In this document: piece after piece, positions 1-64,000 of the stretch
How the letters are laid out: each line of letters begins with the position of its first letter
Numbering within the stretch: position 1 is the stretch's first letter
Source: Caulobacteraceae bacterium
GTDB lineage: Bacteria > Pseudomonadota > Alphaproteobacteria > Caulobacterales > Caulobacteraceae
NCBI GenBank assembly: GCA_019695035.1
Contig: JAIBAU010000002.1
Location: forward strand, 1-64,000
Reading direction: 5' to 3'
DNA length: 64,000 bases
The notes under the pieces: model-generated
Seen by the model: the letters and a program-made list of their open reading frames with translations, nothing else
Database searches by the model: none
What the model was told of the DNA's origin: nothing
Made by a program: the position numbers and the translations under genes

Positions 1-12
1 CGCCGAATTCGG

Positions 13-42
13 ACGGCGCGCAGGTTCCTGCGCGCCGTTTTT
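13..42 (+). terminator. Rho-independent terminator at window start
   Basis: A perfect 12-bp stem (ACGGCGCGCAGG pairing with CCTGCGCGCCGT) with a minimal TT loop is followed directly by a run of five T (38-42). This is a textbook intrinsic terminator. It probably ends a plus-strand transcript that begins before the window, and it insulates the secreted-protein gene starting at 79. Confidence 0.85.
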
Positions 43-78
43 CGTTATGGTGGCGCTTCCGTTGAGGGGAGCCCACCC

Positions 79-663
79 ATGTACGTCCGCACCGCCCTGA
101 TCGCCGCCCTGCTGGCCGCCTCGGCCGGCAGCACCACCGCCGCCACCGGCACCGAGCCGGCCAGCGCCGCGCCCGCCTCGGCCCCGCCGCCCGCTGCGGC
201 GCCGGCCCCCGCCGCTCCGGCGCTGACGGTCACGGGCCTGGGCCCGCTGCGCATCGGCATGACCGACGCCGAGGCCCGCGCCGCCATCGGCGCCGCCAAT
301 ATCGAGAGCGACACCGGGACCGAGATTTCCGACAGCTGCACCGAGATCAAGCTGAAGGGGGCCTATCCGGGCGTCTATCTGATGATCAACGACGGCAAGC
401 TCAGCCGCATCAGCCTGTGGGAGGGCGCCACGCTGAAGACCGACCGGGGCGTCGGCGTCGGCGCCAGCCCTGAGCAGGTCATGGCCGCCTATCCCGGCAT
501 CCAGTCCTCGCCGCATGAGTACGAGGAGGCCCCGGCGCGCTACCTGACCTACTGGACGGCGCCCGAGAAGGAGGGCGTGCGCTTCGAGGTCGATCACACC
601 GGCAAGGTCAACGCCGTCCACGCCGGGGATTCGACCATCCAGTACGTGGAAGGCTGCGCCTGA
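79..663 (+). CDS. Secreted hypothetical protein, paralogue of the next gene
   Basis: This 194-residue protein has an N-terminal signal peptide (residues 1 to about 22, hydrophobic Ala/Leu core), an Ala/Pro-rich linker to about residue 50, then a compact domain. The domain opens with GLGPLRIGMTDAEARAAIG, has a Cys near residue 87 and ends in YVEGCA. The same opening (GLGP-RIGMT-AE), the RGVGVGA segment and the YVEGCA tail recur in the downstream gene, so the two are tandem duplicates. The ATG at 79 is preceded by GAGGGGAG, a good ribosome site. The two Cys residues could form a disulfide in the periplasm. I do not recognise a named function; the opening motif resembles small periplasmic domains that use an RIGMT-type turn. 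No catalytic residues are evident. Confidence 0.8.
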   Translation: MYVRTALIAALLAASAGSTTAATGTEPASAAPASAPPPAAAPAPAAPALTVTGLGPLRIGMTDAEARAAIGAANIESDTGTEISDSCTEIKLKGAYPGVYLMINDGKLSRISLWEGATLKTDRGVGVGASPEQVMAAYPGIQSSPHEYEEAPARYLTYWTAPEKEGVRFEVDHTGKVNAVHAGDSTIQYVEGCA

Positions 664-716
664 CGGAGCCGGACGCCCGCTGCGCCGTTTAGGCGGCTGA
701 CAATCCGGAGCCGACC

Positions 717-1286
717 ATGACCCTGCGCCTCGCCGCCGCCTCGCTGTTCGTCCTGTCCCTGGCCGCCTGCGGCCGGCCCGCCGAGGCGCCCGCACCCGCC
801 GCCCCCTCTGCGCCGCCGCCTCCCGCGCCGGCCCCGGCCGGGCCCGCGCTCACCTCCAAGGGGCTGGGTCCTATCCGGATCGGCATGACCGAGGCCGAGA
901 TCCGCGCCGCCGTCGGCGACGCCAGCCTCGAGCCCCCCGCCGCCCAGGCCTCCGAAGGCTGCGCGCAACTGAGGCTGAGGGGCGACTACCCCGGGGTGAT
1001 CCTGATGCTGGAGGAGGGGCGGCTGACCCGCATCGACCTCGACGACCGCTCCAGCGTGCGCACCGACCGCGGCGTGGGCGTGGGCGCCACCGTCGCCGAG
1101 GTCATGGCCGCCTATCCGCAAGCGGTCTCCAGCCCCCACAAGTATGTGGCCGCACCCGCCGCCTACCTGACCGCCTGGACGACGCCCGACCGCGAGGGGA
1201 CCGTCTTCGAGGTCGGGCAGGAGGGCAGGGTGGTGCTGATCCACGCCGGCGGCCCGTCGATCCAGTACGTCGAGGGCTGCGCCTGA
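717..1286 (+). CDS. Lipoprotein, tandem paralogue of upstream gene
   Basis: This 189-residue protein begins with a lipoprotein signal peptide ending in the lipobox LAAC (Cys18), followed by a Pro/Ala-rich tether to about residue 45. It is therefore probably anchored to a membrane from the periplasmic side, whereas its upstream paralogue appears to be freely secreted. The folded part (GLGPIRIGMTEAEIRAAVG, RGVGVGA, YVEGCA end) matches the upstream protein segment by segment. The gene lies 53 bases downstream in the same direction, so the pair may be co-transcribed. Function is unknown. The duplication with one soluble and one lipid-anchored form is the main feature. Confidence 0.8.
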   Translation: MTLRLAAASLFVLSLAACGRPAEAPAPAAPSAPPPPAPAPAGPALTSKGLGPIRIGMTEAEIRAAVGDASLEPPAAQASEGCAQLRLRGDYPGVILMLEEGRLTRIDLDDRSSVRTDRGVGVGATVAEVMAAYPQAVSSPHKYVAAPAAYLTAWTTPDREGTVFEVGQEGRVVLIHAGGPSIQYVEGCA

Positions 1287-2651
<1,365 letters not shown>

Positions 2652-2662
2652 GACCGAAAGCG

Positions 2663-2688
2663 GGCGCCCCCGCTCCGGCCGGGGCGCC
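2663..2688 (+). terminator. GC hairpin after enolase, possible terminator
   Basis: An 8-bp inverted repeat (GGCGCCCC at 2663-2670, GGGGCGCC at 2681-2688) with a 10-base loop lies 12 bases after the eno stop. No T-tract follows, so it may act as a weak or Rho-assisted terminator or as an mRNA 3'-stabilising hairpin. Confidence 0.45.
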
Positions 2689-2778
2689 AGCATTAACGCT
2701 TAAGCTACGCTTTCTTAAGCCTTTTCGCGTCATGCTTAAGGAGATGTTTCGGTACCGCTCAGAAAGGGCGACAGACGC

Positions 2779-3093
2779 GTGTTCACTCGTGCCAGGCCTT
2801 ACATCCCCACGGCCGTTTTCGCCCTCCTGATCCTTTACTTCTCCTTCCACGCCCTGACCGGCGACCGGGGAATGCTGACCGGCGCGGTGCGCGACCGCGT
2901 GCTGGCCGACCGCGCCGCACGGCTGGAGCAGTTGCGCGCCGAACGCCGTGAACTGGAGACCCGGGTGAAGCTGCTGCGCACCTCGCACCTGTCCCGCGAC
3001 CTGCTGGAGGAGCGGGCCCGCGTGCTGCTCGGCTACAGCGACCCGCGCGACTATGTGATCCGTGTTCAGGACCTCCGGCCCACGCGTTCCTGA
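2779..3093 (+). CDS. ftsB: Septum formation initiator, FtsB/DivIC family
   Basis: This 104-residue bitopic protein has a short cytoplasmic N-terminus, one membrane helix (about residues 8-24, IPTAVFALLILYFSFHAL) and an extracytoplasmic coiled coil (about residues 38-80, rich in Leu/Glu/Arg heptads such as LEQLRAERRELETRVKLL). The C-terminal part includes ARVLLGYSDPRDYVI, typical of the alphaproteobacterial FtsB/DivIC form. In the divisome this family bridges FtsL and FtsQ. The GTG start at 2779 places the helix correctly. Its position between eno and pdhA is conserved in related genomes. The upstream gap contains three CTTAAG hexamers, reported separately. Confidence 0.85.
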   Translation: MFTRARPYIPTAVFALLILYFSFHALTGDRGMLTGAVRDRVLADRAARLEQLRAERRELETRVKLLRTSHLSRDLLEERARVLLGYSDPRDYVIRVQDLRPTRS

Positions 3094-3148
3094 ATTCCCT
3101 TTTCCGTCGAGCCTTGCTAAGCCCGCCGCCTGACTCCCGGGAGGTAGC

Positions 3149-4192
3149 ATGGCGCGCGCGGCCAAGGCGGCGGAAACGCCCAAGAAGAGCGGAAAATCAA
3201 AGCCCAACGGCACGAGCCTGACGAACGGCCCGACCGACAAGGCCGAACTGCTGGAGTTCTACCGCCAGATGCTGCTCATCCGCCGCTTCGAGGAGCGCGC
3301 GGGCCAGCTCTACGGCATGGGCCTGATCGGCGGCTTCTGCCACCTCTACATCGGCCAGGAAGCCGTGGCCGTCGGCATGCAGTCGGTGTTCAAGAAGGGC
3401 GACGAGGTGATCACCGCCTACCGCGACCACGGCCACATGCTGGCCTGCGGCATGGACCCGCGCGAGGTCATGGCCGAGCTGACCGGCCGCTCGGGCGGCT
3501 CTTCCAAGGGGAAGGGCGGCTCGATGCACATGTTCTCGATCGAGGCAGGCTTCTTCGGCGGCCACGGCATCGTCGGCGCGCAGGTGTCGCTCGGCACCGG
3601 CCTGGCGCTGGCCAACGCCTATCGCCAGAACGACGCCGTCAGCTTCACCTACTTCGGCGACGGCGCGGCCAACCAGGGCCAGGTCTACGAGAGCTTCAAC
3701 ATGGCCGCGGTCTGGAAGCTGCCGGTCATCTACGTGATCGAGAACAACCAGTACGCCATGGGCACCGCCATCCAGCGCTCGACCTCGGAGACCGAGCTCT
3801 ACAAGCGCGGAATTTCCTTCAATATTCCTGGCGAAGCTGTTGATGGAATGGATGTTTATGCTGTCCGCGAAGCCGCCCAGCGCGCCGTTGACCGGGCCCG
3901 CCGCGGCGACGGTCCCACCATCCTCGAGATGAAGACCTATCGCTACCGCGGCCACTCCATGTCCGATCCCGCCAAGTACCGGACCAAGGAAGAGGTGGAT
4001 GAGGTCAAGAAGACCCGCGATCCCATCGACCATCTCAAGCAGCTGATGGCGCGGGCGGGCGTTTCCGATCTCGAGGTCAGGAAGGTGGACGAGGACGTCA
4101 AGGCCATCGTCCTCGACGCGGTCGAGTTCGCCCAGACCAGTCCCGAGCCCGATCCCTCCGAACTGCTCACCGAAGTCTACCTGGAAGCCTGA
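3149..4192 (+). CDS. pdhA: Pyruvate dehydrogenase E1 component, alpha subunit
   Basis: This 347-residue E1-alpha binds thiamine diphosphate and, with E1-beta, decarboxylates pyruvate and acetylates the lipoyl arm. Visible landmarks are the N-terminal RRFEERAGQLYGMG, the HxxY-type GFCHLYIGQEA, the ThDP motif GDGAANQGQVYESFNMA ending in the ENNQYAMGT segment, and the loop YRYRGHSMSDP that carries the conserved Ser. The first 35 residues are a low-complexity Lys/Pro/Ser extension. A strong ribosome site (GGGAGGT) precedes the ATG. The TGA overlaps the ATG of the next gene (TGATG). A local drop in GC around 3809-3871 is reported as a finding. Confidence 0.96.
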   Translation: MARAAKAAETPKKSGKSKPNGTSLTNGPTDKAELLEFYRQMLLIRRFEERAGQLYGMGLIGGFCHLYIGQEAVAVGMQSVFKKGDEVITAYRDHGHMLACGMDPREVMAELTGRSGGSSKGKGGSMHMFSIEAGFFGGHGIVGAQVSLGTGLALANAYRQNDAVSFTYFGDGAANQGQVYESFNMAAVWKLPVIYVIENNQYAMGTAIQRSTSETELYKRGISFNIPGEAVDGMDVYAVREAAQRAVDRARRGDGPTILEMKTYRYRGHSMSDPAKYRTKEEVDEVKKTRDPIDHLKQLMARAGVSDLEVRKVDEDVKAIVLDAVEFAQTSPEPDPSELLTEVYLEA

Positions 4193-4665
4193 TGCCCCAA
4201 CGCGAGCGCCTGCATTCGAACTGGGGCTATTTCGCCGTGGTCTACACCGGCATGGCGCTGGCCATGGGCGCGGCGTCGCTGCTGCTGGACGTGCTGTTCC
4301 AGGTCACCGGCGCCCAGATCGGCCTGACCATCGGCGGCTTCATCGCCGCCGCCATCCTGGCCGGCCTGCGCTACGTGCGGGCGCACGGCAATGTCTGGAC
4401 GGGGCGCGAGCGCCATCATCTGGCGCTGGCCTACGCCTTCACCTCCTTCGTCGTCTCGGCCGTGGTGATGAGCGGCGTCAGCCTGGCCATCTTCGTGATC
4501 GAGGGGCAGATCGACGAGCTGCTGACGCCCCTGGGCCACCCGGACTTCTACATCTTCCTGGGCATCTCGCTGGCCGTGGGTCTGCTGATCTACTACCTGC
4601 TCGCCCGCTTCGCCCTCTTCGTCGTCGACCGCGCCGCGCACGCCGGCGCCGGACAACCTCAATGA
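4192..4665 (+). CDS. Small integral membrane protein of unknown function
   Basis: This 157-residue protein has four predicted membrane helices (around residues 12-35, 42-61, 80-105 and 122-143) and short polar termini. Its start codon overlaps the pdhA stop, so translation is coupled to E1-alpha, and it ends 31 bases before pdhB. No catalytic motif is visible and I do not recognise the family. Its position inside the pyruvate dehydrogenase cluster makes a shared transcript nearly certain, but nothing in the sequence ties it to pyruvate metabolism. It could be a passenger gene. Confidence 0.8.
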
Positions 4666-4696
4666 CCCTTCAAGACCGTTCGAGCGGAACCGCCCG

Positions 4697-6082
4697 ATGA
4701 CCGACATCCTGATGCCCGCGCTCTCCCCGACCATGGAAGAGGGCTCCCTGACCAAGTGGCACATCAAGCCGGGCGACGACGTCAGCGCCGGTCAGGTGAT
4801 CGCCGAGATCGAGACCGACAAGGCGACCATGGAGGTCGAGGCCGTCGACGAGGGCAAGGTCGAGGAGATCCTTGTCCCCGAGGGGACGGAGGGCGTGAAG
4901 GTCAACACCCCGATCGCCCGCCTGGCCGGCGGCGGCGGTTCGGCCGCCAGGGCCCCGGCCAGATCGGAACCGGCGTCCTCGGGCGATCCCGAAAAGCAGG
5001 CGCCGGAGGCGGCGTCGACCCAGCCGGAGGGCGAGGGGCCCGCGCCCGTCGCCGCCCGCACCGAGCTGCGCGATCCGGACATTCCCGCGGATGCGAAGAT
5101 GGTGCGCACCACGGTGCGCGACGCCTTGCGCGACGCCATGGCCGAGGAGATGCGTCGGGACCCCGACGTCTTCCTCATGGGCGAGGAGGTCGCCCAGTAC
5201 CAGGGCGCCTACAAGGTCAGCCGGGAACTGCTGCAGGAGTTCGGCGAGCGCCGGGTCATCGACACCCCGATCACCGAGCACGGCTTCGCGGGCATGGGCG
5301 TGGGCGCCGCCATGGCGGGCCTGAAGCCGATCGTCGAGTTCATGACCTGGAACTTCGCCATGCAGGCCATCGACCAGATCATCAACTCCGCCGCCAAGAC
5401 GCTCTACATGTCGGGCGGCCAGATCAAGTCGTCGATCGTTTTCCGCGGCCCGAACGGCGCCGCCAGCCGGGTCGCCGCCCAGCACAGCCAGGACTACTCG
5501 GCGTGGTACGCCAATGTGCCCGGCCTGAAGGTGGTCGCCCCTTACGACGCGGCCGACGCCAAGGGCTTGCTGAAGGCCGCCATCCGCGATCCGAACCCGG
5601 TCGTCTTCCTCGAGCACGAGATGATGTACGGCATCGAGTTCGACGTGCCCGACGTCGAGGACTACGTGCTTCCGATCGGCAAGGCCCGTGTCCGTCGCGA
5701 AGGGTCAGACGTCACCATCACGGCCCACTCGCGCATGGTCGGCCTGGCGCTCAAGGCGGCCGAGGAACTGGCGGCCGAGGGGATCGAGGCCGAGGTCGTC
5801 GACCTCCGCACCCTGCGTCCGCTGGACCATGAGACGGTCGTCGAGAGCGTGAAGAAGACCAACCGACTGGTCACGGTGGAGGAGGGCTGGGGTCCGATGG
5901 GCGTCGGCGCCGAAGTGGCTGCGCGAGTCGTTGAACACGCCTTCGACTATCTCGATGCGCCGCCCCTGCGCGTCCATCAGGTCGACGCGCCCATGCCCTA
6001 CGCCGCCAACCTCGAAGCGCTGTCCCTGCCATCGGTCGAGAAGATCGTCGCGGCGGTGAAGAGCGTCACCTACCGGGACTGA
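4697..6082 (+). CDS. pdhB: Pyruvate dehydrogenase E1 beta subunit with N-terminal lipoyl domain
   Basis: This 461-residue protein has a biotinyl/lipoyl domain at residues 1-76, with the modified Lys in [13 protein letters not shown] flexible Ala/Pro/Glu-rich linker (about 77-130) is followed by the transketolase-like E1-beta module (about 135-461) with [41 protein letters not shown] and the C-terminal transketolase domain ([14 protein letters not shown]). A lipoyl domain on E1-beta is a known alphaproteobacterial arrangement and gives the complex extra swinging arms besides those of E2. The first 75 codons are close to those of pdhC, including 50 identical bases, which points to intragenomic duplication or conversion. 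Confidence 0.95.
4793..4842 (+). repeat. Lipoyl-domain direct repeat, copy 1 (in pdhB)
   Basis: Fifty bases around the lipoyl-lysine codon are identical to 6896-6945 in pdhC. The similarity extends with scattered differences over about 225 bases from each start codon. The identical core encodes the same residues around the modified Lys. Confidence 0.85.
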
Positions 6083-6085
6083 TCC

Positions 6086-6397
6086 ATGTCTGAGAAACCT
6101 GAGAAGAATGCGCCCCTGAAGACCTTCCCGACCCCGGAGAAGGTGCTGAAGGACCCCAAGGCCGTGGCCATCCTCAGCGCCTGGATCGCCGAGGGCCAGC
6201 TGCAGCTCGCCGCCCAGCGCACCTTTGAACGGCCCGAGATGTGGGGCCAGTTCCTGATGGACCTCGCGAAGCACGCCTCCATGATGTACGCGCAGCAGGG
6301 CGTCATGAGCCAACCCGAGGCGATGACGCGCATCCTGGGCGTCCTGTCGCGCCACACGGGCGGTCACATGGACTCGGGTCAGACGACGATCCTATGA
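6086..6397 (+). CDS. DUF5076-like small protein in the PDH cluster
   Basis: This 103-residue protein lies between pdhB and the GFA gene, starting 3 bases after the pdhB stop and overlapping the next start (ATGA). It has no signal peptide or membrane segment. The sequence is largely helical, with a conserved-looking core (AILSAWIAEGQLQLAAQ, ERPEMWGQFLMDLAKHASMMYAQQG). It resembles the short DUF5076 proteins found in Caulobacterales genomes, recognised from memory of the family rather than by search. Function is unknown. The tight spacing indicates one operon with pdhB and pdhC. Confidence 0.75.
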   Translation: MSEKPEKNAPLKTFPTPEKVLKDPKAVAILSAWIAEGQLQLAAQRTFERPEMWGQFLMDLAKHASMMYAQQGVMSQPEAMTRILGVLSRHTGGHMDSGQTTIL

Positions 6398-6795
6398 GCA
6401 GCGGCGACCTGACATGGCGGGCGGGCGGTTGCCACTGCGGCGCGGTGCGGTTCGAGGCGAACCTGCCGGCGGTCGTCGAGGCGCAGACCTGCAACTGCTC
6501 CATGTGCGAGAAGCTGGGCTATGTGCACATCATCGTGCCGGAAAGCCGCTTCCGCCTGACCTCCGGTCAGGACGCCATCACGACCTACACCTTCAACACC
6601 GGCGTGGCGAAGCACACCTTCTGCAGGCACTGCGGCGTGAAGAGCTTCTACCGCCCCCGCTCGAACCCCGACGGCTGGTCGGTGAACGCGCGCTGCCTGG
6701 ACGACCCCGACGCCCTCGACATCCGCATCGAGGCCTTCGACGGCCGGAACTGGGAGGCGAACGCGGCCTCTCTCGCCCACCTCTCGCAGGACTGA
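6394..6795 (+). CDS. GFA/CENP-V family zinc-binding protein
   Basis: This 133-residue protein of the GFA (glutathione-dependent formaldehyde-activating, CENP-V) fold has the family's Cys clusters: CHC near residue 14 ([10 protein letters not shown]), CNCSMC near residue 33 and FCRHCG near residue 75. These bind two zinc ions. Family members are often annotated as S-(hydroxymethyl)glutathione synthase, but few are proven and many have unknown substrates. The ATG at 6394 overlaps the previous stop by four bases (ATGA); longer in-frame starts would run deep into the upstream gene. It ends 4 bases before pdhC, so it is co-transcribed with the PDH genes. Confidence 0.85.
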
Positions 6796-6799
6796 GACC

Positions 6800-8062
6800 A
6801 TGACCGACATCCTCATGCCCGCCCTGTCGCCGACCATGGAGGAAGGCGTGCTGGCCAAATGGCACATCAAGCCGGGCGATACCGTCGAGGCCGGCCAGGT
6901 GATCGCCGAGATCGAGACCGACAAGGCGACCATGGAGGTCGAGGCTGTCGACGAGGGCGAGGTCTCCGACATCCTCGTGCCGGAAGGGACCGAGGGCGTG
7001 AAGGTCAACACCCCGATCGCACGCCTGAAGGGCGGCGCCGCGCCGGCCCGGGCTCCGGCCAAGGCTGATGCGCCCGAGGCCCAGGCCGCGCCCGCCGCCG
7101 AGGCTCCCAGGGCGGCCGCTCCGGCCGCCGCCCCTGCGCCAGCCGTCAAGGCCAACGGCGCCGGCGGCGCGCGCATCTTCGCCTCTCCGCTGGCGCGCCG
7201 GATCGCGGCCCAGAACGGCGTCGACCTGAAGGCCGTCAAAGGCACCGGCCCGCACGGACGCATCGTGAAGGCCGACGTCGAGAAGGCCCCGAGGGGCGCC
7301 GCCTCCCCCGCGGCCGCCACGCGTGGCGAAGCGCGCCAGGCGCTGTCGCTGGAGCAGCAGGGGATCCCTGCCGGCAGCTACGACCTCATCCCGCTGGACG
7401 GCATGCGCAAGGCGATCGCCCGCCGCCTGACCGACAGCTTCCGCGACGTGCCGCACTTCCCCCTGACCATCGACCTCGAGATCGACGGCCTGCTCGCCGC
7501 GCGCCAGAAGATCAACGCTGTGCTCGAGGCGAGCGGTGTGAAGGTGTCGGTCAACGACATCGTCATCAAGGCGGCCGCCATGGCCCTGAAGGCCGTGCCG
7601 GAGGCCAACGCGAGCTACACGCCGGAAGGCATCGCCATGCACCACCACGCCGACGTGGCCATGGCCGTGGCCATCGACGGCGGGCTGATCACCCCCATCA
7701 TCCGCGCGGCGGAAACCAAGTCCCTCTCGCAGATCGCCACCGAGACCAAGGACCTGGCGAGGCGCGCGCGGGACCGCAAGCTGAAGCCGGAGGAGTTCCA
7801 GGGCGGCACCTTCTCGGTGTCCAACCTGGGCATGTTCGGCATCACGTCCTTCGCCTCGATCATCAATGAACCACAGGGCGCCATCATGAGCGTCGGCGCG
7901 GGCGAGCAACGACCCGTCGTCAAGAACGGCCAGCTGGCCGTCGCGACAGTGATGACCGTGACCCTGACCTGCGACCATCGCGTCGTGGACGGCGCCGTCG
8001 GCGCCAGGTTCCTGCAGTCGTTCAAGGCGATGCTCGAAGACCCGGTGACCATGCTAGCCTGA
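6800..8062 (+). CDS. pdhC: Dihydrolipoyllysine acetyltransferase, PDH E2
   Basis: This 420-residue E2 transfers the acetyl group from lipoate to CoA and forms the core of the PDH complex. One lipoyl domain occupies residues 1-76 (lipoyl Lys in ETDKATMEV). A long Ala/Pro linker follows, then the peripheral-subunit-binding domain (about 128-165, [18 protein letters not shown] to GRIVKADVE) and the catalytic CAT domain (about 195-420). The CAT domain has the DVPHFPLT segment and the terminal active-site motif [12 protein letters not shown] with its catalytic His. Only one lipoyl domain is present, and the E1-beta subunit carries another. The start has ribosome site GGACTGAGACC with modest complementarity. 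Confidence 0.96.
6896..6945 (+). repeat. Lipoyl-domain direct repeat, copy 2 (in pdhC)
   Basis: This is the second member of the 50-base identical pair with 4793-4842. It encodes the stretch around the lipoylated Lys. Confidence 0.85.
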
Positions 8063-8085
8063 GACGCGCCTTAAGGGGGACGGGG

Positions 8086-9117
8086 TTGGCCAAGGCGGTC
8101 GCGAGCTCAGGGAAGGCGGCGCGCAAGCCGGCCGCGCCGAAGCGTCCTCGCCGCAAGCCCGCCGCAGCGACGCCGGTCTCCGCCGACGCGCCGGCGCTCC
8201 CGCCCTGCCGCCGCTGCGCGGCGCCGATGAGCGGCCGGTTTTGCGCCGCCTGCGGAATGGACAGCCGCCGCCATCGCCGTCGCTGGGGCGAACTGGTCAG
8301 CGACTTTCTCGACACCTTCTACGAGGTCGCCGTGCATGCGCCGCGGACCCTCGTGGCGCTGTTCGCCCGCCCACAGGAACTGGTGGTCGGCCTGCGGGAC
8401 GGGGATCATCGCTACCCGACCCCGTTCAAGCTCTACGTGACGGCCTCGGCTATCTTCTTCCTGTTCCTGGCGGTCTCGAGCGTCTCGATCTACCAGGTGT
8501 TCGTGCACCGGGTTCCCGGCGAACCGCTGGCGGTGACCGCCTACATGGACCGCATCGAGGCCCGCGGCTACTGGCTCGAGGACCGCTTCCTCCACCGCCG
8601 GGCCGACGTGCCGCGGGACGCGGATCTGGTTCGGGTGCTGACCGAGGCGCGGGACGCCTCGCCCAACCCGAACTTCAAGGTGAGCCTGGAGCTGGTCCGT
8701 CGGCTCGCGGACGATCCCGCCTTCATCAACGAGGACGTCGAGGCTTGGGCGCCGCGGGCGCTCTGGCTGCTGATGCCGCTCTATGCGCTGCTGCTCTCGC
8801 CCCTGTTCCGGCGCGCGCCCTACCTCACCGACCACTTCATCTTCGCGGTCTGGGCGCACACCACGCTCTACCTGCTGCTGATCCTGGGCGCGCTCTGGAA
8901 CATGGCTGGCATGATGTACGGCCTGGGCGTCGCCCTGGCGCTCTATCAAGTCTACCTGACCGTCGGCCTGCGGGCCTACTACGGCGCCGGTTGGACGGGA
9001 GCGGCCATCAAGGGCGCCGTGCACTCCGCCCTCTATGCGGTGCTGTGCTGGCTGCCGGTCATCGTCATCTTCTTCATCGCCCAGATCGCCCGCCTCATGT
9101 CCGGAGGCGGCGAGTGA
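8086..9117 (+). CDS. DUF3667 family membrane protein with zinc ribbon
   Basis: This 343-residue protein starts with a basic Lys/Ala/Pro-rich region and a four-Cys zinc ribbon (CRRCAAPMSGRFCAACGMD, about residues 44-62), the hallmark of DUF3667. An amphipathic stretch and several membrane helices follow (about 125-145, 225-245, 255-280, 282-300 and 312-340). Start is TTG at 8086, preceded by AAGGGGGA. Family members sit in the inner membrane of many proteobacteria and have no established role. It lies 23 bases after pdhC in the same direction and may be read through from the PDH operon. Confidence 0.8.
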   Translation: MAKAVASSGKAARKPAAPKRPRRKPAAATPVSADAPALPPCRRCAAPMSGRFCAACGMDSRRHRRRWGELVSDFLDTFYEVAVHAPRTLVALFARPQELVVGLRDGDHRYPTPFKLYVTASAIFFLFLAVSSVSIYQVFVHRVPGEPLAVTAYMDRIEARGYWLEDRFLHRRADVPRDADLVRVLTEARDASPNPNFKVSLELVRRLADDPAFINEDVEAWAPRALWLLMPLYALLLSPLFRRAPYLTDHFIFAVWAHTTLYLLLILGALWNMAGMMYGLGVALALYQVYLTVGLRAYYGAGWTGAAIKGAVHSALYAVLCWLPVIVIFFIAQIARLMSGGGE

Positions 9118-9239
9118 AGGGCGGCGCCGGCCCGGCGGCGGTCCAATAGGGCCCCAATGAAGGCCAAGCAGTCGGCCAGATGCTTGCAACCGGTAGAGTT
9201 ATCACCCCAGATCGGATGGAATTCCTTTGGGGGGCGAAC

Positions 9240-9638
9240 ATGGCCGCTTCTAGCAAAGTCCGACTGGCGTTCCTGGCGCTTCTTCCGGCGCTTGTCTTCG
9301 CGGTCCCGGTCAAGGCCGAAACCTGGGTCGAGATCGGTCAGCACTCCGTTGCCTGGTACGGCGCGATGTGCGTCGACCGCGACTCGCTTCGTTATGATCA
9401 AGGCCGCCGGGTCTTCGAGGTCGACACGTGTCGCGCGCCGGGCGGAAGCCTGAGCCGCCACCCCGACCTCTTCCGCGTCGATTGCTCGCAGGACCTCAAC
9501 CGCCCGTTTTTCCTGGAAAAGTGGACCTCGGACGGCTGGGCCAGCACGGACATCTATGCGGAATCCCTGGCCGACAGCCAACCCGAGGACCCGGCGTCCT
9601 ATCACGGCGGGGCCGCTCGCTACGCCTGCAGCCACTAG
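9240..9638 (+). CDS. Small secreted protein of unknown function
   Basis: This 132-residue exported protein has a clear signal peptide (residues 1-25, hydrophobic core LAFLALLPALVFAV, cleavage likely after VKA). The mature domain of about 107 residues contains four Cys, suggesting two disulfides, and aromatic-rich segments (WVEIGQHSVAWYG). I chose the ATG at 9240 because it follows a strong G-rich ribosome site (TTTGGGGGGC) and puts the signal peptide at the N-terminus; in-frame ATGs at 9180 and 9216 would add a non-hydrophobic leader. No family recognised. Confidence 0.75.
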   Translation: MAASSKVRLAFLALLPALVFAVPVKAETWVEIGQHSVAWYGAMCVDRDSLRYDQGRRVFEVDTCRAPGGSLSRHPDLFRVDCSQDLNRPFFLEKWTSDGWASTDIYAESLADSQPEDPASYHGGAARYACSH

Positions 9639-9855
9639 GAGCGGCAGGGCAGGCGATCCGGGAAGAGCCGCCGCTCAGACTGACCGGCGCTGCGGCTGAC
9701 GCGCGGCGTCGGACCCGGCGATCCGCTCCCGCCGCGGTCGCCCGCGCCGGCCTGCGGCGTCGACTTTGGCGCCGGAAGAAGCATTCCCCCGCGCGCCCGG
9801 TTTCGCAGCCGTCCGGAAAGGGCTAACAAGCCCCGCCAATCAGGGAGACTTCCGC

Positions 9856-11259
<1,404 letters not shown>

Positions 11260-11393
11260 GGGCTCATCCGACCGCAATACTGGGTGTTGTGGCCGCGTTT
11301 CGGGGTGGCCTGACCTTGATTGGTATATAAAGAGACCGGAATAATCGACTGTTTTCCATAGAGTCTCTGATTGTAATGCGACGGAATTGGTCG

Positions 11394-11409
11394 TGTTTCA
11401 CGTGAAACC
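11394..11409 (+). promoter_or_regulatory. parS-like ParB binding site
   Basis: TGTTTCACGTGAAACC contains the perfect 14-bp palindrome GTTTCACGTGAAAC and matches 15 of 16 bases of the consensus parS (TGTTTCACGTGAAACA). It sits in the 243-base AT-richer gap between lpd and the dioxygenase gene, not in a coding region. In Caulobacter, parS sites cluster near the origin beside parAB. Here no par genes are in the window. Confidence 0.65.
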
Positions 11410-11502
11410 CGCCGACGGGTTCCTCCCGGCGTTCCACGGATGGAACGACCTGTCCCGCACGGGCGCATTGTGGGGGGCCGGGCAGGGGGCTACCTAGACC
11501 TC

Positions 11503-12291
11503 ATGAGCACGAACCCCATGCCCGCCGTCTTCTACGGCCATGGCAGTCCGATGAACGCCCTCGGCGGCCCGCACATGTCGGCCTGGCGCGACCTGGGCCG
11601 GACGCTGCCGCGCCCACGCGCCATCCTGATGATCTCGGCCCATTGGGAAACCCTGGGAGGCACGGCCGTTACGGCCATGCCCCGTCCCCGCACCATCCAC
11701 GACTTTCGCGGCTTCCCGCAGGCCTTGTTCGAGATGCAGTACGCGGCGCCCGGCAGTCCCGCGCTGGCGGCCCGGGTCGGCGAACTGATCCCCGGCGTCC
11801 AGCTCGACCAGGGTTGGGGACTGGATCACGGGACCTGGTGCGTCCTGGCCCACAGCTACCCGGAGGCGGATGTCCCGGTCGTGCAGTTGAGCCTCGACCG
11901 GGCCCTTGACGCGCAGGGCCACTACGACCTGGCCCGCCGCCTGGCGCCGCTGCGCGAGGAGGGGGTGCTGATCGCCGGCTCGGGAGACATCGTGCACAAC
12001 CTGCGCGCCATGCGCCGCGACGGCTCCAACACTCCATACGACTGGGCCCAGCGTTTCGACGCGGCCGTCAAGGCTGCCCTGGCGGACGGCGATCACGAAC
12101 GTCTGGTCGGCCTCGCCGACCCCGACGGCCTGGGCGGCGAGGATGCGCGTCTGGCCGCCGACGAGCACTTCCTGCCGCTGCTCTACGTGGCCGCCCAGCA
12201 GCGTCCCGGCGAACCCGTCGCCTTCTTCAACGAGTCCATCGAGCTGGGCTCGGTCAGCATGACCGGCGTCGTGGTGGGCGCGGCCGCCTAG
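11503..12291 (+). CDS. Extradiol dioxygenase, YgiD / 4,5-DOPA dioxygenase family
   Basis: This 262-residue cytosolic enzyme belongs to the class III extradiol ring-cleavage dioxygenase superfamily (LigB-like, YgiD/DODA group). Visible metal-ligand and active-site histidines are in FYGHGSPMNAL, ISAHWE, GSGDIVHN and DEHFLPLL. Family members are Fe/Zn-dependent and open catechol-type rings such as DOPA; the natural substrate cannot be read from sequence. Start ATG at 11503 gives the canonical N-terminus; the open frame upstream to 11440 is not needed. The stop overlaps by four bases the stop region of the convergent nuclease gene. Confidence 0.85.
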   Translation: MSTNPMPAVFYGHGSPMNALGGPHMSAWRDLGRTLPRPRAILMISAHWETLGGTAVTAMPRPRTIHDFRGFPQALFEMQYAAPGSPALAARVGELIPGVQLDQGWGLDHGTWCVLAHSYPEADVPVVQLSLDRALDAQGHYDLARRLAPLREEGVLIAGSGDIVHNLRAMRRDGSNTPYDWAQRFDAAVKAALADGDHERLVGLADPDGLGGEDARLAADEHFLPLLYVAAQQRPGEPVAFFNESIELGSVSMTGVVVGAAA

Positions 12292-13322
12292 TCCTTGCCG
12301 TAGAGGTTCTCGTAGACGTCCAGGCCCTGGGCCTCGACATCAGACACCTTGACCTTCGGCCAGCCGACCTCGGCCGTGGCGCTGCTGCGCCAGGCTTCGA
12401 CGTACAGGTTGCGGAGCTGGGTCGCCCCCGCGGCCAGTCGGTCGACGACGAAGGCCTTGCCATTGGGGTCATCGCCACGGAACGCGCCCGTCTGTTCCAG
12501 CTGGTAGAGCCGCTCGGTCAGGGACCAGCTGGCCTTCAGATAGGCCGCGATGCAGGCCAGCCGATCACCTTCGCAGGGAGCGTACTGGCCCATGGCCGGG
12601 ATGATGTCCTCGGCCCGGATGTAGCGATAGACGAACACCCCTTCGAAGAGGTTGTGGATCTTCTCGTTCGTGTAGCCGTGCGGGTTCGGGAAGCTCTCGC
12701 CCCAGCCGTTGTAGTGGATCGAGGTGTGCAGCGGCTGCGAGCCGTCGCCGACGAAATGGGCCAGTTCTCCCATGTCGGCCAGGATCAGCGCCTCCCGGCG
12801 CTCGCGGTCGTGCTTGAACCAGGCGCGGTGCGCCGCGGTCCGGCCCTTGCGCTCACCGACGCGGGCGATCCGCCACAGGCCGAAGTCGGTCTGGAGGTCG
12901 GCGTAGGCGTCGGCGATGGAATAGGGCAACCAGCCGGCCTTGCTCAGGGTCGCGCCGTTGGCGCGAAGGGCGTCGTCATAGAGCTGGCGAGTGGGCGGGA
13001 GGGCGTCGATCGAGGGGCCCCCGGTTCCGATTCCGGTTCGGCCCTGGTCGTCGATGTCCACGAAGTGATTGCCCTCGCGGTACTCGTCGTGAAGCTTGCC
13101 CGAACCCTTGGTCCGGTCGGGCTCCCGGGCCAGTTCGCCCACGTCGGAAGCGGCTCGGCGCACGAAGCCGGGCAGGTCGTCGGGCAGGGTCTTCACCGCG
13201 ACATAGCCGATCAGGCGATGGCCGGCGGCGCCCCAGGCCCCGGCGCTGTTGGCGGCCAGCAGGACCGCGACCGACACGACGGCGGCCGCCAGCAGGCGGC
13301 CGCGCTTGATCGAGAACGACAT
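12288..13322 (-). CDS. S1/P1 family secreted nuclease
   Basis: This 344-residue protein has a signal peptide (residues 1-28) ending SAGA, so the mature chain starts with Trp in WGAAGHRLIGYVA. In S1/P1 nucleases the N-terminal Trp itself coordinates zinc, so this start and cleavage site are well supported. Further zinc-ligand motifs follow: HFVDIDD, LAHFVGDGSQPLHTSIHY and NEKIHNLFEG. The enzyme should degrade single-stranded nucleic acids in the periplasm or outside the cell, releasing phosphate and nucleosides. It is convergent with the dioxygenase gene and probably monocistronic. Confidence 0.9.
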   Translation of the reverse strand: MSFSIKRGRLLAAAVVSVAVLLAANSAGAWGAAGHRLIGYVAVKTLPDDLPGFVRRAASDVGELAREPDRTKGSGKLHDEYREGNHFVDIDDQGRTGIGTGGPSIDALPPTRQLYDDALRANGATLSKAGWLPYSIADAYADLQTDFGLWRIARVGERKGRTAAHRAWFKHDRERREALILADMGELAHFVGDGSQPLHTSIHYNGWGESFPNPHGYTNEKIHNLFEGVFVYRYIRAEDIIPAMGQYAPCEGDRLACIAAYLKASWSLTERLYQLEQTGAFRGDDPNGKAFVVDRLAAGATQLRNLYVEAWRSSATAEVGWPKVKVSDVEAQGLDVYENLYGKD

Positions 13323-13434
13323 GGATGACTCCGGAGACTCCGACGGTCCTTTTAGGCCTTCTTGAGCGCCTGTGCATCCGGGCTCAGCGGCCCTCAGGTC
13401 AACGCGGGCGCAAGCCAGGCGGAGGCAGGCGGCC

Positions 13435-14994
13435 TCAGGCGGCCATCGCCTCTTCCTCGGCCATACGCTGGATGGCGACGTAGTCCGTCTTGCCCGTGCC
13501 GAGGACGGGCAGTTCGCTGACGCGCATGATCTTCTTCGGCACGGCCAACTCGGGCGCGCCGTTGGATCGCGCCCAGGCCGCGAGGGAAGCCACCTCCGCG
13601 TCGGGGCGGTCGGTGACCAGCACCAGGCGCTCGCCCTTCTTGTCGTCGGGGATTGACACCACCGCGTGCCGGCCGTCCGGCCAGACCGCCTCGGCGAAGG
13701 CCTCGACGGCGGTTAGGGACACCATCTCTCCGCCGATCTTGGCGAAGCGCTTGGCGCGGCCGAGGATGCGGACGTAGTTGTCCTCGTCGATGTCGCAAAT
13801 GTCGCCCGTGTCGTGCCAGCCGCCCGGCAGCTCCTCCAGGTCCCCCGGCTTGCCCGGTTTCAGGTAGCCGGCCATGACATTGGGTCCACGCAGGAACAGG
13901 CGGCCGCCGACGGGAATGCCTTCCACCGGTTCGAGTTTCCACTCCATGCCCGGCAGCATCTGGCCCACCGTGCCGACGCGATTATCGGTCGGCTTGTTGA
14001 CCGCCACTACGGGCGCGGCTTCCGTCGCGCCGTAGCCCTCGAGGATCGGGACGCCGGGATAGGCTTCGGCGAAGACGTTGTGGGTCTCCTCGCGCACCTT
14101 CTCGGCGCCGGCGACGGCGAACACCAGGCTGTCGAAGTCGCCAGGATTGGAGGCCCGCAGATACTGGTTGAGGAAGGTGTCCGTCGCCAACAGCAGAGAG
14201 GCCTTCACGTCCTTCAGCAAAGGCGGGATCTGCTTCACCAGCAGGGGCGAGGGGAACATGAACGCCTTCATGCCCGTGAGGATCGGAAGCAGCACCCCGC
14301 CCGTCAGGCCGAAGCAGTGGAAGGTCGGCAGGGGGTTGAACAGCACCCAGTTGGGGTCGAGGTCGATGTGTGACGCCACCTGGGCCACATTCGATACGAG
14401 GTTCTTCTGGGTCAGCAGTACGCCCTTGGGCGCGCCAAAGCTGCCCGATGTGAAGAGGATCACCCCGGTGTCCGAACCCCGGGTCTTCACCCGGAACAGG
14501 CGGGGCGCCATGCCCGCGGCGAGGCCGAACAGCTTGTCGCCGATGCCGATCGACTTTCGGAAGTCATCCAGCCAGACAATCTCGGCCTGCTTGCCCAGCT
14601 CGGCGATCACGTCTTCCAGCTTGCCCTGCTCGATGAACCGCCGGGCGGTCAGGACCCGCCTGACCCCGGCCGCTTCCAGGGCGGCCTTGAGATTGCGCAC
14701 GCCCGAGGTGAAGTTCAGCATCACGGGCACGCGCCCAAAGGCGTGCAGGCCGTAGAAGGTAACCACCACACCCGCCGACGACGGCAACAAGACGCCGACC
14801 CGCTCCCTGGGCTCGGTGATGTCCACGATCTTCCTGCCCAGGACGAACGACGCCCGGATCAGGTCGGTATAGGTTTGCGGTTTGCGGTCCTGGTCTTCGA
14901 GGATCGGCTTGTTGCCGCCGAACTTCTGCGCCGCGTCGAGCAGCGCGTCGAAAACCCCTTTGTCCCCCGCCCGCGCATCGAACTGATGCGGCAT
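13435..14994 (-). CDS. AMP-dependent acyl-CoA / acyl-ACP synthetase
   Basis: This 519-residue member of the ANL adenylating superfamily has the P-loop-like FTSGSFGAPKGVLLTQKN, the A5-type motif LEGYGATEAAPV, the GWHDTGDICDID motif and the C-terminal Lys in LGTGKTDYV. The sequence most resembles the acyl-ACP synthetase half of Aas (2-acylglycerophosphoethanolamine recycling), but no separate acyltransferase domain is fused. It should activate fatty acids with ATP. I placed the start at the ATG at 14994, where the conserved fold begins; the open frame extends upstream to 15168 with arginine-rich sequence unlike the family. The next gene upstream (hydrolase lipoprotein) is 82 bases away in the same direction. 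Confidence 0.85.
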   Translation of the reverse strand: MPHQFDARAGDKGVFDALLDAAQKFGGNKPILEDQDRKPQTYTDLIRASFVLGRKIVDITEPRERVGVLLPSSAGVVVTFYGLHAFGRVPVMLNFTSGVRNLKAALEAAGVRRVLTARRFIEQGKLEDVIAELGKQAEIVWLDDFRKSIGIGDKLFGLAAGMAPRLFRVKTRGSDTGVILFTSGSFGAPKGVLLTQKNLVSNVAQVASHIDLDPNWVLFNPLPTFHCFGLTGGVLLPILTGMKAFMFPSPLLVKQIPPLLKDVKASLLLATDTFLNQYLRASNPGDFDSLVFAVAGAEKVREETHNVFAEAYPGVPILEGYGATEAAPVVAVNKPTDNRVGTVGQMLPGMEWKLEPVEGIPVGGRLFLRGPNVMAGYLKPGKPGDLEELPGGWHDTGDICDIDEDNYVRILGRAKRFAKIGGEMVSLTAVEAFAEAVWPDGRHAVVSIPDDKKGERLVLVTDRPDAEVASLAAWARSNGAPELAVPKKIMRVSELPVLGTGKTDYVAIQRMAEEEAMAA

Positions 14995-15076
14995 GGACCG
15001 TCGCCTCCTCAAGGACTTCCTGCCTTGTTTCCTGAAACGCGAAGCTATAGCGCCGGGGTCCGGATGAAAAGAACCG

Positions 15077-16030
15077 TTACTGCGCGTGATCGGTTTCAGG
15101 CGCCGAATCCGGGCCGGCGAGCGCTTCCAGCCAGCCGCGTCTGGTCGCATCGTCCCCGAGGTGCTCATCCTGGGGTGCGCGCGTCCATCGACATCCGGAT
15201 CGGCAGTGGACCGGAGTTGCGACGGGCCCCCTGAACTCCGTGGGGATCTCGAGCTTTTCCGCGCGGCGCACCGCGTCGGCGCGGGCGCGGGCGTCGAGGT
15301 AGCTCCATCCGGGCCCGCCCATGCGCAGGTCGGGATTGGCGACGCTCCAGGCCAGCGGCAACGTCGCCCGCCCTGTGATGTTCACGGCCGGGCGCCGCCA
15401 GGGACCGCCGGTCGCCCGCAGGCCGCCCAGTCCGAGGCGGGTCATGCGAGCAGCCGTCTCGGGATTCGCCGGGGCCGTGAGGTCGGCGGACCAGATCACG
15501 AGGCGATCCACCTGCCGCAGACCAGCTTCCGCGGCTTGGAGCGCGCCGTAAGCGGCGGCTCCGTGGGCGGCCAACACCACCTCGTCACCTGGCGCCGGGC
15601 GTACGACGTTGTCGAGCAGGGATCGGATGGCCGTCGCGTCCTTGTCGAAGCCCGCGGACCTGCCGATGTCACGGGACCCGGGAAAGCGGCCCGAACCGCC
15701 TTGGCCGTGGCTCTCGATCACCCACACCGCCCAGCCCCGGGCGTTCAGATCCCGGGCCGTCTCGTAGTAGACCTCAGCGCTCTCGCCGTACCCCGTGGCG
15801 ATGACCACAACCCGGGGCGAGGGCGGTCCCGCCGGCGCTGAAACGCCATAGCGGATCTCCGGCGCTCCGGAGACGCGAACGACGCCCCAGGCCCAGCCGT
15901 CCGGCTTCCAGAAGCGCGGACCCAGCGCCGGCGGCGTGCGGCTGTCGAGAAACGCCTTGGCATTATCCTTGCCGCAGCCGGCAAGGGTGATGGCGATCAG
16001 CAGGAGCAGGGTCGAACGAAGCACGGCCAA
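15077..16030 (-). CDS. Degenerate alpha/beta-hydrolase lipoprotein
   Basis: This 317-residue protein has a lipoprotein signal peptide with lipobox LAGC (Cys19). The following sequence has the alpha/beta-hydrolase (lysophospholipase/serine aminopeptidase-like) pattern: VVVIATGYGESAEVYYETARDLNARGWAVWVIESHGQGGSGR. At the nucleophile elbow, however, it reads AAHGAAAYG where active relatives have GHSMGG, so the catalytic Ser is Gly. The C-terminal 50 residues also lack a recognisable acid/His pair. The frame is open throughout, so it is not an obvious pseudogene. It may be a non-enzymatic binding lipoprotein, or a relic. Confidence 0.7.
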   Translation of the reverse strand: MAVLRSTLLLLIAITLAGCGKDNAKAFLDSRTPPALGPRFWKPDGWAWGVVRVSGAPEIRYGVSAPAGPPSPRVVVIATGYGESAEVYYETARDLNARGWAVWVIESHGQGGSGRFPGSRDIGRSAGFDKDATAIRSLLDNVVRPAPGDEVVLAAHGAAAYGALQAAEAGLRQVDRLVIWSADLTAPANPETAARMTRLGLGGLRATGGPWRRPAVNITGRATLPLAWSVANPDLRMGGPGWSYLDARARADAVRRAEKLEIPTEFRGPVATPVHCRSGCRWTRAPQDEHLGDDATRRGWLEALAGPDSAPETDHAQ

Positions 16031-16108
16031 GGTTAAGCACGCCTCCGGCGGCCTCGCGAGGGCGCGCGAAGGCCTGCATCGAAAATCCTCGACCGCGCGT
16101 CCCAGTCG

Positions 16109-17008
16109 CTACGATTTCGGCGTCGCTCCCGCAGCCGGCGCGACCGGCGTCTGCGCCGCCAGTCGACGTCCCTCCTTGTAGCGACCGGTCGAATCGCTGG
16201 CGTCCCAGTCCCCCACGCTGGACTGGAACGAGAACGTCGCCGGATCCGCACCCTCGACCAGCACGCCTTCGTGCCAGACGTGGCGGCCGTCCTTGCCGTA
16301 GCCCCCGTCCAGCATCTCGAAGGTGGCCGGGTCGGCGCCTTCCGCGACCCGCTGCACGTGTGCGCCCGGCGGGTCGGAGCCCAGATCGATATCCGACCAG
16401 TAGACCTGCCTGGCGTCGCGGGACCAGTTGTCGTCAATCGCCTGGAAGGACCGTGGATCAGGCCCCGGCATCGGTTCGAGGTCGTAGTAGACGGTGCGGG
16501 AGTCTCGGGCGAAGAGGCCTCGCAGGGGCGTAAAGCTGGGCGCATCCACCCCCGCCATCGGCCGGCCCTCGTACCAGACCTGGTCCTCATCCTTCGCGTA
16601 GCCCTTGGCGGTGATGGCGTCGTTCACATCAAGCAGGCGGAAAGTCGCCGGATTTGCGCCGCTTATCTGGGCGATCCTGGTGTGCAGGATCGCGTAATAC
16701 TCCTGCCCGTCGCGATAGGTGTCGGCGTAGTAGACCGCCGTTCGGTCCTTCGCGTAGTGCTCCGTCAACGCCTGGAAGGTCGCGGCGTCCGCGCCTTCGA
16801 TCCGGCTGTCGCGGTAAAACACGACGGCGTCGGTCTTGGCGAAACGATTATTGAGTACGGTGAGGCGCTGGCCCTTGGGAACCGGCAACTGGGTCTTCTC
16901 GAAGTACCAGGCGCCGCCCTTCTGGTGATAGGGGCTGAACGGGCCCCCGGGTCCGCAGCCAGCCAACAGGGGAACCAGGCCCAACAGGGCCGCGAACAAC
17001 CGTTTCAT
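16109..17008 (-). CDS. DKNYY-repeat lipoprotein
   Basis: This 299-residue lipoprotein (signal peptide with lipobox LAGC near residue 18) contains repeated DKNYY-type units. In each, a motif such as [52 protein letters not shown] or [13 protein letters not shown] alternates with a GADPATF-like segment. About six units are visible from residue 40 to 270. The DKNYY family is found in cell-surface proteins of unknown function and is predicted to form a repetitive beta structure. The ATG at 17008 is chosen because the signal peptide starts there. The gene is divergent from lipA, with 124 bases between the starts. Confidence 0.8.
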
Positions 17009-17132
17009 CGACGCCCCGCACCGAATGGATGATCGAGCGCACACGCTTCACGGGCTGCCGTCAAGGCGGTTCAGACGCCGGGAGGTTGCTGAGCCTTGCC
17101 TTCGCCCCCGTGAAGGACGACATAGCCGCTCG

Positions 17133-18104
17133 ATGGCGACCGTAATCGACACGCTCACGGCGCGCGCGCTGCGCCACCCCGAGAAGCAGGCCCGGCCGGA
17201 CAGTCCGGTGCTGCGCAAGCCCGAGTGGCTTCGCGTCCGCGCGCCGGGCTCCGGACAGTACAACGAGACGAAGAACATCGTCCGCGAGAAGGGTCTTCAT
17301 ACGGTCTGCGAAGAGGCTGCCTGTCCGAACATCGGCGAATGCTGGAGCCAGAAGCACGCCACGCTGATGATCATGGGCGACACCTGCACACGGGCTTGCG
17401 CCTTCTGCAACGTGAAGACCGGTCTCCCGGCCGCCCTGGATCCTGACGAGCCGGCCAAGGTCGGACTGGCGGTCAGCCAGATGGGCCTGAACCACGTCGT
17501 CATCACCTCGGTCGATCGAGATGACCTCTCCGACGGCGGCGCCGCCCACTTCGCCGAGGTCGTTCACCAGATCCGGCTCCAGGCGCCAGGGACGACCATC
17601 GAAATCCTGACGCCGGACTTCCTTCGGAAGGACGGAGCCGCCGAGGTGGTCATCGACGCCAGGCCCGATGTCTTCAACCACAACCTCGAGACGGTTCCGC
17701 GGCTTTACCTCAAGATCCGCCCGGGGGCCCGCTACTATCATTCCCTTCGGCTGCTCGAGCGCGTGAAGGAGCGCGACCCCTCCCAGTTCACCAAGTCCGG
17801 CGTCATGGTCGGGCTGGGCGAGACCAAGGAGGAGGTGATGCAGGTGATGGACGACATGCGTTCCGCCGGCGTCGATTTCATCACCATCGGCCAGTACCTC
17901 CAGCCGACCCGGAAGCACGCGCCCATCGACCGCTTCGTGACGCCCGATGAGTTCAGAGCCTACGAATCGATCGCCCGAGCGAAGGGCTTCCTCATGGTCT
18001 CGTCGTCGCCGCTCACACGCTCGTCCCACCACGCCGGGGAGGATTACGCCCGGCTACGGGCGGCCCGCGACGCCAAGCTCGCCGGCAAGGCCTTGCCGGC
18101 CTGA
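17133..18104 (+). CDS. lipA: Lipoyl synthase
   Basis: This 323-residue radical-SAM enzyme inserts two sulfurs into octanoyl groups on lipoyl domains, completing the cofactor needed by the PDH E2 and lipoyl-E1-beta encoded upstream. The auxiliary cluster motif [12 protein letters not shown] lies near residues 60-75, followed by the radical-SAM motif CTRACAFC and the C-terminal [11 protein letters not shown], whose SSxxR arginine-serine loop is typical of LipA. The ATG at 17133 is the family-typical N-terminus; the open frame upstream (17025) is arginine-rich. The TGA overlaps the start of the next gene (TGATG). Confidence 0.96.
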
Positions 18105-18583
18105 TGCCCCGCCACTCCGTCGTTCGCATGCTGCCTTATGCGCCTGAGGAGCTCTGGGCGATGGTCGGCGACGTGGACCGCTACCCTGAATTCGTCCCCT
18201 GGATCACGGCCATGCGCACGTGGAACCGGCACGGGGACGGCGAGGGGGTCGAGGTCCTGGACGCGGAAGCCACCGTTGGCTTCAAGTTCCTGAAGGAAAC
18301 CTTCGCCACGCGGGTCCGCCTAAACCGGAACGACCTGAGCGTCGGGGTCAGTCTCCTGCACGGCCCGTTCAAGCGGTTGTCGAACCGGTGGAGATTCGAG
18401 CCCCACGCCATGGGCGCCAAGGTCATTTTCGACATCGACTTCGCCTTCAGAACCGGACTGCTGGACGCCATGCTGGCGGCCCATTTCGACCGCGCAGTCG
18501 CCCGGCTGATGGGCTGCTTCGAAGCTCGCGCCGCCGTCCTCTACACGCCTAGGGCCGCTCAACGCTCGGCGGGTGCGGCCTAG
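18104..18583 (+). CDS. COQ10/RatA-like START-domain protein
   Basis: This 159-residue member of the polyketide cyclase/START superfamily starts [34 protein letters not shown], the conserved opening of COQ10/RatA proteins. In alphaproteobacteria these are annotated either as ubiquinone-binding COQ10 homologues or as RatA toxins. With ubiquinone respiration and no antitoxin partner here, the quinone-binding role is the better guess. It is translationally coupled to lipA and overlaps the 3' end of the convergent cinA by 35 bases. This lipA-COQ10-cinA arrangement is common in the class. Confidence 0.85.
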   Translation: MPRHSVVRMLPYAPEELWAMVGDVDRYPEFVPWITAMRTWNRHGDGEGVEVLDAEATVGFKFLKETFATRVRLNRNDLSVGVSLLHGPFKRLSNRWRFEPHAMGAKVIFDIDFAFRTGLLDAMLAAHFDRAVARLMGCFEARAAVLYTPRAAQRSAGAA

Positions 18584-19088
18584 GTTGGGCCGAGACCCCC
18601 TTCAGGGCGACGTAGAGCATGTTCAGGGCCACGCGGACGCTGGCCGCCCGGACCCGTTCGCGACCGAGATCCCCGAACAGTTCCTGCCGATGAACCGTGG
18701 CGCCCCCCTCCCGCGCGGTCGCAAAGTGCACCAGGCCTATGGGCTTGAGTGGAGTGCCTCCGGTCGGCCCGGCGATCCCGGTGATGGACAAGGTCAGTCC
18801 CGCTTTCGAGCGGGCGAGCGCGCCTTCGGCCATGGCCCGGGCCACAGGCTCCGAAACGGCGCCGGCGTCCTCGATCAACTGCTGCTCCACGCCCAGCATT
18901 TCGCACTTGGAAGCATTGGAATAGGTCACGAAGCCACGCTCGACGACCTCGGCTGATCCCGAGATCGACGTGAGCGCCGCCGAGACGAGGCCTGCCGTAC
19001 AGCTTTCGGCCGTGGCAATCATGACGCCCTCCGCCTTGGCCGCCTCGAGCACTTCGTTGGCAAGCGCTACGATGTCGTCTGGAAACAT
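18549..19088 (-). CDS. cinA: CinA-family nicotinamide-nucleotide amidase
   Basis: This 179-residue protein corresponds to the stand-alone C-terminal CinA (PncC) domain, which deamidates NMN to nicotinate mononucleotide in pyridine nucleotide salvage. Motifs are ATAESCTAGLVSAALT near the N-terminus, then GFVTYSNASKCEMLGV, and SITGIAGPTGGTPLKPIGLVHFA. The N-terminal molybdopterin-like domain of long CinA proteins is absent, which is normal in alphaproteobacteria. I chose the ATG at 19088. The 3' end overlaps the upstream convergent gene by 35 bases. Confidence 0.9.
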   Translation of the reverse strand: MFPDDIVALANEVLEAAKAEGVMIATAESCTAGLVSAALTSISGSAEVVERGFVTYSNASKCEMLGVEQQLIEDAGAVSEPVARAMAEGALARSKAGLTLSITGIAGPTGGTPLKPIGLVHFATAREGGATVHRQELFGDLGRERVRAASVRVALNMLYVALKGVSAQPRPHPPSVERP

Positions 19089-19176
19089 GGCAGTTTGACC
19101 ATTCGGGTGTGAGTCGGGACGTCCTAGCCTAACGCTCATACCGCGTAGCCGTTCGTCTCCACGCCGGGAACCTTCA

Positions 19177-21642
19177 ATGACCGCTGCCGCCGTCGACGCT
19201 CCGAACCGGGACCGGGGCGGGCCGCTCCTGTTCGCCGTCGCCATCTTCACCAGCGCGATGCTGGTCTTCACCGTCGAACCGATGGTGACCAAGCTGGTCC
19301 TGCCGCTGCTGGGTGGATCGGCAGCGGTGTGGAACACGGCGGTCGTATTCTTCCAGGCCGCGCTGCTGGCCGGCTACGGCTACGCCCACCTGCTGCAGAG
19401 AATCCGCTCCCTCCGCACGCAGTTGATTGTCCACCTGGTACTGTTGGTTTGCGCTGCGGGCGTCCTGCCGCTCCACGTCACCGGCCTGCTGGGAGAACCG
19501 GATTCGAACCATCCGATCCTCTGGCTGTTGGGGGTGCTGACTCTCTCGATCGGCGCTCCATTCGCCGTCCTGTCCGCCACCGCGCCGCTCCTGCAGGCCT
19601 GGTACGCGCGGGTTCGGGCGGGCAAGGCGGACGCCGCCAACCCCTACGTACTCTACGCCGCCTCCAACCTCGGCAGCTTCATAGCCCTGTTGGCCTACCC
19701 GGTGCTGGTCGAACCGCTCCTGACCCTGAAGGGGCAGGCGATGAGCTGGACGGTGGGCTATGGCCTCTTCTTCTTCCTGGCCTTGGCCCTGGCGGCCCAC
19801 AGCTGGGGTAGCCGCGCCGGGCCTGCGGCCGCGCCGCTCGAACGCAGCGCGCCTCTGTCCTGGCGGACCCGGATTACCTGGGTGCTGCTGGCCGCCGCGC
19901 CATCCAGCCTCATGCTCGGCGTGACCCAGCATCTAACCACGGACATCGCGTCGGTGCCGTTCCTCTGGATCATTCCGCTCTCGCTTTATCTGCTGACCTT
20001 CGTCATCGCGTTCTCCGACAGGCCCGCGCTGAAGTTCTCCACCACCGTCCTGTTGCAGGCGGTGTTCGTGAGTCTGTGCGCCTGGTTGTTGCCCTTCTCG
20101 ACGGCCTACTGGGTGCTGTTGTTCGTCATCCACCTGGGCACCTTTTTCTTCACCGCCCTCATGTGCCATCAGGGTCTCGCGGCCCGCCGGCCGCCGGCTG
20201 ACCGGCTGACCGAGTTCTACCTGTTGCTGTCCCTGGGCGGGGTGCTTGGGGGAGCCTTCAACGCCCTGCTGGCCCCGGTCATTTTCGACACGGTCCGCGA
20301 GTACCCGTTGGTGCTGCTGCTGGCCCTCTTTGCGCGACCTGCGCCCGAGGCCACCGAAAAGCTGATGTATGCGGATGACGCCTCGGGGCTGTCCGGGCTT
20401 CGCAGGATATTCCGCAGGCTCGGACTCGGCGCGATGGCGTTCCTATTCGGGCGCCGGGAGAGCCCGCGCGAGGGCCTGGCCGCCTTCAATCGGCCCGACA
20501 CTCTGAACGCCTATTTTCTGCTGACCTGCATCGTCCTCGCGCTGATCCCCCCGGGGGTCTACTGGATGCTGAACAAGGATCCGGAGCTGCTGCGCGTCTT
20601 CACCTGGAAGATGGCTGCGGATACCTCCTACGTCTTCTTCGCGATCGCGGGCGTCCTCGCCTTCTTCCTGCGAAAGCAGCGCGGCCTGATGATCATCGGC
20701 CTCAGCATCCTGACAATCTGCGCCCATGCCGTTTCAGGGCGCTACCAGTGGATTGCGGGGGACCGGTCCTTCTTCGGCATCCTGCGCGTGGCGACCTACA
20801 CCGATCCGGTGCTGGGCGAGGTGCACATGCTGTTGCATGGCACCACCCTGCATGGATCGGAGATCGTCGAGGGTCCCCATCGCTGCCAGCCGATGCTGTA
20901 CTACGCCAAGGTCACGCCCCTCGGGCAGGCCATGGAGCGGGTGCAGTTCGAGCGCCCGGAGGGCGTCACGGCCGGGGTCGTAGGACTGGGGACCGGCTCC
21001 ATGGCCGCCTACATGCGGCCGCAGGACCGGCTTACCTACTTCGAGATCGACCCGCTCGTGCCGAGGTTCAGTCGCAATCCGGCGCTCTTCAACTTCGTGG
21101 ATCAGTGCAATGGGGGAGCGCCCATCGACATCGTCATGGGGGACGCCCGCCTGAGTCTGGCCAAGCAGCCGCCCGGCAAGTTCGACATCCTCATCATCGA
21201 CGCCTTCTCCTCCGACGCTGTGCCGACGCACCTGCTGACCGAGGAGGCGCTCCAGATTTACCTGAAGGCGCTCAAGCCGAACGGGGTGGTCGTCCTGCAC
21301 CTGTCGAACCGCAACCTCGAGATCACCAAACCCGCCATCGCCGCCGCCGCCGAATTGGGCGCGCCCGCGCTGCATCAGATCTACTATGAGGACGAAAACC
21401 AGCCGGCCAATGTCGAGGCGTCGACCGAGGCGCTGATCCTGTCTCCTACGCAGGCAGGAATCGACTCCTTCCGGCCCGACCCGCGCTGGACCGCGCCTCC
21501 GTCGCCCGGCGAAGTGCGCGCCTGGACGGACGACTACACGAACCTGGCGGGTTCGCTGTGGCGCGACATGTCCGTGCGGCTGGACTTCTATTGGCGCCAT
21601 TTCACCGGCGGTGACCGATCCGCCGCGGCAGGCAGCGACTAG
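19177..21642 (+). CDS. Polytopic membrane protein fused to spermidine-synthase-like domain
   Basis: This 821-residue fusion has about 11-13 membrane helices in residues 20-560 (for example [17 protein letters not shown] and [18 protein letters not shown]). A cytosolic C-terminal Rossmann domain of about 250 residues follows, with the SAM/aminopropyl-binding pattern [29 protein letters not shown] and [14 protein letters not shown]. Such fused proteins are widespread and annotated as spermidine synthase-like, but their substrate is generally unknown and the membrane part is not a proven transporter. A gene for S-adenosylmethionine decarboxylase is not nearby. Start ATG at 19177; the 88-base gap from the divergent cinA start holds the promoter. 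Confidence 0.85.
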
Positions 21643-22778
21643 ACGGGCAGCTCCAGACTCACGATGGCCTGCGCCGCGAGTCCTTCCTCACGGCCCGTGA
21701 ATCCCATGCCCTCGGTCGTGGTGGCTTTCACGCTGACCGCGTCGAGGGGCAGGTTCAGGAGTTCGGCGAGCCGGGCTCGCATCGCATCCCTGTGCGGCTT
21801 TACCTTGGGCCTCTCACAGATCAGCGTGACGTCCACGTTGGCGATCCGGCCGCCGCGGGCGCCGACCAGCGCCGCCGCATGGGCCAGGAAGCGATCCGAG
21901 CTTGCACCCTTCCACTGCGGGTCCGTGGGCGGGAAGTGGTCCCCGATGTCGCCTTCCCCCAAGGCGCCGAGCAGCGCGTCGGTCAGGGCGTGCAAGCCGG
22001 CGTCGGCGTCCGAATGGCCCAGCAGCGTCCTGTCGTGCGCGATCCTCACGCCGCACAGCCAGACTCCATCTCCGGGCCCCCATCGATGCGCGTCAAAGCC
22101 CTGGCCCACGCGAGTGCGACGCAGGGACCCCGCAATCGCCTCGGCCATCTCGAAGTCCTCCGGCCAGGTCAGCTTCATCAGCCGCGGATCTCCCACCACG
22201 ACGGCGACCTGCCCGCCTGCTCGCTCGATCGCGGCGGCGTCGTCCGTCATGGCCTCATCCGCTGGCCAGGCGTCGTGCGCCGCTACCAGGCGGTCGTAGT
22301 GGAACGCCTGCGGCGTCTGGGCCTGCCACAAACCATCACGAGCCACCGTGCCCGCGATGCGTTCGCGCTCGGCCCGCTTGAGGGTGTCGGCGACGGGCAA
22401 GCCCGGTATGGCGCCATCCGCCGCCGGGAGCGCGTCGATCAGCCGGCCGACCACGGAGGGCGTCAGGAAGGGCCGCGCAGCGTCGTGCACCATGACGGCC
22501 TGTGGCGGATTGTCGGCCAGCGCCTGCAGTCCGTTGCGCACCGAGCGTGCGCGCGACGTGCCGCCCGCCACGAACATGACGGTCAGGCCGTCGAGGGCGG
22601 CTATGGCTTCCGTTTCGGCGCCCGGCGGGATGACCGCCACAACCTGGCGGGCGCCGGCGGCCAGCATGGCTTCGGCAGACCAGCGGATGACCGGCCGTCC
22701 GGCGACGGAACGCCATTGCTTCGGCCCGCCGGCGCGGACACCCGAACCGCCCGCGGCGATGATGGCGTCGAAGATCAT
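21639..22778 (-). CDS. ispDF: Bifunctional IspD-IspF, MEP isoprenoid pathway
   Basis: This 379-residue fusion catalyses two steps of the MEP pathway. The N-terminal IspD (about 1-225) is MEP cytidylyltransferase with [22 protein letters not shown] and [10 protein letters not shown]. The C-terminal IspF (about 226-379) is MECDP synthase with [10 protein letters not shown] (zinc-binding DxH), [21 protein letters not shown] and the [15 protein letters not shown] end. The fusion is typical of alphaproteobacteria. The ATG at 22778 is selected because IspD begins there. It is divergent from dusB, with 76 bases between starts, and convergent with the fused membrane gene (4-base overlap of stops). 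Confidence 0.95.
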
Positions 22779-22854
22779 GGGCGCTGTTTCCGCGAAGGCG
22801 CGCGCCTGTGCAAGCCTTCCCGATCTCGATCGGGGCGGGTATGTACGCGGCCCC

Positions 22855-23865
22855 ATGGCCAAGACCCTGCGCATCGGCGACGTCGAGATCGGCGGACAGG
22901 TCCTGATCGCGCCGATGACGGGCGTCAGCGATCTGCCGTTCCGCCGCGCGGCGTCACGCCTGGGTGCAGCCTATGTGGCGACCGAAATGGTCGCCTGCGC
23001 CGAACTGGCGAGAGGGCGGCCGGATGTCGTCCGTCGCGCAGCCGTAGGCGAGGGCCTTCCCCTGACGGTCATCCAGCTTGTCGGTCGGGATCCAGACATG
23101 ATGGCGCGAGGAGCCGCCATGGCCGAGGCGGCGGGCGCGGACATCGTGGACCTCAATTTCGGCTGCCCGGCCAAGGAGGTCTCGGGCCGCGCTTCGGGTT
23201 CGGCGTTGATGCGTGAGCCGGACCAGGCGAGGCGCGTGATGGCGGCGGCGGTTAGCGCGACCTCACGTCCCGTCACCCTGAAGATGCGACTCGGATGGGA
23301 CGACACGTCGAAGAACGCGCCTCAGTTGGCGGAAATGGCGCAGGAAATCGGGATCGCGGCGATCACGGTCCATGGCCGAACACGACAGCAGTTTTACAAG
23401 GGCGCGGCGGACTGGAGTGCGGTGCGGGCGGTCAAGCGGGCCGTTTCCGTGCCGGTGATCGTCAATGGCGACGTCATCGACGCTTCGTCGGCGCGCGAGG
23501 CGCTGAGGGCGTCGGAAGCCGACGGGCTCATGCTGGGGCGGGGAGTGTACGGACAGCCGTGGCTGGCGGCGGCGATCGAGGCGGCGCTGGCGGACGGGGA
23601 GCCCGACCTGGCGCCGGGAACGTCTGCGCGCCTGGGCATCGTACTTGACCATTTCCGTGAAAGCCTCGCGTTCTACGGCGACGGGCTGGGCCTGAAGATG
23701 TTCCGCAAGCACCTGGGCTGGTACGTCGAACAGGCCCCCTGGCCGGAGGACCCTGCGGTGCGCCGCTCCGCCAAGGCCGACCTGTGCCGTCTTGAGGCGC
23801 CCGAGGATGTTGAGGCGGGGCTGGTGCGGCTCTGGACGGACCCATCCTGCGCCTTCGCCGCCTGA
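22855..23865 (+). CDS. dusB: tRNA-dihydrouridine synthase B (NifR3 family)
   Basis: This 336-residue FMN enzyme reduces uridine to dihydrouridine in tRNA. N-terminal [25 protein letters not shown], the ATEMVAC segment, NFGCPAKEV, the flavin-site [11 protein letters not shown] and GVYGQPWL are all in place. In many alphaproteobacteria nifR3/dusB is the first gene of the nifR3-ntrBC-ntrYX cluster. Here it is followed directly by ntrY after 81 bases. Start ATG at 22855 gives the normal N-terminus. Confidence 0.93.
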
Positions 23866-23918
23866 CGCGCCAAGGACCTTAACGGCGCAGTATTTCAGCA
23901 ACATCACTGTTGATTTCA

Positions 23919-23934
23919 TGGCACAGCATCTGCA
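23919..23934 (+). promoter_or_regulatory. Sigma-54 type -24/-12 promoter before ntrY
   Basis: TGGCACAGCATCTGCA has GG and GC elements exactly 10 bases apart, as sigma-54 promoters require, and matches the TGGCAC...TGCA consensus closely. Transcription would start near 23944, only about three bases before the ntrY ATG, so the transcript would be nearly leaderless. Confidence 0.55.
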
Positions 23935-23946
23935 AGGTGCGCGGCC

Positions 23947-26175
23947 ATGCTGAACGCCTTCGCCCGCAAGGGCGCAACAGCCTTCGCGCCGTTCCAGACC
24001 CTGACCGGTGAGGGCAGGGGGCGGATTCTGTTCGGCGCAGCCTTCGCCCTCGCCGTGGTGGTCACGGGCCTGGCGATCTGGTTGGTGGCCTCGGCTCCCG
24101 GTGCGGGGCCCCTGGCCCCGGCAACACGGATCCTCCTCTGGATCCTGATTGCCAACCTCCTGCTGATCCTCGCTCTTCTGGGCGCCGTCGTGCTGCGGGT
24201 GGTGAAGCTGACCCGGGCGCGCGAGACCGATGCCGGCGCGCGCCTTCGCCTTCGTTTTGTCCGGCTGTTCGCCATCGCGGCCGTAGTGCCGGCGGTCATC
24301 GTCGCCCTCTTCTTCGGCGTTCTGGTCACGCGAGGCATCGAGAGCTGGTTCTCAGAACGCGTGCGCACCGCCGTGGAGAATGGCGCGACGATCGCCCGCT
24401 CGTACCTCGCCGACAAGACCAACGCGGCGGGGTCGGACATGAAAGCCATGGCGGAAGACCTGGCCCAGCCGCGTGTCGCCGCGATGTTCCCGACCCGGCT
24501 GACGTTCTCCCAGGCCCTGGAGCAGCTGGCGCAGTTCCGGCAGTTCGTCGCGGTCTATGTCATCGACGGGCAGGGGCAGGTCCTCGCCCGAGCCGAAGCG
24601 CCCAGGGCCCCCGCCTACAGCGCCCCGCCGCCGGCGACGATCGCAACGGCCCGCGGGGGCGAGATTTCGGTGAGCGTATTCCCCGACCCCGACATGGTTC
24701 GCTCGGTCTATCGGCTCGACAGCGCCTATGGTCGGGACGTCTACCTCTACGGGGTCCGCTATCTGGACCCGGGGATCATCAATCGTCTGCGCGAGTCCGA
24801 GGACTCCATCGTCGCCTATCGCGAAGCCGAGCAGAGCCGGGCCCGGATCCAGTCCGGCTTCATCCTCGTCTATGTCGAGACCGCCCTGCTGGTGCTGGTC
24901 GGCGCTGTCTGGTTGGGCATGACGGCGGCGGGGGCCATCGCCGCGCCCGTGGCTCGGCTGGTTCAGGCGGCGGACCGGGTGGCGTCGGGCGATCTCAACG
25001 TGCGTGTGGAAGCCGACAAGGACGCAGAGGAAATCGCCATCCTGTCGCGGGCGTTCAACCGCATGACCGGAGACCTGCAGACCCAGCAGGAGGCCCTGAA
25101 GTTCGCCTCCGCCGAGGCCCAGGGCCGCCGCCGCTTCATCGAGACCGTGCTGACCGGGGTGTCTGCGGGCGTGGTTGGTCTCGACGCGAAGGGGCGGGTG
25201 TCGGCGATCAACCGTCAGGCGCTGGCCTTGCTCGCCCTCACCGACGCGGCGGCCTTCGGCAAGCCCCTAGCCAAGGTGGCTCCGGAACTGGCGAGCGTCG
25301 TCTCGGGACCACCTGAGGCGGGCGAGCAGGAGGTCGACGTCACCAGAAGCGGCGAGACCCATCGCCTTCGCGTGCGCGTATCGGACGGCGACGAGGGCGG
25401 CCTTATCCTGACCTTCGACGATATCACCCGCCTGGTCACCGCCCAGCGCAACGCGGCCTGGACCGACGTCGCCCGCCGCATCGCCCACGAAATCAAAAAT
25501 CCCCTGACCCCGATCCAGCTGTCCGCGGAGCGCCTGCGACGCAAGTACCGGAGCCAGGTCGAGACCGATCTCGAGACTTTCGACCGCTGCACCGACACCA
25601 TCATTCGGCAGGTGGGCGACATCGGGCGAATGGTCGACGAATTCTCGGCCTTTGCGCGCATGCCGACGCCCAAGTTCGCGGAGGAAGATCCCGCGGAACT
25701 GCTTCGGCAGGCGGTCTTCGCCCAACGGGTCGCGCAACCCGAGGTCAAGCTGGAGCTGGTCGAGCCGCTGCCCCAGGTGCGTTTTGTCGCCGACGGCCGC
25801 ATGGTCGGTCAGGCGCTCACCAACGTGCTGAAGAACGCCGGCGAGTCCGTGATGGCCCGGCGAGCGCAGGACCCGGCGTCGCCGATGGGCATGCGCGCCG
25901 AGCTGCGCGCCGAGGGAACCAATCTCCTGTTCGTGGTCGAGGACGACGGCGTCGGCCTGCCCGAGAAGGATCGGGATCGCCTGACCGAGCCCTACGTCAC
26001 GACCCGCGAAAAGGGCACCGGACTCGGCTTGGCGATCGTCAAACGCATCTGTGAAGACCACGGCGGCGAGCTCCTGCTCGGCGACGCAACTGAATTGAGC
26101 GGAGCCCGGGTGGCCATGCGCTTCCCGGGAGCCGTGAAGAGCGAGGCGGCCAAGCCGGCCGTCGCGCGGGCTTAG
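23947..26175 (+). CDS. ntrY: NtrY-type membrane sensor histidine kinase
   Basis: This 742-residue kinase has four membrane helices (about 28-50, 58-82, 104-128 and 298-322) with a periplasmic sensory region between the third and fourth. A HAMP domain (about 325-380) and a PAS domain (about 395-490) follow. The HisKA motif ARRIAHEIKNPLTPIQLSAERLRRK carries the phospho-acceptor His, and the HATPase core shows DDGVGLPEKDRDRLTEPY and GTGLGLAIVKR. The layout is that of NtrY, which with NtrX responds to nitrogen and, in some species, redox or envelope cues. It is followed 24 bases later by ntrX. The usual upstream ntrB-ntrC pair is missing. Confidence 0.93.
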   Translation: MLNAFARKGATAFAPFQTLTGEGRGRILFGAAFALAVVVTGLAIWLVASAPGAGPLAPATRILLWILIANLLLILALLGAVVLRVVKLTRARETDAGARLRLRFVRLFAIAAVVPAVIVALFFGVLVTRGIESWFSERVRTAVENGATIARSYLADKTNAAGSDMKAMAEDLAQPRVAAMFPTRLTFSQALEQLAQFRQFVAVYVIDGQGQVLARAEAPRAPAYSAPPPATIATARGGEISVSVFPDPDMVRSVYRLDSAYGRDVYLYGVRYLDPGIINRLRESEDSIVAYREAEQSRARIQSGFILVYVETALLVLVGAVWLGMTAAGAIAAPVARLVQAADRVASGDLNVRVEADKDAEEIAILSRAFNRMTGDLQTQQEALKFASAEAQGRRRFIETVLTGVSAGVVGLDAKGRVSAINRQALALLALTDAAAFGKPLAKVAPELASVVSGPPEAGEQEVDVTRSGETHRLRVRVSDGDEGGLILTFDDITRLVTAQRNAAWTDVARRIAHEIKNPLTPIQLSAERLRRKYRSQVETDLETFDRCTDTIIRQVGDIGRMVDEFSAFARMPTPKFAEEDPAELLRQAVFAQRVAQPEVKLELVEPLPQVRFVADGRMVGQALTNVLKNAGESVMARRAQDPASPMGMRAELRAEGTNLLFVVEDDGVGLPEKDRDRLTEPYVTTREKGTGLGLAIVKRICEDHGGELLLGDATELSGARVAMRFPGAVKSEAAKPAVARA

Positions 26176-26199
26176 GGGACTGGGGCTTAGGAACGGACC

Positions 26200-27606
26200 A
26201 TGAAATCCATGACCGGCGCTGACATCCTGGTGGTCGACGACGAGGCGGATATCCGCGAGCTCGTGTCGGGCATCCTGCAGGACGAAGGCTATGCGGTGCG
26301 AATGGCGAGCGACGCCGAGCAGGCGCTGGCTGCCTTCAAGGCTCGGAAGCCCTCGCTGCTTGTTCTCGACATCTGGATGGCAGGCGGCGGGCTTGATGGC
26401 CTCGAGTTGCTTGACGTGGTCAAGGAGTTGGATCCGGACATGCCCGTGGTCATGATCTCGGGCCACGGCAACATCGAGACGGCGGTCAGCGCGATCAAGC
26501 GCGGTGCCTACGACTTCCTCGAGAAGCCCTTCAAGTCGGATCGCCTGCTGCTGATCGTCCAGCGCGCTCTCGAGGCGGCCAACCTACGCCGTGAGAACCG
26601 CCAGCTGCGGGCGAAGGCGTTTGTGCCCGACAGCCTGGTCGGCAAGAGCCAGGCGGCGCAGCAACTGCGCGCGACCATCTCCAAGGTCGCGCCGGCCAAC
26701 AGCCGAATCCTGATTTCCGGCCCCCCTGGATCCGGCAAGGAGCTCGTCGCGCGGCTCATCCACGACGCCAGTCCGCGCTCCCGGTGCGACTTCGTGGCCA
26801 TCTCTTCAGCGGGAATGGCGCCCGAGCGCCTGGATATCGAACTGTTTGGCGAGGAGGGCGAGAACGGGCGCCCCTCCAAGACCGGCGTGTTCGAGCGGGC
26901 CCACGGCGGCACTCTCTATCTCGATGAGGTGGCCGACATGCCCCGCGAGAGCCAGAGCCGCATCCTGCGAGTGCTGGTCGAACAGCGCTTCCGCCGCGTT
27001 GGAGGCGACTCCGACGTGCAGGTGGACGTGCGGGTGATTTCCTCATCCTCCCGCGATCTGCGTGAGGAAATCGCCGCCGGCCGATTCCGCGAGGACCTGT
27101 TTCACCGGCTCAATGTGGTCCCGATCCGCGTGCCCGGATTGAGCGAACGCCGTGAAGACATTGCGGAACTGGTCGACTATTTCATCGACGGCATCGCCGC
27201 CGCCCAGGGCCTGCCCCGTCGCAAGCTCGGGGATGACGCCGTCGCCACCCTGCAGGTGCACGCCTGGCCAGGGAACGTTCGCCAACTCCGCAACAACGTC
27301 GAGCGACTCCTGATCCTCGCGACGGGCGACCCCAACGAACCCATTACGGCTCAGATGCTGCCGAGCGAGGTGGCTCAGGCGGGTGCGGCGGGCTCGGTCG
27401 GACCCGAACGCATCATCGCCCTGCCTCTGCGCGAAGCCCGCGAGGTGTTCGAGCGCGAATATCTCGGCGCACAGATCCTCCGCTTCGGCGGCAATATCTC
27501 GCGAACGGCAAGCTTTATCGGCATGGAGCGATCGGCGCTGCACCGCAAGCTGAAGAGCTTGGGCGTTGCGCCCGCTCGCAATGGCGACGAACCGGAAGAG
27601 GAATAG
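26200..27606 (+). CDS. ntrX: NtrX-type response regulator
   Basis: This 468-residue protein has a receiver (1-125; acidic DDEAD and the phospho-Asp in VLDIWMAG), an AAA+ domain (about 140-370; Walker A SGPPGSGKELVARLIH, Walker B-like GGTLYLDEVADMP) and a Fis-type helix-turn-helix (about 415-462; GGNISRTASFIGMERSALHRKLKSLG). The GAFTGA loop that contacts sigma-54 is not present; the corresponding region reads GEEGENGRPSKTGVFERA. This suggests it does not act as a classic sigma-54 activator, as reported for several alphaproteobacterial NtrX proteins. ATG at 26200 or 26209 are both possible starts. Confidence 0.93.
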   Translation: MKSMTGADILVVDDEADIRELVSGILQDEGYAVRMASDAEQALAAFKARKPSLLVLDIWMAGGGLDGLELLDVVKELDPDMPVVMISGHGNIETAVSAIKRGAYDFLEKPFKSDRLLLIVQRALEAANLRRENRQLRAKAFVPDSLVGKSQAAQQLRATISKVAPANSRILISGPPGSGKELVARLIHDASPRSRCDFVAISSAGMAPERLDIELFGEEGENGRPSKTGVFERAHGGTLYLDEVADMPRESQSRILRVLVEQRFRRVGGDSDVQVDVRVISSSSRDLREEIAAGRFREDLFHRLNVVPIRVPGLSERREDIAELVDYFIDGIAAAQGLPRRKLGDDAVATLQVHAWPGNVRQLRNNVERLLILATGDPNEPITAQMLPSEVAQAGAAGSVGPERIIALPLREAREVFEREYLGAQILRFGGNISRTASFIGMERSALHRKLKSLGVAPARNGDEPEEE

Positions 27607-27609
27607 TTG

Positions 27610-28473
27610 ATGTCCCGCTGGGCTTATGTGAACGGCCGGTTCCACCCGCATGGCGAGGCCGTCGTCCACGTCGAGGATCGGGGCTACCAGTTCGCCGACG
27701 CCGTCTACGAGGTCTGGGCGGTGATCAACGGTCGCCTCGCCGACTTCGACGGCCACATGACCCGGCTCGGCCGTTCGCTCGATGAACTTCGGATCGAGCA
27801 CCCGATGTCGGGCGCCTCTCTCCTGAACGTTCTCCGAGAGACCGTTCGGCGCAATCGGGTGAGGTTCGGCCTCTGCTATATTCAGATAAGCCGGGGCACG
27901 GCGCGCCGCGACCATCCGTTTCCGGACCCGGCCGTGGCGCCCAGTGTGGTTATCACCTGCAAGTCCCTCGACCGGGGTGCGATGGAGACCAAGGCGAAGA
28001 AGGGCGTGGCCGTCATCACCCAGCCTGACATCCGTTGGGGGCGTTGCGACATCAAGACGGTGGGACTGCTCCCCAACATCCTGGCCAAGCAGGCGGCGAA
28101 GGAGCGGGGCGCGGCCGAGGCCTGGCTGGTCGATGACATGGGGTTCGTCACCGAAGGATCTTCGACCAACGCGTGGATCGTGGACGCGGACGGCAACCTC
28201 CGGACGCGGGACACCCAGGCGAACATTCTGAGGGGGATCACTCGCGGCAACCTGCTGGCGGTCGCCAAGGACGCCGGCGTGAAGGTGATCGAAAAGCCGT
28301 TCACGGTCGAAGACGCCAAGCAGGCGAGGGAAGCCTTTTTCACCGCCGCCTCGGCGTTCCTCACGCCGGTCGTCTCCATCGATGGGACCAGGATCGCCGA
28401 CGGCAAGCCGGGACCTCTGACCACCAGGCTGCGCGGCCTCTACTTCGAGCGGGCCGCAGAACTGGCGGTCTAG
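27610..28473 (+). CDS. dat: D-amino-acid (D-alanine) aminotransferase
   Basis: This 287-residue class IV PLP aminotransferase opens WAYVNGRFHPHGEAVVHVEDRGYQFADAVYEV. The PLP-binding Lys is in RCDIKTVGLLPNILAKQAAKE, and the cofactor-phosphate loop is in TEGSSTNAWIV. It should interconvert D-alanine and 2-oxoglutarate with pyruvate and D-glutamate, feeding peptidoglycan precursors. Branched-chain or 4-amino-4-deoxychorismate relatives share the fold, but the first 40 residues are Dat-like. It starts 3 bases after the ntrX stop, so it is in the ntrYX transcript. Its position before hfq is common in Caulobacter relatives. Confidence 0.88.
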   Translation: MSRWAYVNGRFHPHGEAVVHVEDRGYQFADAVYEVWAVINGRLADFDGHMTRLGRSLDELRIEHPMSGASLLNVLRETVRRNRVRFGLCYIQISRGTARRDHPFPDPAVAPSVVITCKSLDRGAMETKAKKGVAVITQPDIRWGRCDIKTVGLLPNILAKQAAKERGAAEAWLVDDMGFVTEGSSTNAWIVDADGNLRTRDTQANILRGITRGNLLAVAKDAGVKVIEKPFTVEDAKQAREAFFTAASAFLTPVVSIDGTRIADGKPGPLTTRLRGLYFERAAELAV

Positions 28474-28601
28474 CCTCGACCCGCGCCGGCGCGCGAATTG
28501 AAACCCACTTGCGGCAACGCCGTTACCCCGCTTATTCACTCTACCTTGTGTGTGGGCGCGATGGGCGTCCGTCGAACATATAACCGGGGGCCCAACCGCC
28601 G

Positions 28602-28853
28602 ATGTCCAACGACAAGAAGCAGAACCTGCAGGACACCTTCCTCAACAGCGTTCGTAAGTCGAAGACGCCCCTGACGATCTTCCTGGTCAATGGGGTGAAG
28701 CTGCAGGGCGTGGTCACCTGGTTCGACAATTTCTGCGTGCTGCTGCGCCGCGACGGCCAGTCCCAACTGGTCTACAAGCACGCAATCTCGACCATCATGC
28801 CCGCCCAGCCGGTTCAGCTCTACGAACCCGATTCCGAAACCGACAGCGATTGA
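28602..28853 (+). CDS. hfq: RNA-binding protein Hfq
   Basis: This 83-residue Sm-like hexameric RNA chaperone pairs small RNAs with mRNAs. The Sm1 motif ([31 protein letters not shown]) and Sm2 motif ([10 protein letters not shown]) are both intact, and a short acidic tail follows. The ATG is preceded by GGGGGCCC at a workable distance. The 128-base gap upstream may hold its own promoter. The TGA overlaps the TTG start of hflX. Confidence 0.96.
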
Positions 28854-30187
28854 CCTCCAGATCCGTCGACCGCACGCCTGAAGCCCAGGTCTGCGTCGTC
28901 ATTCATCCCGAGCTTCCCGGCGACAAGCACGCTCGGGACGCCGACGCTCGCCTGGAGGAAGCGGTAGGCCTTGCCCTGGCGTTGGACCTCAAGGTCCAGG
29001 CGGCAGAGATCGCGCGTGTCCGAAAGACGGTCCCCGCGACACTCTTCGGTTCCGGCAAGGTCGAAGAGATCGCGGCGCTGATCCGCGCCGCCGAGGCCAA
29101 TGTCGTCGTCATCGATGAGGCGATCTCGCCGATCCAGCAGCGCAACCTGGAAAAGGCATGGGAGGTGAAGGTCGTCGACCGAACCGGCCTGATCCTGGAG
29201 ATCTTCGCGCGACGGGCACGGACGGCCGAAGGCAAGCTGCAGGTCGAGCTGGCGCGGCTCGACTACGAACGTTCCCGCCTCGTCCGAACCTGGACCCACC
29301 TGGAACGCCAGCGCGGCGGCATGTCGAAGACCGGCGGCCCCGGCGAAACCCAGATCGAACTGGACCGCCGCCAGATCGCCGACAATATCAACAAGCTGAA
29401 GGCGCAGCTCGAGGAGGTTCGCCGGACCCGCGCGCTGCACCGTGCGGCGAGGAAGCGCGTGCCGTTCCCCACCGTGGCGCTGGTCGGGTACACGAACGCC
29501 GGGAAATCGACCCTGTTCAACCGGTTGACCGGGTCGGACGTCATGGCGAAGGACCTCCTGTTCGCGACGCTGGACACCACCCAACGCACGGTCCGCCTGC
29601 CGCGGGGGCGCTCGGCCATCATCGCGGACACGGTCGGCTTCATTTCGGACCTTCCCCACGAGCTGGTCGAGGCGTTTCGGGCGACACTGGAGGAAGTCAG
29701 GGAGGCGGACCTGATCCTGCACGTCCGCGATATCGCCGGGCCCGATACCCTGGCGCAGGCCAAGGACGTGGAAGAGGTGCTCGGCCGCCTCAAACCGCGT
29801 GACGACAAGCGCCAGGTCATGCTCGAGGTCTGGAACAAGCTCGACCTGGTTGCTCCTGGAGAGCACGGCGTCACCAAGGGCCGTGCAATGCGCCAGGCCG
29901 AGGTCAGCGGCGTTCCCGCCGTCGCGGTTTCGGCCTGGACTGGCGAGGGGATTGAGCACCTCCGCGAAACCATCGCCGAGCTGATCGACGACGCGCCCGA
30001 AGTCGAGGTCGTCCTGGCGGCCGGCGAGGGCGAAGCGACGGCCTGGCTCTACCGGAACGGCCGCATCACCCGGCGCGAAGATCGGGAGGACGGGACCCTG
30101 CGCCTGTTGGTCAAGCTCGACCCGCAGGCCCTCGGCCGGTTTGAACGGCAGTTTCCGGATGCCGCGCTCAGGGCCGCCGCTCAATAG
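28850..30187 (+). CDS. hflX: GTPase HflX
   Basis: This 445-residue ribosome-associated GTPase splits and rescues stalled 70S ribosomes. The N-terminal HflX domain (about 20-175) includes [35 protein letters not shown] and the coiled helical stretch. The G domain (about 200-370) has G1 [15 protein letters not shown]3 DTVGFI and G4 NKLD. The start is TTG, overlapping the hfq stop (TTGA), so the two are translationally coupled. The hfq-hflX pair is conserved across proteobacteria. Confidence 0.94.
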
Positions 30188-30194
30188 AGTTGGC

Positions 30195-30998
30195 TCAGCT
30201 AGCCTCCGCCTTGTCCGCCAGTCGCGCTTCGTTCCAGAGCGCGTCCATCTCGTGCAGGGTTGAATCCGTGGGCTTGCGGCCGCTCTCCGCCAGCCGGGCC
30301 TCGATGTGATGGAAGCGCCGGACGAACTTTGCGTTTGAACTGCGCAACGCGTCCTCAGGTTCGACCCCGAGCTTGCGCGCCAGGTTGGCGACAACGAAGA
30401 GCACGTCGCCCATCTCGTCGCGGATTCTGGCTTGGTCGCGGGCATCGATCTCCTCGCGCAGCTCGTCCAGTTCCTCGTGCAGCTTGGCGATAACCTCGTC
30501 TGCGGTCGGCCAGTCGAACCCCACGCGGCCGGCCCGCTTGGTCAACTTTACAGCCCGTGTCAGCGCTGGGAGACCGACGGGTACGTCGTCGAGGACGCCG
30601 TGCTTCTCCTTGCCCCGACGTTCCTCGGCCTTGATCTCTTCCCAAGCCGCGGTCTGCTGTTCGCTGGTTCGATGACCCGCGTCCGAGAAAACGTGCGGGT
30701 GCCGCCTGACCAGCTTGTCCGCGATCGCCTCGGCGACATCGTCAAAACTGAAGAGGCCCTGTTCTTCGGCCATGCGCGCATGGAAGATCACCTGGAACAG
30801 CAGGTCCCCCAGTTCCTCCTTGAGGTCTCGCATGTCGTCGCGCTGGATCGCGTCGGCGACCTCATAGGCCTCCTCGACCGTGTAGGGGGCGATGGTGGCG
30901 AAGGTCTGCTCGACATCCCAAGGGCAGCCGCCGTCAGGTTGGCGCAGACGCGCCATAACGTCTTTCAGACGCTCGATGGGGGAGGGCGAGCTGGTCAT
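30195..30998 (-). CDS. mazG: Nucleoside triphosphate pyrophosphohydrolase MazG
   Basis: This 267-residue protein has two MazG domains. The first (about 15-115) has CPWDVEQTFATIAPYTVEEAYEVADAI and EELGDLLFQVIFHARMAEE. The second (about 150-250) has KLHEELDELREEI and DEMGDVLFVVANLARKLG. The acidic ExxE/ExxD pattern binds Mg and hydrolyses NTPs to NMP plus PPi as house-cleaning. It is convergent with hflX (7-base gap). Its ATG overlaps the stop of the upstream MFS gene (ATGA), so it is translated from that transcript. Confidence 0.93.
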   Translation of the reverse strand: MTSSPSPIERLKDVMARLRQPDGGCPWDVEQTFATIAPYTVEEAYEVADAIQRDDMRDLKEELGDLLFQVIFHARMAEEQGLFSFDDVAEAIADKLVRRHPHVFSDAGHRTSEQQTAAWEEIKAEERRGKEKHGVLDDVPVGLPALTRAVKLTKRAGRVGFDWPTADEVIAKLHEELDELREEIDARDQARIRDEMGDVLFVVANLARKLGVEPEDALRSSNAKFVRRFHHIEARLAESGRKPTDSTLHEMDALWNEARLADKAEAS

Positions 30999-32374
30999 GC
31001 GCCCGCTTGTGCGGCGCCCTGCACCGTTTCGTCCAGCGCCGCACCGTCCCGCTCCGCCAGCTTGCGACGGACCTCGGCATGGGCAGCTGCATTGAGGGGA
31101 TATTTGTTGAGTGCGATCGCCGAAAGGACCAGCAGGCCGGTCGGCACGGCGATGAAGAGGCCCTCAAGCGTCCAAAGGGCGACCTGGCCATTTTCGGCGC
31201 CGGGCGCTTCGTCGAAGCCCGCCCAGTCGAGCAGGATCAGCGAGCCGACCGAAAAGGCGTAGCCCAGCTTCGTGGTCAGGCTGAGGAAGCTGAACAGTAG
31301 GCCGGTCCGATCTTCTCCTGTCTCAAGGCGCACTTCATCGGCGACGTCCGCCATCATCGCCCGTGTTAGCAGAAGGCCCGCTGCGTAGGGCAAGCCTGTC
31401 ACGGCGAGTCCGATCGCGGTCAACAGGAAGTTCCCCCCAGGCAGGAACCCCACGCCTGCGTAGAAAAGGGCAAAGACGATGGATGCGGCCTGGAGCGCCC
31501 TGTCCTTTCCGATCCGCGTCGCGAGCCAACTCCAGAAGGGGGCCCCCACAAGGCCCGCGACGAAATAGAAGACCATGAACAGCTGGCTCTGGCCCCGATC
31601 GAACCCCTTCACGCTCTCGAAGAAGAAGAAAAGCAGGGCGCCCGTTATCCCAGGAGCGATCCCAAGATAGAGATCGCAGAGAAGAACTTTCTGGACCGTT
31701 CGCCGCCTGAAGAGGGCGAGGTAGGCCGACAGTCCCCCGTGCGGCGTCGCCTTGAGGTTCTGAGGCTCGGGTACGATCAGCAGGTTCACGAACAGGGTCA
31801 GCGGCAGGCTGATCACGATGAACCAACCCATGGCCCGCACGCCGTCCTCATAGGTGCCCAGCCCGGCCTTCAGCACGACGGTGGGTATGAACAGCGCGAT
31901 CAGGACGCCCACGATGTTGGCGGCCTGCCACCAGCCATAGAGCCGGGATCGCTCGTCGTATTGCGGCGCCAATACAGATCCCCAGGCGAGCTGCGCTAGG
32001 GTGCAGATGGAGAACCCGAGGTACAGGACGAGCAGCCAGACAAAGAGGTAATTGAAGTCGGCGCCCGGCTTGACGAAGAAGATCATCCAGATGGCCAGCA
32101 TCAGGATCGGCGTGCCGAGCGTGATCCAGGTGCGGTAGGGTCCCCAGCGGTTCCGCGTGCGATCCATCGCCCAGCCGACGATCGGGTCGAAGAAGATGTC
32201 GATCATCCGCACGGCCAGAAACGCCGTGCCAACGGCCGCGAGGGACAGACCCACGTACTGGCTGTAGAAGGCCGGCAGGCTTACCGCCAGGGGGAGGCCT
32301 ACCGCTGCGTATGGAAGGCAGGGCCCGGCGAAGGCGGCCAGAACTCCATTGGATCGGCGAGGCTGCTCGGTCAT
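30995..32374 (-). CDS. MFS transporter, GPH (sugar-cation symporter)-like
   Basis: This 459-residue protein has 12 membrane helices and the GPH/MelB-like signature at loop 2-3 (MIDIFFDPIVGWAMDRTRNRWGPYRTWI), plus LYGWWQAANIVGVLIALF. GPH relatives carry sugars or glycosides with Na+ or H+. The substrate is not deducible. It is translationally coupled to mazG downstream, which is probably incidental. Start ATG at 32374; 55 bases separate it from the DUF418 gene in the same direction. Confidence 0.85.
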   Translation of the reverse strand: MTEQPRRSNGVLAAFAGPCLPYAAVGLPLAVSLPAFYSQYVGLSLAAVGTAFLAVRMIDIFFDPIVGWAMDRTRNRWGPYRTWITLGTPILMLAIWMIFFVKPGADFNYLFVWLLVLYLGFSICTLAQLAWGSVLAPQYDERSRLYGWWQAANIVGVLIALFIPTVVLKAGLGTYEDGVRAMGWFIVISLPLTLFVNLLIVPEPQNLKATPHGGLSAYLALFRRRTVQKVLLCDLYLGIAPGITGALLFFFFESVKGFDRGQSQLFMVFYFVAGLVGAPFWSWLATRIGKDRALQAASIVFALFYAGVGFLPGGNFLLTAIGLAVTGLPYAAGLLLTRAMMADVADEVRLETGEDRTGLLFSFLSLTTKLGYAFSVGSLILLDWAGFDEAPGAENGQVALWTLEGLFIAVPTGLLVLSAIALNKYPLNAAAHAEVRRKLAERDGAALDETVQGAAQAGA

Positions 32375-32429
32375 GGCCGCTTCCCTGTCGGGCGAGTCGC
32401 CCCCGCACCAACAGACCGCCCGTCTGACT

Positions 32430-33608
32430 TCACCGCAAGCCGTGACGACGCCACAGCGTCGCCGGCCGCGCGAAGCTCAGCGATCGCCATATCCACTCGA
32501 AGGGGCCGTATTGGAAAGCGGAGAGCCACGTGGGGGACCACACCAACTGGACCAGCCAGATTCCAATCACCAAGGGCACGTCCTGAGCGAGGGTCACCTG
32601 CCAGAACAGGCCCGGTCCGCGACCTCCGTAAAAGATCGCGGTCATGATGAGCGATTGGGTCAGGTAGTTCGTGAAGGCCATTCGGCCCGTAGCGGCCAGC
32701 GGCGCCGTCAGGCAGCGCAGCGGCGATTTCAACCACAGACAGATCGCCCCGACATAACCCAGGGTCATGACAGGGCAGAGCAGGGCGTTGATGCTCTCTC
32801 GCCACGCGGTGTCTTCCGGCGCCGTGAAACCAGCGCTCACGTCCCGGACCGTCGCCCCGGCCAGGAGGGCCAAACAGACCGTCCCCGCGCTCAGGAGGCC
32901 AAGGTAGAAGGCGGCGCTCCGCCTCCCAGTCAGAATGTCTGCCTTGAAAAGGCCCATGCCCAGCAGCATCAGGCCAAGCGTCGAGGGAATGAAAGATGGC
33001 ATGGCCTGCGTCATGGCCAGCCAGTGCCTGACGTTTTCCCGCAAGGACTCCGCGAAACTACCGGAAAAGGCGCGAATTTCGAGCGCCGCTGCATCAGCTG
33101 TGGCGAACGGTATTTCGGAGGGCTTCCCTGCGCCCCAATACTCGTAGCACTCCAGCAACGCTCCGACCCCGAACACCAGCGCGCCGGCAACCAAGAGGCG
33201 GCGAGAGCACCATCCCCTGCAGGACGCGGCTGCGAAGCCGGCAATGGCGTAGCAGAGCAGGATGTCGCCGTACCAGACGAGCGCGCCGTGGATCACCCCG
33301 AAGACGGCTAAACACCCGAGACGCCGGAAAAGCACCCGCTCCTGCACCGGGTCTTCACCGTTCCCGCCCACCAGCAGAAGCGATGCGCCAAACAGCATGG
33401 AGAACAGGGTGACGAACTTGCGTTCGAACGCGATGTGAACGACCGCCCAGACCTTGGCGCTGTCGGGGTCCAGGGGCCCCAGCAGCGCCGGATCAAGTAG
33501 CAGTGCGAAGGGTTGGGAAAAGACCGGCGCGTTCACCGCCAGGATACCCAGGACTCCCAGGCCTCGCAGAGCATCCAGGCTGGCGATCCGGTCGGTCGGC
33601 GGCGTCAT
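32430..33608 (-). CDS. DUF418/YeiB family membrane protein
   Basis: This 392-residue protein has about 8-10 membrane helices. It shows the YeiB/DUF418 pattern: N-terminal RIASLDALRGLGVLGILAVN, then MLFGASLLL, and a C-terminal block with GRMAFTNYLTQSLIMTAIFYG and WLVQLVWSPTWLSAFQYGPFEWIWRSL, which is the diagnostic end of the family. Relatives are thought to be acyltransferase-like membrane proteins, without a settled substrate. It is divergent from the M15 peptidase gene (108 bases between starts). Confidence 0.88.
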   Translation of the reverse strand: MTPPTDRIASLDALRGLGVLGILAVNAPVFSQPFALLLDPALLGPLDPDSAKVWAVVHIAFERKFVTLFSMLFGASLLLVGGNGEDPVQERVLFRRLGCLAVFGVIHGALVWYGDILLCYAIAGFAAASCRGWCSRRLLVAGALVFGVGALLECYEYWGAGKPSEIPFATADAAALEIRAFSGSFAESLRENVRHWLAMTQAMPSFIPSTLGLMLLGMGLFKADILTGRRSAAFYLGLLSAGTVCLALLAGATVRDVSAGFTAPEDTAWRESINALLCPVMTLGYVGAICLWLKSPLRCLTAPLAATGRMAFTNYLTQSLIMTAIFYGGRGPGLFWQVTLAQDVPLVIGIWLVQLVWSPTWLSAFQYGPFEWIWRSLSFARPATLWRRHGLR

Positions 33609-33716
33609 TCGGAGAGTCTAGGTCGTGCCCCGTTATTCGTCATCCTCCGCGCGACTTGCGCCCGCCGCGCACGGATGGTTCCATTCCTGCCGGAAGCCAG
33701 TCGGGGAGGGGTTCCG

Positions 33717-34655
33717 GTGCGAGTTCGGTCCTATGCGCTGACATTGGCGGCCGCCGTCTGCGGCGCCCTGCTGTCCTGCGCGGGATCCGCGGCCGCCCAA
33801 CAGGGCCTGCTGCAACGCGATCCCGCAGTCTGTGGCGGGGCCGACTCGTCGTGGTCCGAGGCCGCCTCGAAGAATGCAGAGTCCCTGAGCAAGGCTGAAT
33901 GGTCGCCGTTCGGATCGCCCGAGCGGGGCTGGGAGACCTACCTCCCGCTGATCCAGCGTGAACTGGGTACAAACTGTGGACCGGGCACGCCCGAATTCGC
34001 GCGGCTGCTGGCGGACTTCCAGGCGCAGTACCATCTCGAAATCGACGGCTTGTTCGGGTCGGGGACGTTCCAGGTCATGAAAGGCCTCTGGCAGGAGCGC
34101 CGGCCCTTCATCCTCGCGCGGCTGCGGGGCGAGTGCCCCGTCGCGCCGGTCGAATACATCATGACGAACCTGCCCGCCCGCGAGGACACGTACGACCGAG
34201 AGGACCGGCGGCTGCGGGGAGATGCGTTGAAGGCCTACCGAGACATGGTGGCGGCCGCGCGCCGGGATGGGATCATGCGATCCGACCCGAAGCTGCTCAC
34301 CATCTTCTCCGGGTACCGCCAGGCCGACGTCGACTCCGAACGATGCGCAAGCGAGGGAAATTGCGACGGGAAGCGCAGGGCCACTTGTTCGCCGCATGCG
34401 ACGGGTTTCGCCATCGACCTGAACCTGGGGTTCGCGCCGGGTTCGCGGATCGACTCCACAAGCCAGGCGAACCGGCTCTACCAGTCCCGCACGGAGGCCT
34501 ACCGCTGGCTGGTACGCAACGCCCACCGGTTCGGCTTCGTGAATTACGCCTACGAGCCTTGGCACTGGGAATGGGTGGGAAACCCGGCCGCGCTCGGAAC
34601 AACATCTGCGTCGGCGGCCTCGGCCGCGCAGCCGGCGGCTTTTACCGGGCAATAG
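33717..34655 (+). CDS. Secreted M15-type D,D-carboxypeptidase
   Basis: This 312-residue exported protein has a signal peptide at residues 1-26, a peptidoglycan-binding-like helical segment (FARLLADFQAQYHLEIDGLFGSGTFQVM, about 85-125) and a C-terminal VanY/M15 metallopeptidase domain. Zinc motifs are SPHATGFAIDLN (His and Asp) and EPWHWEW (His). It probably trims D-alanine or cross-links in the cell wall. I chose the GTG at 33717 because GGGGAGGGG sits just upstream and the signal peptide starts there; an in-frame ATG at 33675 would add 14 residues without a better ribosome site. It is followed 158 bases later by the D-amino-acid oxidase-like gene. Confidence 0.8.
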   Translation: MRVRSYALTLAAAVCGALLSCAGSAAAQQGLLQRDPAVCGGADSSWSEAASKNAESLSKAEWSPFGSPERGWETYLPLIQRELGTNCGPGTPEFARLLADFQAQYHLEIDGLFGSGTFQVMKGLWQERRPFILARLRGECPVAPVEYIMTNLPAREDTYDREDRRLRGDALKAYRDMVAAARRDGIMRSDPKLLTIFSGYRQADVDSERCASEGNCDGKRRATCSPHATGFAIDLNLGFAPGSRIDSTSQANRLYQSRTEAYRWLVRNAHRFGFVNYAYEPWHWEWVGNPAALGTTSASAASAAQPAAFTGQ

Positions 34656-34813
34656 GAAACGTGTCCAAACGGTCGTCTCCGACCAGTCCCTAGGGGCGCG
34701 ACGTTCAGCCTGTGCGCTTCAATGCCGGGTTGAAGCTGCTGTGGGCCCCGAATTCGTGGATCGTCCCGCCATTCTGGAAATATGGTCCCAGGTTCCTCAG
34801 GATTCGAAACGTC

Positions 34814-35941
34814 ATGAGCATCGTCCATTCTCGGCGCGCCTTCGGATTGTTGTTAGGCGCGGGCCTTGCCGCCGCCGGCAGGGTTACGGCGGCGCCGCTC
34901 CAGAGGAGCCCGAAGCTCGGTCATATTGGCCCGGATGCGTTATGGCCGATGCGGCTGACCGCTGACCGGGTCGCCCGCGTGGTGGTCGGGCTGCGGCCCT
35001 ATCGGCCGGGGGGTTACGTGGTGCGCGCCGAGACCCTCGGATCCAAGCGCGTCGTGCACAACTACGGCCACGGCGGCTCCGGCATAACGCTGAGTTGGGG
35101 AACGTCGCACCAGGCGGCCGACATTGGCTTTGCGGGGGAAGGTCGCAGCCACGCCGTCATCGGCGCCGGGGCGGTTGGATTGGCCACCGCGCGCCTGATC
35201 CAGCTCAGGGGAGGGAAGGTCACGATCTACGCCGCCAGCTTACCCCCCGACACGACCTCGAACATAGCCGGCGGCCAGTTCCACACCTCTTGGCTCTATG
35301 AAGGATCCGCGGTCGACGAGGCTTGGAAGTCGGGGTTCCGCGAGGCGCTGCGTCTTTCCTATAGGCACTTCCAGGCTTACGTCGGCGGCCCCTACGGTGT
35401 GAGCTGGCGACGCAACTACTTCGTCAGTGACGAGCGTCAGGACTTCGGCCCTCTCAGTCAGAGCGTGGCCGACACCCTGCCGGAGATGACTGTGCTCGAG
35501 CCGGGGCAGCATCCGTTCGGGCGTCGCTACGTCCAGCGGTTCACCGCCATGCAGATAGAGCCGATGGTGTACCTGCAGGCCCTTCTCGAGGACATTCTGC
35601 TGGCTGGCGGGCAGGTGGTCGTTCGCCGGTTCGCGTCTCCGCAGGAGCTTGCCGCCTTGCCGGAGAGCACGGTGTTTAACTGCACGGGCTTGGGGGCGCG
35701 CGCCCTGTTCGGGGATGCGACCCTGACCGCGGCGCGCGGCCAGTTGGTCGTATTTCTGCCGCAGCCCGAACTGGACTACAACCTGACGTACGGTGCGACC
35801 TACATCTTCCCCCGGAGCGACGGCGTCATTACGGGCGGCACCTTCGAGAGGGACAATTGGTCGCTCGAACCCGACCCGGAAACAACGCGCCGCATTCTGG
35901 CGGGCGCGGCAGAGACTTCGGCGTTGATGCGGGGGCGCTAG
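34814..35941 (+). CDS. Circularly permuted D-amino-acid oxidase-like flavoprotein
   Basis: This 375-residue FAD enzyme has a Tat-like leader (SRRAFGLLLGAGLAAAG, residues 6-22). The motif block GLRPYRPGGYV...NYGHGGSGITLSWG, which closes the C-terminus of ordinary D-amino-acid oxidases, is here at residues 59-96. Only after it comes the FAD Rossmann motif AVIGAGAVGLATARLIQLRG (about 114-133) and the N-terminal-type segments TTSNIAGGQFHTSW and CTGLGARALFG. The chain ends soon after GGTFE, where normal enzymes would continue into the GLRP block. All oxidase motifs are present in a permuted order, so the fold can be complete. Export via Tat would suit a cofactor-loaded enzyme. Possible substrates are D-amino acids released by the neighbouring M15 peptidase. 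Confidence 0.8.
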   Translation: MSIVHSRRAFGLLLGAGLAAAGRVTAAPLQRSPKLGHIGPDALWPMRLTADRVARVVVGLRPYRPGGYVVRAETLGSKRVVHNYGHGGSGITLSWGTSHQAADIGFAGEGRSHAVIGAGAVGLATARLIQLRGGKVTIYAASLPPDTTSNIAGGQFHTSWLYEGSAVDEAWKSGFREALRLSYRHFQAYVGGPYGVSWRRNYFVSDERQDFGPLSQSVADTLPEMTVLEPGQHPFGRRYVQRFTAMQIEPMVYLQALLEDILLAGGQVVVRRFASPQELAALPESTVFNCTGLGARALFGDATLTAARGQLVVFLPQPELDYNLTYGATYIFPRSDGVITGGTFERDNWSLEPDPETTRRILAGAAETSALMRGR

Positions 35942-36019
35942 GCCGTGCCCGGGAGCGGGCCATGTGGACGGAGATCTCGGCGCGATGCGAGCAGCCAAGG
36001 CTGACGATCACGACCGGTC

Positions 36020-36484
36020 CTAGATGGCGCGCTCCATAAGGACCGCAGGACCGAAGCGGGTGTCTTGCTGACGCACGGTGGTGAAGCCCAGACGCTGGTA
36101 GAAGGGCGCGCCGGCGGGCCCGGCGACAACCAGCAATCGCCGTGAGCCCTGCGACCGCGCGAGAGTTGCACCCGCTTCGGTCAGTTGGCGCCCAACGCCC
36201 TGACCATGCAGTGAGGGCTCCACAAAAAGGCCGTCGAGCTCGGCCATGCCGGCTTCGCCGGGAAGCACTACGGCAAAGCCGGCGATTTGTTCTTCGAATT
36301 CAGCCACGAGGACGTGTCCCTGGAGGATGTGCTCAAGCGGTAGGACGACGGCTTCGGGATGGGCCAGAAGTTGGTCGCGGTATTCGTCGTGAACGAGGGA
36401 CGCGCGCCACTGAAGCTGTTCCAGCACCTTTTGCTCATCCGGGCGGGCTGGACGGATTACTCGAGGGGTGGGGTAGCTATTCAT
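36020..36484 (-). CDS. GNAT family N-acetyltransferase
   Basis: This 154-residue GNAT fold shows beta-strand AGFAVV, then ELDGLFVEPSLHGQGVGRQLTEAGATLARSQG with the acetyl-CoA-binding Q/R-x-x-G-x-G/A loop (HGQGVGRQL), and FYQRLGFTTV. The substrate is unknown. Start ATG at 36484. The gene stands alone, convergent with the oxidase gene (78 bases) and 81 bases upstream of the MBL gene's stop in the same direction. Confidence 0.85.
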   Translation of the reverse strand: MNSYPTPRVIRPARPDEQKVLEQLQWRASLVHDEYRDQLLAHPEAVVLPLEHILQGHVLVAEFEEQIAGFAVVLPGEAGMAELDGLFVEPSLHGQGVGRQLTEAGATLARSQGSRRLLVVAGPAGAPFYQRLGFTTVRQQDTRFGPAVLMERAI

Positions 36485-36565
36485 GAACTGGGGCCTGATC
36501 AGAACTGGACTGGCCAGGTCCGTAACGCGCCTAAGATAGATTATGGGAAATTTCGGTCTGGCGGC

Positions 36566-37378
36566 TCAGCTGGCTAACCGGACCGTGAGTCCATCGTACG
36601 CCGGTTCGACGCCCGGCGGCAGCTGCTCCCGTAGAGCCTCGTAGTCCAGATCTACGTGCAGGTTCGTGAGGATGGCCTGCTCCGGGCGGATCCGATCGAT
36701 CCATCCCAAGGCTTTGGCTACGTCCGCGTGGGTCGGATGCGGCGTCCAGCGCAGTGCATCCACGATCCAGACCCGAACTCCTGCCAAGGCTTCAAACGCC
36801 GCCTCATCCAGGTCAGACACGTCACTGGAGTATGCGAGACCCCCGATGCGATAACCGACCGATTTGATGGGCCCATGCAACTGCTCGAAAGTCCGTACGG
36901 GAACCGGCCCTGACGGGCCGTCCACCTCCCACTCCTCGCCGTGAGGCGGGATGAGTTTCGCTTCGGCGATGGCCGGATACCCCATGCCGCCTTCGAACAC
37001 GTACCCAAAACGTCGACCCAACAGGTCCCCAGTGAACTCGTCCATGAAACACGGAATGCGTCGTCGCATCCGGCCCGCGAACACCCGAATGTCGTCTATT
37101 CCGTGAGTCTGATCAGCGTGATCGTGCGTGTACAGGACCGCGTCCAGCCGTCTGGCGCCGGAGGCGGCCATCTGGGTCCGGAAATCAGGGGAAGTGTCGA
37201 TCACCACCGTGGTGGTGTCAGCCTCCGGATTTCCAGCGTCCCTCTGGACCAGCAGCGAGCAACGGCTGCGCCGGTTACGTTCGTCCGAGGAATTGCAGGC
37301 GCCCCACGCGCCGTCGGCGCGAGGAACGCCGCCGGAGGATCCGCAGCCCAGAATTCGGTAAGTGAAAGCGCCGGTCAC
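36566..37378 (-). CDS. MBL-fold metallohydrolase, PhnP-like
   Basis: This 270-residue metallo-beta-lactamase-fold protein has the metal-binding motif YTHDHADQTHGIDDIR (HxHxDH), an N-terminal GCGSSGGVPRADGAWGAC and distal AILTNLHVDLDY. The GSSGGVPR opening is the PhnP/carbon-phosphorus-lyase accessory type of phosphodiesterase, but the same protein occurs next to tatD throughout alphaproteobacteria without phn genes, so a general cyclic phosphodiesterase role is more likely. Its start overlaps the tatD stop (ATGA). Confidence 0.85.
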   Translation of the reverse strand: MTGAFTYRILGCGSSGGVPRADGAWGACNSSDERNRRSRCSLLVQRDAGNPEADTTTVVIDTSPDFRTQMAASGARRLDAVLYTHDHADQTHGIDDIRVFAGRMRRRIPCFMDEFTGDLLGRRFGYVFEGGMGYPAIAEAKLIPPHGEEWEVDGPSGPVPVRTFEQLHGPIKSVGYRIGGLAYSSDVSDLDEAAFEALAGVRVWIVDALRWTPHPTHADVAKALGWIDRIRPEQAILTNLHVDLDYEALREQLPPGVEPAYDGLTVRLAS

Positions 37379-38154
37379 GGCCGGGGGATCCTGTCGAAGA
37401 GGCGAAAAAAAGCGTCCTCAGTGCGATGCTCGGCATCCTCGCGAGACCAGCCACGGAGCTCAGCCAATTTGTCCAGCACGTGCGCCACAAAGGCCGGCTC
37501 GTTGCGTCGACCTCTCAAGGGAACGGGCGCCAGATACGGACAATCCGTCTCCACAATGATCCGGTCTCCCGGCATGTCGGAGATTATCCGGCGGACGTCG
37601 TCGGCGGCCTTGAAGGTGGCGATCCCTGACACCGAGAACCAACCCCCAAATTCCGCGCATATTCTAGCTAGTTCTGGGCCGGAGGTGTAGCAGTGCATAA
37701 GGAACTTGAAGGGGCCCTTGCGCAGTTCTTCGGCAAGGATTCCGGCCATCACATCGTCGGCTTCACGGGTGTGGACCACCAGCGGGAGGCGGCTCTCGCG
37801 CGCGGCTTCACAGTGCGTCCGGAAGACGGCGGCCTGGATGTCGCGCGGGCTCCAGTCATAGTGAAAGTCCAGGCCGCATTCTCCGATCCCGACCACCCGC
37901 GGCTGGTCTGCCAATTCCAATAGATCGGTCGCCGTGAGGGCGGGATTCTCGATCGAATAGTGCGGGTGGGTCCCGACCGTGCACCAGATGTCAGGATGGC
38001 CCTGCGCCAGGCGGTGAGTTTGATCGAAGGTCGAAACCTTGTCCGAGATCTCGACCATGATCCGAACCCCGGCGTCCCGCGCCCGCTGTATGACCGCCTC
38101 GCGATCAGGGTCGAAATCCGGGTGATGCAGATTGACGTGGCTGTCGATGATCAT
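37375..38154 (-). CDS. TatD family metal-dependent hydrolase
   Basis: This 259-residue TIM-barrel deoxyribonuclease-like enzyme has metal ligands in MIIDSHVNLHHPDFD, GECGLDFHYD, PLVVHTREADDD-type VHTR, MHCYTSG and VETDCPYLAP. TatD proteins show 3'-5' DNA exonuclease activity and roles in DNA quality control. The first motif has Asn in place of the frequent Cys (SHVNLHH), which is tolerated. It overlaps both neighbours (holB upstream, MBL downstream) by four bases, giving a tightly coupled operon. The metG gene often found between holB and tatD is absent. Confidence 0.9.
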   Translation of the reverse strand: MIIDSHVNLHHPDFDPDREAVIQRARDAGVRIMVEISDKVSTFDQTHRLAQGHPDIWCTVGTHPHYSIENPALTATDLLELADQPRVVGIGECGLDFHYDWSPRDIQAAVFRTHCEAARESRLPLVVHTREADDVMAGILAEELRKGPFKFLMHCYTSGPELARICAEFGGWFSVSGIATFKAADDVRRIISDMPGDRIIVETDCPYLAPVPLRGRRNEPAFVAHVLDKLAELRGWSREDAEHRTEDAFFRLFDRIPRP

Positions 38155-39140
38155 CCGGCGCGGACCGCCCTTAGTTCAGCGAGGATCGACCAGAAGATGT
38201 CGGCCCGATCGAGGTTGAGGGCGTCCGCTTCGGCGGGCGTTTGGGAGACCCTGTCCCATAGCGCCGCCCAGCGTTCGACCAGGAGTCCCCCCCTACCCTC
38301 GGTAAGCCTCCGTCGCACCGCCTCCGCCAAGCGGTCGAGGAATAGCTCAAACCGCCCCTGCCCTTCCGCTCCTCGAAATCGGTCGACGATGCTCATCAAT
38401 TCGGCTTCCGGCGGCGCCTCGCCCTCCACAAGGGCCTGTGCCTGGGCGTCGTAGGCCAGGGCCTCCGAAGAGGCCAGGGTGAGCGCGCGGCCCGGCGCGC
38501 CCCGCGCCATGGAGGCGATCGCGCGCGCCTGCGGCTCTGGCAACGATGTCCGGTTTATGAGGAAGGCGGCGACTGCCTCCTCCGCCCAGGGCTGAAATGT
38601 GAGCCGCCTGCAGCGCGAGCGAATGGTCGCCATCAAACGCCCCGGAGCGTGCGCCACGAGGAAGAGCACGCCTCGCTCAGGTGGTTCCTCAAGCGTCTTC
38701 AGCAAGGCATTGGCAGCGTTCAGGTTCATGTCGTCGGCTGCGTCGACGATCGCGACCCGAAACGGCGACTGTGACGGTGTCTTCGCGAAGAACTCCGGCA
38801 GGGCGCGCGCAGCGTCGACGGAAATGAACTTCTTGATCTTGTCGCCGTCGGCCTCCCGTTCCAGCACCATGAGGTCCGGATGGGCATGGGCTTCGATCAT
38901 GCGGTTCACGTGATCCGAGGGTGCGGAGCCGAGCAGGCCGTAATGATCGTCGGGAGCGGCGCCAAGAAGCCGCCGGGCGGCGCGGTAGGCAAAGGTGGCC
39001 TTGCCCACGCCCTCTGGTCCACACAACAGCCATGCGTGATGCAGCCTCCCCCGGGTCAAGGCGTCAAGGAACGCGCGTTCCGGAGCGTCGCCGCCCTCAT
39101 AGGCGTAGACCTCGCGGGGATGGGCTGGGGCCTCAGGCAT
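38151..39140 (-). CDS. holB: DNA polymerase III delta-prime subunit
   Basis: This 329-residue clamp-loader subunit has Walker A-like CGPEGVGKATFAYRAARRLL near residue 40, then VDAADDMNLNAANALLKTLEEPPERGVLFLVAHAPGRLMATIRSRC. This gives the Walker B region and the SRC sensor motif of the clamp-loader family. It belongs to the DnaX/HolB group and should function with delta and tau/gamma to load the beta clamp. It overlaps tmk by 8 bases, which matches the usual tmk-holB pairing. Confidence 0.92.
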   Translation of the reverse strand: MPEAPAHPREVYAYEGGDAPERAFLDALTRGRLHHAWLLCGPEGVGKATFAYRAARRLLGAAPDDHYGLLGSAPSDHVNRMIEAHAHPDLMVLEREADGDKIKKFISVDAARALPEFFAKTPSQSPFRVAIVDAADDMNLNAANALLKTLEEPPERGVLFLVAHAPGRLMATIRSRCRRLTFQPWAEEAVAAFLINRTSLPEPQARAIASMARGAPGRALTLASSEALAYDAQAQALVEGEAPPEAELMSIVDRFRGAEGQGRFELFLDRLAEAVRRRLTEGRGGLLVERWAALWDRVSQTPAEADALNLDRADIFWSILAELRAVRAG

Positions 39141-39813
39141 GGCGCCCGGACGTCAGGTGCGGCGCTGCTGCAGCGAGCTCTGGAAAGCGGGCCTGCATCG
39201 CTTTCCAGACGGCGTCAGCGACGGCGTCGGGCTGCCCCGCCGCATCCACGATGACGCACCGCCCGGGTTCAGCTCTCGCGATGGCGAGGAAATGATCTCG
39301 CAGGCGTTGGTGGAACGCATGACCCTTGCTCTCGAAACGAGCCTCGAACATGTCGCGTCCAAACGCACGGTCGAGCCCGATTTCGACCGGCATGTCGAAA
39401 ACCAGCGTCAAATCCGGTTGGTCGCCACCCACGACCGCCGCATCGATGCCCTCGATCACGGCCGGTGCAACGCCGCCGCCGGCTCCCTGATAGGCGCGGG
39501 TCGAATCCGCGAACCGATCGCAGACAACCCATGCCCCGCGGGCCAGCGCTGGCCGGATCATGCGCTCGAGGTGGTCTGCTCGGGCTGCATACATGAGCAG
39601 CGTCTCGGCCACCGGCGACCAGCGTCCGGCTTCCCCTTTCACCACGAGATCACGAAGCGCTTCCGCGTTCTCCGAGCCGCCGGGCTCGCGCGTCCGCAAC
39701 ACCTCGATCCCGAGGGATTGGAGGTGTTCGGTGAGGATAGCCGCCTGGGTTGATTTCCCGACGCCCTCTCCCCCTTCCAGGGTGATGAATCTGCCGCGTG
39801 TCACAGGGCGCAC
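39133..39813 (-). CDS. tmk: Thymidylate kinase
   Basis: This 226-residue kinase phosphorylates dTMP to dTDP. It shows the P-loop RFITLEGGEGVGKSTQA, the DRx-type REPGGSENAEALRDLV, and VVCDRFADSTRAYQGAGGGV. Start ATG at 39813 or GTG at 39804 would both give a normal N-terminus. It lies 54 bases downstream of rlpA in the same direction. In some relatives a D-alanyl-D-alanine carboxypeptidase gene lies in this gap; it is missing here. Confidence 0.93.
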   Translation of the reverse strand: MRPVTRGRFITLEGGEGVGKSTQAAILTEHLQSLGIEVLRTREPGGSENAEALRDLVVKGEAGRWSPVAETLLMYAARADHLERMIRPALARGAWVVCDRFADSTRAYQGAGGGVAPAVIEGIDAAVVGGDQPDLTLVFDMPVEIGLDRAFGRDMFEARFESKGHAFHQRLRDHFLAIARAEPGRCVIVDAAGQPDAVADAVWKAMQARFPELAAAAPHLTSGRHA

Positions 39814-39867
39814 AATGGCCGCTTCGGCGCTGGGCGCAACCGGGGCGGTCGCGGAAACTGTGGGCGA

Positions 39868-40374
39868 TCAGGCGAGGCCCAGATAGCGGACGCGAACCCG
39901 GGCGACACCTTGGCGTTCGAAGCCCAACCGCTGCGCCGCAGCGCGGGAAAGGTCGACGATGCGGCCGTCGACGAAGGGGCCGCGGTCGTTGATGCGAACC
40001 TTCAACCGTCGGCCATTCTCCAGATTGGTAACCTCCACCACGCAGGGGATCGGCAGCGTCTTGTGCGCTCCGGTGATGGCCCACTGATCAAAGATCTCGC
40101 CCGTGGAGGTGGGCTTTCCGTCGTGAGCCGGCCCATACCAGCTCGCCAAGCCTCTCTCGTCGTAGTCCGGCTGAAGACGGGGGGTGTACCAGCGCCCGTT
40201 CACCTCATAGGGCCGCATGGTCCCCCGAGGTGCGGATGCCTGACGCGCACCCGGCGCTTGTGCGTGAGTGGAGGGATTCACCGACGCACAGGCGCACAGC
40301 CAGAAGCCGCAGGCCAACAACACAAGGAACCGGAAGAACCCGCCTCCTTTCACATCGTCGAACAGTCCGCTCAT
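39868..40374 (-). CDS. rlpA: RlpA-like septal-ring lytic transglycosylase lipoprotein
   Basis: This 168-residue lipoprotein has a signal sequence ending in the lipobox LCAC (Cys28), a Pro/Ala tether, and a double-psi beta-barrel domain (about 75-168). Its motifs are RGLASWYGPAHDGKPTSTGEIFD (catalytic-type Glu) and VRINDRGPFVDGRIVDLSRAAA (catalytic-type Asp). RlpA cleaves naked glycan strands lacking stem peptides. The SPOR domain found at the C-terminus of E. coli RlpA is absent, so it must reach the septum another way. It probably heads the rlpA-tmk-holB-tatD-MBL transcript. Confidence 0.9.
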   Translation of the reverse strand: MSGLFDDVKGGGFFRFLVLLACGFWLCACASVNPSTHAQAPGARQASAPRGTMRPYEVNGRWYTPRLQPDYDERGLASWYGPAHDGKPTSTGEIFDQWAITGAHKTLPIPCVVEVTNLENGRRLKVRINDRGPFVDGRIVDLSRAAAQRLGFERQGVARVRVRYLGLA

Positions 40375-40478
40375 CCGCCGGCTTCCAAGTCTTGCACGGA
40401 AACCTAGCCGAACAGCCTCAACAGCCCCTTAAACTTCCCGGCGGAGGCGGGTATGACGCACATCCCACGCGATTAGCT

Positions 40479-40568
40479 GGACGGGTGGCCGAGTGGTTTA
40501 AGGCAGCGGTCTTGAAAACCGCCGTAGGTGCAAGCCTACCGTGAGTTCGAATCTCACCCCGTCCGCCA
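40479..40568 (+). tRNA. tRNA-Ser (UGA anticodon)
   Basis: This is a class II tRNA with long variable arm. The acceptor stem GGACGGG (40479-40485) pairs with CCCGTCC (40558-40564), discriminator G at 40565 is followed by encoded CCA (40566-40568). The anticodon stem GCGGT/ACCGC encloses loop CTTGAAA, so the anticodon is TGA at 40513-40515, reading UCA. The T-arm carries GTTCGAATC. The gene stands between divergent protein genes, with no other tRNA nearby. Confidence 0.95.
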
Positions 40569-40602
40569 TCACGATCAGACGGTCTTGGGCGATGTAGTCA
40601 TG

Positions 40603-41484
40603 CTACTGCGGGTTTTGGACCGTTGTAAGCTCGCCGGACCTCACTGCGTGCCACAGACGCTGGGCCGCGAAGTTGGACCCCGAGAGCGCTTCGAGCTCAG
40701 ACAGCGCGAACAGCCTCCACTCGCCCGGCCCCGAAAGAAGCCAAACCGCGCGGGCCAGCCGATCCGCGTCACTGGGCCGCTGCGAAAGGGCGCCCCAAGG
40801 GGGCGCCGGAACGGCGCTGTCGTCGACCAGGCGCACATCCCAACCCAGCGCCGTGTCCGCGACGGAGAGTTTGAACGCGGCTGTTCCGGGCTGCGTAAGA
40901 ACGAGCCAATTCTGGGCCGGGTTCGATATGCGGCTGGTCTTGCCATCCGCCTCGATGGCGACGTCACCAGGGGCTCCTAGCCAGGCCAGCGCGATCCGGT
41001 TGGCGCTCCTGGGCAACAACTGGGGTCCGGCCGGAAGTAGGGGCTGAGCCTCTACGACGGGCGGTGGGTCTCCCGGCCCGCGGGAGCGAGTGTAGACCGG
41101 AATAGGCCGGCGTCGGTCTGTAAACAGGTAGTCCAGGCTCGCCAGCATTGACGCCGCTCCGGCCGAGGGTTGTCGTGCGGCCGCTGCAGGCACGCGGAAG
41201 GGGCTGTTTGCGCGATTGATCCGACGCGGCGAAGCCTCGCCGCCGACGTAGATGCGCACGGCGACATCCGGACTGGTGACGATGATCGTGTCGCCGGGCT
41301 GGAGGTACATGTAGTCGCGGACCGCCAGCGTTTGACCGTTCCGTCGCAGGATCACATCGCCGCTGGATCGGGCGCCGAAAACGCTGTCCACCTGGCCGGC
41401 CGCCGAAACTGCCTGGGCTTGAACCGCGGTCGTCATCGCCGTCGCGACCATCACGCCGGCCGCGACCCCCCAAAATTGCGTCAC
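40603..41484 (-). CDS. Secreted FecR-like protein coupled to CHASE2 gene
   Basis: This 293-residue exported protein has a signal peptide at residues 1-24 (AQA cleavage) and an N-terminal FecR-like/SH3-like beta domain (about 28-95) with ILRRNGQTLAVRDYMYLQPGDTIIVTSPDVAVRIYVGG. A Pro/Arg-rich middle and a C-terminal domain with several aromatic positions (IALAWLGAPGDVAIEADG) follow. There is no transmembrane helix apart from the signal and no enzyme motif. Its start overlaps the stop of the CHASE2 gene (ATGA), so the pair is translated together. A periplasmic accessory or ligand-binding partner of the CHASE2 protein is the natural reading. The FecR label rests on the PGD-type motif. Confidence 0.7.
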   Translation of the reverse strand: MTQFWGVAAGVMVATAMTTAVQAQAVSAAGQVDSVFGARSSGDVILRRNGQTLAVRDYMYLQPGDTIIVTSPDVAVRIYVGGEASPRRINRANSPFRVPAAAARQPSAGAASMLASLDYLFTDRRRPIPVYTRSRGPGDPPPVVEAQPLLPAGPQLLPRSANRIALAWLGAPGDVAIEADGKTSRISNPAQNWLVLTQPGTAAFKLSVADTALGWDVRLVDDSAVPAPPWGALSQRPSDADRLARAVWLLSGPGEWRLFALSELEALSGSNFAAQRLWHAVRSGELTTVQNPQ

Positions 41485-43028
41485 TCTCGTCTCCCCCTAC
41501 CTGCGCCACTGAAAAGCCTGGCGCCGAAGCCGAAAACCGCTAGGACGCCTCGTTCCGCCATGTCCGTAAATGCCTTGGCTCCCTCAGCGTACCCTTCGAG
41601 CCCAAGGCCGAGTAGCGGAGTCAGCAGGTCGGTGATTTGCCCAACCTGCGCGCCACGCCGCAGCGCCGCCACCCCTGTGACCACCTCAACGATGATGATC
41701 GCCATCAAGAAGAGCAGGAAGATGCTGACGCTCGCCAATCGCTTCATCGCCGGCTTCAGATTCGGCCGCCCGGCCAGCCAGTAGATGGCCAGCCAGCCGG
41801 GGGTCATGATCAGGGCGCCGAGGAGCGTGCCGCCGAACTTTGCTGCGTATCGAGACCACGCTTCAGCGAGGCGCGCCGAAAGACTGGCGTCCCCCACAGT
41901 TTCCCTGAGCGGCGTAAATTCGGCGAAGGCGCGGGTGGCGTTCAGCACGATTTCCGGCCCCGCCAGCGGACCGATGGGTGTCGGATGCCAATCCTCGCCC
42001 TGGGCCGCGCTCGTTCCCAGCACGACGATCTTGCCCGCCAAAAGTCCCTCGGGGATGTCGAAATGGCCGTCCGTCATGAGACGTGACGCCACAAGCCGTT
42101 CGTAGCGTCCCAGATAGCGCGCGCGCAGGAACTCGTTCGACTGTGCAGCCTCGTCGGACAGGCCTGGAAGCGAGTAGAGGATTCGGTTGCGAACGAAGGG
42201 GTCCTGGCCGGTAGCCACCATTGCGGCGAGGATTGGCGAGCCTTCGGTCCTTGCGCAGTCAAAATCGGCGCTGCGGTAGAAGAGGCAATCCGTCGCCTTG
42301 GCCCGACGACGGTCGCCTAGCATTGCTGCAAGATAGGGCGCCGTGGGAAGCCATCGGCTCTGCTCAGTCCCTGCACCTCTTACCCGAGCCAGGATCGGAA
42401 AATGACGAACAACCCCGTCGCCGGCCGCCGGATCGGTCGTCGTCGCCATTGGCGCGAGCCGAAGCTTCCCACTCGCTAGGGCGGGCTGGCCTGCCTGTGG
42501 CCAGTCTATCGTGAGGTCCACCTCGTCCGGATTGAAGTTCGGCCGACTGGGCATCGGGGCGACAAACCAGGGACCGGATCGACCTGCGAGAGCGGCGTAA
42601 AGCGCGGCGCGATCGGCCGCTGCCGCCGGAGGTTCAACATCCACGATAACGACCCGGGCGCCGGAGGTCCGGGCCGCCCGGGCAAAATCCATGATCAGAG
42701 CCGGCGGCGCAGGCTGCGTCCGGAGGCATGCATCTTCATCAGAGAAGGGCCTGCAAGAAGCCAGATCCACATCCACGAAGGCATAAGCCTGGGGAACGGC
42801 ATGCTCAAACGCAGGGTCCACCCAAGGTGCGAATGCGACATAGGTCTTAAGGGCGAAATCGACCCCTGCTCGCTCCAGCGCCATCAAGGGTGGCGCTCTC
42901 AACGCGGCTCCCACGGTCAGGAGGGCAGAAAGCGCGAGGCTGAACACAAGGCCGGTCACCGAGACAAGGATAGCCTTGGCCCACCAGGCGCGAGGCTCCC
43001 CCTCTTTTCCGCCCAAATCGCCCCCCAC
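41481..43028 (-). CDS. CHASE2-domain membrane protein lacking an output domain
   Basis: This 515-residue protein begins in the cytoplasm and has one membrane helix (about 20-42). A large extracytoplasmic CHASE2 sensor follows (about 50-395), with YAFVDVDLASC, ARVVIVDVEPP, GKIVVLGTSAAQGEDWHPTPIGPLAGPEIVLNATRAF and related motifs. Two or more membrane helices follow (about 398-420 and 430-455). CHASE2 proteins usually continue into a histidine kinase, adenylate cyclase or GGDEF domain. Here only a 55-residue tail follows the last helix, so there is no output enzyme. It is coupled to the FecR-like gene and divergent from the TPR-CHAT gene; signalling would have to be by protein contact. Confidence 0.85.
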   Translation of the reverse strand: MGGDLGGKEGEPRAWWAKAILVSVTGLVFSLALSALLTVGAALRAPPLMALERAGVDFALKTYVAFAPWVDPAFEHAVPQAYAFVDVDLASCRPFSDEDACLRTQPAPPALIMDFARAARTSGARVVIVDVEPPAAAADRAALYAALAGRSGPWFVAPMPSRPNFNPDEVDLTIDWPQAGQPALASGKLRLAPMATTTDPAAGDGVVRHFPILARVRGAGTEQSRWLPTAPYLAAMLGDRRRAKATDCLFYRSADFDCARTEGSPILAAMVATGQDPFVRNRILYSLPGLSDEAAQSNEFLRARYLGRYERLVASRLMTDGHFDIPEGLLAGKIVVLGTSAAQGEDWHPTPIGPLAGPEIVLNATRAFAEFTPLRETVGDASLSARLAEAWSRYAAKFGGTLLGALIMTPGWLAIYWLAGRPNLKPAMKRLASVSIFLLFLMAIIIVEVVTGVAALRRGAQVGQITDLLTPLLGLGLEGYAEGAKAFTDMAERGVLAVFGFGARLFSGAGRGRRE

Positions 43029-43259
43029 GCGGCCGCGTCGGCCGATAGACCGGTGATATGCAACTTCTTACCTGATGGTTATCATACAGGTCGAGACGGC
43101 TTGGGGGAGCCTTGGTTCGATTGACTCTGGATGAGCGGCGGACGCCTCTCCGGGATGACGGACGAGGGGGCGCGGCGATCCGCGTCACCTCCACGACGGT
43201 CTTTCTCCAACGCTCGTTCATGCGGGCGCCGATAGCCCGGCTGAAAGGGAGATTTGAAC
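43029..43259. promoter_or_regulatory. Divergent regulatory gap, CHASE2 / TPR-CHAT
   Basis: These 231 bases separate the two divergent start codons and must hold both promoters. An AT-richer patch with TGATGGTTATCATACAGG near 43072-43090 is the likeliest core. I see no clear -35/-10 pair or known operator. AAGGGAGA at 43245-43252 is the ribosome site for the CHAT gene. Confidence 0.4.
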
Positions 43260-46200
43260 GTGGCGACCATTGACCCCTGCGAAGTCAAATCCTCCCGAAC
43301 TCGCCGGCCCCATTTGCTGCGGTCTGCCTGTTCAGCCGCCCTTGCCCTCTGTCTGGCCGCCGCCGCGGGCAGCAGCGCCGGAGCCCCGGCGGATCAAGCG
43401 CCGGCGCCGCAAACGGCGACGAGCAATCCGGCGCCCCAGCCGCTCCCCGCAACCACGCCGTTCGATGCCTATCTGCCGGCGTTGAAAGCGGCGGAGGGAC
43501 GTTCTGACTGGGCAGAGGTCGAACGCTTGGCAATGGCCGCGATCCGGGAACTGAAATCAAAGTTCGACGAACGGGATGCAAGTGTCGCGGAGGCGCTGGA
43601 ATGGCTCGCCACAGCTCTCGCCGAGCAGGATCGGGGACCGGAGGCGGAGACCACCCTGCGCGACGCGCTGCGGATCAGACAGGCCGTCCAGGGGGAGAAT
43701 AATCCGGATACGGCGGCCGCCTACATGAATCTGGCCGCCACTGTGAGCGACGACGGGCGGTACACGGAAGCCGAACCCCTGTACCGGGCTGCCCTTCAGA
43801 TCAGGCGAACGGTCCTGGGGGAGCAACACCCCGACACCGCCCAGAGCTATAGTAGCCTCGCGACCACCCTCCATCTTCTTGGCCGGTACGGCGATGCCGA
43901 CCCTTTGTTTCGCAGGGCGCTGGAAATCTGGCGGGGAGCGTACGGAGACCAGAACGCGGATACGGCGACGGGCTACAACGACCTCGCAGCAAACCTGACC
44001 CGCCAAGGTCGGTTCGGGGAGGCTGAACCGCTTTTCCGTCAGGCCCTCGAGATATCGCTTGCGACGCTCGGGGAACAGCATCCCGACACCGCAGCGAGTT
44101 ACCTCAATCTGGCGGCCTGCATTGAGGGCCAGGGTCGCTACGCCGACGCCGAACCTCTTATTCGCAAGGCCCTCGGAATTTGGCGAACGGCCTTGGGTGA
44201 GCAGCATCCCTACAGCGGGTACGGCTACCAGAATCTCGCGGGCAACCTTGAAAGCCAGGGCCGCTATGCCGAGGCGGAGCCCCTTTTCCGCAAGGCGCTC
44301 GATATCCAGAGGGCCGCTCGCGGGGAGCAGCACCCGACGACGGCGGCTGCCTACAACGATCTTGCAAGCAATCTGAACGCGCAGCGACGTTACGCGGAAG
44401 CAGAGCCGCTGCATCGGAAGGCGCTGGAAATTCGGCGGGCCCGCCTTGGTGAGCAGCACCACGACACGGCGGGAAGCTACAACAACCTAGCAACGAGCCT
44501 TAGCGGCCAGGGCCGGTATGCTGAAGCCGAACCGCTGCTCCGCACGGCGCTCGATCTGTGGCGGGCGACGCTGGGAGAACAGCATCCGAACACGGCGTCG
44601 GGGTACGGTAACCTCGCGTCCAATTTTGACCGGCAAGGTCGCTATGCCGACGCGGAGCCACTCCACCGCAAGGCGCTTGAGATTCGGCTCGCGGCTCTTG
44701 GTGAGCAGCACCCCGTGACAGCCCTGGGGTACAACAACCTCGCGGACAACCTGGAAAGGCAGGGCCGCCACGCCGAGGCCGCCCCGCTCTATCGCCGAGC
44801 TCTCGATATCCGACGAAGCGCTCTCGGCGAGCAGCACCCAGACACTGCCTGGGCATTCAGCGATCTCGCATCCAACCTGAACAGCCTTGGTCGTTATCAG
44901 GAAGCCGTGGATAACGCAGCGCGGGCCCTGTCGATCGCCCGGCATAACCGCACCGCGACAGCGCGCTCGAACAGCGGCGGCGCCGACGCGCAGAACGCCA
45001 TCTACCGGCTTTACCCGGCCATCGCCTGGGATGCGGCGGCGGAGAAGCCGGAGCGAACGGCTGAGTTGCGGGCGTCCGCCTATACGGCCTTACAGGATAG
45101 CCTCCATGGGTCGGCAGCTCGCGCCCTGGCGCAGGCCGCCGCACGCTCGCGCGCAGCAGCCGAGCGCTCGTCTGCGCCCGGCTGCGGGGCGCTTGATCTT
45201 CCAGCCGTCATCCGGGAACAGCAGGATCTTCAGGCGCGCGCCCGTTTCGAGGACGCGCGACTGCTGAAAGCACTGGGCGCTGCCGATCAATCCGACGCTC
45301 CCAAGGCTCGGGAGGCGCTGGCTACAATCATGGCGCGGCTCGCCGTGCTTGAGACCGAGATCGGGCGATGCTTTCCCCGTTACGCCGAACTCGTATCTGC
45401 CGGTGCCCTCGATGTCGCGGGAACCCAGGCCCGGCTCCAGCGCGACGAGGCCGTCCTGCTGATCGCGCCCGCGGGCGACGACGTCTTCGTCTTCGCCGTG
45501 AGCAAGACGGCCGCCGCCTGGCATCGACTGGTGGGTGGCTCCGCACCTCTCTCTCAAAGGGTCGGCCAGCTCCGCTGCCAGCTTGATGCCGCGACCTGTG
45601 CGGGCGCGGGTTCCAGGGGGGCGGCACTGGCCGGCTTCGACCGGACGACCTCGTACGCGCTTTACCGCGACCTGATCCAACCGGTTGAGGCCGTGCTCGG
45701 CCGGACAAAGCGACTCTATGTGGTGACGTCCGGACCGATCGGTTCGCTGCCGCTGGGGGTGCTCAATACGCGCGCCCCGCTTGCCGGCGAGGACGACGCC
45801 GATCCCGAAGTGCTGGCCTCTAGCGAGTGGCTGTCAGACCGCTACGCCATGATCACCCTGCCCTCGGTCTCCAGCCTTCGCGTGTTCGGCCGGAGCCAAC
45901 CAGCCCGTTCCGGCGAACCGTTAATGGGGTTTGGTGATCCCATTCTGGCCGAACAAGACACGAGGTCCGGGACCGGAGCGACGCCGGCCCCGCCCGCCGC
46001 CCGAGGGTCGGCGCACGTGTTCCGAAGCGTCGACACCGATGGGGTTTCGCTGGCCGATCCCGAGACGCTGCGCCAAGCCTTCTCGCCCCTTCCAGGCGCG
46101 CGGATCGAACTGCAGAACATCGCCCTGGCTTTGGGGGCGCCCCAGTCGTCCCTGAGGTTGGGCGTCGACGCGACCGAGGCCTCGGTAAAGACGTCACAGG

Positions 46201-46712
46201 ATCTGATTTCGGCGCAGGTGGTGGTGTTCGCCACCCATGGCCTCCTGCCTCGCGAAATTACCGGCATGGACGAGCCCGGCCTGGTGTTCACCCCGCCCGT
46301 GACCGCCAGCGCCCGGGACGACGGGGTGCTGACCGCGTCGGAGGCCACAGGCCTGAGTCTGTCAGCGCGATGGGTGATACTCTCGGCCTGCAATACCGCC
46401 TCGCCCGACGGTTCTTCCACCGGCGAGAGTCTTTCGGGCCTCGCCAAGGCCTTTCTGTACGCGGGAGCCCAGGCGCTGCTGGCCAGCCATTGGCGAGTCA
46501 GGGACGACGCCTCATCCTTGCTGACCGTCGAAACTCTCACGGTGCAACGTGCTAACCCGCGTATGACCCGAGCCCAGGCGCTCCAGTTGGCCATGCGCAC
46601 GATCCGCACCGGCAAACGAGCTGACGGGTCACCCCTTCCCGGCTGGACGCCCTCCATGGCTCATCCTTCCGCCTGGGCCCCCTTCGTGATCGTGTCCGAC
46701 CAGGACCGGTGA
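43260..46712 (+). CDS. Exported TPR-CHAT caspase-like protein
   Basis: This protein of about 1150 residues has a basic N-terminus and a signal-peptide-like hydrophobic segment (about 22-42, cleavage near SAGA). Ten consecutive 42-residue kinesin-light-chain-type TPRs (consensus LGEQHPDTA..YNNLA..L..QGRYAEAEPL.RKALEI.RA) follow, then a helical spacer (about 560-730) and a CHAT domain (about 780-1145). CHAT is a caspase-like peptidase fold; the dyad is present as His993 in FATHGLLPREI and Cys1044 in LSACNTASPDG. GTG at 43260 fits the ribosome site AAGGGAGA better than the TTG at 43254. CHAT proteins are mostly cytosolic, so an export signal is notable. Substrate unknown. Confidence 0.88.
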   Translation: MATIDPCEVKSSRTRRPHLLRSACSAALALCLAAAAGSSAGAPADQAPAPQTATSNPAPQPLPATTPFDAYLPALKAAEGRSDWAEVERLAMAAIRELKSKFDERDASVAEALEWLATALAEQDRGPEAETTLRDALRIRQAVQGENNPDTAAAYMNLAATVSDDGRYTEAEPLYRAALQIRRTVLGEQHPDTAQSYSSLATTLHLLGRYGDADPLFRRALEIWRGAYGDQNADTATGYNDLAANLTRQGRFGEAEPLFRQALEISLATLGEQHPDTAASYLNLAACIEGQGRYADAEPLIRKALGIWRTALGEQHPYSGYGYQNLAGNLESQGRYAEAEPLFRKALDIQRAARGEQHPTTAAAYNDLASNLNAQRRYAEAEPLHRKALEIRRARLGEQHHDTAGSYNNLATSLSGQGRYAEAEPLLRTALDLWRATLGEQHPNTASGYGNLASNFDRQGRYADAEPLHRKALEIRLAALGEQHPVTALGYNNLADNLERQGRHAEAAPLYRRALDIRRSALGEQHPDTAWAFSDLASNLNSLGRYQEAVDNAARALSIARHNRTATARSNSGGADAQNAIYRLYPAIAWDAAAEKPERTAELRASAYTALQDSLHGSAARALAQAAARSRAAAERSSAPGCGALDLPAVIREQQDLQARARFEDARLLKALGAADQSDAPKAREALATIMARLAVLETEIGRCFPRYAELVSAGALDVAGTQARLQRDEAVLLIAPAGDDVFVFAVSKTAAAWHRLVGGSAPLSQRVGQLRCQLDAATCAGAGSRGAALAGFDRTTSYALYRDLIQPVEAVLGRTKRLYVVTSGPIGSLPLGVLNTRAPLAGEDDADPEVLASSEWLSDRYAMITLPSVSSLRVFGRSQPARSGEPLMGFGDPILAEQDTRSGTGATPAPPAARGSAHVFRSVDTDGVSLADPETLRQAFSPLPGARIELQNIALALGAPQSSLRLGVDATEASVKTSQDLISAQVVVFATHGLLPREITGMDEPGLVFTPPVTASARDDGVLTASEATGLSLSARWVILSACNTASPDGSSTGESLSGLAKAFLYAGAQALLASHWRVRDDASSLLTVETLTVQRANPRMTRAQALQLAMRTIRTGKRADGSPLPGWTPSMAHPSAWAPFVIVSDQDR
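43671..44930 (+). repeat. Ten tandem 126-base units encoding TPRs
   Basis: Ten in-frame 126-base units follow each other with no gap or insertion, each encoding one 42-residue TPR. The units differ at many positions, but GGTGAGCAGCACCC-like and CGCTATGCCGA-like words recur at fixed phase. Exact phase across ten copies suggests expansion by recombination and a likely source of length variation between strains. Confidence 0.9.
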
Positions 46713-46888
46713 CCGCGGATTGCCAGAACGGCGCTGATTGACAATGAGCCGCAGGCTCAAGGTGTTCAGGGCTTTCGTCACTCGTCGGCCGGATTGGTGC
46801 GACGGTGCACGCGCATTTTGCGAGACATCGCGCGCCGGCCCGCTCTAGTCTCTGTCCAGGGCCAGACGACCGTTCAAGGACGATTGCG

Positions 46889-48640
46889 ATGAGCAAGAGA
46901 CCTGGCCTGTGGCGTTGGCTCGCCGCGCCCCTCCTTGTGTTGAGCCTGTCCGTCGGCGCCGTCGGCGCGCAAGCCCCGTATTCCCCCAACCTTCGCATGC
47001 GTCAGGTTTTCCACGATGGGGAACGGCGAACCTATGGCCTCTACGTGCCACAGCATTACGATCCGGCCCGACCGGCGACCGTCATCGTCGCCCTGCATGG
47101 CCGATACTCCTCGGCGAAGGCGTTCCATGCCTTCAGCCGCCTTGCCGATCTCGCGGAACGGCGGGGCGCGATCTTGGTCTATCCCGAACCGCTGGGGGTG
47201 TCTTGGGGCGACAGCGGTCCTGCTTCGAGCGGTCAAGCCTTGGACGCCGATAACGTCGGCTTCATTGGGGCGGCCCTTGCCCATGTAGACAAATCTTGGG
47301 ACCTCGACCTCGCTCGCGTCTTCCTGATCGGTTACGACACGGGCGGCGTTCTGGCCCTGCGCGCCAGCTGCCTGGGCCCTACGCGCTTCGCGGGAGTCGC
47401 GGTCATCAGCGCGCTCATGAGGGACCTTACCCGGGCCGCTTGCCCGGCGAGCGCGCACGCCGCGCCGACGCTGCTCATCCATGGAGCGCGGGATGAGAAC
47501 TATCCCGTCCGAGGCGACGCGGCGCAGGGCGGGGCGGGAGGCCACCGCCTCAGCCTCGCCGACACCCTTTCAACGCTCCGGAGCCTGAACGGCTGTTCAC
47601 CCTCCCGCGCTACGAGCCGATCGATCGAGCCCTGTCCCCGGGGAATGCTGGCCTTCCTGCCCGTGCCCGGGGGCGCGACCGAATGGTATCGTGACGGCCC
47701 CCACTACCGCTTCGGTCGACATGGCTTCGACGCCACTGAGGTCCTCGAGCGCTTCTTCTTCGAACCAGGTGATTTCAGCCTCCCTCAAGTCCGGGAGGAC
47801 GGCGCGTCCCATCGCTCCTGGATCACTTATGCGCCGTCGAGCTACGACCCGTCCCGCCCCACGCCCCTCGTGGTTCTTCTGCACGGCCGCCCAAGCAATG
47901 CGACGGCGATGGGATACATCACCCGAATGCACGAGGTGGCCGACCGGCACGGTTTCATCCTCGTCTACCCTGAGGGTCTCAACAATGAGTGGAACGCCTT
48001 CTACGACCTGACGCGTCAGCACGCGGTCGCGCCCCAGGACGACGTGGCATTCCTCAAAGGTCTGACCCAGGACCTGGGGCAGGATTTCAATATCGATCGC
48101 ACAAGGATGTACCTCGGCGGCTTCTCCAACGGGGGCTTCATGACCATCCGCATGGCCTGCTCGGCGGGGGACGTCTTTGCTGGGTTCGCGGTGGTCGCCG
48201 CCGAACTCTACACGGTGTTGAAGGACAAGTGCCGGGGTGGCGCACCAACGCCGATCCTGCTCATGCATGGAACGGCCGATCCCAGCGTCCCGTACAACGG
48301 CGTGGTCATACGCTCCGGCGCTGATGACCAGGAAACCCGGGTCAGTCTTGGCGCCCGCGACACCCTGGCCTGGTTCGTTGAGCGTAACCATTGCAGCCAG
48401 GCCGGCTCGATGACGACGTTTCCGATCAAAGGGAATTCAGTCGGCACCCAAGCTCAGCGGTTCATGCCTCACGACTGCGCGGTCCCAGTGTCGTTCTACC
48501 TGATCACAGGCGGAGGCCACACCTGGCCGGGGACCGTCCCGCTGGAGGGGCTCGGGGAGGTCAATATGGACATCAATGCCGGAGAGGAAATCTGGCAATT
48601 TTTCGAGCCGCTCCGACTTCGACCGACGGCGGAGCGGTAG
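46889..48640 (+). CDS. Secreted double PHB-depolymerase/LpqC-type esterase
   Basis: This 583-residue exported protein has a signal peptide (residues 1-28) followed by two related alpha/beta-hydrolase domains. Domain 2 (about 300-575) has the full active-site set: LHGRPSNATA, GFSNGG with Ser413, HGTADPSVPY and GGGHTWPG. Domain 1 (about 35-290) follows the same plan (ALHGRYSSAKAF, ILVYPEPLG, IHGARDENYP) but has GYDTGG at the elbow, so its nucleophile is Asp150 instead of Ser. Only domain 2 should be catalytic, as a feruloyl/acetyl-xylan or polyhydroxybutyrate-type esterase. ATG at 46889 places the signal peptide correctly. Confidence 0.85.
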   Translation: MSKRPGLWRWLAAPLLVLSLSVGAVGAQAPYSPNLRMRQVFHDGERRTYGLYVPQHYDPARPATVIVALHGRYSSAKAFHAFSRLADLAERRGAILVYPEPLGVSWGDSGPASSGQALDADNVGFIGAALAHVDKSWDLDLARVFLIGYDTGGVLALRASCLGPTRFAGVAVISALMRDLTRAACPASAHAAPTLLIHGARDENYPVRGDAAQGGAGGHRLSLADTLSTLRSLNGCSPSRATSRSIEPCPRGMLAFLPVPGGATEWYRDGPHYRFGRHGFDATEVLERFFFEPGDFSLPQVREDGASHRSWITYAPSSYDPSRPTPLVVLLHGRPSNATAMGYITRMHEVADRHGFILVYPEGLNNEWNAFYDLTRQHAVAPQDDVAFLKGLTQDLGQDFNIDRTRMYLGGFSNGGFMTIRMACSAGDVFAGFAVVAAELYTVLKDKCRGGAPTPILLMHGTADPSVPYNGVVIRSGADDQETRVSLGARDTLAWFVERNHCSQAGSMTTFPIKGNSVGTQAQRFMPHDCAVPVSFYLITGGGHTWPGTVPLEGLGEVNMDINAGEEIWQFFEPLRLRPTAER

Positions 48641-48652
48641 GCTGAAAGCAGA

Positions 48653-48693
48653 AAGGGCGGAGGCGAAGGGGGTTACCCCTCGCATCCGCCCTT
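48653..48693. terminator. Bidirectional hairpin between convergent genes
   Basis: AAGGGCGGA (48653-48661) pairs with TCCGCCCTT (48685-48693), and the arms continue inward with GCGA/TCGC and GGGG/CCCC, interrupted by one mismatch and one bulge. It lies 12 bases after the esterase stop. On the minus strand it is followed by a T-rich segment (CTTTCTGCTTT), so it may end the small acidic-protein transcript. Confidence 0.6.
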
Positions 48694-48724
48694 CGCGCAC
48701 TTGCAGGCTGAAAGCCCGCGCGGA

Positions 48725-48895
48725 TCAGGTATCGCCGTCGGCGATGTCGGCGATAAGGCCGCTCATGAGCTCGCCGCCAGCCGTGGTGACGATGTCGCCA
48801 TCGTCCTTCACGCCGGGACGGCCCTGACGGTGTTCGCCCTGGATCGGATCGTTGGCTTCGGGCTCCTGGCCCTTGTCTTCGTTCTTGTCGGTCAC
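48725..48895 (-). CDS. Small acidic protein of unknown function
   Basis: This is a 56-residue open frame with GTG start preceded by GGGAGAG at good spacing, and TGA stop just before the shared hairpin. The sequence begins VTDKNEDKGQEPEANDPIQG and ends ELMSGLIADIADGDT. It is hydrophilic and acidic in its first half, with a short amphipathic helix near the C-terminus. The ribosome site, flanking terminator and third-position GC preference support real coding. No family recognised. It could be regulatory or a stress protein, but nothing shows which. Confidence 0.6.
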   Translation of the reverse strand: MTDKNEDKGQEPEANDPIQGEHRQGRPGVKDDGDIVTTAGGELMSGLIADIADGDT

Positions 48896-49026
48896 GCGAC
48901 GCTCTCCCGCGGATAGGGTGGAGCTTCAATATCTCATATTCATCGCCGCGAGTCATGGCGTTGCTGCGTCGGCGAGACTTCGTCCAGCGGGGTCTGGCGC
49001 GCCGCTGGCCGGCCGCCTAGCTTGGA

Positions 49027-49935
49027 ATGATGCCGCACGAACCGTTGTCCGCCATCGACGTCCTCTCCCGCCGCGGTCTGCCTGCCACCCGTGCGCTGAT
49101 CAGGAGGCTTCACGTCGGACTCGACAAGCCCGCTCTCTCGGCCTGCCCATCGCGTGACCTCCAGGTCGATGGCGCTGAAGGACCCTTGTCGGCCAGGCTA
49201 TACATGCCCCCGGGGGCGACGAGCGGCGCAGACCTCATGGTGTTCTTCCATGGCGGGGGCTTCGTGCTCTGCGACATCGAGAGCCACGATGCGCTCTGCC
49301 GTCGGCTCGCCGTAGCGACCGGGATGAAGCTGCTGTCGGTCGAATATCGTCTCGCTCCGGAATGCCGCTTCCCCGCAATGCATCGCGACGCACGGGCAGC
49401 TTTCGAATGGGCGCGCACAAACGCCGCCTCACTCGGCTGCGACGGGGGCCGGATCGGCTTGGGCGGCGACTCTGCGGGCGGGCACATGGCGGCCTGGCTC
49501 GCTCTTCGGGCGAGCGCCCGTCCCGCATTCCTCGTACTTCTCTACCCCTTGCTCGACGTGGAGGCGGCGCAGTGGGAGGGGAGCCCGATGAAGGACCTAC
49601 GCTTTCTCGGGCGCCTCGCCGTGGGCTACGTGCGCAGTCAAATTGAGGATTTCGAGGAAGAAGGCGGCTCACTATCCGCATTCCGGATCACGGACGCGGA
49701 TCTGTCCAGGCTTCCGCCAACCGTGGTTGTGGAAGTCGGAATCGACCCGCTGCGCCCCGGCATCCACGCCTTCGTGGAGGCGGCCCAAGCGGCGGGCGCT
49801 CGGATTCTTGGCCTCTCCTATCCCACCCTGGCCCACGGGGCGCTCAACTTCGCGTATATGTCCAAAAGGGCGGCCCAAGCGATTGATGAGACTGGGGCCG
49901 CCCTTCAAGGCCTGCTGAGGGCTAGGCAGGTCTAG
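49027..49935 (+). CDS. HSL-family alpha/beta-hydrolase (acetyl esterase-like)
   Basis: This 302-residue cytosolic esterase belongs to the hormone-sensitive lipase group. It has the oxyanion motif FFHGGGFVLCD, the nucleophile elbow GDSAGGHMAAW, the acid region VEVGIDPLRPG and the His in THE-type LAHGALNFAYM. Substrates are typically short-chain esters. Start at ATG 49027 or 49030. The stop overlaps the 3' end of the convergent EF-hand gene by four bases. Confidence 0.87.
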   Translation: MMPHEPLSAIDVLSRRGLPATRALIRRLHVGLDKPALSACPSRDLQVDGAEGPLSARLYMPPGATSGADLMVFFHGGGFVLCDIESHDALCRRLAVATGMKLLSVEYRLAPECRFPAMHRDARAAFEWARTNAASLGCDGGRIGLGGDSAGGHMAAWLALRASARPAFLVLLYPLLDVEAAQWEGSPMKDLRFLGRLAVGYVRSQIEDFEEEGGSLSAFRITDADLSRLPPTVVVEVGIDPLRPGIHAFVEAAQAAGARILGLSYPTLAHGALNFAYMSKRAAQAIDETGAALQGLLRARQV

Positions 49936-50570
49936 CGCTGTTGGTGGCGGAACATGAAGACGTGGTCGCCGCCCAGCTCGTCCTTGTCCAGGAATCCGTC
50001 GTGGTTCTTGTCCGCCTCATTGAAATGATCCCGCATAGGAGCAGCGAACTCTTCCAGCGAGATCTTCCCATCCTTGTTCTTGTCGAGGTCGCCCGGCCCA
50101 TCCGCGGGGCCATGATGCATGATCCGAACGTCGCCGCCGGTCGGGCCGTCGTGGGGGTCCATATCCATCCCGGGCCCTTCACAGCCGTGAACCTCAGGCG
50201 CATTCGTCCCGTCGACGCGGACCTCAACGCGATGCTCGCCCGGACCGCCGGGGCCATGACCGAACTCGTCCGCCGACAGTTTCCCGTCGTGGTTCTTGTC
50301 CATCTTGTCGAACATCTCGTCATGCATCGCCCGGAACTCTTCGCGGGTGACGGAGCCGTCGTTGTTGGGGTCCATGCGACCGTGCATCTCACCGTGATGC
50401 CCGGGACCGCCCGGACCATGTCCGGCGGGGCCGCCCGGTCCAGCTTCACAAATAATGATGACCTCGCGTTCGACGCGCGGGTCACCGCCCGAGGGTGCGT
50501 CGCCGGCAATGGCCGCGCCCGCCGCCAGGGCGACGGCGCTGGCTCCAAGGACGAGGAGTTTGAGATGCAT
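49932..50570 (-). CDS. Secreted four-EF-hand calcium-binding protein
   Basis: This 212-residue exported protein has a signal peptide at residues 1-22. A Gly/Pro/His-rich stretch separates two pairs of EF-hand loops: DPNNDGSVTREE and DKNHDGKLSADE (about 67-100), then DKNKDGKISLEE and DKNHDGFLDKDE (about 162-205). All four loops have the 1-3-5-12 ligands. His- and Met-rich segments (GHHGEMHGRM, MHHGP) might bind other metals. It is divergent from a two-component system whose kinase has a periplasmic sensor, which suggests calcium-dependent signalling. Start ATG at 50570. Confidence 0.88.
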   Translation of the reverse strand: MHLKLLVLGASAVALAAGAAIAGDAPSGGDPRVEREVIIICEAGPGGPAGHGPGGPGHHGEMHGRMDPNNDGSVTREEFRAMHDEMFDKMDKNHDGKLSADEFGHGPGGPGEHRVEVRVDGTNAPEVHGCEGPGMDMDPHDGPTGGDVRIMHHGPADGPGDLDKNKDGKISLEEFAAPMRDHFNEADKNHDGFLDKDELGGDHVFMFRHQQR

Positions 50571-50739
50571 TTTGGACTTCCTTGTTGTCGCCGGCCGAGT
50601 CTCCGGCGGAATGACGTCACTTCAGCGCACCAGGGTCGCGAGGGCGTTGCGCAATATTTCAAGCTTGAAACCGGATGCGCCACCCCCTGTTACAGCCCGG
50701 AAATGCGGGCCGGGCCGTTTCATGGGATGCTAGGGTGAT
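50571..50739. promoter_or_regulatory. Divergent promoter gap, EF-hand gene / response regulator
   Basis: 169 bases separate the divergent EF-hand and response-regulator starts. The gap holds the palindrome TGACGTCA (50612-50619) and an AT-rich segment CGCAATATTTCAAGCTTGAAA (50650-50670). Autoregulation by the response regulator is the expected mode, but no direct-repeat operator is certain. Confidence 0.4.
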
Positions 50740-51474
50740 ATGGACGTCGCCCCGCAACAATCCGCACCGGCCGCGCGTATCCTGATCGTCGACGACGATC
50801 CAGGTGTGCGCGAGGTCCTGTCGGACTTCCTCGGCGGTCACGGCTATGCCGTTGAGACCGCGGCTGACGGCCGCTCGATGGACGCGGCCGTGGCGACCTT
50901 CGCGCCGGACCTGATCGTGCTCGACCTGATGATGCCTGGGGAGGATGGGCTGTCGATTTGCAAGCGACTTTCGGCAGAACCTGGCTCCCCTGCTGTAATC
51001 ATGCTGAGCGCGATGGGCGAGGAAACGGACCGAATCGTCGGCCTCGAACTCGGCGCCGATGACTATCTGCCAAAGCCGTGCTCGCCGCGCGAATTGCTCG
51101 CCAGGACCAAAGCGGTGCTCCGTCGCCGACGGGAAACCCCACCAACGGACGGATCAACATCCGTTATCGAGTTCGACGGCTGGACGCTGGACCTCGTCCG
51201 GCGTGAGTTGCGGTCAGCCGCAGGGATCGTCGTCAACCTCTCCGGCGGCGAGTTTCATCTTCTTCGGGTGCTGGTAGAGCGGCCGGGTCGAGTGCTGACC
51301 CGGGACCAGCTGCTTGACCTGGCCCGCGGACCCGCCAGTGAAGCGTTCGATCGCGCTATCGACGTGCAGATCAGCCGGCTACGGAGAAAGCTTGAAGACG
51401 GGGCCGGTCGCGACCCGATCCGGACCGTGCGGGGCGAAGGCTACATGTTCGCTGGCAGCGTGAAGCGCCGATGA
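50740..51474 (+). CDS. OmpR-family response regulator
   Basis: This 244-residue regulator has a receiver domain (about 13-128; VDDDPGVREVL, phospho-Asp62 in LDLMMPGEDG, the Lys in KPCSPREL) and an OmpR/PhoB winged-helix DNA-binding domain (about 145-242; LDLVRRELRSAAG, NLSGGEFHLLRVLVERPGRVLTRDQLL, VRGEGYMF). It overlaps the kinase gene by four bases (ATGA) and is transcribed away from the EF-hand gene. Confidence 0.93.
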   Translation: MDVAPQQSAPAARILIVDDDPGVREVLSDFLGGHGYAVETAADGRSMDAAVATFAPDLIVLDLMMPGEDGLSICKRLSAEPGSPAVIMLSAMGEETDRIVGLELGADDYLPKPCSPRELLARTKAVLRRRRETPPTDGSTSVIEFDGWTLDLVRRELRSAAGIVVNLSGGEFHLLRVLVERPGRVLTRDQLLDLARGPASEAFDRAIDVQISRLRRKLEDGAGRDPIRTVRGEGYMFAGSVKRR

Positions 51475-52940
51475 GACCCCGCCTCTCATCAGCACCGATC
51501 TTCGTCCAGGTGCTTCTCCTGGTGGTCGTCAGCCTGGTCGCCGCCCAAGTCATCAACCTCGGCGTGATTCTCTATCTGCCGGACCCTCCACCGCTCGGTT
51601 TTTCCGTCCAGGAAGCAGCCCGAGCCTTGAAGGGTGAGAAGGTCGTCACCGCTCGTGGGCAGGCCCTTAAGGTTCGGGAGCAGGCGACCGAGCCCCGACT
51701 TCCCGTCGCTGCCGGGCATGAGCCCTTGGGGGGGCTCCTGGCTGGATTGTTGTCGAAAGAGCTCCACGTCTCGCCCGATCGAGTCCGGGTCGGGGTTATT
51801 CCGATGGACGTCAGGATCCGTCATTCTATGCATGCCGTGGAGGTGACCCGCACGGAGCGCCCGCGTGGACCGGACCACAACGAGGTGTTCATCGCAATTG
51901 GGCCCGATGCGCCGGGGCGACCCCTGCGCGATCCACATGCGCATCCCCCCGGATACCCCCCTGTCGGCGAGACCTGGACGATCCGCACGGAGGGAATGGG
52001 CCAAGGCCTGGTCTTTCCGCCGTTCGCCGCCGCGCTGAAGCAGGACGACGGTCGATGGCTGGTCCTGGAGCCTTCGCGGCCCCTCGTATCGCCCTGGCAG
52101 TTGCGGACGCTGGTCTGGTTCGCCTTGAGCGCCTTGGTCCTTGCGCCGCTTGCCTGGCTTATCGCCCGACGCTTGGCCCGTCCCATCCACACCTTCGCCG
52201 AAGCCGCCGAGCGGCTGGGCGGGGATCCCAACGCGCCACCGCTTGAGGAAGGGCGCGGACCAGCAGAGGTTCGCGCGGCGGCGGCGGCTTTCAACGATAT
52301 GCAGGAGAAGCTCAAGCGGTACGTACAGGAGCGCACCGCGATGGTTGCGGCCATCGCCCATGACCTGCGCACGCCCCTCACCCGTATGCGCTTCCGGATC
52401 GAACAGGCGCCCGAAGATGTCCGAGACAAGGTTGCCACTGATATCGAACAGATGGACGCCATGGTCAGTCAGGCTCTGACCTTCGTTCGGGGCGACATCA
52501 GCCGCGGCGAGCGCGTGAAGCTCGATCTCGGCGCCTTGACCCAATCTGTCGTCGACGACCTGACCGAGATGGGAGCGAATGTCGCCTTCACAGGAGGAGC
52601 CCTTGTGGTTCTGGGTGATCCCGTCGGCCTGCGCCGTCTTCTCAGCAATCTCATCGAGAACGCGGTGAAGTTTGGCGCGCGTGCGCAAGTGTCGCTTGAG
52701 CGTCAGGGAGACCTGGCGCTGGTCCGCATCGAAGATGATGGGCCTGGCCTGCCCGAGTCGGAGATCGAAAGGGTTTTCGAGCCGTTCCACCGGGCCGATC
52801 CATCGAGATCGGCCGCCACCGGCGGATTCGGCCTCGGTCTCTCTGTGGCCCGCTCCATCGCACGTGGTCACAATGGCGAGGTCAGCCTCGAGAACCGCCC
52901 GGGCGGAGGGCTCACCGCGACCCTGAGACTGCCGGTTTAG
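51471..52940 (+). CDS. EnvZ-type sensor histidine kinase
   Basis: This 489-residue kinase has a first membrane helix (about 10-35), a periplasmic domain (about 40-205) with a His/Asp/Pro-rich stretch (HNEVFIAIGPDAPGRPLRDPHAHPPGYPP), a second helix (about 212-232) and a HAMP domain (about 233-290). The HisKA box has His297 in IAHDLRTPLTRMR, and the HATPase has FGLGLSVARSIARGH. It partners with the regulator encoded just upstream. The His-rich loop fits a metal-sensing role, in keeping with the neighbouring EF-hand gene, but the ligand is unproven. Confidence 0.9.
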   Translation: MRPRLSSAPIFVQVLLLVVVSLVAAQVINLGVILYLPDPPPLGFSVQEAARALKGEKVVTARGQALKVREQATEPRLPVAAGHEPLGGLLAGLLSKELHVSPDRVRVGVIPMDVRIRHSMHAVEVTRTERPRGPDHNEVFIAIGPDAPGRPLRDPHAHPPGYPPVGETWTIRTEGMGQGLVFPPFAAALKQDDGRWLVLEPSRPLVSPWQLRTLVWFALSALVLAPLAWLIARRLARPIHTFAEAAERLGGDPNAPPLEEGRGPAEVRAAAAAFNDMQEKLKRYVQERTAMVAAIAHDLRTPLTRMRFRIEQAPEDVRDKVATDIEQMDAMVSQALTFVRGDISRGERVKLDLGALTQSVVDDLTEMGANVAFTGGALVVLGDPVGLRRLLSNLIENAVKFGARAQVSLERQGDLALVRIEDDGPGLPESEIERVFEPFHRADPSRSAATGGFGLGLSVARSIARGHNGEVSLENRPGGGLTATLRLPV

Positions 52941-52984
52941 GAACTTCCGGTTCCTGCTACGGTTAGGCTCGCACAGGAGCGAGC

Positions 52985-55576
52985 ATGGCTGACCGCCTCA
53001 AGCAATACCGCGAGATGCGGGACTTCTCGAAAACCGCCGAACCTCGCGGCGAGAGGCCTGCGTCGAAGTCCGGCCGCTTGCGCTTCGTGGTCCAGAAGCA
53101 TGCAGCGACCCGACTGCACTATGACCTCCGTCTTGAGTATGAGGGGGTGTTCCTGTCCTGGGCGGTTACCCGGGGACCGTCCCTGGACCCCGAAGAAAAA
53201 CGTCTGGCGGTGGAAACCGAACCGCACCCGCTCGAGTACGGGGACTTTGAAGGAACAATTCCAAAAGGCGAATACGGCGGGGGCGCCGTGATGCTCTGGG
53301 ATCGCGGCTACTGGGACCCCGACCCGAACAAGTCCATCGCCGAGGGACTCGAGCATGGACACATCGCGATTCATTTTGACGGCAAGCGGCTCAAGGGCGG
53401 CTACCACCTGGTCAAGATCAAGAACGACAGGTCACGGGGTGGTCGGGCGAACTGGCTGCTGTTCAAGTCCGCCGATGCCTTCGCACGCCCCCGGGATGCT
53501 GATCGCTTTCTCAAGGACACCGACTACTCGGTGGCGTCGGGACGTACACTCGCAGATATCGCGGCCGGTGTAGGGCGAGCCCCCTCCCCCTTCATGACCC
53601 GGACTCCACAGGCGGCTGCACAGGACTGGAGCGCCAGCAGCGGCCGACAGGTGCAGAGGCCCAAGGTCAATCCGCCCCCGAAGGTCGGCAAGAAACCTGA
53701 AATCGCCTTCGTCGACTTCCAGCTCTGCCGGCTCGCCGAGGAGCCGCCAAAGGGGCCCGAGTGGGCGCACGAGATCAAATTGGACGGTTATCGAATCCAG
53801 GCTGTTGTGCGCGGGGGCGAGGTGACCCTGTTCAGTCGGAAGGGACTCGACTGGACAGACCGCTTCCCCGAAATCGCCGACGATTGCGCCGACCTACCCG
53901 ATGGCGCCTACGACGGTGAGATTTGCGCCCTCGACGGGGAGGGGCGGCCCGATTTCCCGGGCCTCCAGGCCGCGCTGTCGGACAGGAAGACGTCGCGCCT
54001 TGTCTACTTCCTCTTTGATGCCCCGTTTGGAGATGGAGAAGACCTCCGCCAACAAGTTCTCGCGGCCCGAAAGGAGCGCCTTCAGGACCTCCTGGAGGCG
54101 GCTCATGTCGGAGATCGACTTCGCTACGCCGAGCATTTTCGGACCTCAGGGGCGGCCATGCTCGAGAGCGCTTGCCAAATCGGGCTCGAGGGCATCGTTT
54201 CCAAGAGACTGGACGCACCCTACCGGTCAGGTCGATCGGATACGTGGATCAAGATCAAGTGCCGCGCCGATCAGGAGGTGGTCCTGGGCGGCTGGACCAC
54301 AACGGGCGCGGCCTTCCGATCGCTGCTGGCCGGCGTCTACCGCGACGGGAAGTTGGTTCACGTCGGGCGGATCGGAACGGGGTTCGGGGAAGAGAAACTG
54401 AAGAGGCTCCTGCCCCAACTCCGGAAGGCAGCCGCTGACAGATCTCCCTTCGAAGGCCCCGGCGCGCCCAAGAAGGCCGCGAACATTCACTGGCTGAAAC
54501 CCGTTCTCGTCGCAGAGATCGCGTTCGCTGGCTTCACCGGCGACGGCAACATCCGCCAGGCCAGCTTCAAGGGGCTACGCGACGACAAGGATGCGAGGCA
54601 AGTGGTGGCCGAAACGGAAGGCATGCAGCAGGCGACGATCATCGTCACGCCGACCCGGACAGACAGCGGCAAGAGCGCGGTCGTTGAGGGGGTTTCAATC
54701 TCCAACCCTGACAAGCCGCTCTGGCCCTCACACGGCGATCAGCCTCCGGTGAGTAAGCGAGAGCATGCAGAATACCTGGACGCCGTCATGGACTGGCTCC
54801 TCCCGCACATCGCGGGACGACCTTGCTCGATCATTCGCACGCCAGACGGCATCGACGGCGATCAGCGCTTCTTCCAGCGGCATGCGGGCGCGGGGACCTC
54901 GGACCTGATCACCGAGGTCAAGGTGCGGGGCGACAAGGAACCCTACCTCCAGTTCGACACGCCGGCGGCCGTCATTGCAGCAGCCCAGTCCGGCGCAACC
55001 GAATTTCACCCCTGGAACTGCCTCTCGAGCCACCCGGAGATCCCCGGCCGGTTTGTTTTCGATCTGGACCCCGACGAGGCCATACCGTTCGATCGGGTGA
55101 TTGCGGCGGCGAAGGAGGTGAAGGAGAGGCTGGAAGCGCTCGGCCTCAGCGCTTTCCTGAAGACAACGGGCGGCAAGGGTCTGCACGTCGTCACGCCGCT
55201 CAAGAACGCCGGCAAAACGCCCGTCGGATGGCCGGAGGCGAAGGCGTTCACCAAGGCCCTGGTGAGCCGCATGGCCGATGACAGCCCGGGCCTCTACACC
55301 GTTAACATGGCGAAGAAAGTCCGCGGCGGCCGCATCTTCCTCGACTATTTGCGCAATGACCGCATGTCGACCGCCGTCGCGCTTCTCTCGGCGCGAGCCC
55401 GGCCCGGCGCTACAGTGTCCTATCCCCTGTCATGGGCTCAGGCGAAAAAAGGGTTGGACCCCAGCGCGTATACGGTCCGCTCGGCCCCGAGGCTGATGAA
55501 GCGGAACCGAGCCTGGGACGGCTACGACGAAGCCGCGGGCTCGCTCAAGGACGCCATTCGGCGCCTGGGCAGCTGA
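52985..55576 (+). CDS. ligD: Multidomain ATP-dependent DNA ligase LigD
   Basis: This 863-residue nonhomologous end-joining enzyme has domains in the order phosphoesterase, ligase, polymerase. The 3'-phosphoesterase (about 25-165) has FVVQKHAATRLHYDLRLEYEG. The ligase (about 225-520) has catalytic Lys265 in EIKLDGYRI and the terminal WIKIKCR motif. The polymerase (about 570-850) has metal-binding Asp693/Asp695 in FDLDPDEAIPF. Together with Ku it seals double-strand breaks, adding ribonucleotides when needed. Start ATG at 52985 follows GGAGCGAGC. It ends where the convergent ku gene ends, the two stop codons touching (TGATCA). Confidence 0.95.
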   Translation: MADRLKQYREMRDFSKTAEPRGERPASKSGRLRFVVQKHAATRLHYDLRLEYEGVFLSWAVTRGPSLDPEEKRLAVETEPHPLEYGDFEGTIPKGEYGGGAVMLWDRGYWDPDPNKSIAEGLEHGHIAIHFDGKRLKGGYHLVKIKNDRSRGGRANWLLFKSADAFARPRDADRFLKDTDYSVASGRTLADIAAGVGRAPSPFMTRTPQAAAQDWSASSGRQVQRPKVNPPPKVGKKPEIAFVDFQLCRLAEEPPKGPEWAHEIKLDGYRIQAVVRGGEVTLFSRKGLDWTDRFPEIADDCADLPDGAYDGEICALDGEGRPDFPGLQAALSDRKTSRLVYFLFDAPFGDGEDLRQQVLAARKERLQDLLEAAHVGDRLRYAEHFRTSGAAMLESACQIGLEGIVSKRLDAPYRSGRSDTWIKIKCRADQEVVLGGWTTTGAAFRSLLAGVYRDGKLVHVGRIGTGFGEEKLKRLLPQLRKAAADRSPFEGPGAPKKAANIHWLKPVLVAEIAFAGFTGDGNIRQASFKGLRDDKDARQVVAETEGMQQATIIVTPTRTDSGKSAVVEGVSISNPDKPLWPSHGDQPPVSKREHAEYLDAVMDWLLPHIAGRPCSIIRTPDGIDGDQRFFQRHAGAGTSDLITEVKVRGDKEPYLQFDTPAAVIAAAQSGATEFHPWNCLSSHPEIPGRFVFDLDPDEAIPFDRVIAAAKEVKERLEALGLSAFLKTTGGKGLHVVTPLKNAGKTPVGWPEAKAFTKALVSRMADDSPGLYTVNMAKKVRGGRIFLDYLRNDRMSTAVALLSARARPGATVSYPLSWAQAKKGLDPSAYTVRSAPRLMKRNRAWDGYDEAAGSLKDAIRRLGS

Positions 55577-56437
55577 TCAGGCGCGGCGCGCGGTCTTGCG
55601 CGACGGAGCGCGCTTCTTCCCATCAGCCTTTGCTGCGTTCGCCGGCTTGCGACGCGGCGAGGCGCCCTCGCCCAGACTTTTCTTGAGCATGGCCATCAGG
55701 TCCTTGACCTCGGTATCCTGCGGCTCCTCAGACCGGATGACCGACTTCTTGCCTTTCAGTTTGGCTTGGATCAGGTCGCGCAGCGCATCTTCGTAGCGGT
55801 CCCGGAATCCCTCCGGCTCGAAGTCACCGCTCATCTGGTCGATGATCTTGCCCGCGATTTCGATCATGGACTTGTCCGGCTTAACGTCCGGAATCTCCTC
55901 AAAATAGCTTTGCGGCTGCCGCACCTCATCGTGGCTGCGGAGGGAATAGGCCACAAGCCCTTCATCGCGCGGCTCGATGGCCATCAGACGTTCCCTCTGG
56001 TGCAGCACGACACGGCCCAAGGCGATCCGTCCGGACTGCTCCATCGCCTGGCGAATGACGGCGTAGGCTTCGGCGGCCACCTTGCCGTCGGGAACCAGGT
56101 AGAAGGGGTCATTCCAGTAGAGCCGGTCGATATCCTCGACGTCGACAAACCGCTCAATGTCCAGGACCCGGTTGGACTCGATCCGGACCGACTGAAGCTC
56201 TTCATCCGAGACGATGACGTAGCGATCCTTCTCGTACTGATAACCCTTCACGAGCGACGACCTCTCGATCGGACCCGTATCCGGATCCGTAGCGATCATT
56301 CTGATCCGGTTGCTGGTCTTGGGGTTGATCAGATTGAACGAGATGTCGGCGGTGCGCGATACGGCCGTGTACAGCGCCACGGGACAGGTCACGAGCGAGA
56401 GACGAAGGTGTCCTTGCCAGGTAGGTCGCGGCGCCAT
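55577..56437 (-). CDS. ku: Ku-type DNA end-binding protein
   Basis: This 286-residue bacterial Ku forms a homodimeric ring that loads on DNA ends and recruits LigD. The N-terminus APRPTWQGHLRLSLVTCPVALYTA, the Ku-core segments RSSLVKGYQYEKDRYVIVSDEEL and ALGRVVLHQRERLMAIEP, and a Lys/Arg-rich C-terminal tail are typical. The tail probably aids DNA threading. It is encoded opposite ligD, abutting tail to tail rather than in an operon, so the two have separate promoters. Confidence 0.95.
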   Translation of the reverse strand: MAPRPTWQGHLRLSLVTCPVALYTAVSRTADISFNLINPKTSNRIRMIATDPDTGPIERSSLVKGYQYEKDRYVIVSDEELQSVRIESNRVLDIERFVDVEDIDRLYWNDPFYLVPDGKVAAEAYAVIRQAMEQSGRIALGRVVLHQRERLMAIEPRDEGLVAYSLRSHDEVRQPQSYFEEIPDVKPDKSMIEIAGKIIDQMSGDFEPEGFRDRYEDALRDLIQAKLKGKKSVIRSEEPQDTEVKDLMAMLKKSLGEGASPRRKPANAAKADGKKRAPSRKTARRA

Positions 56438-56497
56438 GCAGGGTTCTCCTCGGGGCCTGTATACCCCGAAGGCGTAACGAAATGCTTGGCCGTTCGT

Positions 56498-57130
56498 TCA
56501 GCGCGTCAGGGGAGCCGGGGGACGCGGAGCCGGGATTCCTCCGGTGCCCGGGAGTGCCGAGAGCTGGTAGTCGGGCGGGGGCACGAACCAGCGATTTTCC
56601 TGGCGGGCGTAGGTTAGGCTCAAGACCTGAAACAGCGGTTGGCGGCGCCCATCCGGCGTGAGCTGCAGCACCAGCCCGTCCTGGCCGGCGCAGAGGACTC
56701 CCGGGCGCCCTCCGTAGCGAGCGTATCTCATTAGCGTGCAGGGACGCCCGGCGACGCGAGAGGCCCCCATGCGGGTCATCCGCGTGGAGGAGAAGGCCGA
56801 AATATCCAGCGGCACAGGCGGATTGGTTTCCGACTGGCTCAGGGGAAACAGGAAGGCGATCCGCTGCCGCCCTGCCGCTGTCATGACCACCAGAGCCCCC
56901 CGGGACCTGTCGGAGACGAAACTCTGGACCAGTCCGCCCGAAGCGACGTCGACACGTCGTTTCAGCCCCGACTGGCGGACCTCCAGCGGACTACCGAAGC
57001 CGGCGAGGAACACTCGCGCCTGAAAGTCCGGGGGCATCCGCGGGGCCTGGGCCTGGCCCGGCGCAACAAGCGCTGCGGCGCCAACCACGGCGGCCAGCAG
57101 GGCGATCAGGCTCGACGGACGGTGTCGCAT
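56498..57130 (-). CDS. Secreted protein of unknown function
   Basis: This 210-residue exported protein has a signal peptide (residues 1-27, AQA end). The mature part is beta-rich, with RVFLAGFGSPLEVRQSGLKRRVDVASGG and a Pro-rich C-terminus (GTGGIPAPRPPAPL). Two Cys residues in the middle (RPCTLMRYARYGGRPGVLCAGQDG) may be bonded. The first half resembles outer-membrane lipoprotein-sorting-like or DUF4412-type beta folds only vaguely; I assign no function. Its ATG lies inside the 5' end of the divergent TusA-like gene, so the starts overlap by nine bases. Confidence 0.7.
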   Translation of the reverse strand: MRHRPSSLIALLAAVVGAAALVAPGQAQAPRMPPDFQARVFLAGFGSPLEVRQSGLKRRVDVASGGLVQSFVSDRSRGALVVMTAAGRQRIAFLFPLSQSETNPPVPLDISAFSSTRMTRMGASRVAGRPCTLMRYARYGGRPGVLCAGQDGLVLQLTPDGRRQPLFQVLSLTYARQENRWFVPPPDYQLSALPGTGGIPAPRPPAPLTR

Positions 57131-57421
57131 GGGCCATCACCATGGCCGGATTCGCAATCGGATGCTGCCTTGGACGAACCCCCGACCCTTGTTGTCGACG
57201 CGCGCGGCCACCATTGCCCAGTGCCAACGCTCAGGCTGCGCAAGGCCCTGGAACGGGTCGGGCCGGGCCAGCGCGTTCTTCTCCTGGCCAATGACCCGAT
57301 GGCGCGGGTGGACGTGCCCCATTTCGCGGCGGAGGCCGGCCACACGATCGTCGGCAGCGAAGACGTCCGGGGCGGGCTCAGCTTCCTCGTCGAAAAGCGC
57401 GGTGCGGCGCCCCGGTCTTGA
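57122..57421 (+). CDS. TusA/SirA-like sulfur-carrier protein
   Basis: This 99-residue protein has the TusA-fold signature VDARGHHCPVPTLRLRKALE, with the sulfur-carrying Cys in CPVP, followed by VLLLANDPMARVDVPHFAAEAGH. TusA proteins relay persulfide sulfur for tRNA thiolation or molybdenum cofactor formation. The start is uncertain: GTG at 57122 overlaps the divergent gene's start; TTG at 57170 would give a more usual 83-residue protein. The 3' end overlaps the convergent YihY gene by 44 bases. Confidence 0.82.
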   Translation: MSHGPSPWPDSQSDAALDEPPTLVVDARGHHCPVPTLRLRKALERVGPGQRVLLLANDPMARVDVPHFAAEAGHTIVGSEDVRGGLSFLVEKRGAAPRS

Positions 57422-58316
57422 GTGAGCGGGTCTGCCGGGTCGGGCGTCGCTCAACCCCACGGTACTCATGCAGGGCGATCTCCACCTCCGTCGCCAGAGC
57501 GCCTCCGAAGAAGACGGCATTGATCGACCATGACAGCCAGATCAGGAACACGACGACGGCCGAGATGGAGCCGTAGGTCGCCCCCAGCGCGGAAATCTGG
57601 TTCACGTAGTAGGCCGACGCCCAGGACGCGAACAGCGCCAAGAGGGTGGTGGCTATTCCGCCGGGAAGAGCAGCGCGCCAGACCACCTTGGTCCGGTGAC
57701 TCATTGCGTAGCGGAAGAGGCTGGTGAAGCCGATCACCAGGCCGACGCCTACCCACAGCCATTCCGATCGAATCCATCCCCACCCATGGATCTGGACGTC
57801 GCCGATGCCCGCGAGCCGCGAAACCAGCACGACGCCGGAGATCACGGTTGCGAACGCAAATGTCGCGAGGGCCACCACAAAGGCCAGCAGATTGAAGCGC
57901 ACGAATCCGTGCGGATCGTCCTCGTCGTGGATGAAATTGAGCCCGGCCAGCAAGGCCTTGAAGCCCCGGTGGGTGGCGTAGGCGCCGATCATCAGGGCCA
58001 CAAAGCTCTGGGCTGACAGGGCTCTGATCGAGTGGCCGGTCAACTCGGTGATCTCGCGCTGGAACAAGGTGCGCGCGCCCATGGGAAGCAGCTGGGACAT
58101 ACCTTCGGCCTGCTGGCGTGCCTGGTCCGGGTCAAACACCATGCCGTAGAAACCCAGCAGTAGGGCCAGGGCTGGGAAGACGGCCAGGAGGGCGAAGAAA
58201 GACACGCCGCCCACGTAGAGCATGACGTCGCGGCCCCAGAGACGGATCAGGGCCCTGACCAGAATTCTGGACGCCAATCGCCCGCCAACCATGGCGCGTC
58301 GGCCAAATGACGCCAT
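57378..58316 (-). CDS. YihY/BrkB family inner-membrane protein
   Basis: This 312-residue protein has six membrane helices of the YihY/BrkB family (formerly misnamed RNase BN). It shows VGGVSFFALLAVFPALALLLGFYG, MIGAYATHRGFKALLAGLNFIHDED, ALPGGIATTLLALFASWASAYYVNQISALGATYGSISAVVVFLIWLSWSI and FFGGALATEVEIAL. Function is unknown; it may be a transporter or envelope factor. I chose the ATG at 58316, which follows GGAGGT, over an upstream TTG at 58328. The last 44 bases overlap the convergent TusA-like gene. Confidence 0.88.
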   Translation of the reverse strand: MASFGRRAMVGGRLASRILVRALIRLWGRDVMLYVGGVSFFALLAVFPALALLLGFYGMVFDPDQARQQAEGMSQLLPMGARTLFQREITELTGHSIRALSAQSFVALMIGAYATHRGFKALLAGLNFIHDEDDPHGFVRFNLLAFVVALATFAFATVISGVVLVSRLAGIGDVQIHGWGWIRSEWLWVGVGLVIGFTSLFRYAMSHRTKVVWRAALPGGIATTLLALFASWASAYYVNQISALGATYGSISAVVVFLIWLSWSINAVFFGGALATEVEIALHEYRGVERRPTRQTRSLKTGAPHRAFRRGS

Positions 58317-58495
58317 ACGAACCTCCAACTCGTGGGATGCATAGCTGCCATTCCGTCCCGCGCGAAGCCTGAACGATTGCCGCAGCCCGCAGCCTTCGCT
58401 TGCGGCGCGGGCGGGGGACTGTATCGTCCCCCCGGATTCCTGAGCGGCGCAGGGGCTGCCGCTGCTATTTGCGCCTGACAGCGCAGGGGTGACTT

Positions 58496-59812
58496 TTGGG
58501 GCCTAGCGCGCGCGTGTTGATCCTGTCGGCGGCCGATGCGGTCACCGGCCCGCTGGCCGAAGGCCTGGACCGGCTGGGCTGGCGCACGGTCACGGCCCGG
58601 ACCCTCGACGCGGCGCTGACAGCGCTCGGCGACTTCCCCATAGAGGCCGCCGTCGTTGACTGCGTCTCCGGAGCTGAAACAGGGGTGGCGGCAGAGCTAC
58701 GCGCCGCCGTCAAGCCGCACCGGCTACCCGTGATTGCGCTTGCGGCTGCAGGGGGGCGCGGCGACTTTTCGAGTTTCGATCTGGTCCTCCCTGCGCATCC
58801 CCATCCGGCCCAGGCCGCCCTGCGCCTCGAGCAATCAATTCGAGCCGCCGTCGCGGAGGAGGAGTTCGGACTGCGACGGGACACCTTCGGAGAGAAGGGT
58901 GTCCACCTCGATTCGCCGAGCGACCCTTCCCGGCCGGCGCGGATCCTGGTTGTTGGCGAGCCCGCGCCGGCGTTTCTCGCGCTTTCGAACGCGCTACAGG
59001 AGACCGACGCCGAGGTGGTCGCGGCCTTCACTGCCTACACCGCGTTCGACTACCTGCACGAACGTCCGTTCGACGCTGTGGTGCTCTGGGGCGGTGATGA
59101 CCAGGCCTCCGCGCTTGCGATCGCTGGAGGCATGCGTCGCAATACCAAGCTCTACCACGTCCCGACCCTGCTCTATCTCAGGGCCAACGCTGACCTGAAC
59201 CTATCAGAAGCCTACAATCGCGGGATCACCGACGTAGCCGCCCCCGATGTGCCGGAGGCCGAAAGCGCCGGCCGGATCATGGCTCTCGCGCGTGCGTATC
59301 GACGCCAGTCCGCCGTCCGCGAGGCGCTCGAAAAAGTCCGCGGTTCCGGCCTCATGGACGCGGCGACGGGGTTGTTCACGAGGGACCTCTTTGCAACCCA
59401 TCTGGCGCGTCTGGGCAGAGCGGCTCAAGCCGTGCGACGTCCCCTCTCGGTGTGCGTGCTCAAGGTGGCCGAGCGACCCGAAGTGGCCAAGGCCCGTCAG
59501 GACGGTTTCCTCGACAAGGCCATGCCGCAAATCGGCTCGATGATCGCCAGGCTGGTGCGCGCCGAGGACACGGCCGCGCGCCTCAGCCCGGAGGTCTTTG
59601 CCCTTGCCCTCCCCGCGACCGGACCTTTGCAGGCGCGCCTCGTCGGTGAACGCATCGCCGCCGTGCTGGGCTGCACCGCGTTCGAGGCCGGCGAAGGCGA
59701 ACCGCCGTTCGTGGTCGAGTTCGATGTCGGCGTCGCCAAGCTGGAGCCGGGCCAGACGGCGGCGGATGCGCTTCAGGCTGCCGCTGAGTTCAGTCAGCGG
59801 GAGGCGGGTTAG
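58496..59812 (+). CDS. popA: PopA-like c-di-GMP effector: two receivers and a degenerate GGDEF
   Basis: This 438-residue protein has two receiver-like domains and a GGDEF-fold domain. Receiver 1 (about 5-118) keeps an acceptor-position Asp55 (AAVVDCVSG). Receiver 2 (about 148-265) has Trp/Gly at the equivalent spot. In the GGDEF-like domain (about 285-430) the active site reads SPEVF (364-368) instead of GGDEF, so no cyclase activity is expected. The inhibitory I-site RAED (Arg355-Asp358) lies exactly five residues before it, so c-di-GMP binding is retained. This is the layout of Caulobacter PopA, which recruits RcdA and CtrA to ClpXP at the pole during G1-S. Start is TTG at 58496, after AGGGGTG. 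Confidence 0.8.
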   Translation: MGPSARVLILSAADAVTGPLAEGLDRLGWRTVTARTLDAALTALGDFPIEAAVVDCVSGAETGVAAELRAAVKPHRLPVIALAAAGGRGDFSSFDLVLPAHPHPAQAALRLEQSIRAAVAEEEFGLRRDTFGEKGVHLDSPSDPSRPARILVVGEPAPAFLALSNALQETDAEVVAAFTAYTAFDYLHERPFDAVVLWGGDDQASALAIAGGMRRNTKLYHVPTLLYLRANADLNLSEAYNRGITDVAAPDVPEAESAGRIMALARAYRRQSAVREALEKVRGSGLMDAATGLFTRDLFATHLARLGRAAQAVRRPLSVCVLKVAERPEVAKARQDGFLDKAMPQIGSMIARLVRAEDTAARLSPEVFALALPATGPLQARLVGERIAAVLGCTAFEAGEGEPPFVVEFDVGVAKLEPGQTAADALQAAAEFSQREAG

Positions 59813-59815
59813 GCG

Positions 59816-62800
59816 TTAGCCGGCAGCAGCAATTTTCGCCAGCTCGCCGACGATCCGCTCGGCCGCAGCGAGCCTCAGTTCCGCGGTCGGCCACTCCCCG
59901 GAGTGAACGACCTTTTGATCGGGCCGCAGCCGCCACTGAGCAGGCTGCTTCTGCACCAGTTGGATGAGGCCCATGGGGTTGGCGAACCGGTCCCCGCGGA
60001 AGGTAATGACCGCACCCTTCGGCCCGATGTCGAACTTCGCCACGTTGGCCTGGCGGCAGAGGCCCTTGATGCCGACGATTTTGAGGAGCTGTTCCGCTTC
60101 TTCCGGCAGCGGCCCGAAGCGATCGAACAACTCGGCCGCAAGGCTTTCTCGATCCTCCAGCTTCTCGGCCTCCGACAGGCGGCGATAAAGCGCGAGCCTC
60201 ACGTTCAGATCCGGAATGTAGGCTTCCGGGATCAGTACGGCGACGCCTGCGTTGATCAGCGGGGACCAGCCGCGAGCGTCCAGGATCTCCTCATCTCCGC
60301 CTTCCTTCATGGCGGCGACGGCGTCCTCCAGCATCTGTTGGTAGAGCTCGACGCCGACCTCCTTGATGTGGCCGGACTGCTCTTCGCCCAACAGGTTTCC
60401 GCCCCCGCGGATGTCTAGATCGTGGCTGGCCAGTTGGAACCCGGCGCCCAGGCTGTCGAGGGACTGAAGCACTTTCAACCGCCGATCTGCTGCCGCGGTC
60501 ATCGGCTTCTCGATCGGCGTTGTCAGGTAAGCGAAAGCCCGCGCCTTGGAGCGGCCGACCCGACCACGCAGCTGGTAGAGCTGGGCGAGGCCAAACATGT
60601 CGGCTCGGTGCACAATGAGCGTATTGGCGGTGGGAATGTCCAGGCCGCTCTCGACAATGGTGGTCGACAGCAGGACATCGAACTTGCCGTCGTAGAAGTC
60701 TGTCATCACTTCTTCGAGGCGGGTGGGCGCCATCTGGCCGTGTCCGACTGCGAACCTGATCTCGGGCACCTGCTCTCTCAGGAACTTCTCAAGCTGGGGC
60801 AGATCGCCGATGCGCGGAGCGACATAGTAGGCTTGGCCGCCCCGATACTTCTCGCGCAGCAGCGCTTCGCGCACGACGACGGGATCGAAGGGCACGATGT
60901 ATGTGCGGATGGCCAGGCGGTCGACCGGCGGGGTCGCGATGATCGACATCTCCCGAATGCCCGACAGCGCCATCTGAAGCGTACGGGGGATCGGAGTCGC
61001 GGTCAGGGTCAGCATGTGCACGTCGGCGCGGAGGTTCTTCAGGCGCTCCTTGTGCTTGACGCCAAAGTGCTGCTCCTCGTCGACGATGACGAGACCAAGA
61101 TCCTTGAAACTGACTTGCTCGCTCAGCACGGCATGAGTGCCGACAACGATTTCCACCGCCCCTTCCCTGAGCCCCTGTCGGGTTTCGTCCGCGTCCCTGG
61201 TCGTGACCATGCGCGAAAGTTGGCGCACCCGGATGGGCCAGCCCTGGAAGCGGTCGGAGAACGTCTTGAAGTGTTGACGCGCCAACAAAGTCGTCGGCGC
61301 GACGACAGCGACCTGCTTGCCAGTCATGGCCACCACGAAAGCGGCTCGAAGCGCCACCTCGGTCTTGCCGAATCCGACGTCACCGCAGATCAGGCGATCC
61401 ATCGGGCGCCCCGCCCCCAGGTCGCCGAGGACATCGGCTACCGCTGAGAGCTGATCGTCGGTTTCTTCGTAGGGGAAGCGGGCGCAGAACTCGTCAAATA
61501 CCCCCGCCGGCGGATCGATCTCACCGGTGGTCTTCACCTGCCGCGCGGCTGCGATCTTGATCAGGCCCTCGGCCATCTCGCGGAGCCGTTCCTTGGCGCG
61601 CGCTTTCCGGGCCTGCCATGCGGCGCCGCCTAACCGGTCCAGCTGAACGCCCTCGCTCTCAGCGCCATACCGCGTCAGCAGATCGATATTCTCGACGGGG
61701 AGATACAGTTTGGCATCACCCGCGTACTGAAGTTCGAGACAGTCGTGGGGAGCGTCCTGGACATCGAGCGTCTTCAAACCGTCATAGCGACCAATGCCGT
61801 GATCGATGTGGACAACGAGATCACCGGTAGCGAGGGCGGACGCCTCGGCGAGGAAATTGGCGGCTCGCCGGCGCTTCTTTGGTCTCGCGAGGCGATCCCC
61901 GAGGATGTCGGTCTCGGATATGACCGCCAGATTCTCCGTCACGAATCCGGTTTCCACCGGCAATACGACCCGCTGAGGAATCTTCGGATCGGCGGCCTTG
62001 GCCGCCTGCCAATAGGGCGCGAGCCGGACGTTCTTCAGCCCGTGATCGCCCAGCATGGTCCCAAGGCGCTCGGAAGAGCCTTCCGACCAGGACGCGAACA
62101 GAACCCGCTTTCCTTCCTTGCTCAGGGCCCGTGCGTGGTCGGAGACCGCCTCGAAGAGGTTCACCGAATCCTGCGCGCGCTCCGCCGCGAATCCTCGCCC
62201 GCCGCGCGCACCAAGATCTACGACCCCCTCTCCGCCTTCCCGTTGGAATGGGCTGAAGTGACGCCAGGAAGATCGGCGGACCTGTTCGTCCCATTCCGCT
62301 GCCGTGAGGTAGAGGGCGTCGGGCGGCAGAGCCTTGTAAGTCGAGGCTCCCCGTTTTGCCGCGAGGCTTTCTTTCCGTGCTTCGAAAGCATCATCGATCA
62401 TCGCAAGCCGTTCATCGCGCGCTTCCGGCGCGAGGTGGTCCAGGGCGATGAGCGACCCCGTCGGCAGATAGTCGAAGAGAGTGTCGAGACGTGGGTAGAG
62501 CAAGGGAAGCCAGTGCTCCAAGCCCTGCCGGCGGGCCCCCTCGGACACCGCCGCGTAGAGTGGGTCGTCCCCGGCCGCGCCGAAGTTCTCCAGCCAGCCC
62601 GTCCGGAAGCGGCTGATCGCCTCACTGTCGAGAAGCGCCTCGGAAACAGGCAGAAGTTCGATCTCAGTCAGCTGGCGGGTGGACCGCTGGGTCGCCGGAT
62701 CGAAAGCCCGAATTGACTCCAGGAGATCGCCGAACATGTCGAGACGTACAGGCTCTTCGGCCCCGGGGGGGTACACATCCACCACGCCGCCGCGCACCGC

Positions 62801-63295
62801 GAACTCGCCGCGGTCGGTCACCGTCGAGGCCTTCTGATAGCCATTGACCGCGAAATACCGCTCCAGGTCGGCAAGATTCACTTCGCGGCCCACTCGAGTG
62901 ACGAAGCCCGCCGCCTTGAGCGCATCAAGGGGCGGCACGCGTTGAACGAGCGCCGGGGCGGTCGTGAGCACCAGCAGGGGCTTCTTTGACCCCACATCCC
63001 TTCGACAAAGCTGCCAGAGCGCGGCCATCCGCTGCGCGGCGATCACGGGGGTCGGACTGACCCGATCGTAGGGCAGGCAGTCCCAGGACGGGAACCTGAG
63101 GATATCGAGATCCTGGGAAAAGAAGCGAATGGCGGCTTCGAAGGCGTCTGCCCTAGTGTAATCCCGGGCCACGAAAAGCGTCGTGCCGCCGCGGATTTTG
63201 ATCACGTCGGCCAGCACCAGCGCGTCAAAGCCTTCGGGCGCGCCCGTGACTTCCAGGCCGCCTTCGGCGGTGGCGATACGCTTGAATTCGATCAT
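59816..63295 (-). CDS. mfd: Transcription-repair coupling factor Mfd
   Basis: This 1159-residue protein has an N-terminal UvrB-homology region (about 1-400), an RNA-polymerase-interacting domain (about 470-560, LVHIDHGIGRYDGL) and an SF2 translocase (about 600-960). The translocase has Walker A CGDVGFGKTEVALRAAF, DEEQ box VIVDEEQHFGVKHKE and TATPIPRTLQMAL. A TRCF C-terminal domain follows (about 1000-1130). It removes stalled RNA polymerase and recruits UvrA. The ATG at 63295 is chosen over an upstream ATG at 63355 because family members start here. It lies 10 bases before the sdhE stop in the same direction, so sdhE-mfd is a likely operon. Confidence 0.96.
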   Translation of the reverse strand: MIEFKRIATAEGGLEVTGAPEGFDALVLADVIKIRGGTTLFVARDYTRADAFEAAIRFFSQDLDILRFPSWDCLPYDRVSPTPVIAAQRMAALWQLCRRDVGSKKPLLVLTTAPALVQRVPPLDALKAAGFVTRVGREVNLADLERYFAVNGYQKASTVTDRGEFAVRGGVVDVYPPGAEEPVRLDMFGDLLESIRAFDPATQRSTRQLTEIELLPVSEALLDSEAISRFRTGWLENFGAAGDDPLYAAVSEGARRQGLEHWLPLLYPRLDTLFDYLPTGSLIALDHLAPEARDERLAMIDDAFEARKESLAAKRGASTYKALPPDALYLTAAEWDEQVRRSSWRHFSPFQREGGEGVVDLGARGGRGFAAERAQDSVNLFEAVSDHARALSKEGKRVLFASWSEGSSERLGTMLGDHGLKNVRLAPYWQAAKAADPKIPQRVVLPVETGFVTENLAVISETDILGDRLARPKKRRRAANFLAEASALATGDLVVHIDHGIGRYDGLKTLDVQDAPHDCLELQYAGDAKLYLPVENIDLLTRYGAESEGVQLDRLGGAAWQARKARAKERLREMAEGLIKIAAARQVKTTGEIDPPAGVFDEFCARFPYEETDDQLSAVADVLGDLGAGRPMDRLICGDVGFGKTEVALRAAFVVAMTGKQVAVVAPTTLLARQHFKTFSDRFQGWPIRVRQLSRMVTTRDADETRQGLREGAVEIVVGTHAVLSEQVSFKDLGLVIVDEEQHFGVKHKERLKNLRADVHMLTLTATPIPRTLQMALSGIREMSIIATPPVDRLAIRTYIVPFDPVVVREALLREKYRGGQAYYVAPRIGDLPQLEKFLREQVPEIRFAVGHGQMAPTRLEEVMTDFYDGKFDVLLSTTIVESGLDIPTANTLIVHRADMFGLAQLYQLRGRVGRSKARAFAYLTTPIEKPMTAAADRRLKVLQSLDSLGAGFQLASHDLDIRGGGNLLGEEQSGHIKEVGVELYQQMLEDAVAAMKEGGDEEILDARGWSPLINAGVAVLIPEAYIPDLNVRLALYRRLSEAEKLEDRESLAAELFDRFGPLPEEAEQLLKIVGIKGLCRQANVAKFDIGPKGAVITFRGDRFANPMGLIQLVQKQPAQWRLRPDQKVVHSGEWPTAELRLAAAERIVGELAKIAAAG

Positions 63296-63305
63296 GACAG
63301 GGCTC

Positions 63306-63605
63306 TCAAGAACCCCGGACGTCAGGATGAGTTGCGGCGTGCGCCTCGATGGCAAAGGCCTGGATCGCGTCCATCACCGGGCCCTGCCACTCGGGAGGGC
63401 AGGGTTCGCGGCGGATCAGCCAGGGAAAGAGGTCCTGGTCCGGCACCTCCAGGAGACGTTCGAACTCCGTCAGCTCTGCGTCCGACATCGAGGCCAGGCG
63501 TGAGTCGGCAAACGGACCCAGGATCAGGTCCGCTTCGCGGAAGCCCCGCCGCCAGGCGCGGAAGGACAGTCGATTGAGGCGCGCCGTGTGCGCGGGGCTG
63601 GTCAT
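63306..63605 (-). CDS. sdhE: Succinate dehydrogenase assembly factor SdhE
   Basis: This 99-residue SdhE/SDH5-family protein promotes covalent FAD attachment to the flavoprotein subunit of succinate dehydrogenase. The signature RLSFRAWRRGFREADLILGPFAD (residues about 11-33) includes the RGxxE-type core used to contact SdhA. The start may be ATG at 63605 or 63611; both precede the signature by a few residues. The gene pairs with mfd downstream and is divergent from recG upstream, with a gap of about 57 bases between starts. The recG-sdhE-mfd neighbourhood is common in alphaproteobacteria. Confidence 0.9.
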   Translation of the reverse strand: MTSPAHTARLNRLSFRAWRRGFREADLILGPFADSRLASMSDAELTEFERLLEVPDQDLFPWLIRREPCPPEWQGPVMDAIQAFAIEAHAATHPDVRGS

Positions 63606-63662
63606 GGACATAGTGGAAACGCCGGGCGTCATAGCTGTGAACGCGGCGCTTGGTAAGCGGGT

Positions 63663-64000
63663 ATGGTGACCTTCATGCGGCCGGAGATTCTCTTTCCCCT
63701 GTTTGCGCCCGTCTCGACGTTGAAGGGGACCGGGCCCAAGACCGCACCGCTGATCGCAAGGGTCGCGGGGCCGCTGGTGCGCGACTTGGTGTTCACCGCT
63801 CCCCACAGCGTGATCTTCCGCTCCCCGGCTACCGCGGCGACCGCCGTCGAGGGGGAGGTGCAGACATTCGAGGTGGCGATCGTCCAGCACCTCAGGCCGG
63901 GCAAAGTCGGAGCGCCCTATAAGGTCCGGGTCAGCGATCCGACCGGTTTTATGCACCTTATATATTTCAAGGTATTTGGCGATCATCTTGAGAAAAAACT
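63663..64000 (+). CDS. recG: ATP-dependent DNA helicase RecG, 5' part only
   Basis: The window ends inside this gene; about 112 codons are present. The translation has the RecG wedge-domain opening: FMRPEILFPLFAPVSTLKGTG, then PKTAPLIARVAGPLVRDLVFTAPHSVIFR and an OB-like segment with GKVGAPYKVRVSDPTGFMHLIYF. RecG remodels stalled replication forks and branch-migrates Holliday junctions. ATG at 63663 or 63675 may be the start. The last 50 bases use A/T-rich codons (TTT, CTT, ATA, TAT, GTA, AAA) that contrast with the preceding sequence, though the protein similarity continues. Confidence 0.85.
   Translation, partial: MVTFMRPEILFPLFAPVSTLKGTGPKTAPLIARVAGPLVRDLVFTAPHSVIFRSPATAATAVEGEVQTFEVAIVQHLRPGKVGAPYKVRVSDPTGFMHLIYFKVFGDHLEKK

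Follow-up and report, generated by a model that had tools for sequence, protein, structure and literature searches.

Organisation of the Locus

The window analysed here is a stretch of 64,000 nucleotides of a Caulobacteraceae genome (contig JAIBAU010000002.1), and all positions refer to it. Two genes on its reverse strand encode a FecR-like/MtxA-like protein, predicted to be secreted (40603 to 41484, 293 aa), and a CHASE2 membrane protein (41481 to 43028, 515 aa; Pfam CHASE2). The stop codon of the CHASE2 gene and the start codon of the FecR-like gene share a GTGA overlap (41481 to 41484, reverse strand), which indicates translational coupling, and the same tight spacing or overlap was repeated in loci L089, L158, and L159. 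A third gene lies on the forward strand and encodes a TPR-CHAT protein with a predicted export signal. It starts at a GTG codon (43260) or, alternatively, at a TTG codon (43254), and ends at position 46712. The CHASE2 start and the GTG codon are separated by a divergent intergenic region of 231 bases (43029 to 43259), in which no sigma-70-type promoter pattern was found. The open reading frames are arranged as described in the initial annotation, with a coupled CHASE2/FecR-like pair facing away from the TPR-CHAT gene.

Domains, Catalytic Dyad, and Predicted Export of the TPR-CHAT Protein

The N-terminus of the TPR-CHAT protein carries a predicted Sec-type signal peptide (43260 to 43385, forward strand), with cleavage near AGA/PA according to a heuristic scan. 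It is followed by a region of 10-11 repeats of 42 residues (43551 to 44955; TPR_10/TPR_12), which are visible in the translation; Pfam resolved it into 11 TPR_10 stretches, ten good repeats and a degenerate one. The CHAT domain (45651 to 46694), a caspase-like peptidase fold by family, was found both by Pfam (PF12770, 1.4e-47) and by the genome profile search. The catalytic His codon lies in a THG motif (46236 to 46238) and the catalytic Cys codon in a SACNT motif (46389 to 46391). Pfam and the codon positions thus bear out the ten TPRs and the intact His993/Cys1044 pair (GTG numbering) claimed earlier. The dyad is also kept among homologues, with Cys in 79 of 79 and His in 77 of 78 aligned CHAT rows; in the CHAT of locus L072, Tyr replaces the catalytic His. 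Proteolytic activity is predicted from the family and from this His/Cys pair.

Homologous CHATs are mostly predicted to be exported as well: signal peptides, called in all loci by the heuristic rather than by SignalP, were found on 56 of 67 fetched CHATs and on 92 of 319 control ORFs. The caspase-like protease beside CHASE2 seems to leave the cytoplasm. The TPR-CHAT protein of Csx29/Craspase is cytosolic. The NCBIfam model of Csx29 (NF041237) gave the window protein 13.1 bits, with a cut-off of 300. With PADLOC models, the only matches were a partial one to BovA at 0.0083 (12.7 bits) and one to a generic TPR model, which is not enough to call a gasdermin/BovA-type defence system. A sequence search of solved structures with the CHAT region gave no match.

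The CHASE2 Protein and Its FecR-like Partner

The CHASE2 protein matched PF05226 at 7e-13 (49.2 bits, cut-off 26.3). No second family, and hence no kinase or cyclase output domain, scored above cut-off in its 515 residues with the Pfam, NCBIfam, and PADLOC models; with Pfam, the same was found for the CHASE2 proteins of L127, L129, and L090. A low-confidence model (pLDDT 48) shows a hydrophobic helix at the N-terminus and as many as three at the C-terminus. It was too poor for a fold search and was dropped, and searching the sequences of solved structures with the CHASE2 profile gave no match. Output-less CHASE2 proteins paired with the FecR-like family group together in a single clade (support 96/84), to which the window protein belongs and in which the missing output was established by length for the whole clade and by Pfam for the members tested. 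Its members come from Caulobacteraceae, from Thiotrichaceae, and from two other families of Alphaproteobacteria. A separate output-less CHASE2 clade adjoins exported M48 proteases (6 loci).

The partner had been annotated as a secreted FecR-like protein. Secretion is backed by a clear signal peptide in 10 of the 12 family members, the window protein being among the 12, although its own signal is weak and has no positive n-region. The FecR assignment found no profile match: PF04773 matched neither the window protein nor four relatives even at E 1, and no NCBIfam FecR model matched the window protein. An AF2 model (pLDDT 66) places an N-terminal beta domain at residues ~26-107, a helix and flexible linker at ~103-143, and an Ig-like domain with C-terminal helices at ~144-288. 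Its top Foldseek match was the C-terminal domain of MtxA (MtxA-CTD, 4z29; E 6.7e-4, probability 1.0, TM 0.27/0.40, rmsd 6.0). The VIA Z score was 4.9 for the MtxA structure and 8.7 for 5ix9, identified here by its structure title, 'cell surface anchoring domain', alone. As modelled, the protein resembles MtxA plus an adhesin anchoring domain. Homology to the ~250 aa secreted protein of cyclase-type loci was rejected (hhalign probability 0.3%), and a weak FecR match in genome G568 had no CHASE2 or CHAT gene nearby.

Recurrence in Other Genomes

A CHASE2 gene was found within ~8 kb of 16 of 40 alphaproteobacterial CHAT loci, compared with 0.43 expected, and the CHASE2-CHAT association is real. 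A CHAT or C14 caspase gene, mostly with an export signal, lay near the FecR-paired output-less CHASE2 gene at 14 of 15 evaluable loci; this count is partly selected, because several of these loci were fetched via their CHAT, and it becomes 8 of 9 for those found without using CHAT. The complete trio of CHASE2, FecR-like protein, and CHAT was present in G042, G085, G115, G172, G196, and six genomes of two other families. It extends to other genera and to two other alphaproteobacterial families, and this recurrence largely excludes a chance neighbourhood of three unrelated envelope genes in the window genome. We regard chance as very improbable, even though the FecR-like family occurs in just 8 of 386 genomes of the class and the CHATs most closely related to that of the window (L139, L140, and L148) have no CHASE2/FecR neighbours. 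These relatives indicate that the pairing is not obligatory. The CHATs of FecR-CHASE2 loci belong to several unrelated CHAT lineages (6 changes of the FecR label on the CHAT tree), which implies that the pairing repeatedly originated or was re-established.

Two kinds of neighbours recur. In G172 and G196 the gene order is CHASE2-FecR-CHAT-C14-trypsin-C14; the proteases have export-type N-termini, and the C14 and trypsin catalytic motifs are present. A C14 domain in L084 was discarded, as its weak own-profile match (1e-6) was unsupported by Pfam. In G206, G320, G476, and G115 a ShlB-TPS-CHAT arrangement (TPS, two-partner secretion) adjoins FecR/CHASE2, and TPS was also found in G554. No TPS or ShlB profile match was obtained in the window. 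The second CHAT of the window genome lies in a TPS locus whose ShlB gene is on another contig that probably adjoins, and no protease gene neighbours the second CHASE2-FecR pair of this genome (C35). In eight Caulobacteraceae contigs CHASE2 and CHAT are 19-20 kb apart, a spacing not counted as adjacency; in the two examined, G144 and G121, the CHAT end is ShlB-TPS-CHAT.

Many CHATs adjoin a TPS exoprotein gene and/or ShlB with no CHASE2 nearby (L005, L095, L113, L119, L133-L136, and L141-L143). This would suit an exported TPR-CHAT that serves as a maturation protease or chaperone for TPS exoproteins and similar secreted surface proteins, with CHASE2/FecR as a regulatory neighbour making no physical contact. 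We consider this explanation unlikely, since it does not account for the output-less receptors, their association with unrelated caspase-fold proteases, and M48 in another clade.

The commoner type of CHAT locus carries CHASE2 fused to a guanylate/adenylate cyclase; in these type I loci, exported CHAT pairs with a CHASE2 protein bearing a Guanylate_cyc domain. The proposal of signalling without a second messenger therefore holds for the FecR-paired output-less branch and fails for the cyclase-bearing CHASE2-CHAT loci. Type I loci are also compatible with the reverse direction, in which exported CHAT would supply the input: activated in the periplasm, it would cut the FecR-like protein (or CHASE2) and so alter the receptor. 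Cyclase-bearing relatives would then raise cAMP/cGMP, and the output-less receptor of the window branch would signal via a further partner. In the alignment and model, the beta domain, helix, and flexible linker of the FecR-like protein, with a recurring basic residue, recall LapG-type cleavage modules (PMC13090378), but this is a resemblance and the site is putative. This direction seems improbable to us because the FecR-paired receptors lack an output, and cleavage would lead nowhere visible.

A Proposed Proteolytic Switch in the Envelope

The reading we favour, with a probability of roughly 0.4, is an envelope proteolysis module similar to LapD/LapG and built of unrelated parts, in which CHASE2 and the FecR-like protein gate an exported caspase-fold protease. 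It starts from what was observed: which genes stand together, the export signals predicted for them, a dyad that is intact, a receptor with no output, and the recurrence of the set; from these we infer sensing, contact, cleavage, and a substrate. Output-less CHASE2 would act as an inner-membrane sensor whose signal emerges on the periplasmic side, where the FecR-like/MtxA-like protein would be its partner. Together they would bind and gate, by restraint or activation, an exported cysteine protease of caspase fold. In the window this is TPR-CHAT, and its TPRs may recruit the target. As output, a protein of the envelope or of the cell surface would be cleaved; in several relatives the likeliest target is the TPS exoprotein encoded nearby.

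The adjacency count, the single CHASE2 clade with a CHAT or C14 gene beside it, and the pairing with several unrelated CHAT lineages argue for this switch. So do the ShlB-TPS-CHAT genes beside FecR/CHASE2, the caspase-trypsin loci of G172/G196, M48 beside another output-less clade, and the match of the FecR-like model to MtxA and a cell surface anchoring domain. A precedent is LapG, a periplasmic protease that cleaves the TPS adhesin CdrA; LapG of P. putida is held by the inner-membrane LapD (PMC4694147). Against the switch stand the absence of a TPS gene near the window locus, the unpaired closest relatives of its CHAT, the C35 pair, and the Tyr of L072. Type I loci also fit a CHAT upstream of the receptor, the FecR-like and CHASE2 models are of limited confidence, and the signal peptides were called heuristically. 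Of the periplasmic CHAT module proposed initially, predicted export, co-occurrence, and the dyad were upheld; the unpaired closest relatives and the commoner cyclase loci weaken it. More tentatively still, output-less CHASE2 may in general control an exported protease (CHAT, C14, trypsin cascade, or M48) in the periplasm, where the MtxA/FecR-like protein would either couple the two or itself be the substrate.

The same genes could form a periplasmic programmed-death or defence device, in which caspase-like proteases, set free by a trigger that CHASE2/FecR senses, would destroy the envelope. The relatives with CHAT, two C14 proteases, and a trypsin with a zymogen-like K/IING start look cascade-like. 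Moreover, the TPR-CHAT architecture is shared with Csx29/Craspase, which serves RNA-guided defence in the cytosol (PMC10028731, PMC9729208); the window protein differs in its predicted export and in failing the Csx29 model. Such a device is quite improbable, as PADLOC matches were limited to weak TPR/BovA and the recurring TPS/ShlB genes suit surface biology better. That a TPS exoprotein recurs speaks more for the processing of surface proteins than for programmed death.

Comparison with Known Systems

The proposed switch shares with LapD-LapG-LapA/CdrA an inner-membrane receptor, a periplasmic cysteine protease, and a large surface protein, which for CdrA is a TPS adhesin (PMC4694147). It differs in that the protease is a CHAT rather than a LapG-type BTLCP, CHASE2 is without GGDEF/EAL, and there is no c-di-GMP input; Pfam found neither a LapG BTLCP nor a GGDEF/EAL receptor among the three window proteins. 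In the BiofilmReg FecR/LysM operon, the gene of a secreted FecR-domain protein likewise adjoins that of a CHASE2 receptor; this receptor is a histidine kinase paired with a response regulator, and the operon has no protease (PMC5192318). The Magnetospirillum mtxA gene precedes a CHASE2 adenylate cyclase gene, and that system also pairs an MtxA-like secreted protein, matching ours in its C-terminal fold, with CHASE2; its receptor carries a cyclase, and the part of the report consulted mentions no CHAT (PMC4439547). A Trichodesmium metacaspase-CHASE2 fusion links a caspase-superfamily domain to CHASE2 in a single polypeptide, with the peptidase predicted to be cytoplasmic (PMC3501461). In S. meliloti, SMc02177 (FecR) and SMb20495 (exported TPR), both predicted to be non-cytoplasmic, belong to one pathway with CHASE2 cyclase receptors (PMC5498481). 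SMb20495 was considered as a CHAT protein; pSymB, which carries smb20495, gave no CHAT match, so by that test it is not one.

No paper combining CHASE2 and a CHAT domain was found in the literature searched, and the CHASE2/FecR-like/exported CHAT switch seems undescribed so far. Discussion of bacterial CHAT and caspase homologues has mostly treated them as effectors of defence or death in the cytosol. The recurrence of the trio elsewhere among bacteria, often accompanied by a secreted protein that resembles an adhesin, suggests a proteolytic switch in the envelope. If this is true, caspase-fold proteolysis would be placed in envelope and surface control, caspase-superfamily signalling would be located in the bacterial periplasm, and output-less CHASE2 proteins would gain a function. 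Exported CHAT and output-less CHASE2, often with TPS, would then offer a parallel to LapD/LapG, built from different components in the bacteria concerned, that can be tested.

Organization of the locus in the window

The placing of the three genes in the initial annotation was borne out when the coordinates were rechecked in the window sequence. The CHASE2 protein (41481-43028, minus strand) matched PF05226 (7e-13), with no other family above the cut-off. Its gene overlaps by GTGA the minus-strand ORF called for the FecR-like protein (40603-41484), for which Pfam/NCBIfam profile searches returned no family above the cut-off. The TPR-CHAT protein (43260-46712, plus strand) has a CHAT match of 1.4e-47, and its 42-residue TPRs fall into 11 stretches; His993 and Cys1044 (GTG numbering), described earlier as intact, were confirmed in the sequence. 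A tRNA-Ser (tga) gene (40479-40568) lies directly downstream of the FecR-like gene. A secreted protein with two esterase domains and a short-chain PHA depolymerase model match (46889-48640) is encoded directly downstream of the CHAT gene, and two convergent genes for bacterial end joining, encoding Ku and DNA ligase D (LigD), occupy 52985-56437. The window's genome is 2.9 Mb.

Recurrence of the gene set

The closest CHASE2 relatives of the window protein came from Caulobacter, Brevundimonas and an uncultured Caulobacteraceae bacterium, and their records were included in the genomes of the same family. Profile searches of these 199 genomes found CHAT in 61 and CHASE2 in 108. From the class's other families, 40 CHAT loci were picked off the CHAT list and stretches of up to 20 kb were taken; CHASE2 was present in 16, with 0.43 expected from CHASE2 density. 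Two types were seen among the CHAT/CHASE2 neighbourhoods. Type I has a CHASE2 protein with a Guanylate_cyc domain and a CHAT predicted to be exported, often with a ~250-aa secreted protein. Type II, that of the window, has an output-less CHASE2, a FecR-like protein and, again, a CHAT predicted to be exported. Type I is widespread (L066, L067, L068, L093, L097, L110, L111, L112, L116); its CHAT is a TPR-CHAT, often a lipoprotein, and the ~250-aa partner, of unknown family, was unrelated to the FecR-like protein in a profile comparison.

The FecR-like profile A4 matched at least 8/386 class genomes, at least 6/199 family genomes and at least one of 397 genomes drawn from across the phylum, the window's genome alone among the matches scored; these counts are lower bounds because few candidates per genome were scored. 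All three genomes picked by the FecR-like protein alone (G554, G387, G476) contained CHASE2, FecR-like and CHAT genes. Both G554 and G476 showed a two-partner secretion (TPS) exoprotein, and G476 showed its transporter, ShlB, as well; in G387, the large ORF adjoining CHAT, cut by the end of the fetched stretch, gave no TPS profile match. Complete ShlB-TPS-CHAT sets, convergent with FecR-CHASE2, were found in G206, G320, G476 and G115. The association of the genes is well supported.

In the window's genome, a second CHAT on contig C53 follows a TPS exoprotein reaching the contig end, and contig C10 starts with a ShlB gene. By direct reading of the two ends (L163, L167), the last 12 bases of C53 are also the first 12 of C10, GGGCGCGGCGGG; a scripted comparison limited to overlaps of at least 15 bases found none between these contigs. 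The match and the gene order are compatible with a single ShlB-TPS-CHAT operon that the assembly broke apart. The closest relative of the C53 CHAT is that of the type II locus of G115, and the CHASE2 on contig C35 is likewise closest to that of G115. A further ShlB gene and a very large TPS exoprotein (>1900 aa) running off contig C27 lie at L169:5780-13217. Among the other loci noted, L069 (569-19583) holds within 19 kb three CHAT genes whose CHAT domains are nearly identical; a C14 caspase, a two-component system and a CHASE2 gene accompany them.

Phylogeny of the receptor and the protease

The CHASE2 proteins that are paired with FecR-like proteins fall into a single group (support 96/84), with three Thiotrichaceae sequences within. 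The protease beside them is CHAT in 12 loci and a C14 caspase in two (L090, L092); L006, on C35, is the sole locus among those judged with neither gene adjoining, and L091, on a contig of 3.9 kb, was left out of this tally. FecR-associated CHATs are scattered over the CHAT tree (6 label changes); that of the window clusters with the CHATs of G186, G121 and G006, which stand without CHASE2/FecR. The single CHASE2 group and the scattered CHATs therefore indicate a stable receptor pair whose protease partner changes. At L090:2773-8178, from Candidatus Parabeggiatoa, the order is FecR-like, CHASE2, C14 caspase; the caspase has a possible lipoprotein signal by eye and did not pass the export heuristic.

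A different output-less CHASE2 group adjoins M48 peptidases predicted to be exported; L081, L082, L083 and L085 were assigned to it from the tree, L160 and L162 from their neighbourhood. In L083, L085 and L162, the two genes are separated by one for a small secreted protein. An output-less CHASE2 beside an exported protease is thus a pattern met at least twice.

Export signals and catalytic residues

With one rule set and equal start-codon freedom, the heuristic found a signal or lipobox in 56/67 called CHAT genes versus 92/319 control genes; the presence of export signals on CHATs is well supported. The Cys is kept in 79/79 aligned CHATs and the His in 77/78. The sole exception, a short CHAT in L072 (4435-5844; the same locus as L088), has Tyr at the His position, adjoins C14 caspases with intact motifs and has a strong hydrophobic N-terminal segment that failed the cleavage-site rule. 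In L087 (9013-18437) and L088 (8038-16320), CHASE2-FecR-CHAT is followed by a C14 caspase, a trypsin and a second C14. Catalytic motifs are present in these, the trypsin having an intact GDSGGP and a zymogen-like K|IING; by inspection, the N-termini are Sec-like, the last one Tat-like. Such a set may form a periplasmic protease cascade.

The FecR-like protein and the proposed mechanism

In the AF2 model of the FecR-like protein (pLDDT 66), a beta domain is followed by a short helix and a flexible linker, then by an Ig-like domain with three helices. The best Foldseek match of the model was the C-terminal domain of MtxA, whose gene precedes a CHASE2-cyclase gene (PMC4439547). In VIA, residues 26-107 aligned to 5ix9 ('cell surface anchoring domain') with Z 8.7, the next row scoring 5.1. 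In large adhesins, the retention domain comprises a beta domain, a helix and a cleavage site, and that of a D. vulgaris adhesin docks on its periplasmic protease (PMC13090378). A recurring basic residue in the FecR-like linker is a candidate cleavage site. As a working model for the mechanism that we infer, the LapD/LapG/CdrA system comes closest; the CHASE2/FecR-like/CHAT set does not belong to it, because the protease and receptor families differ.
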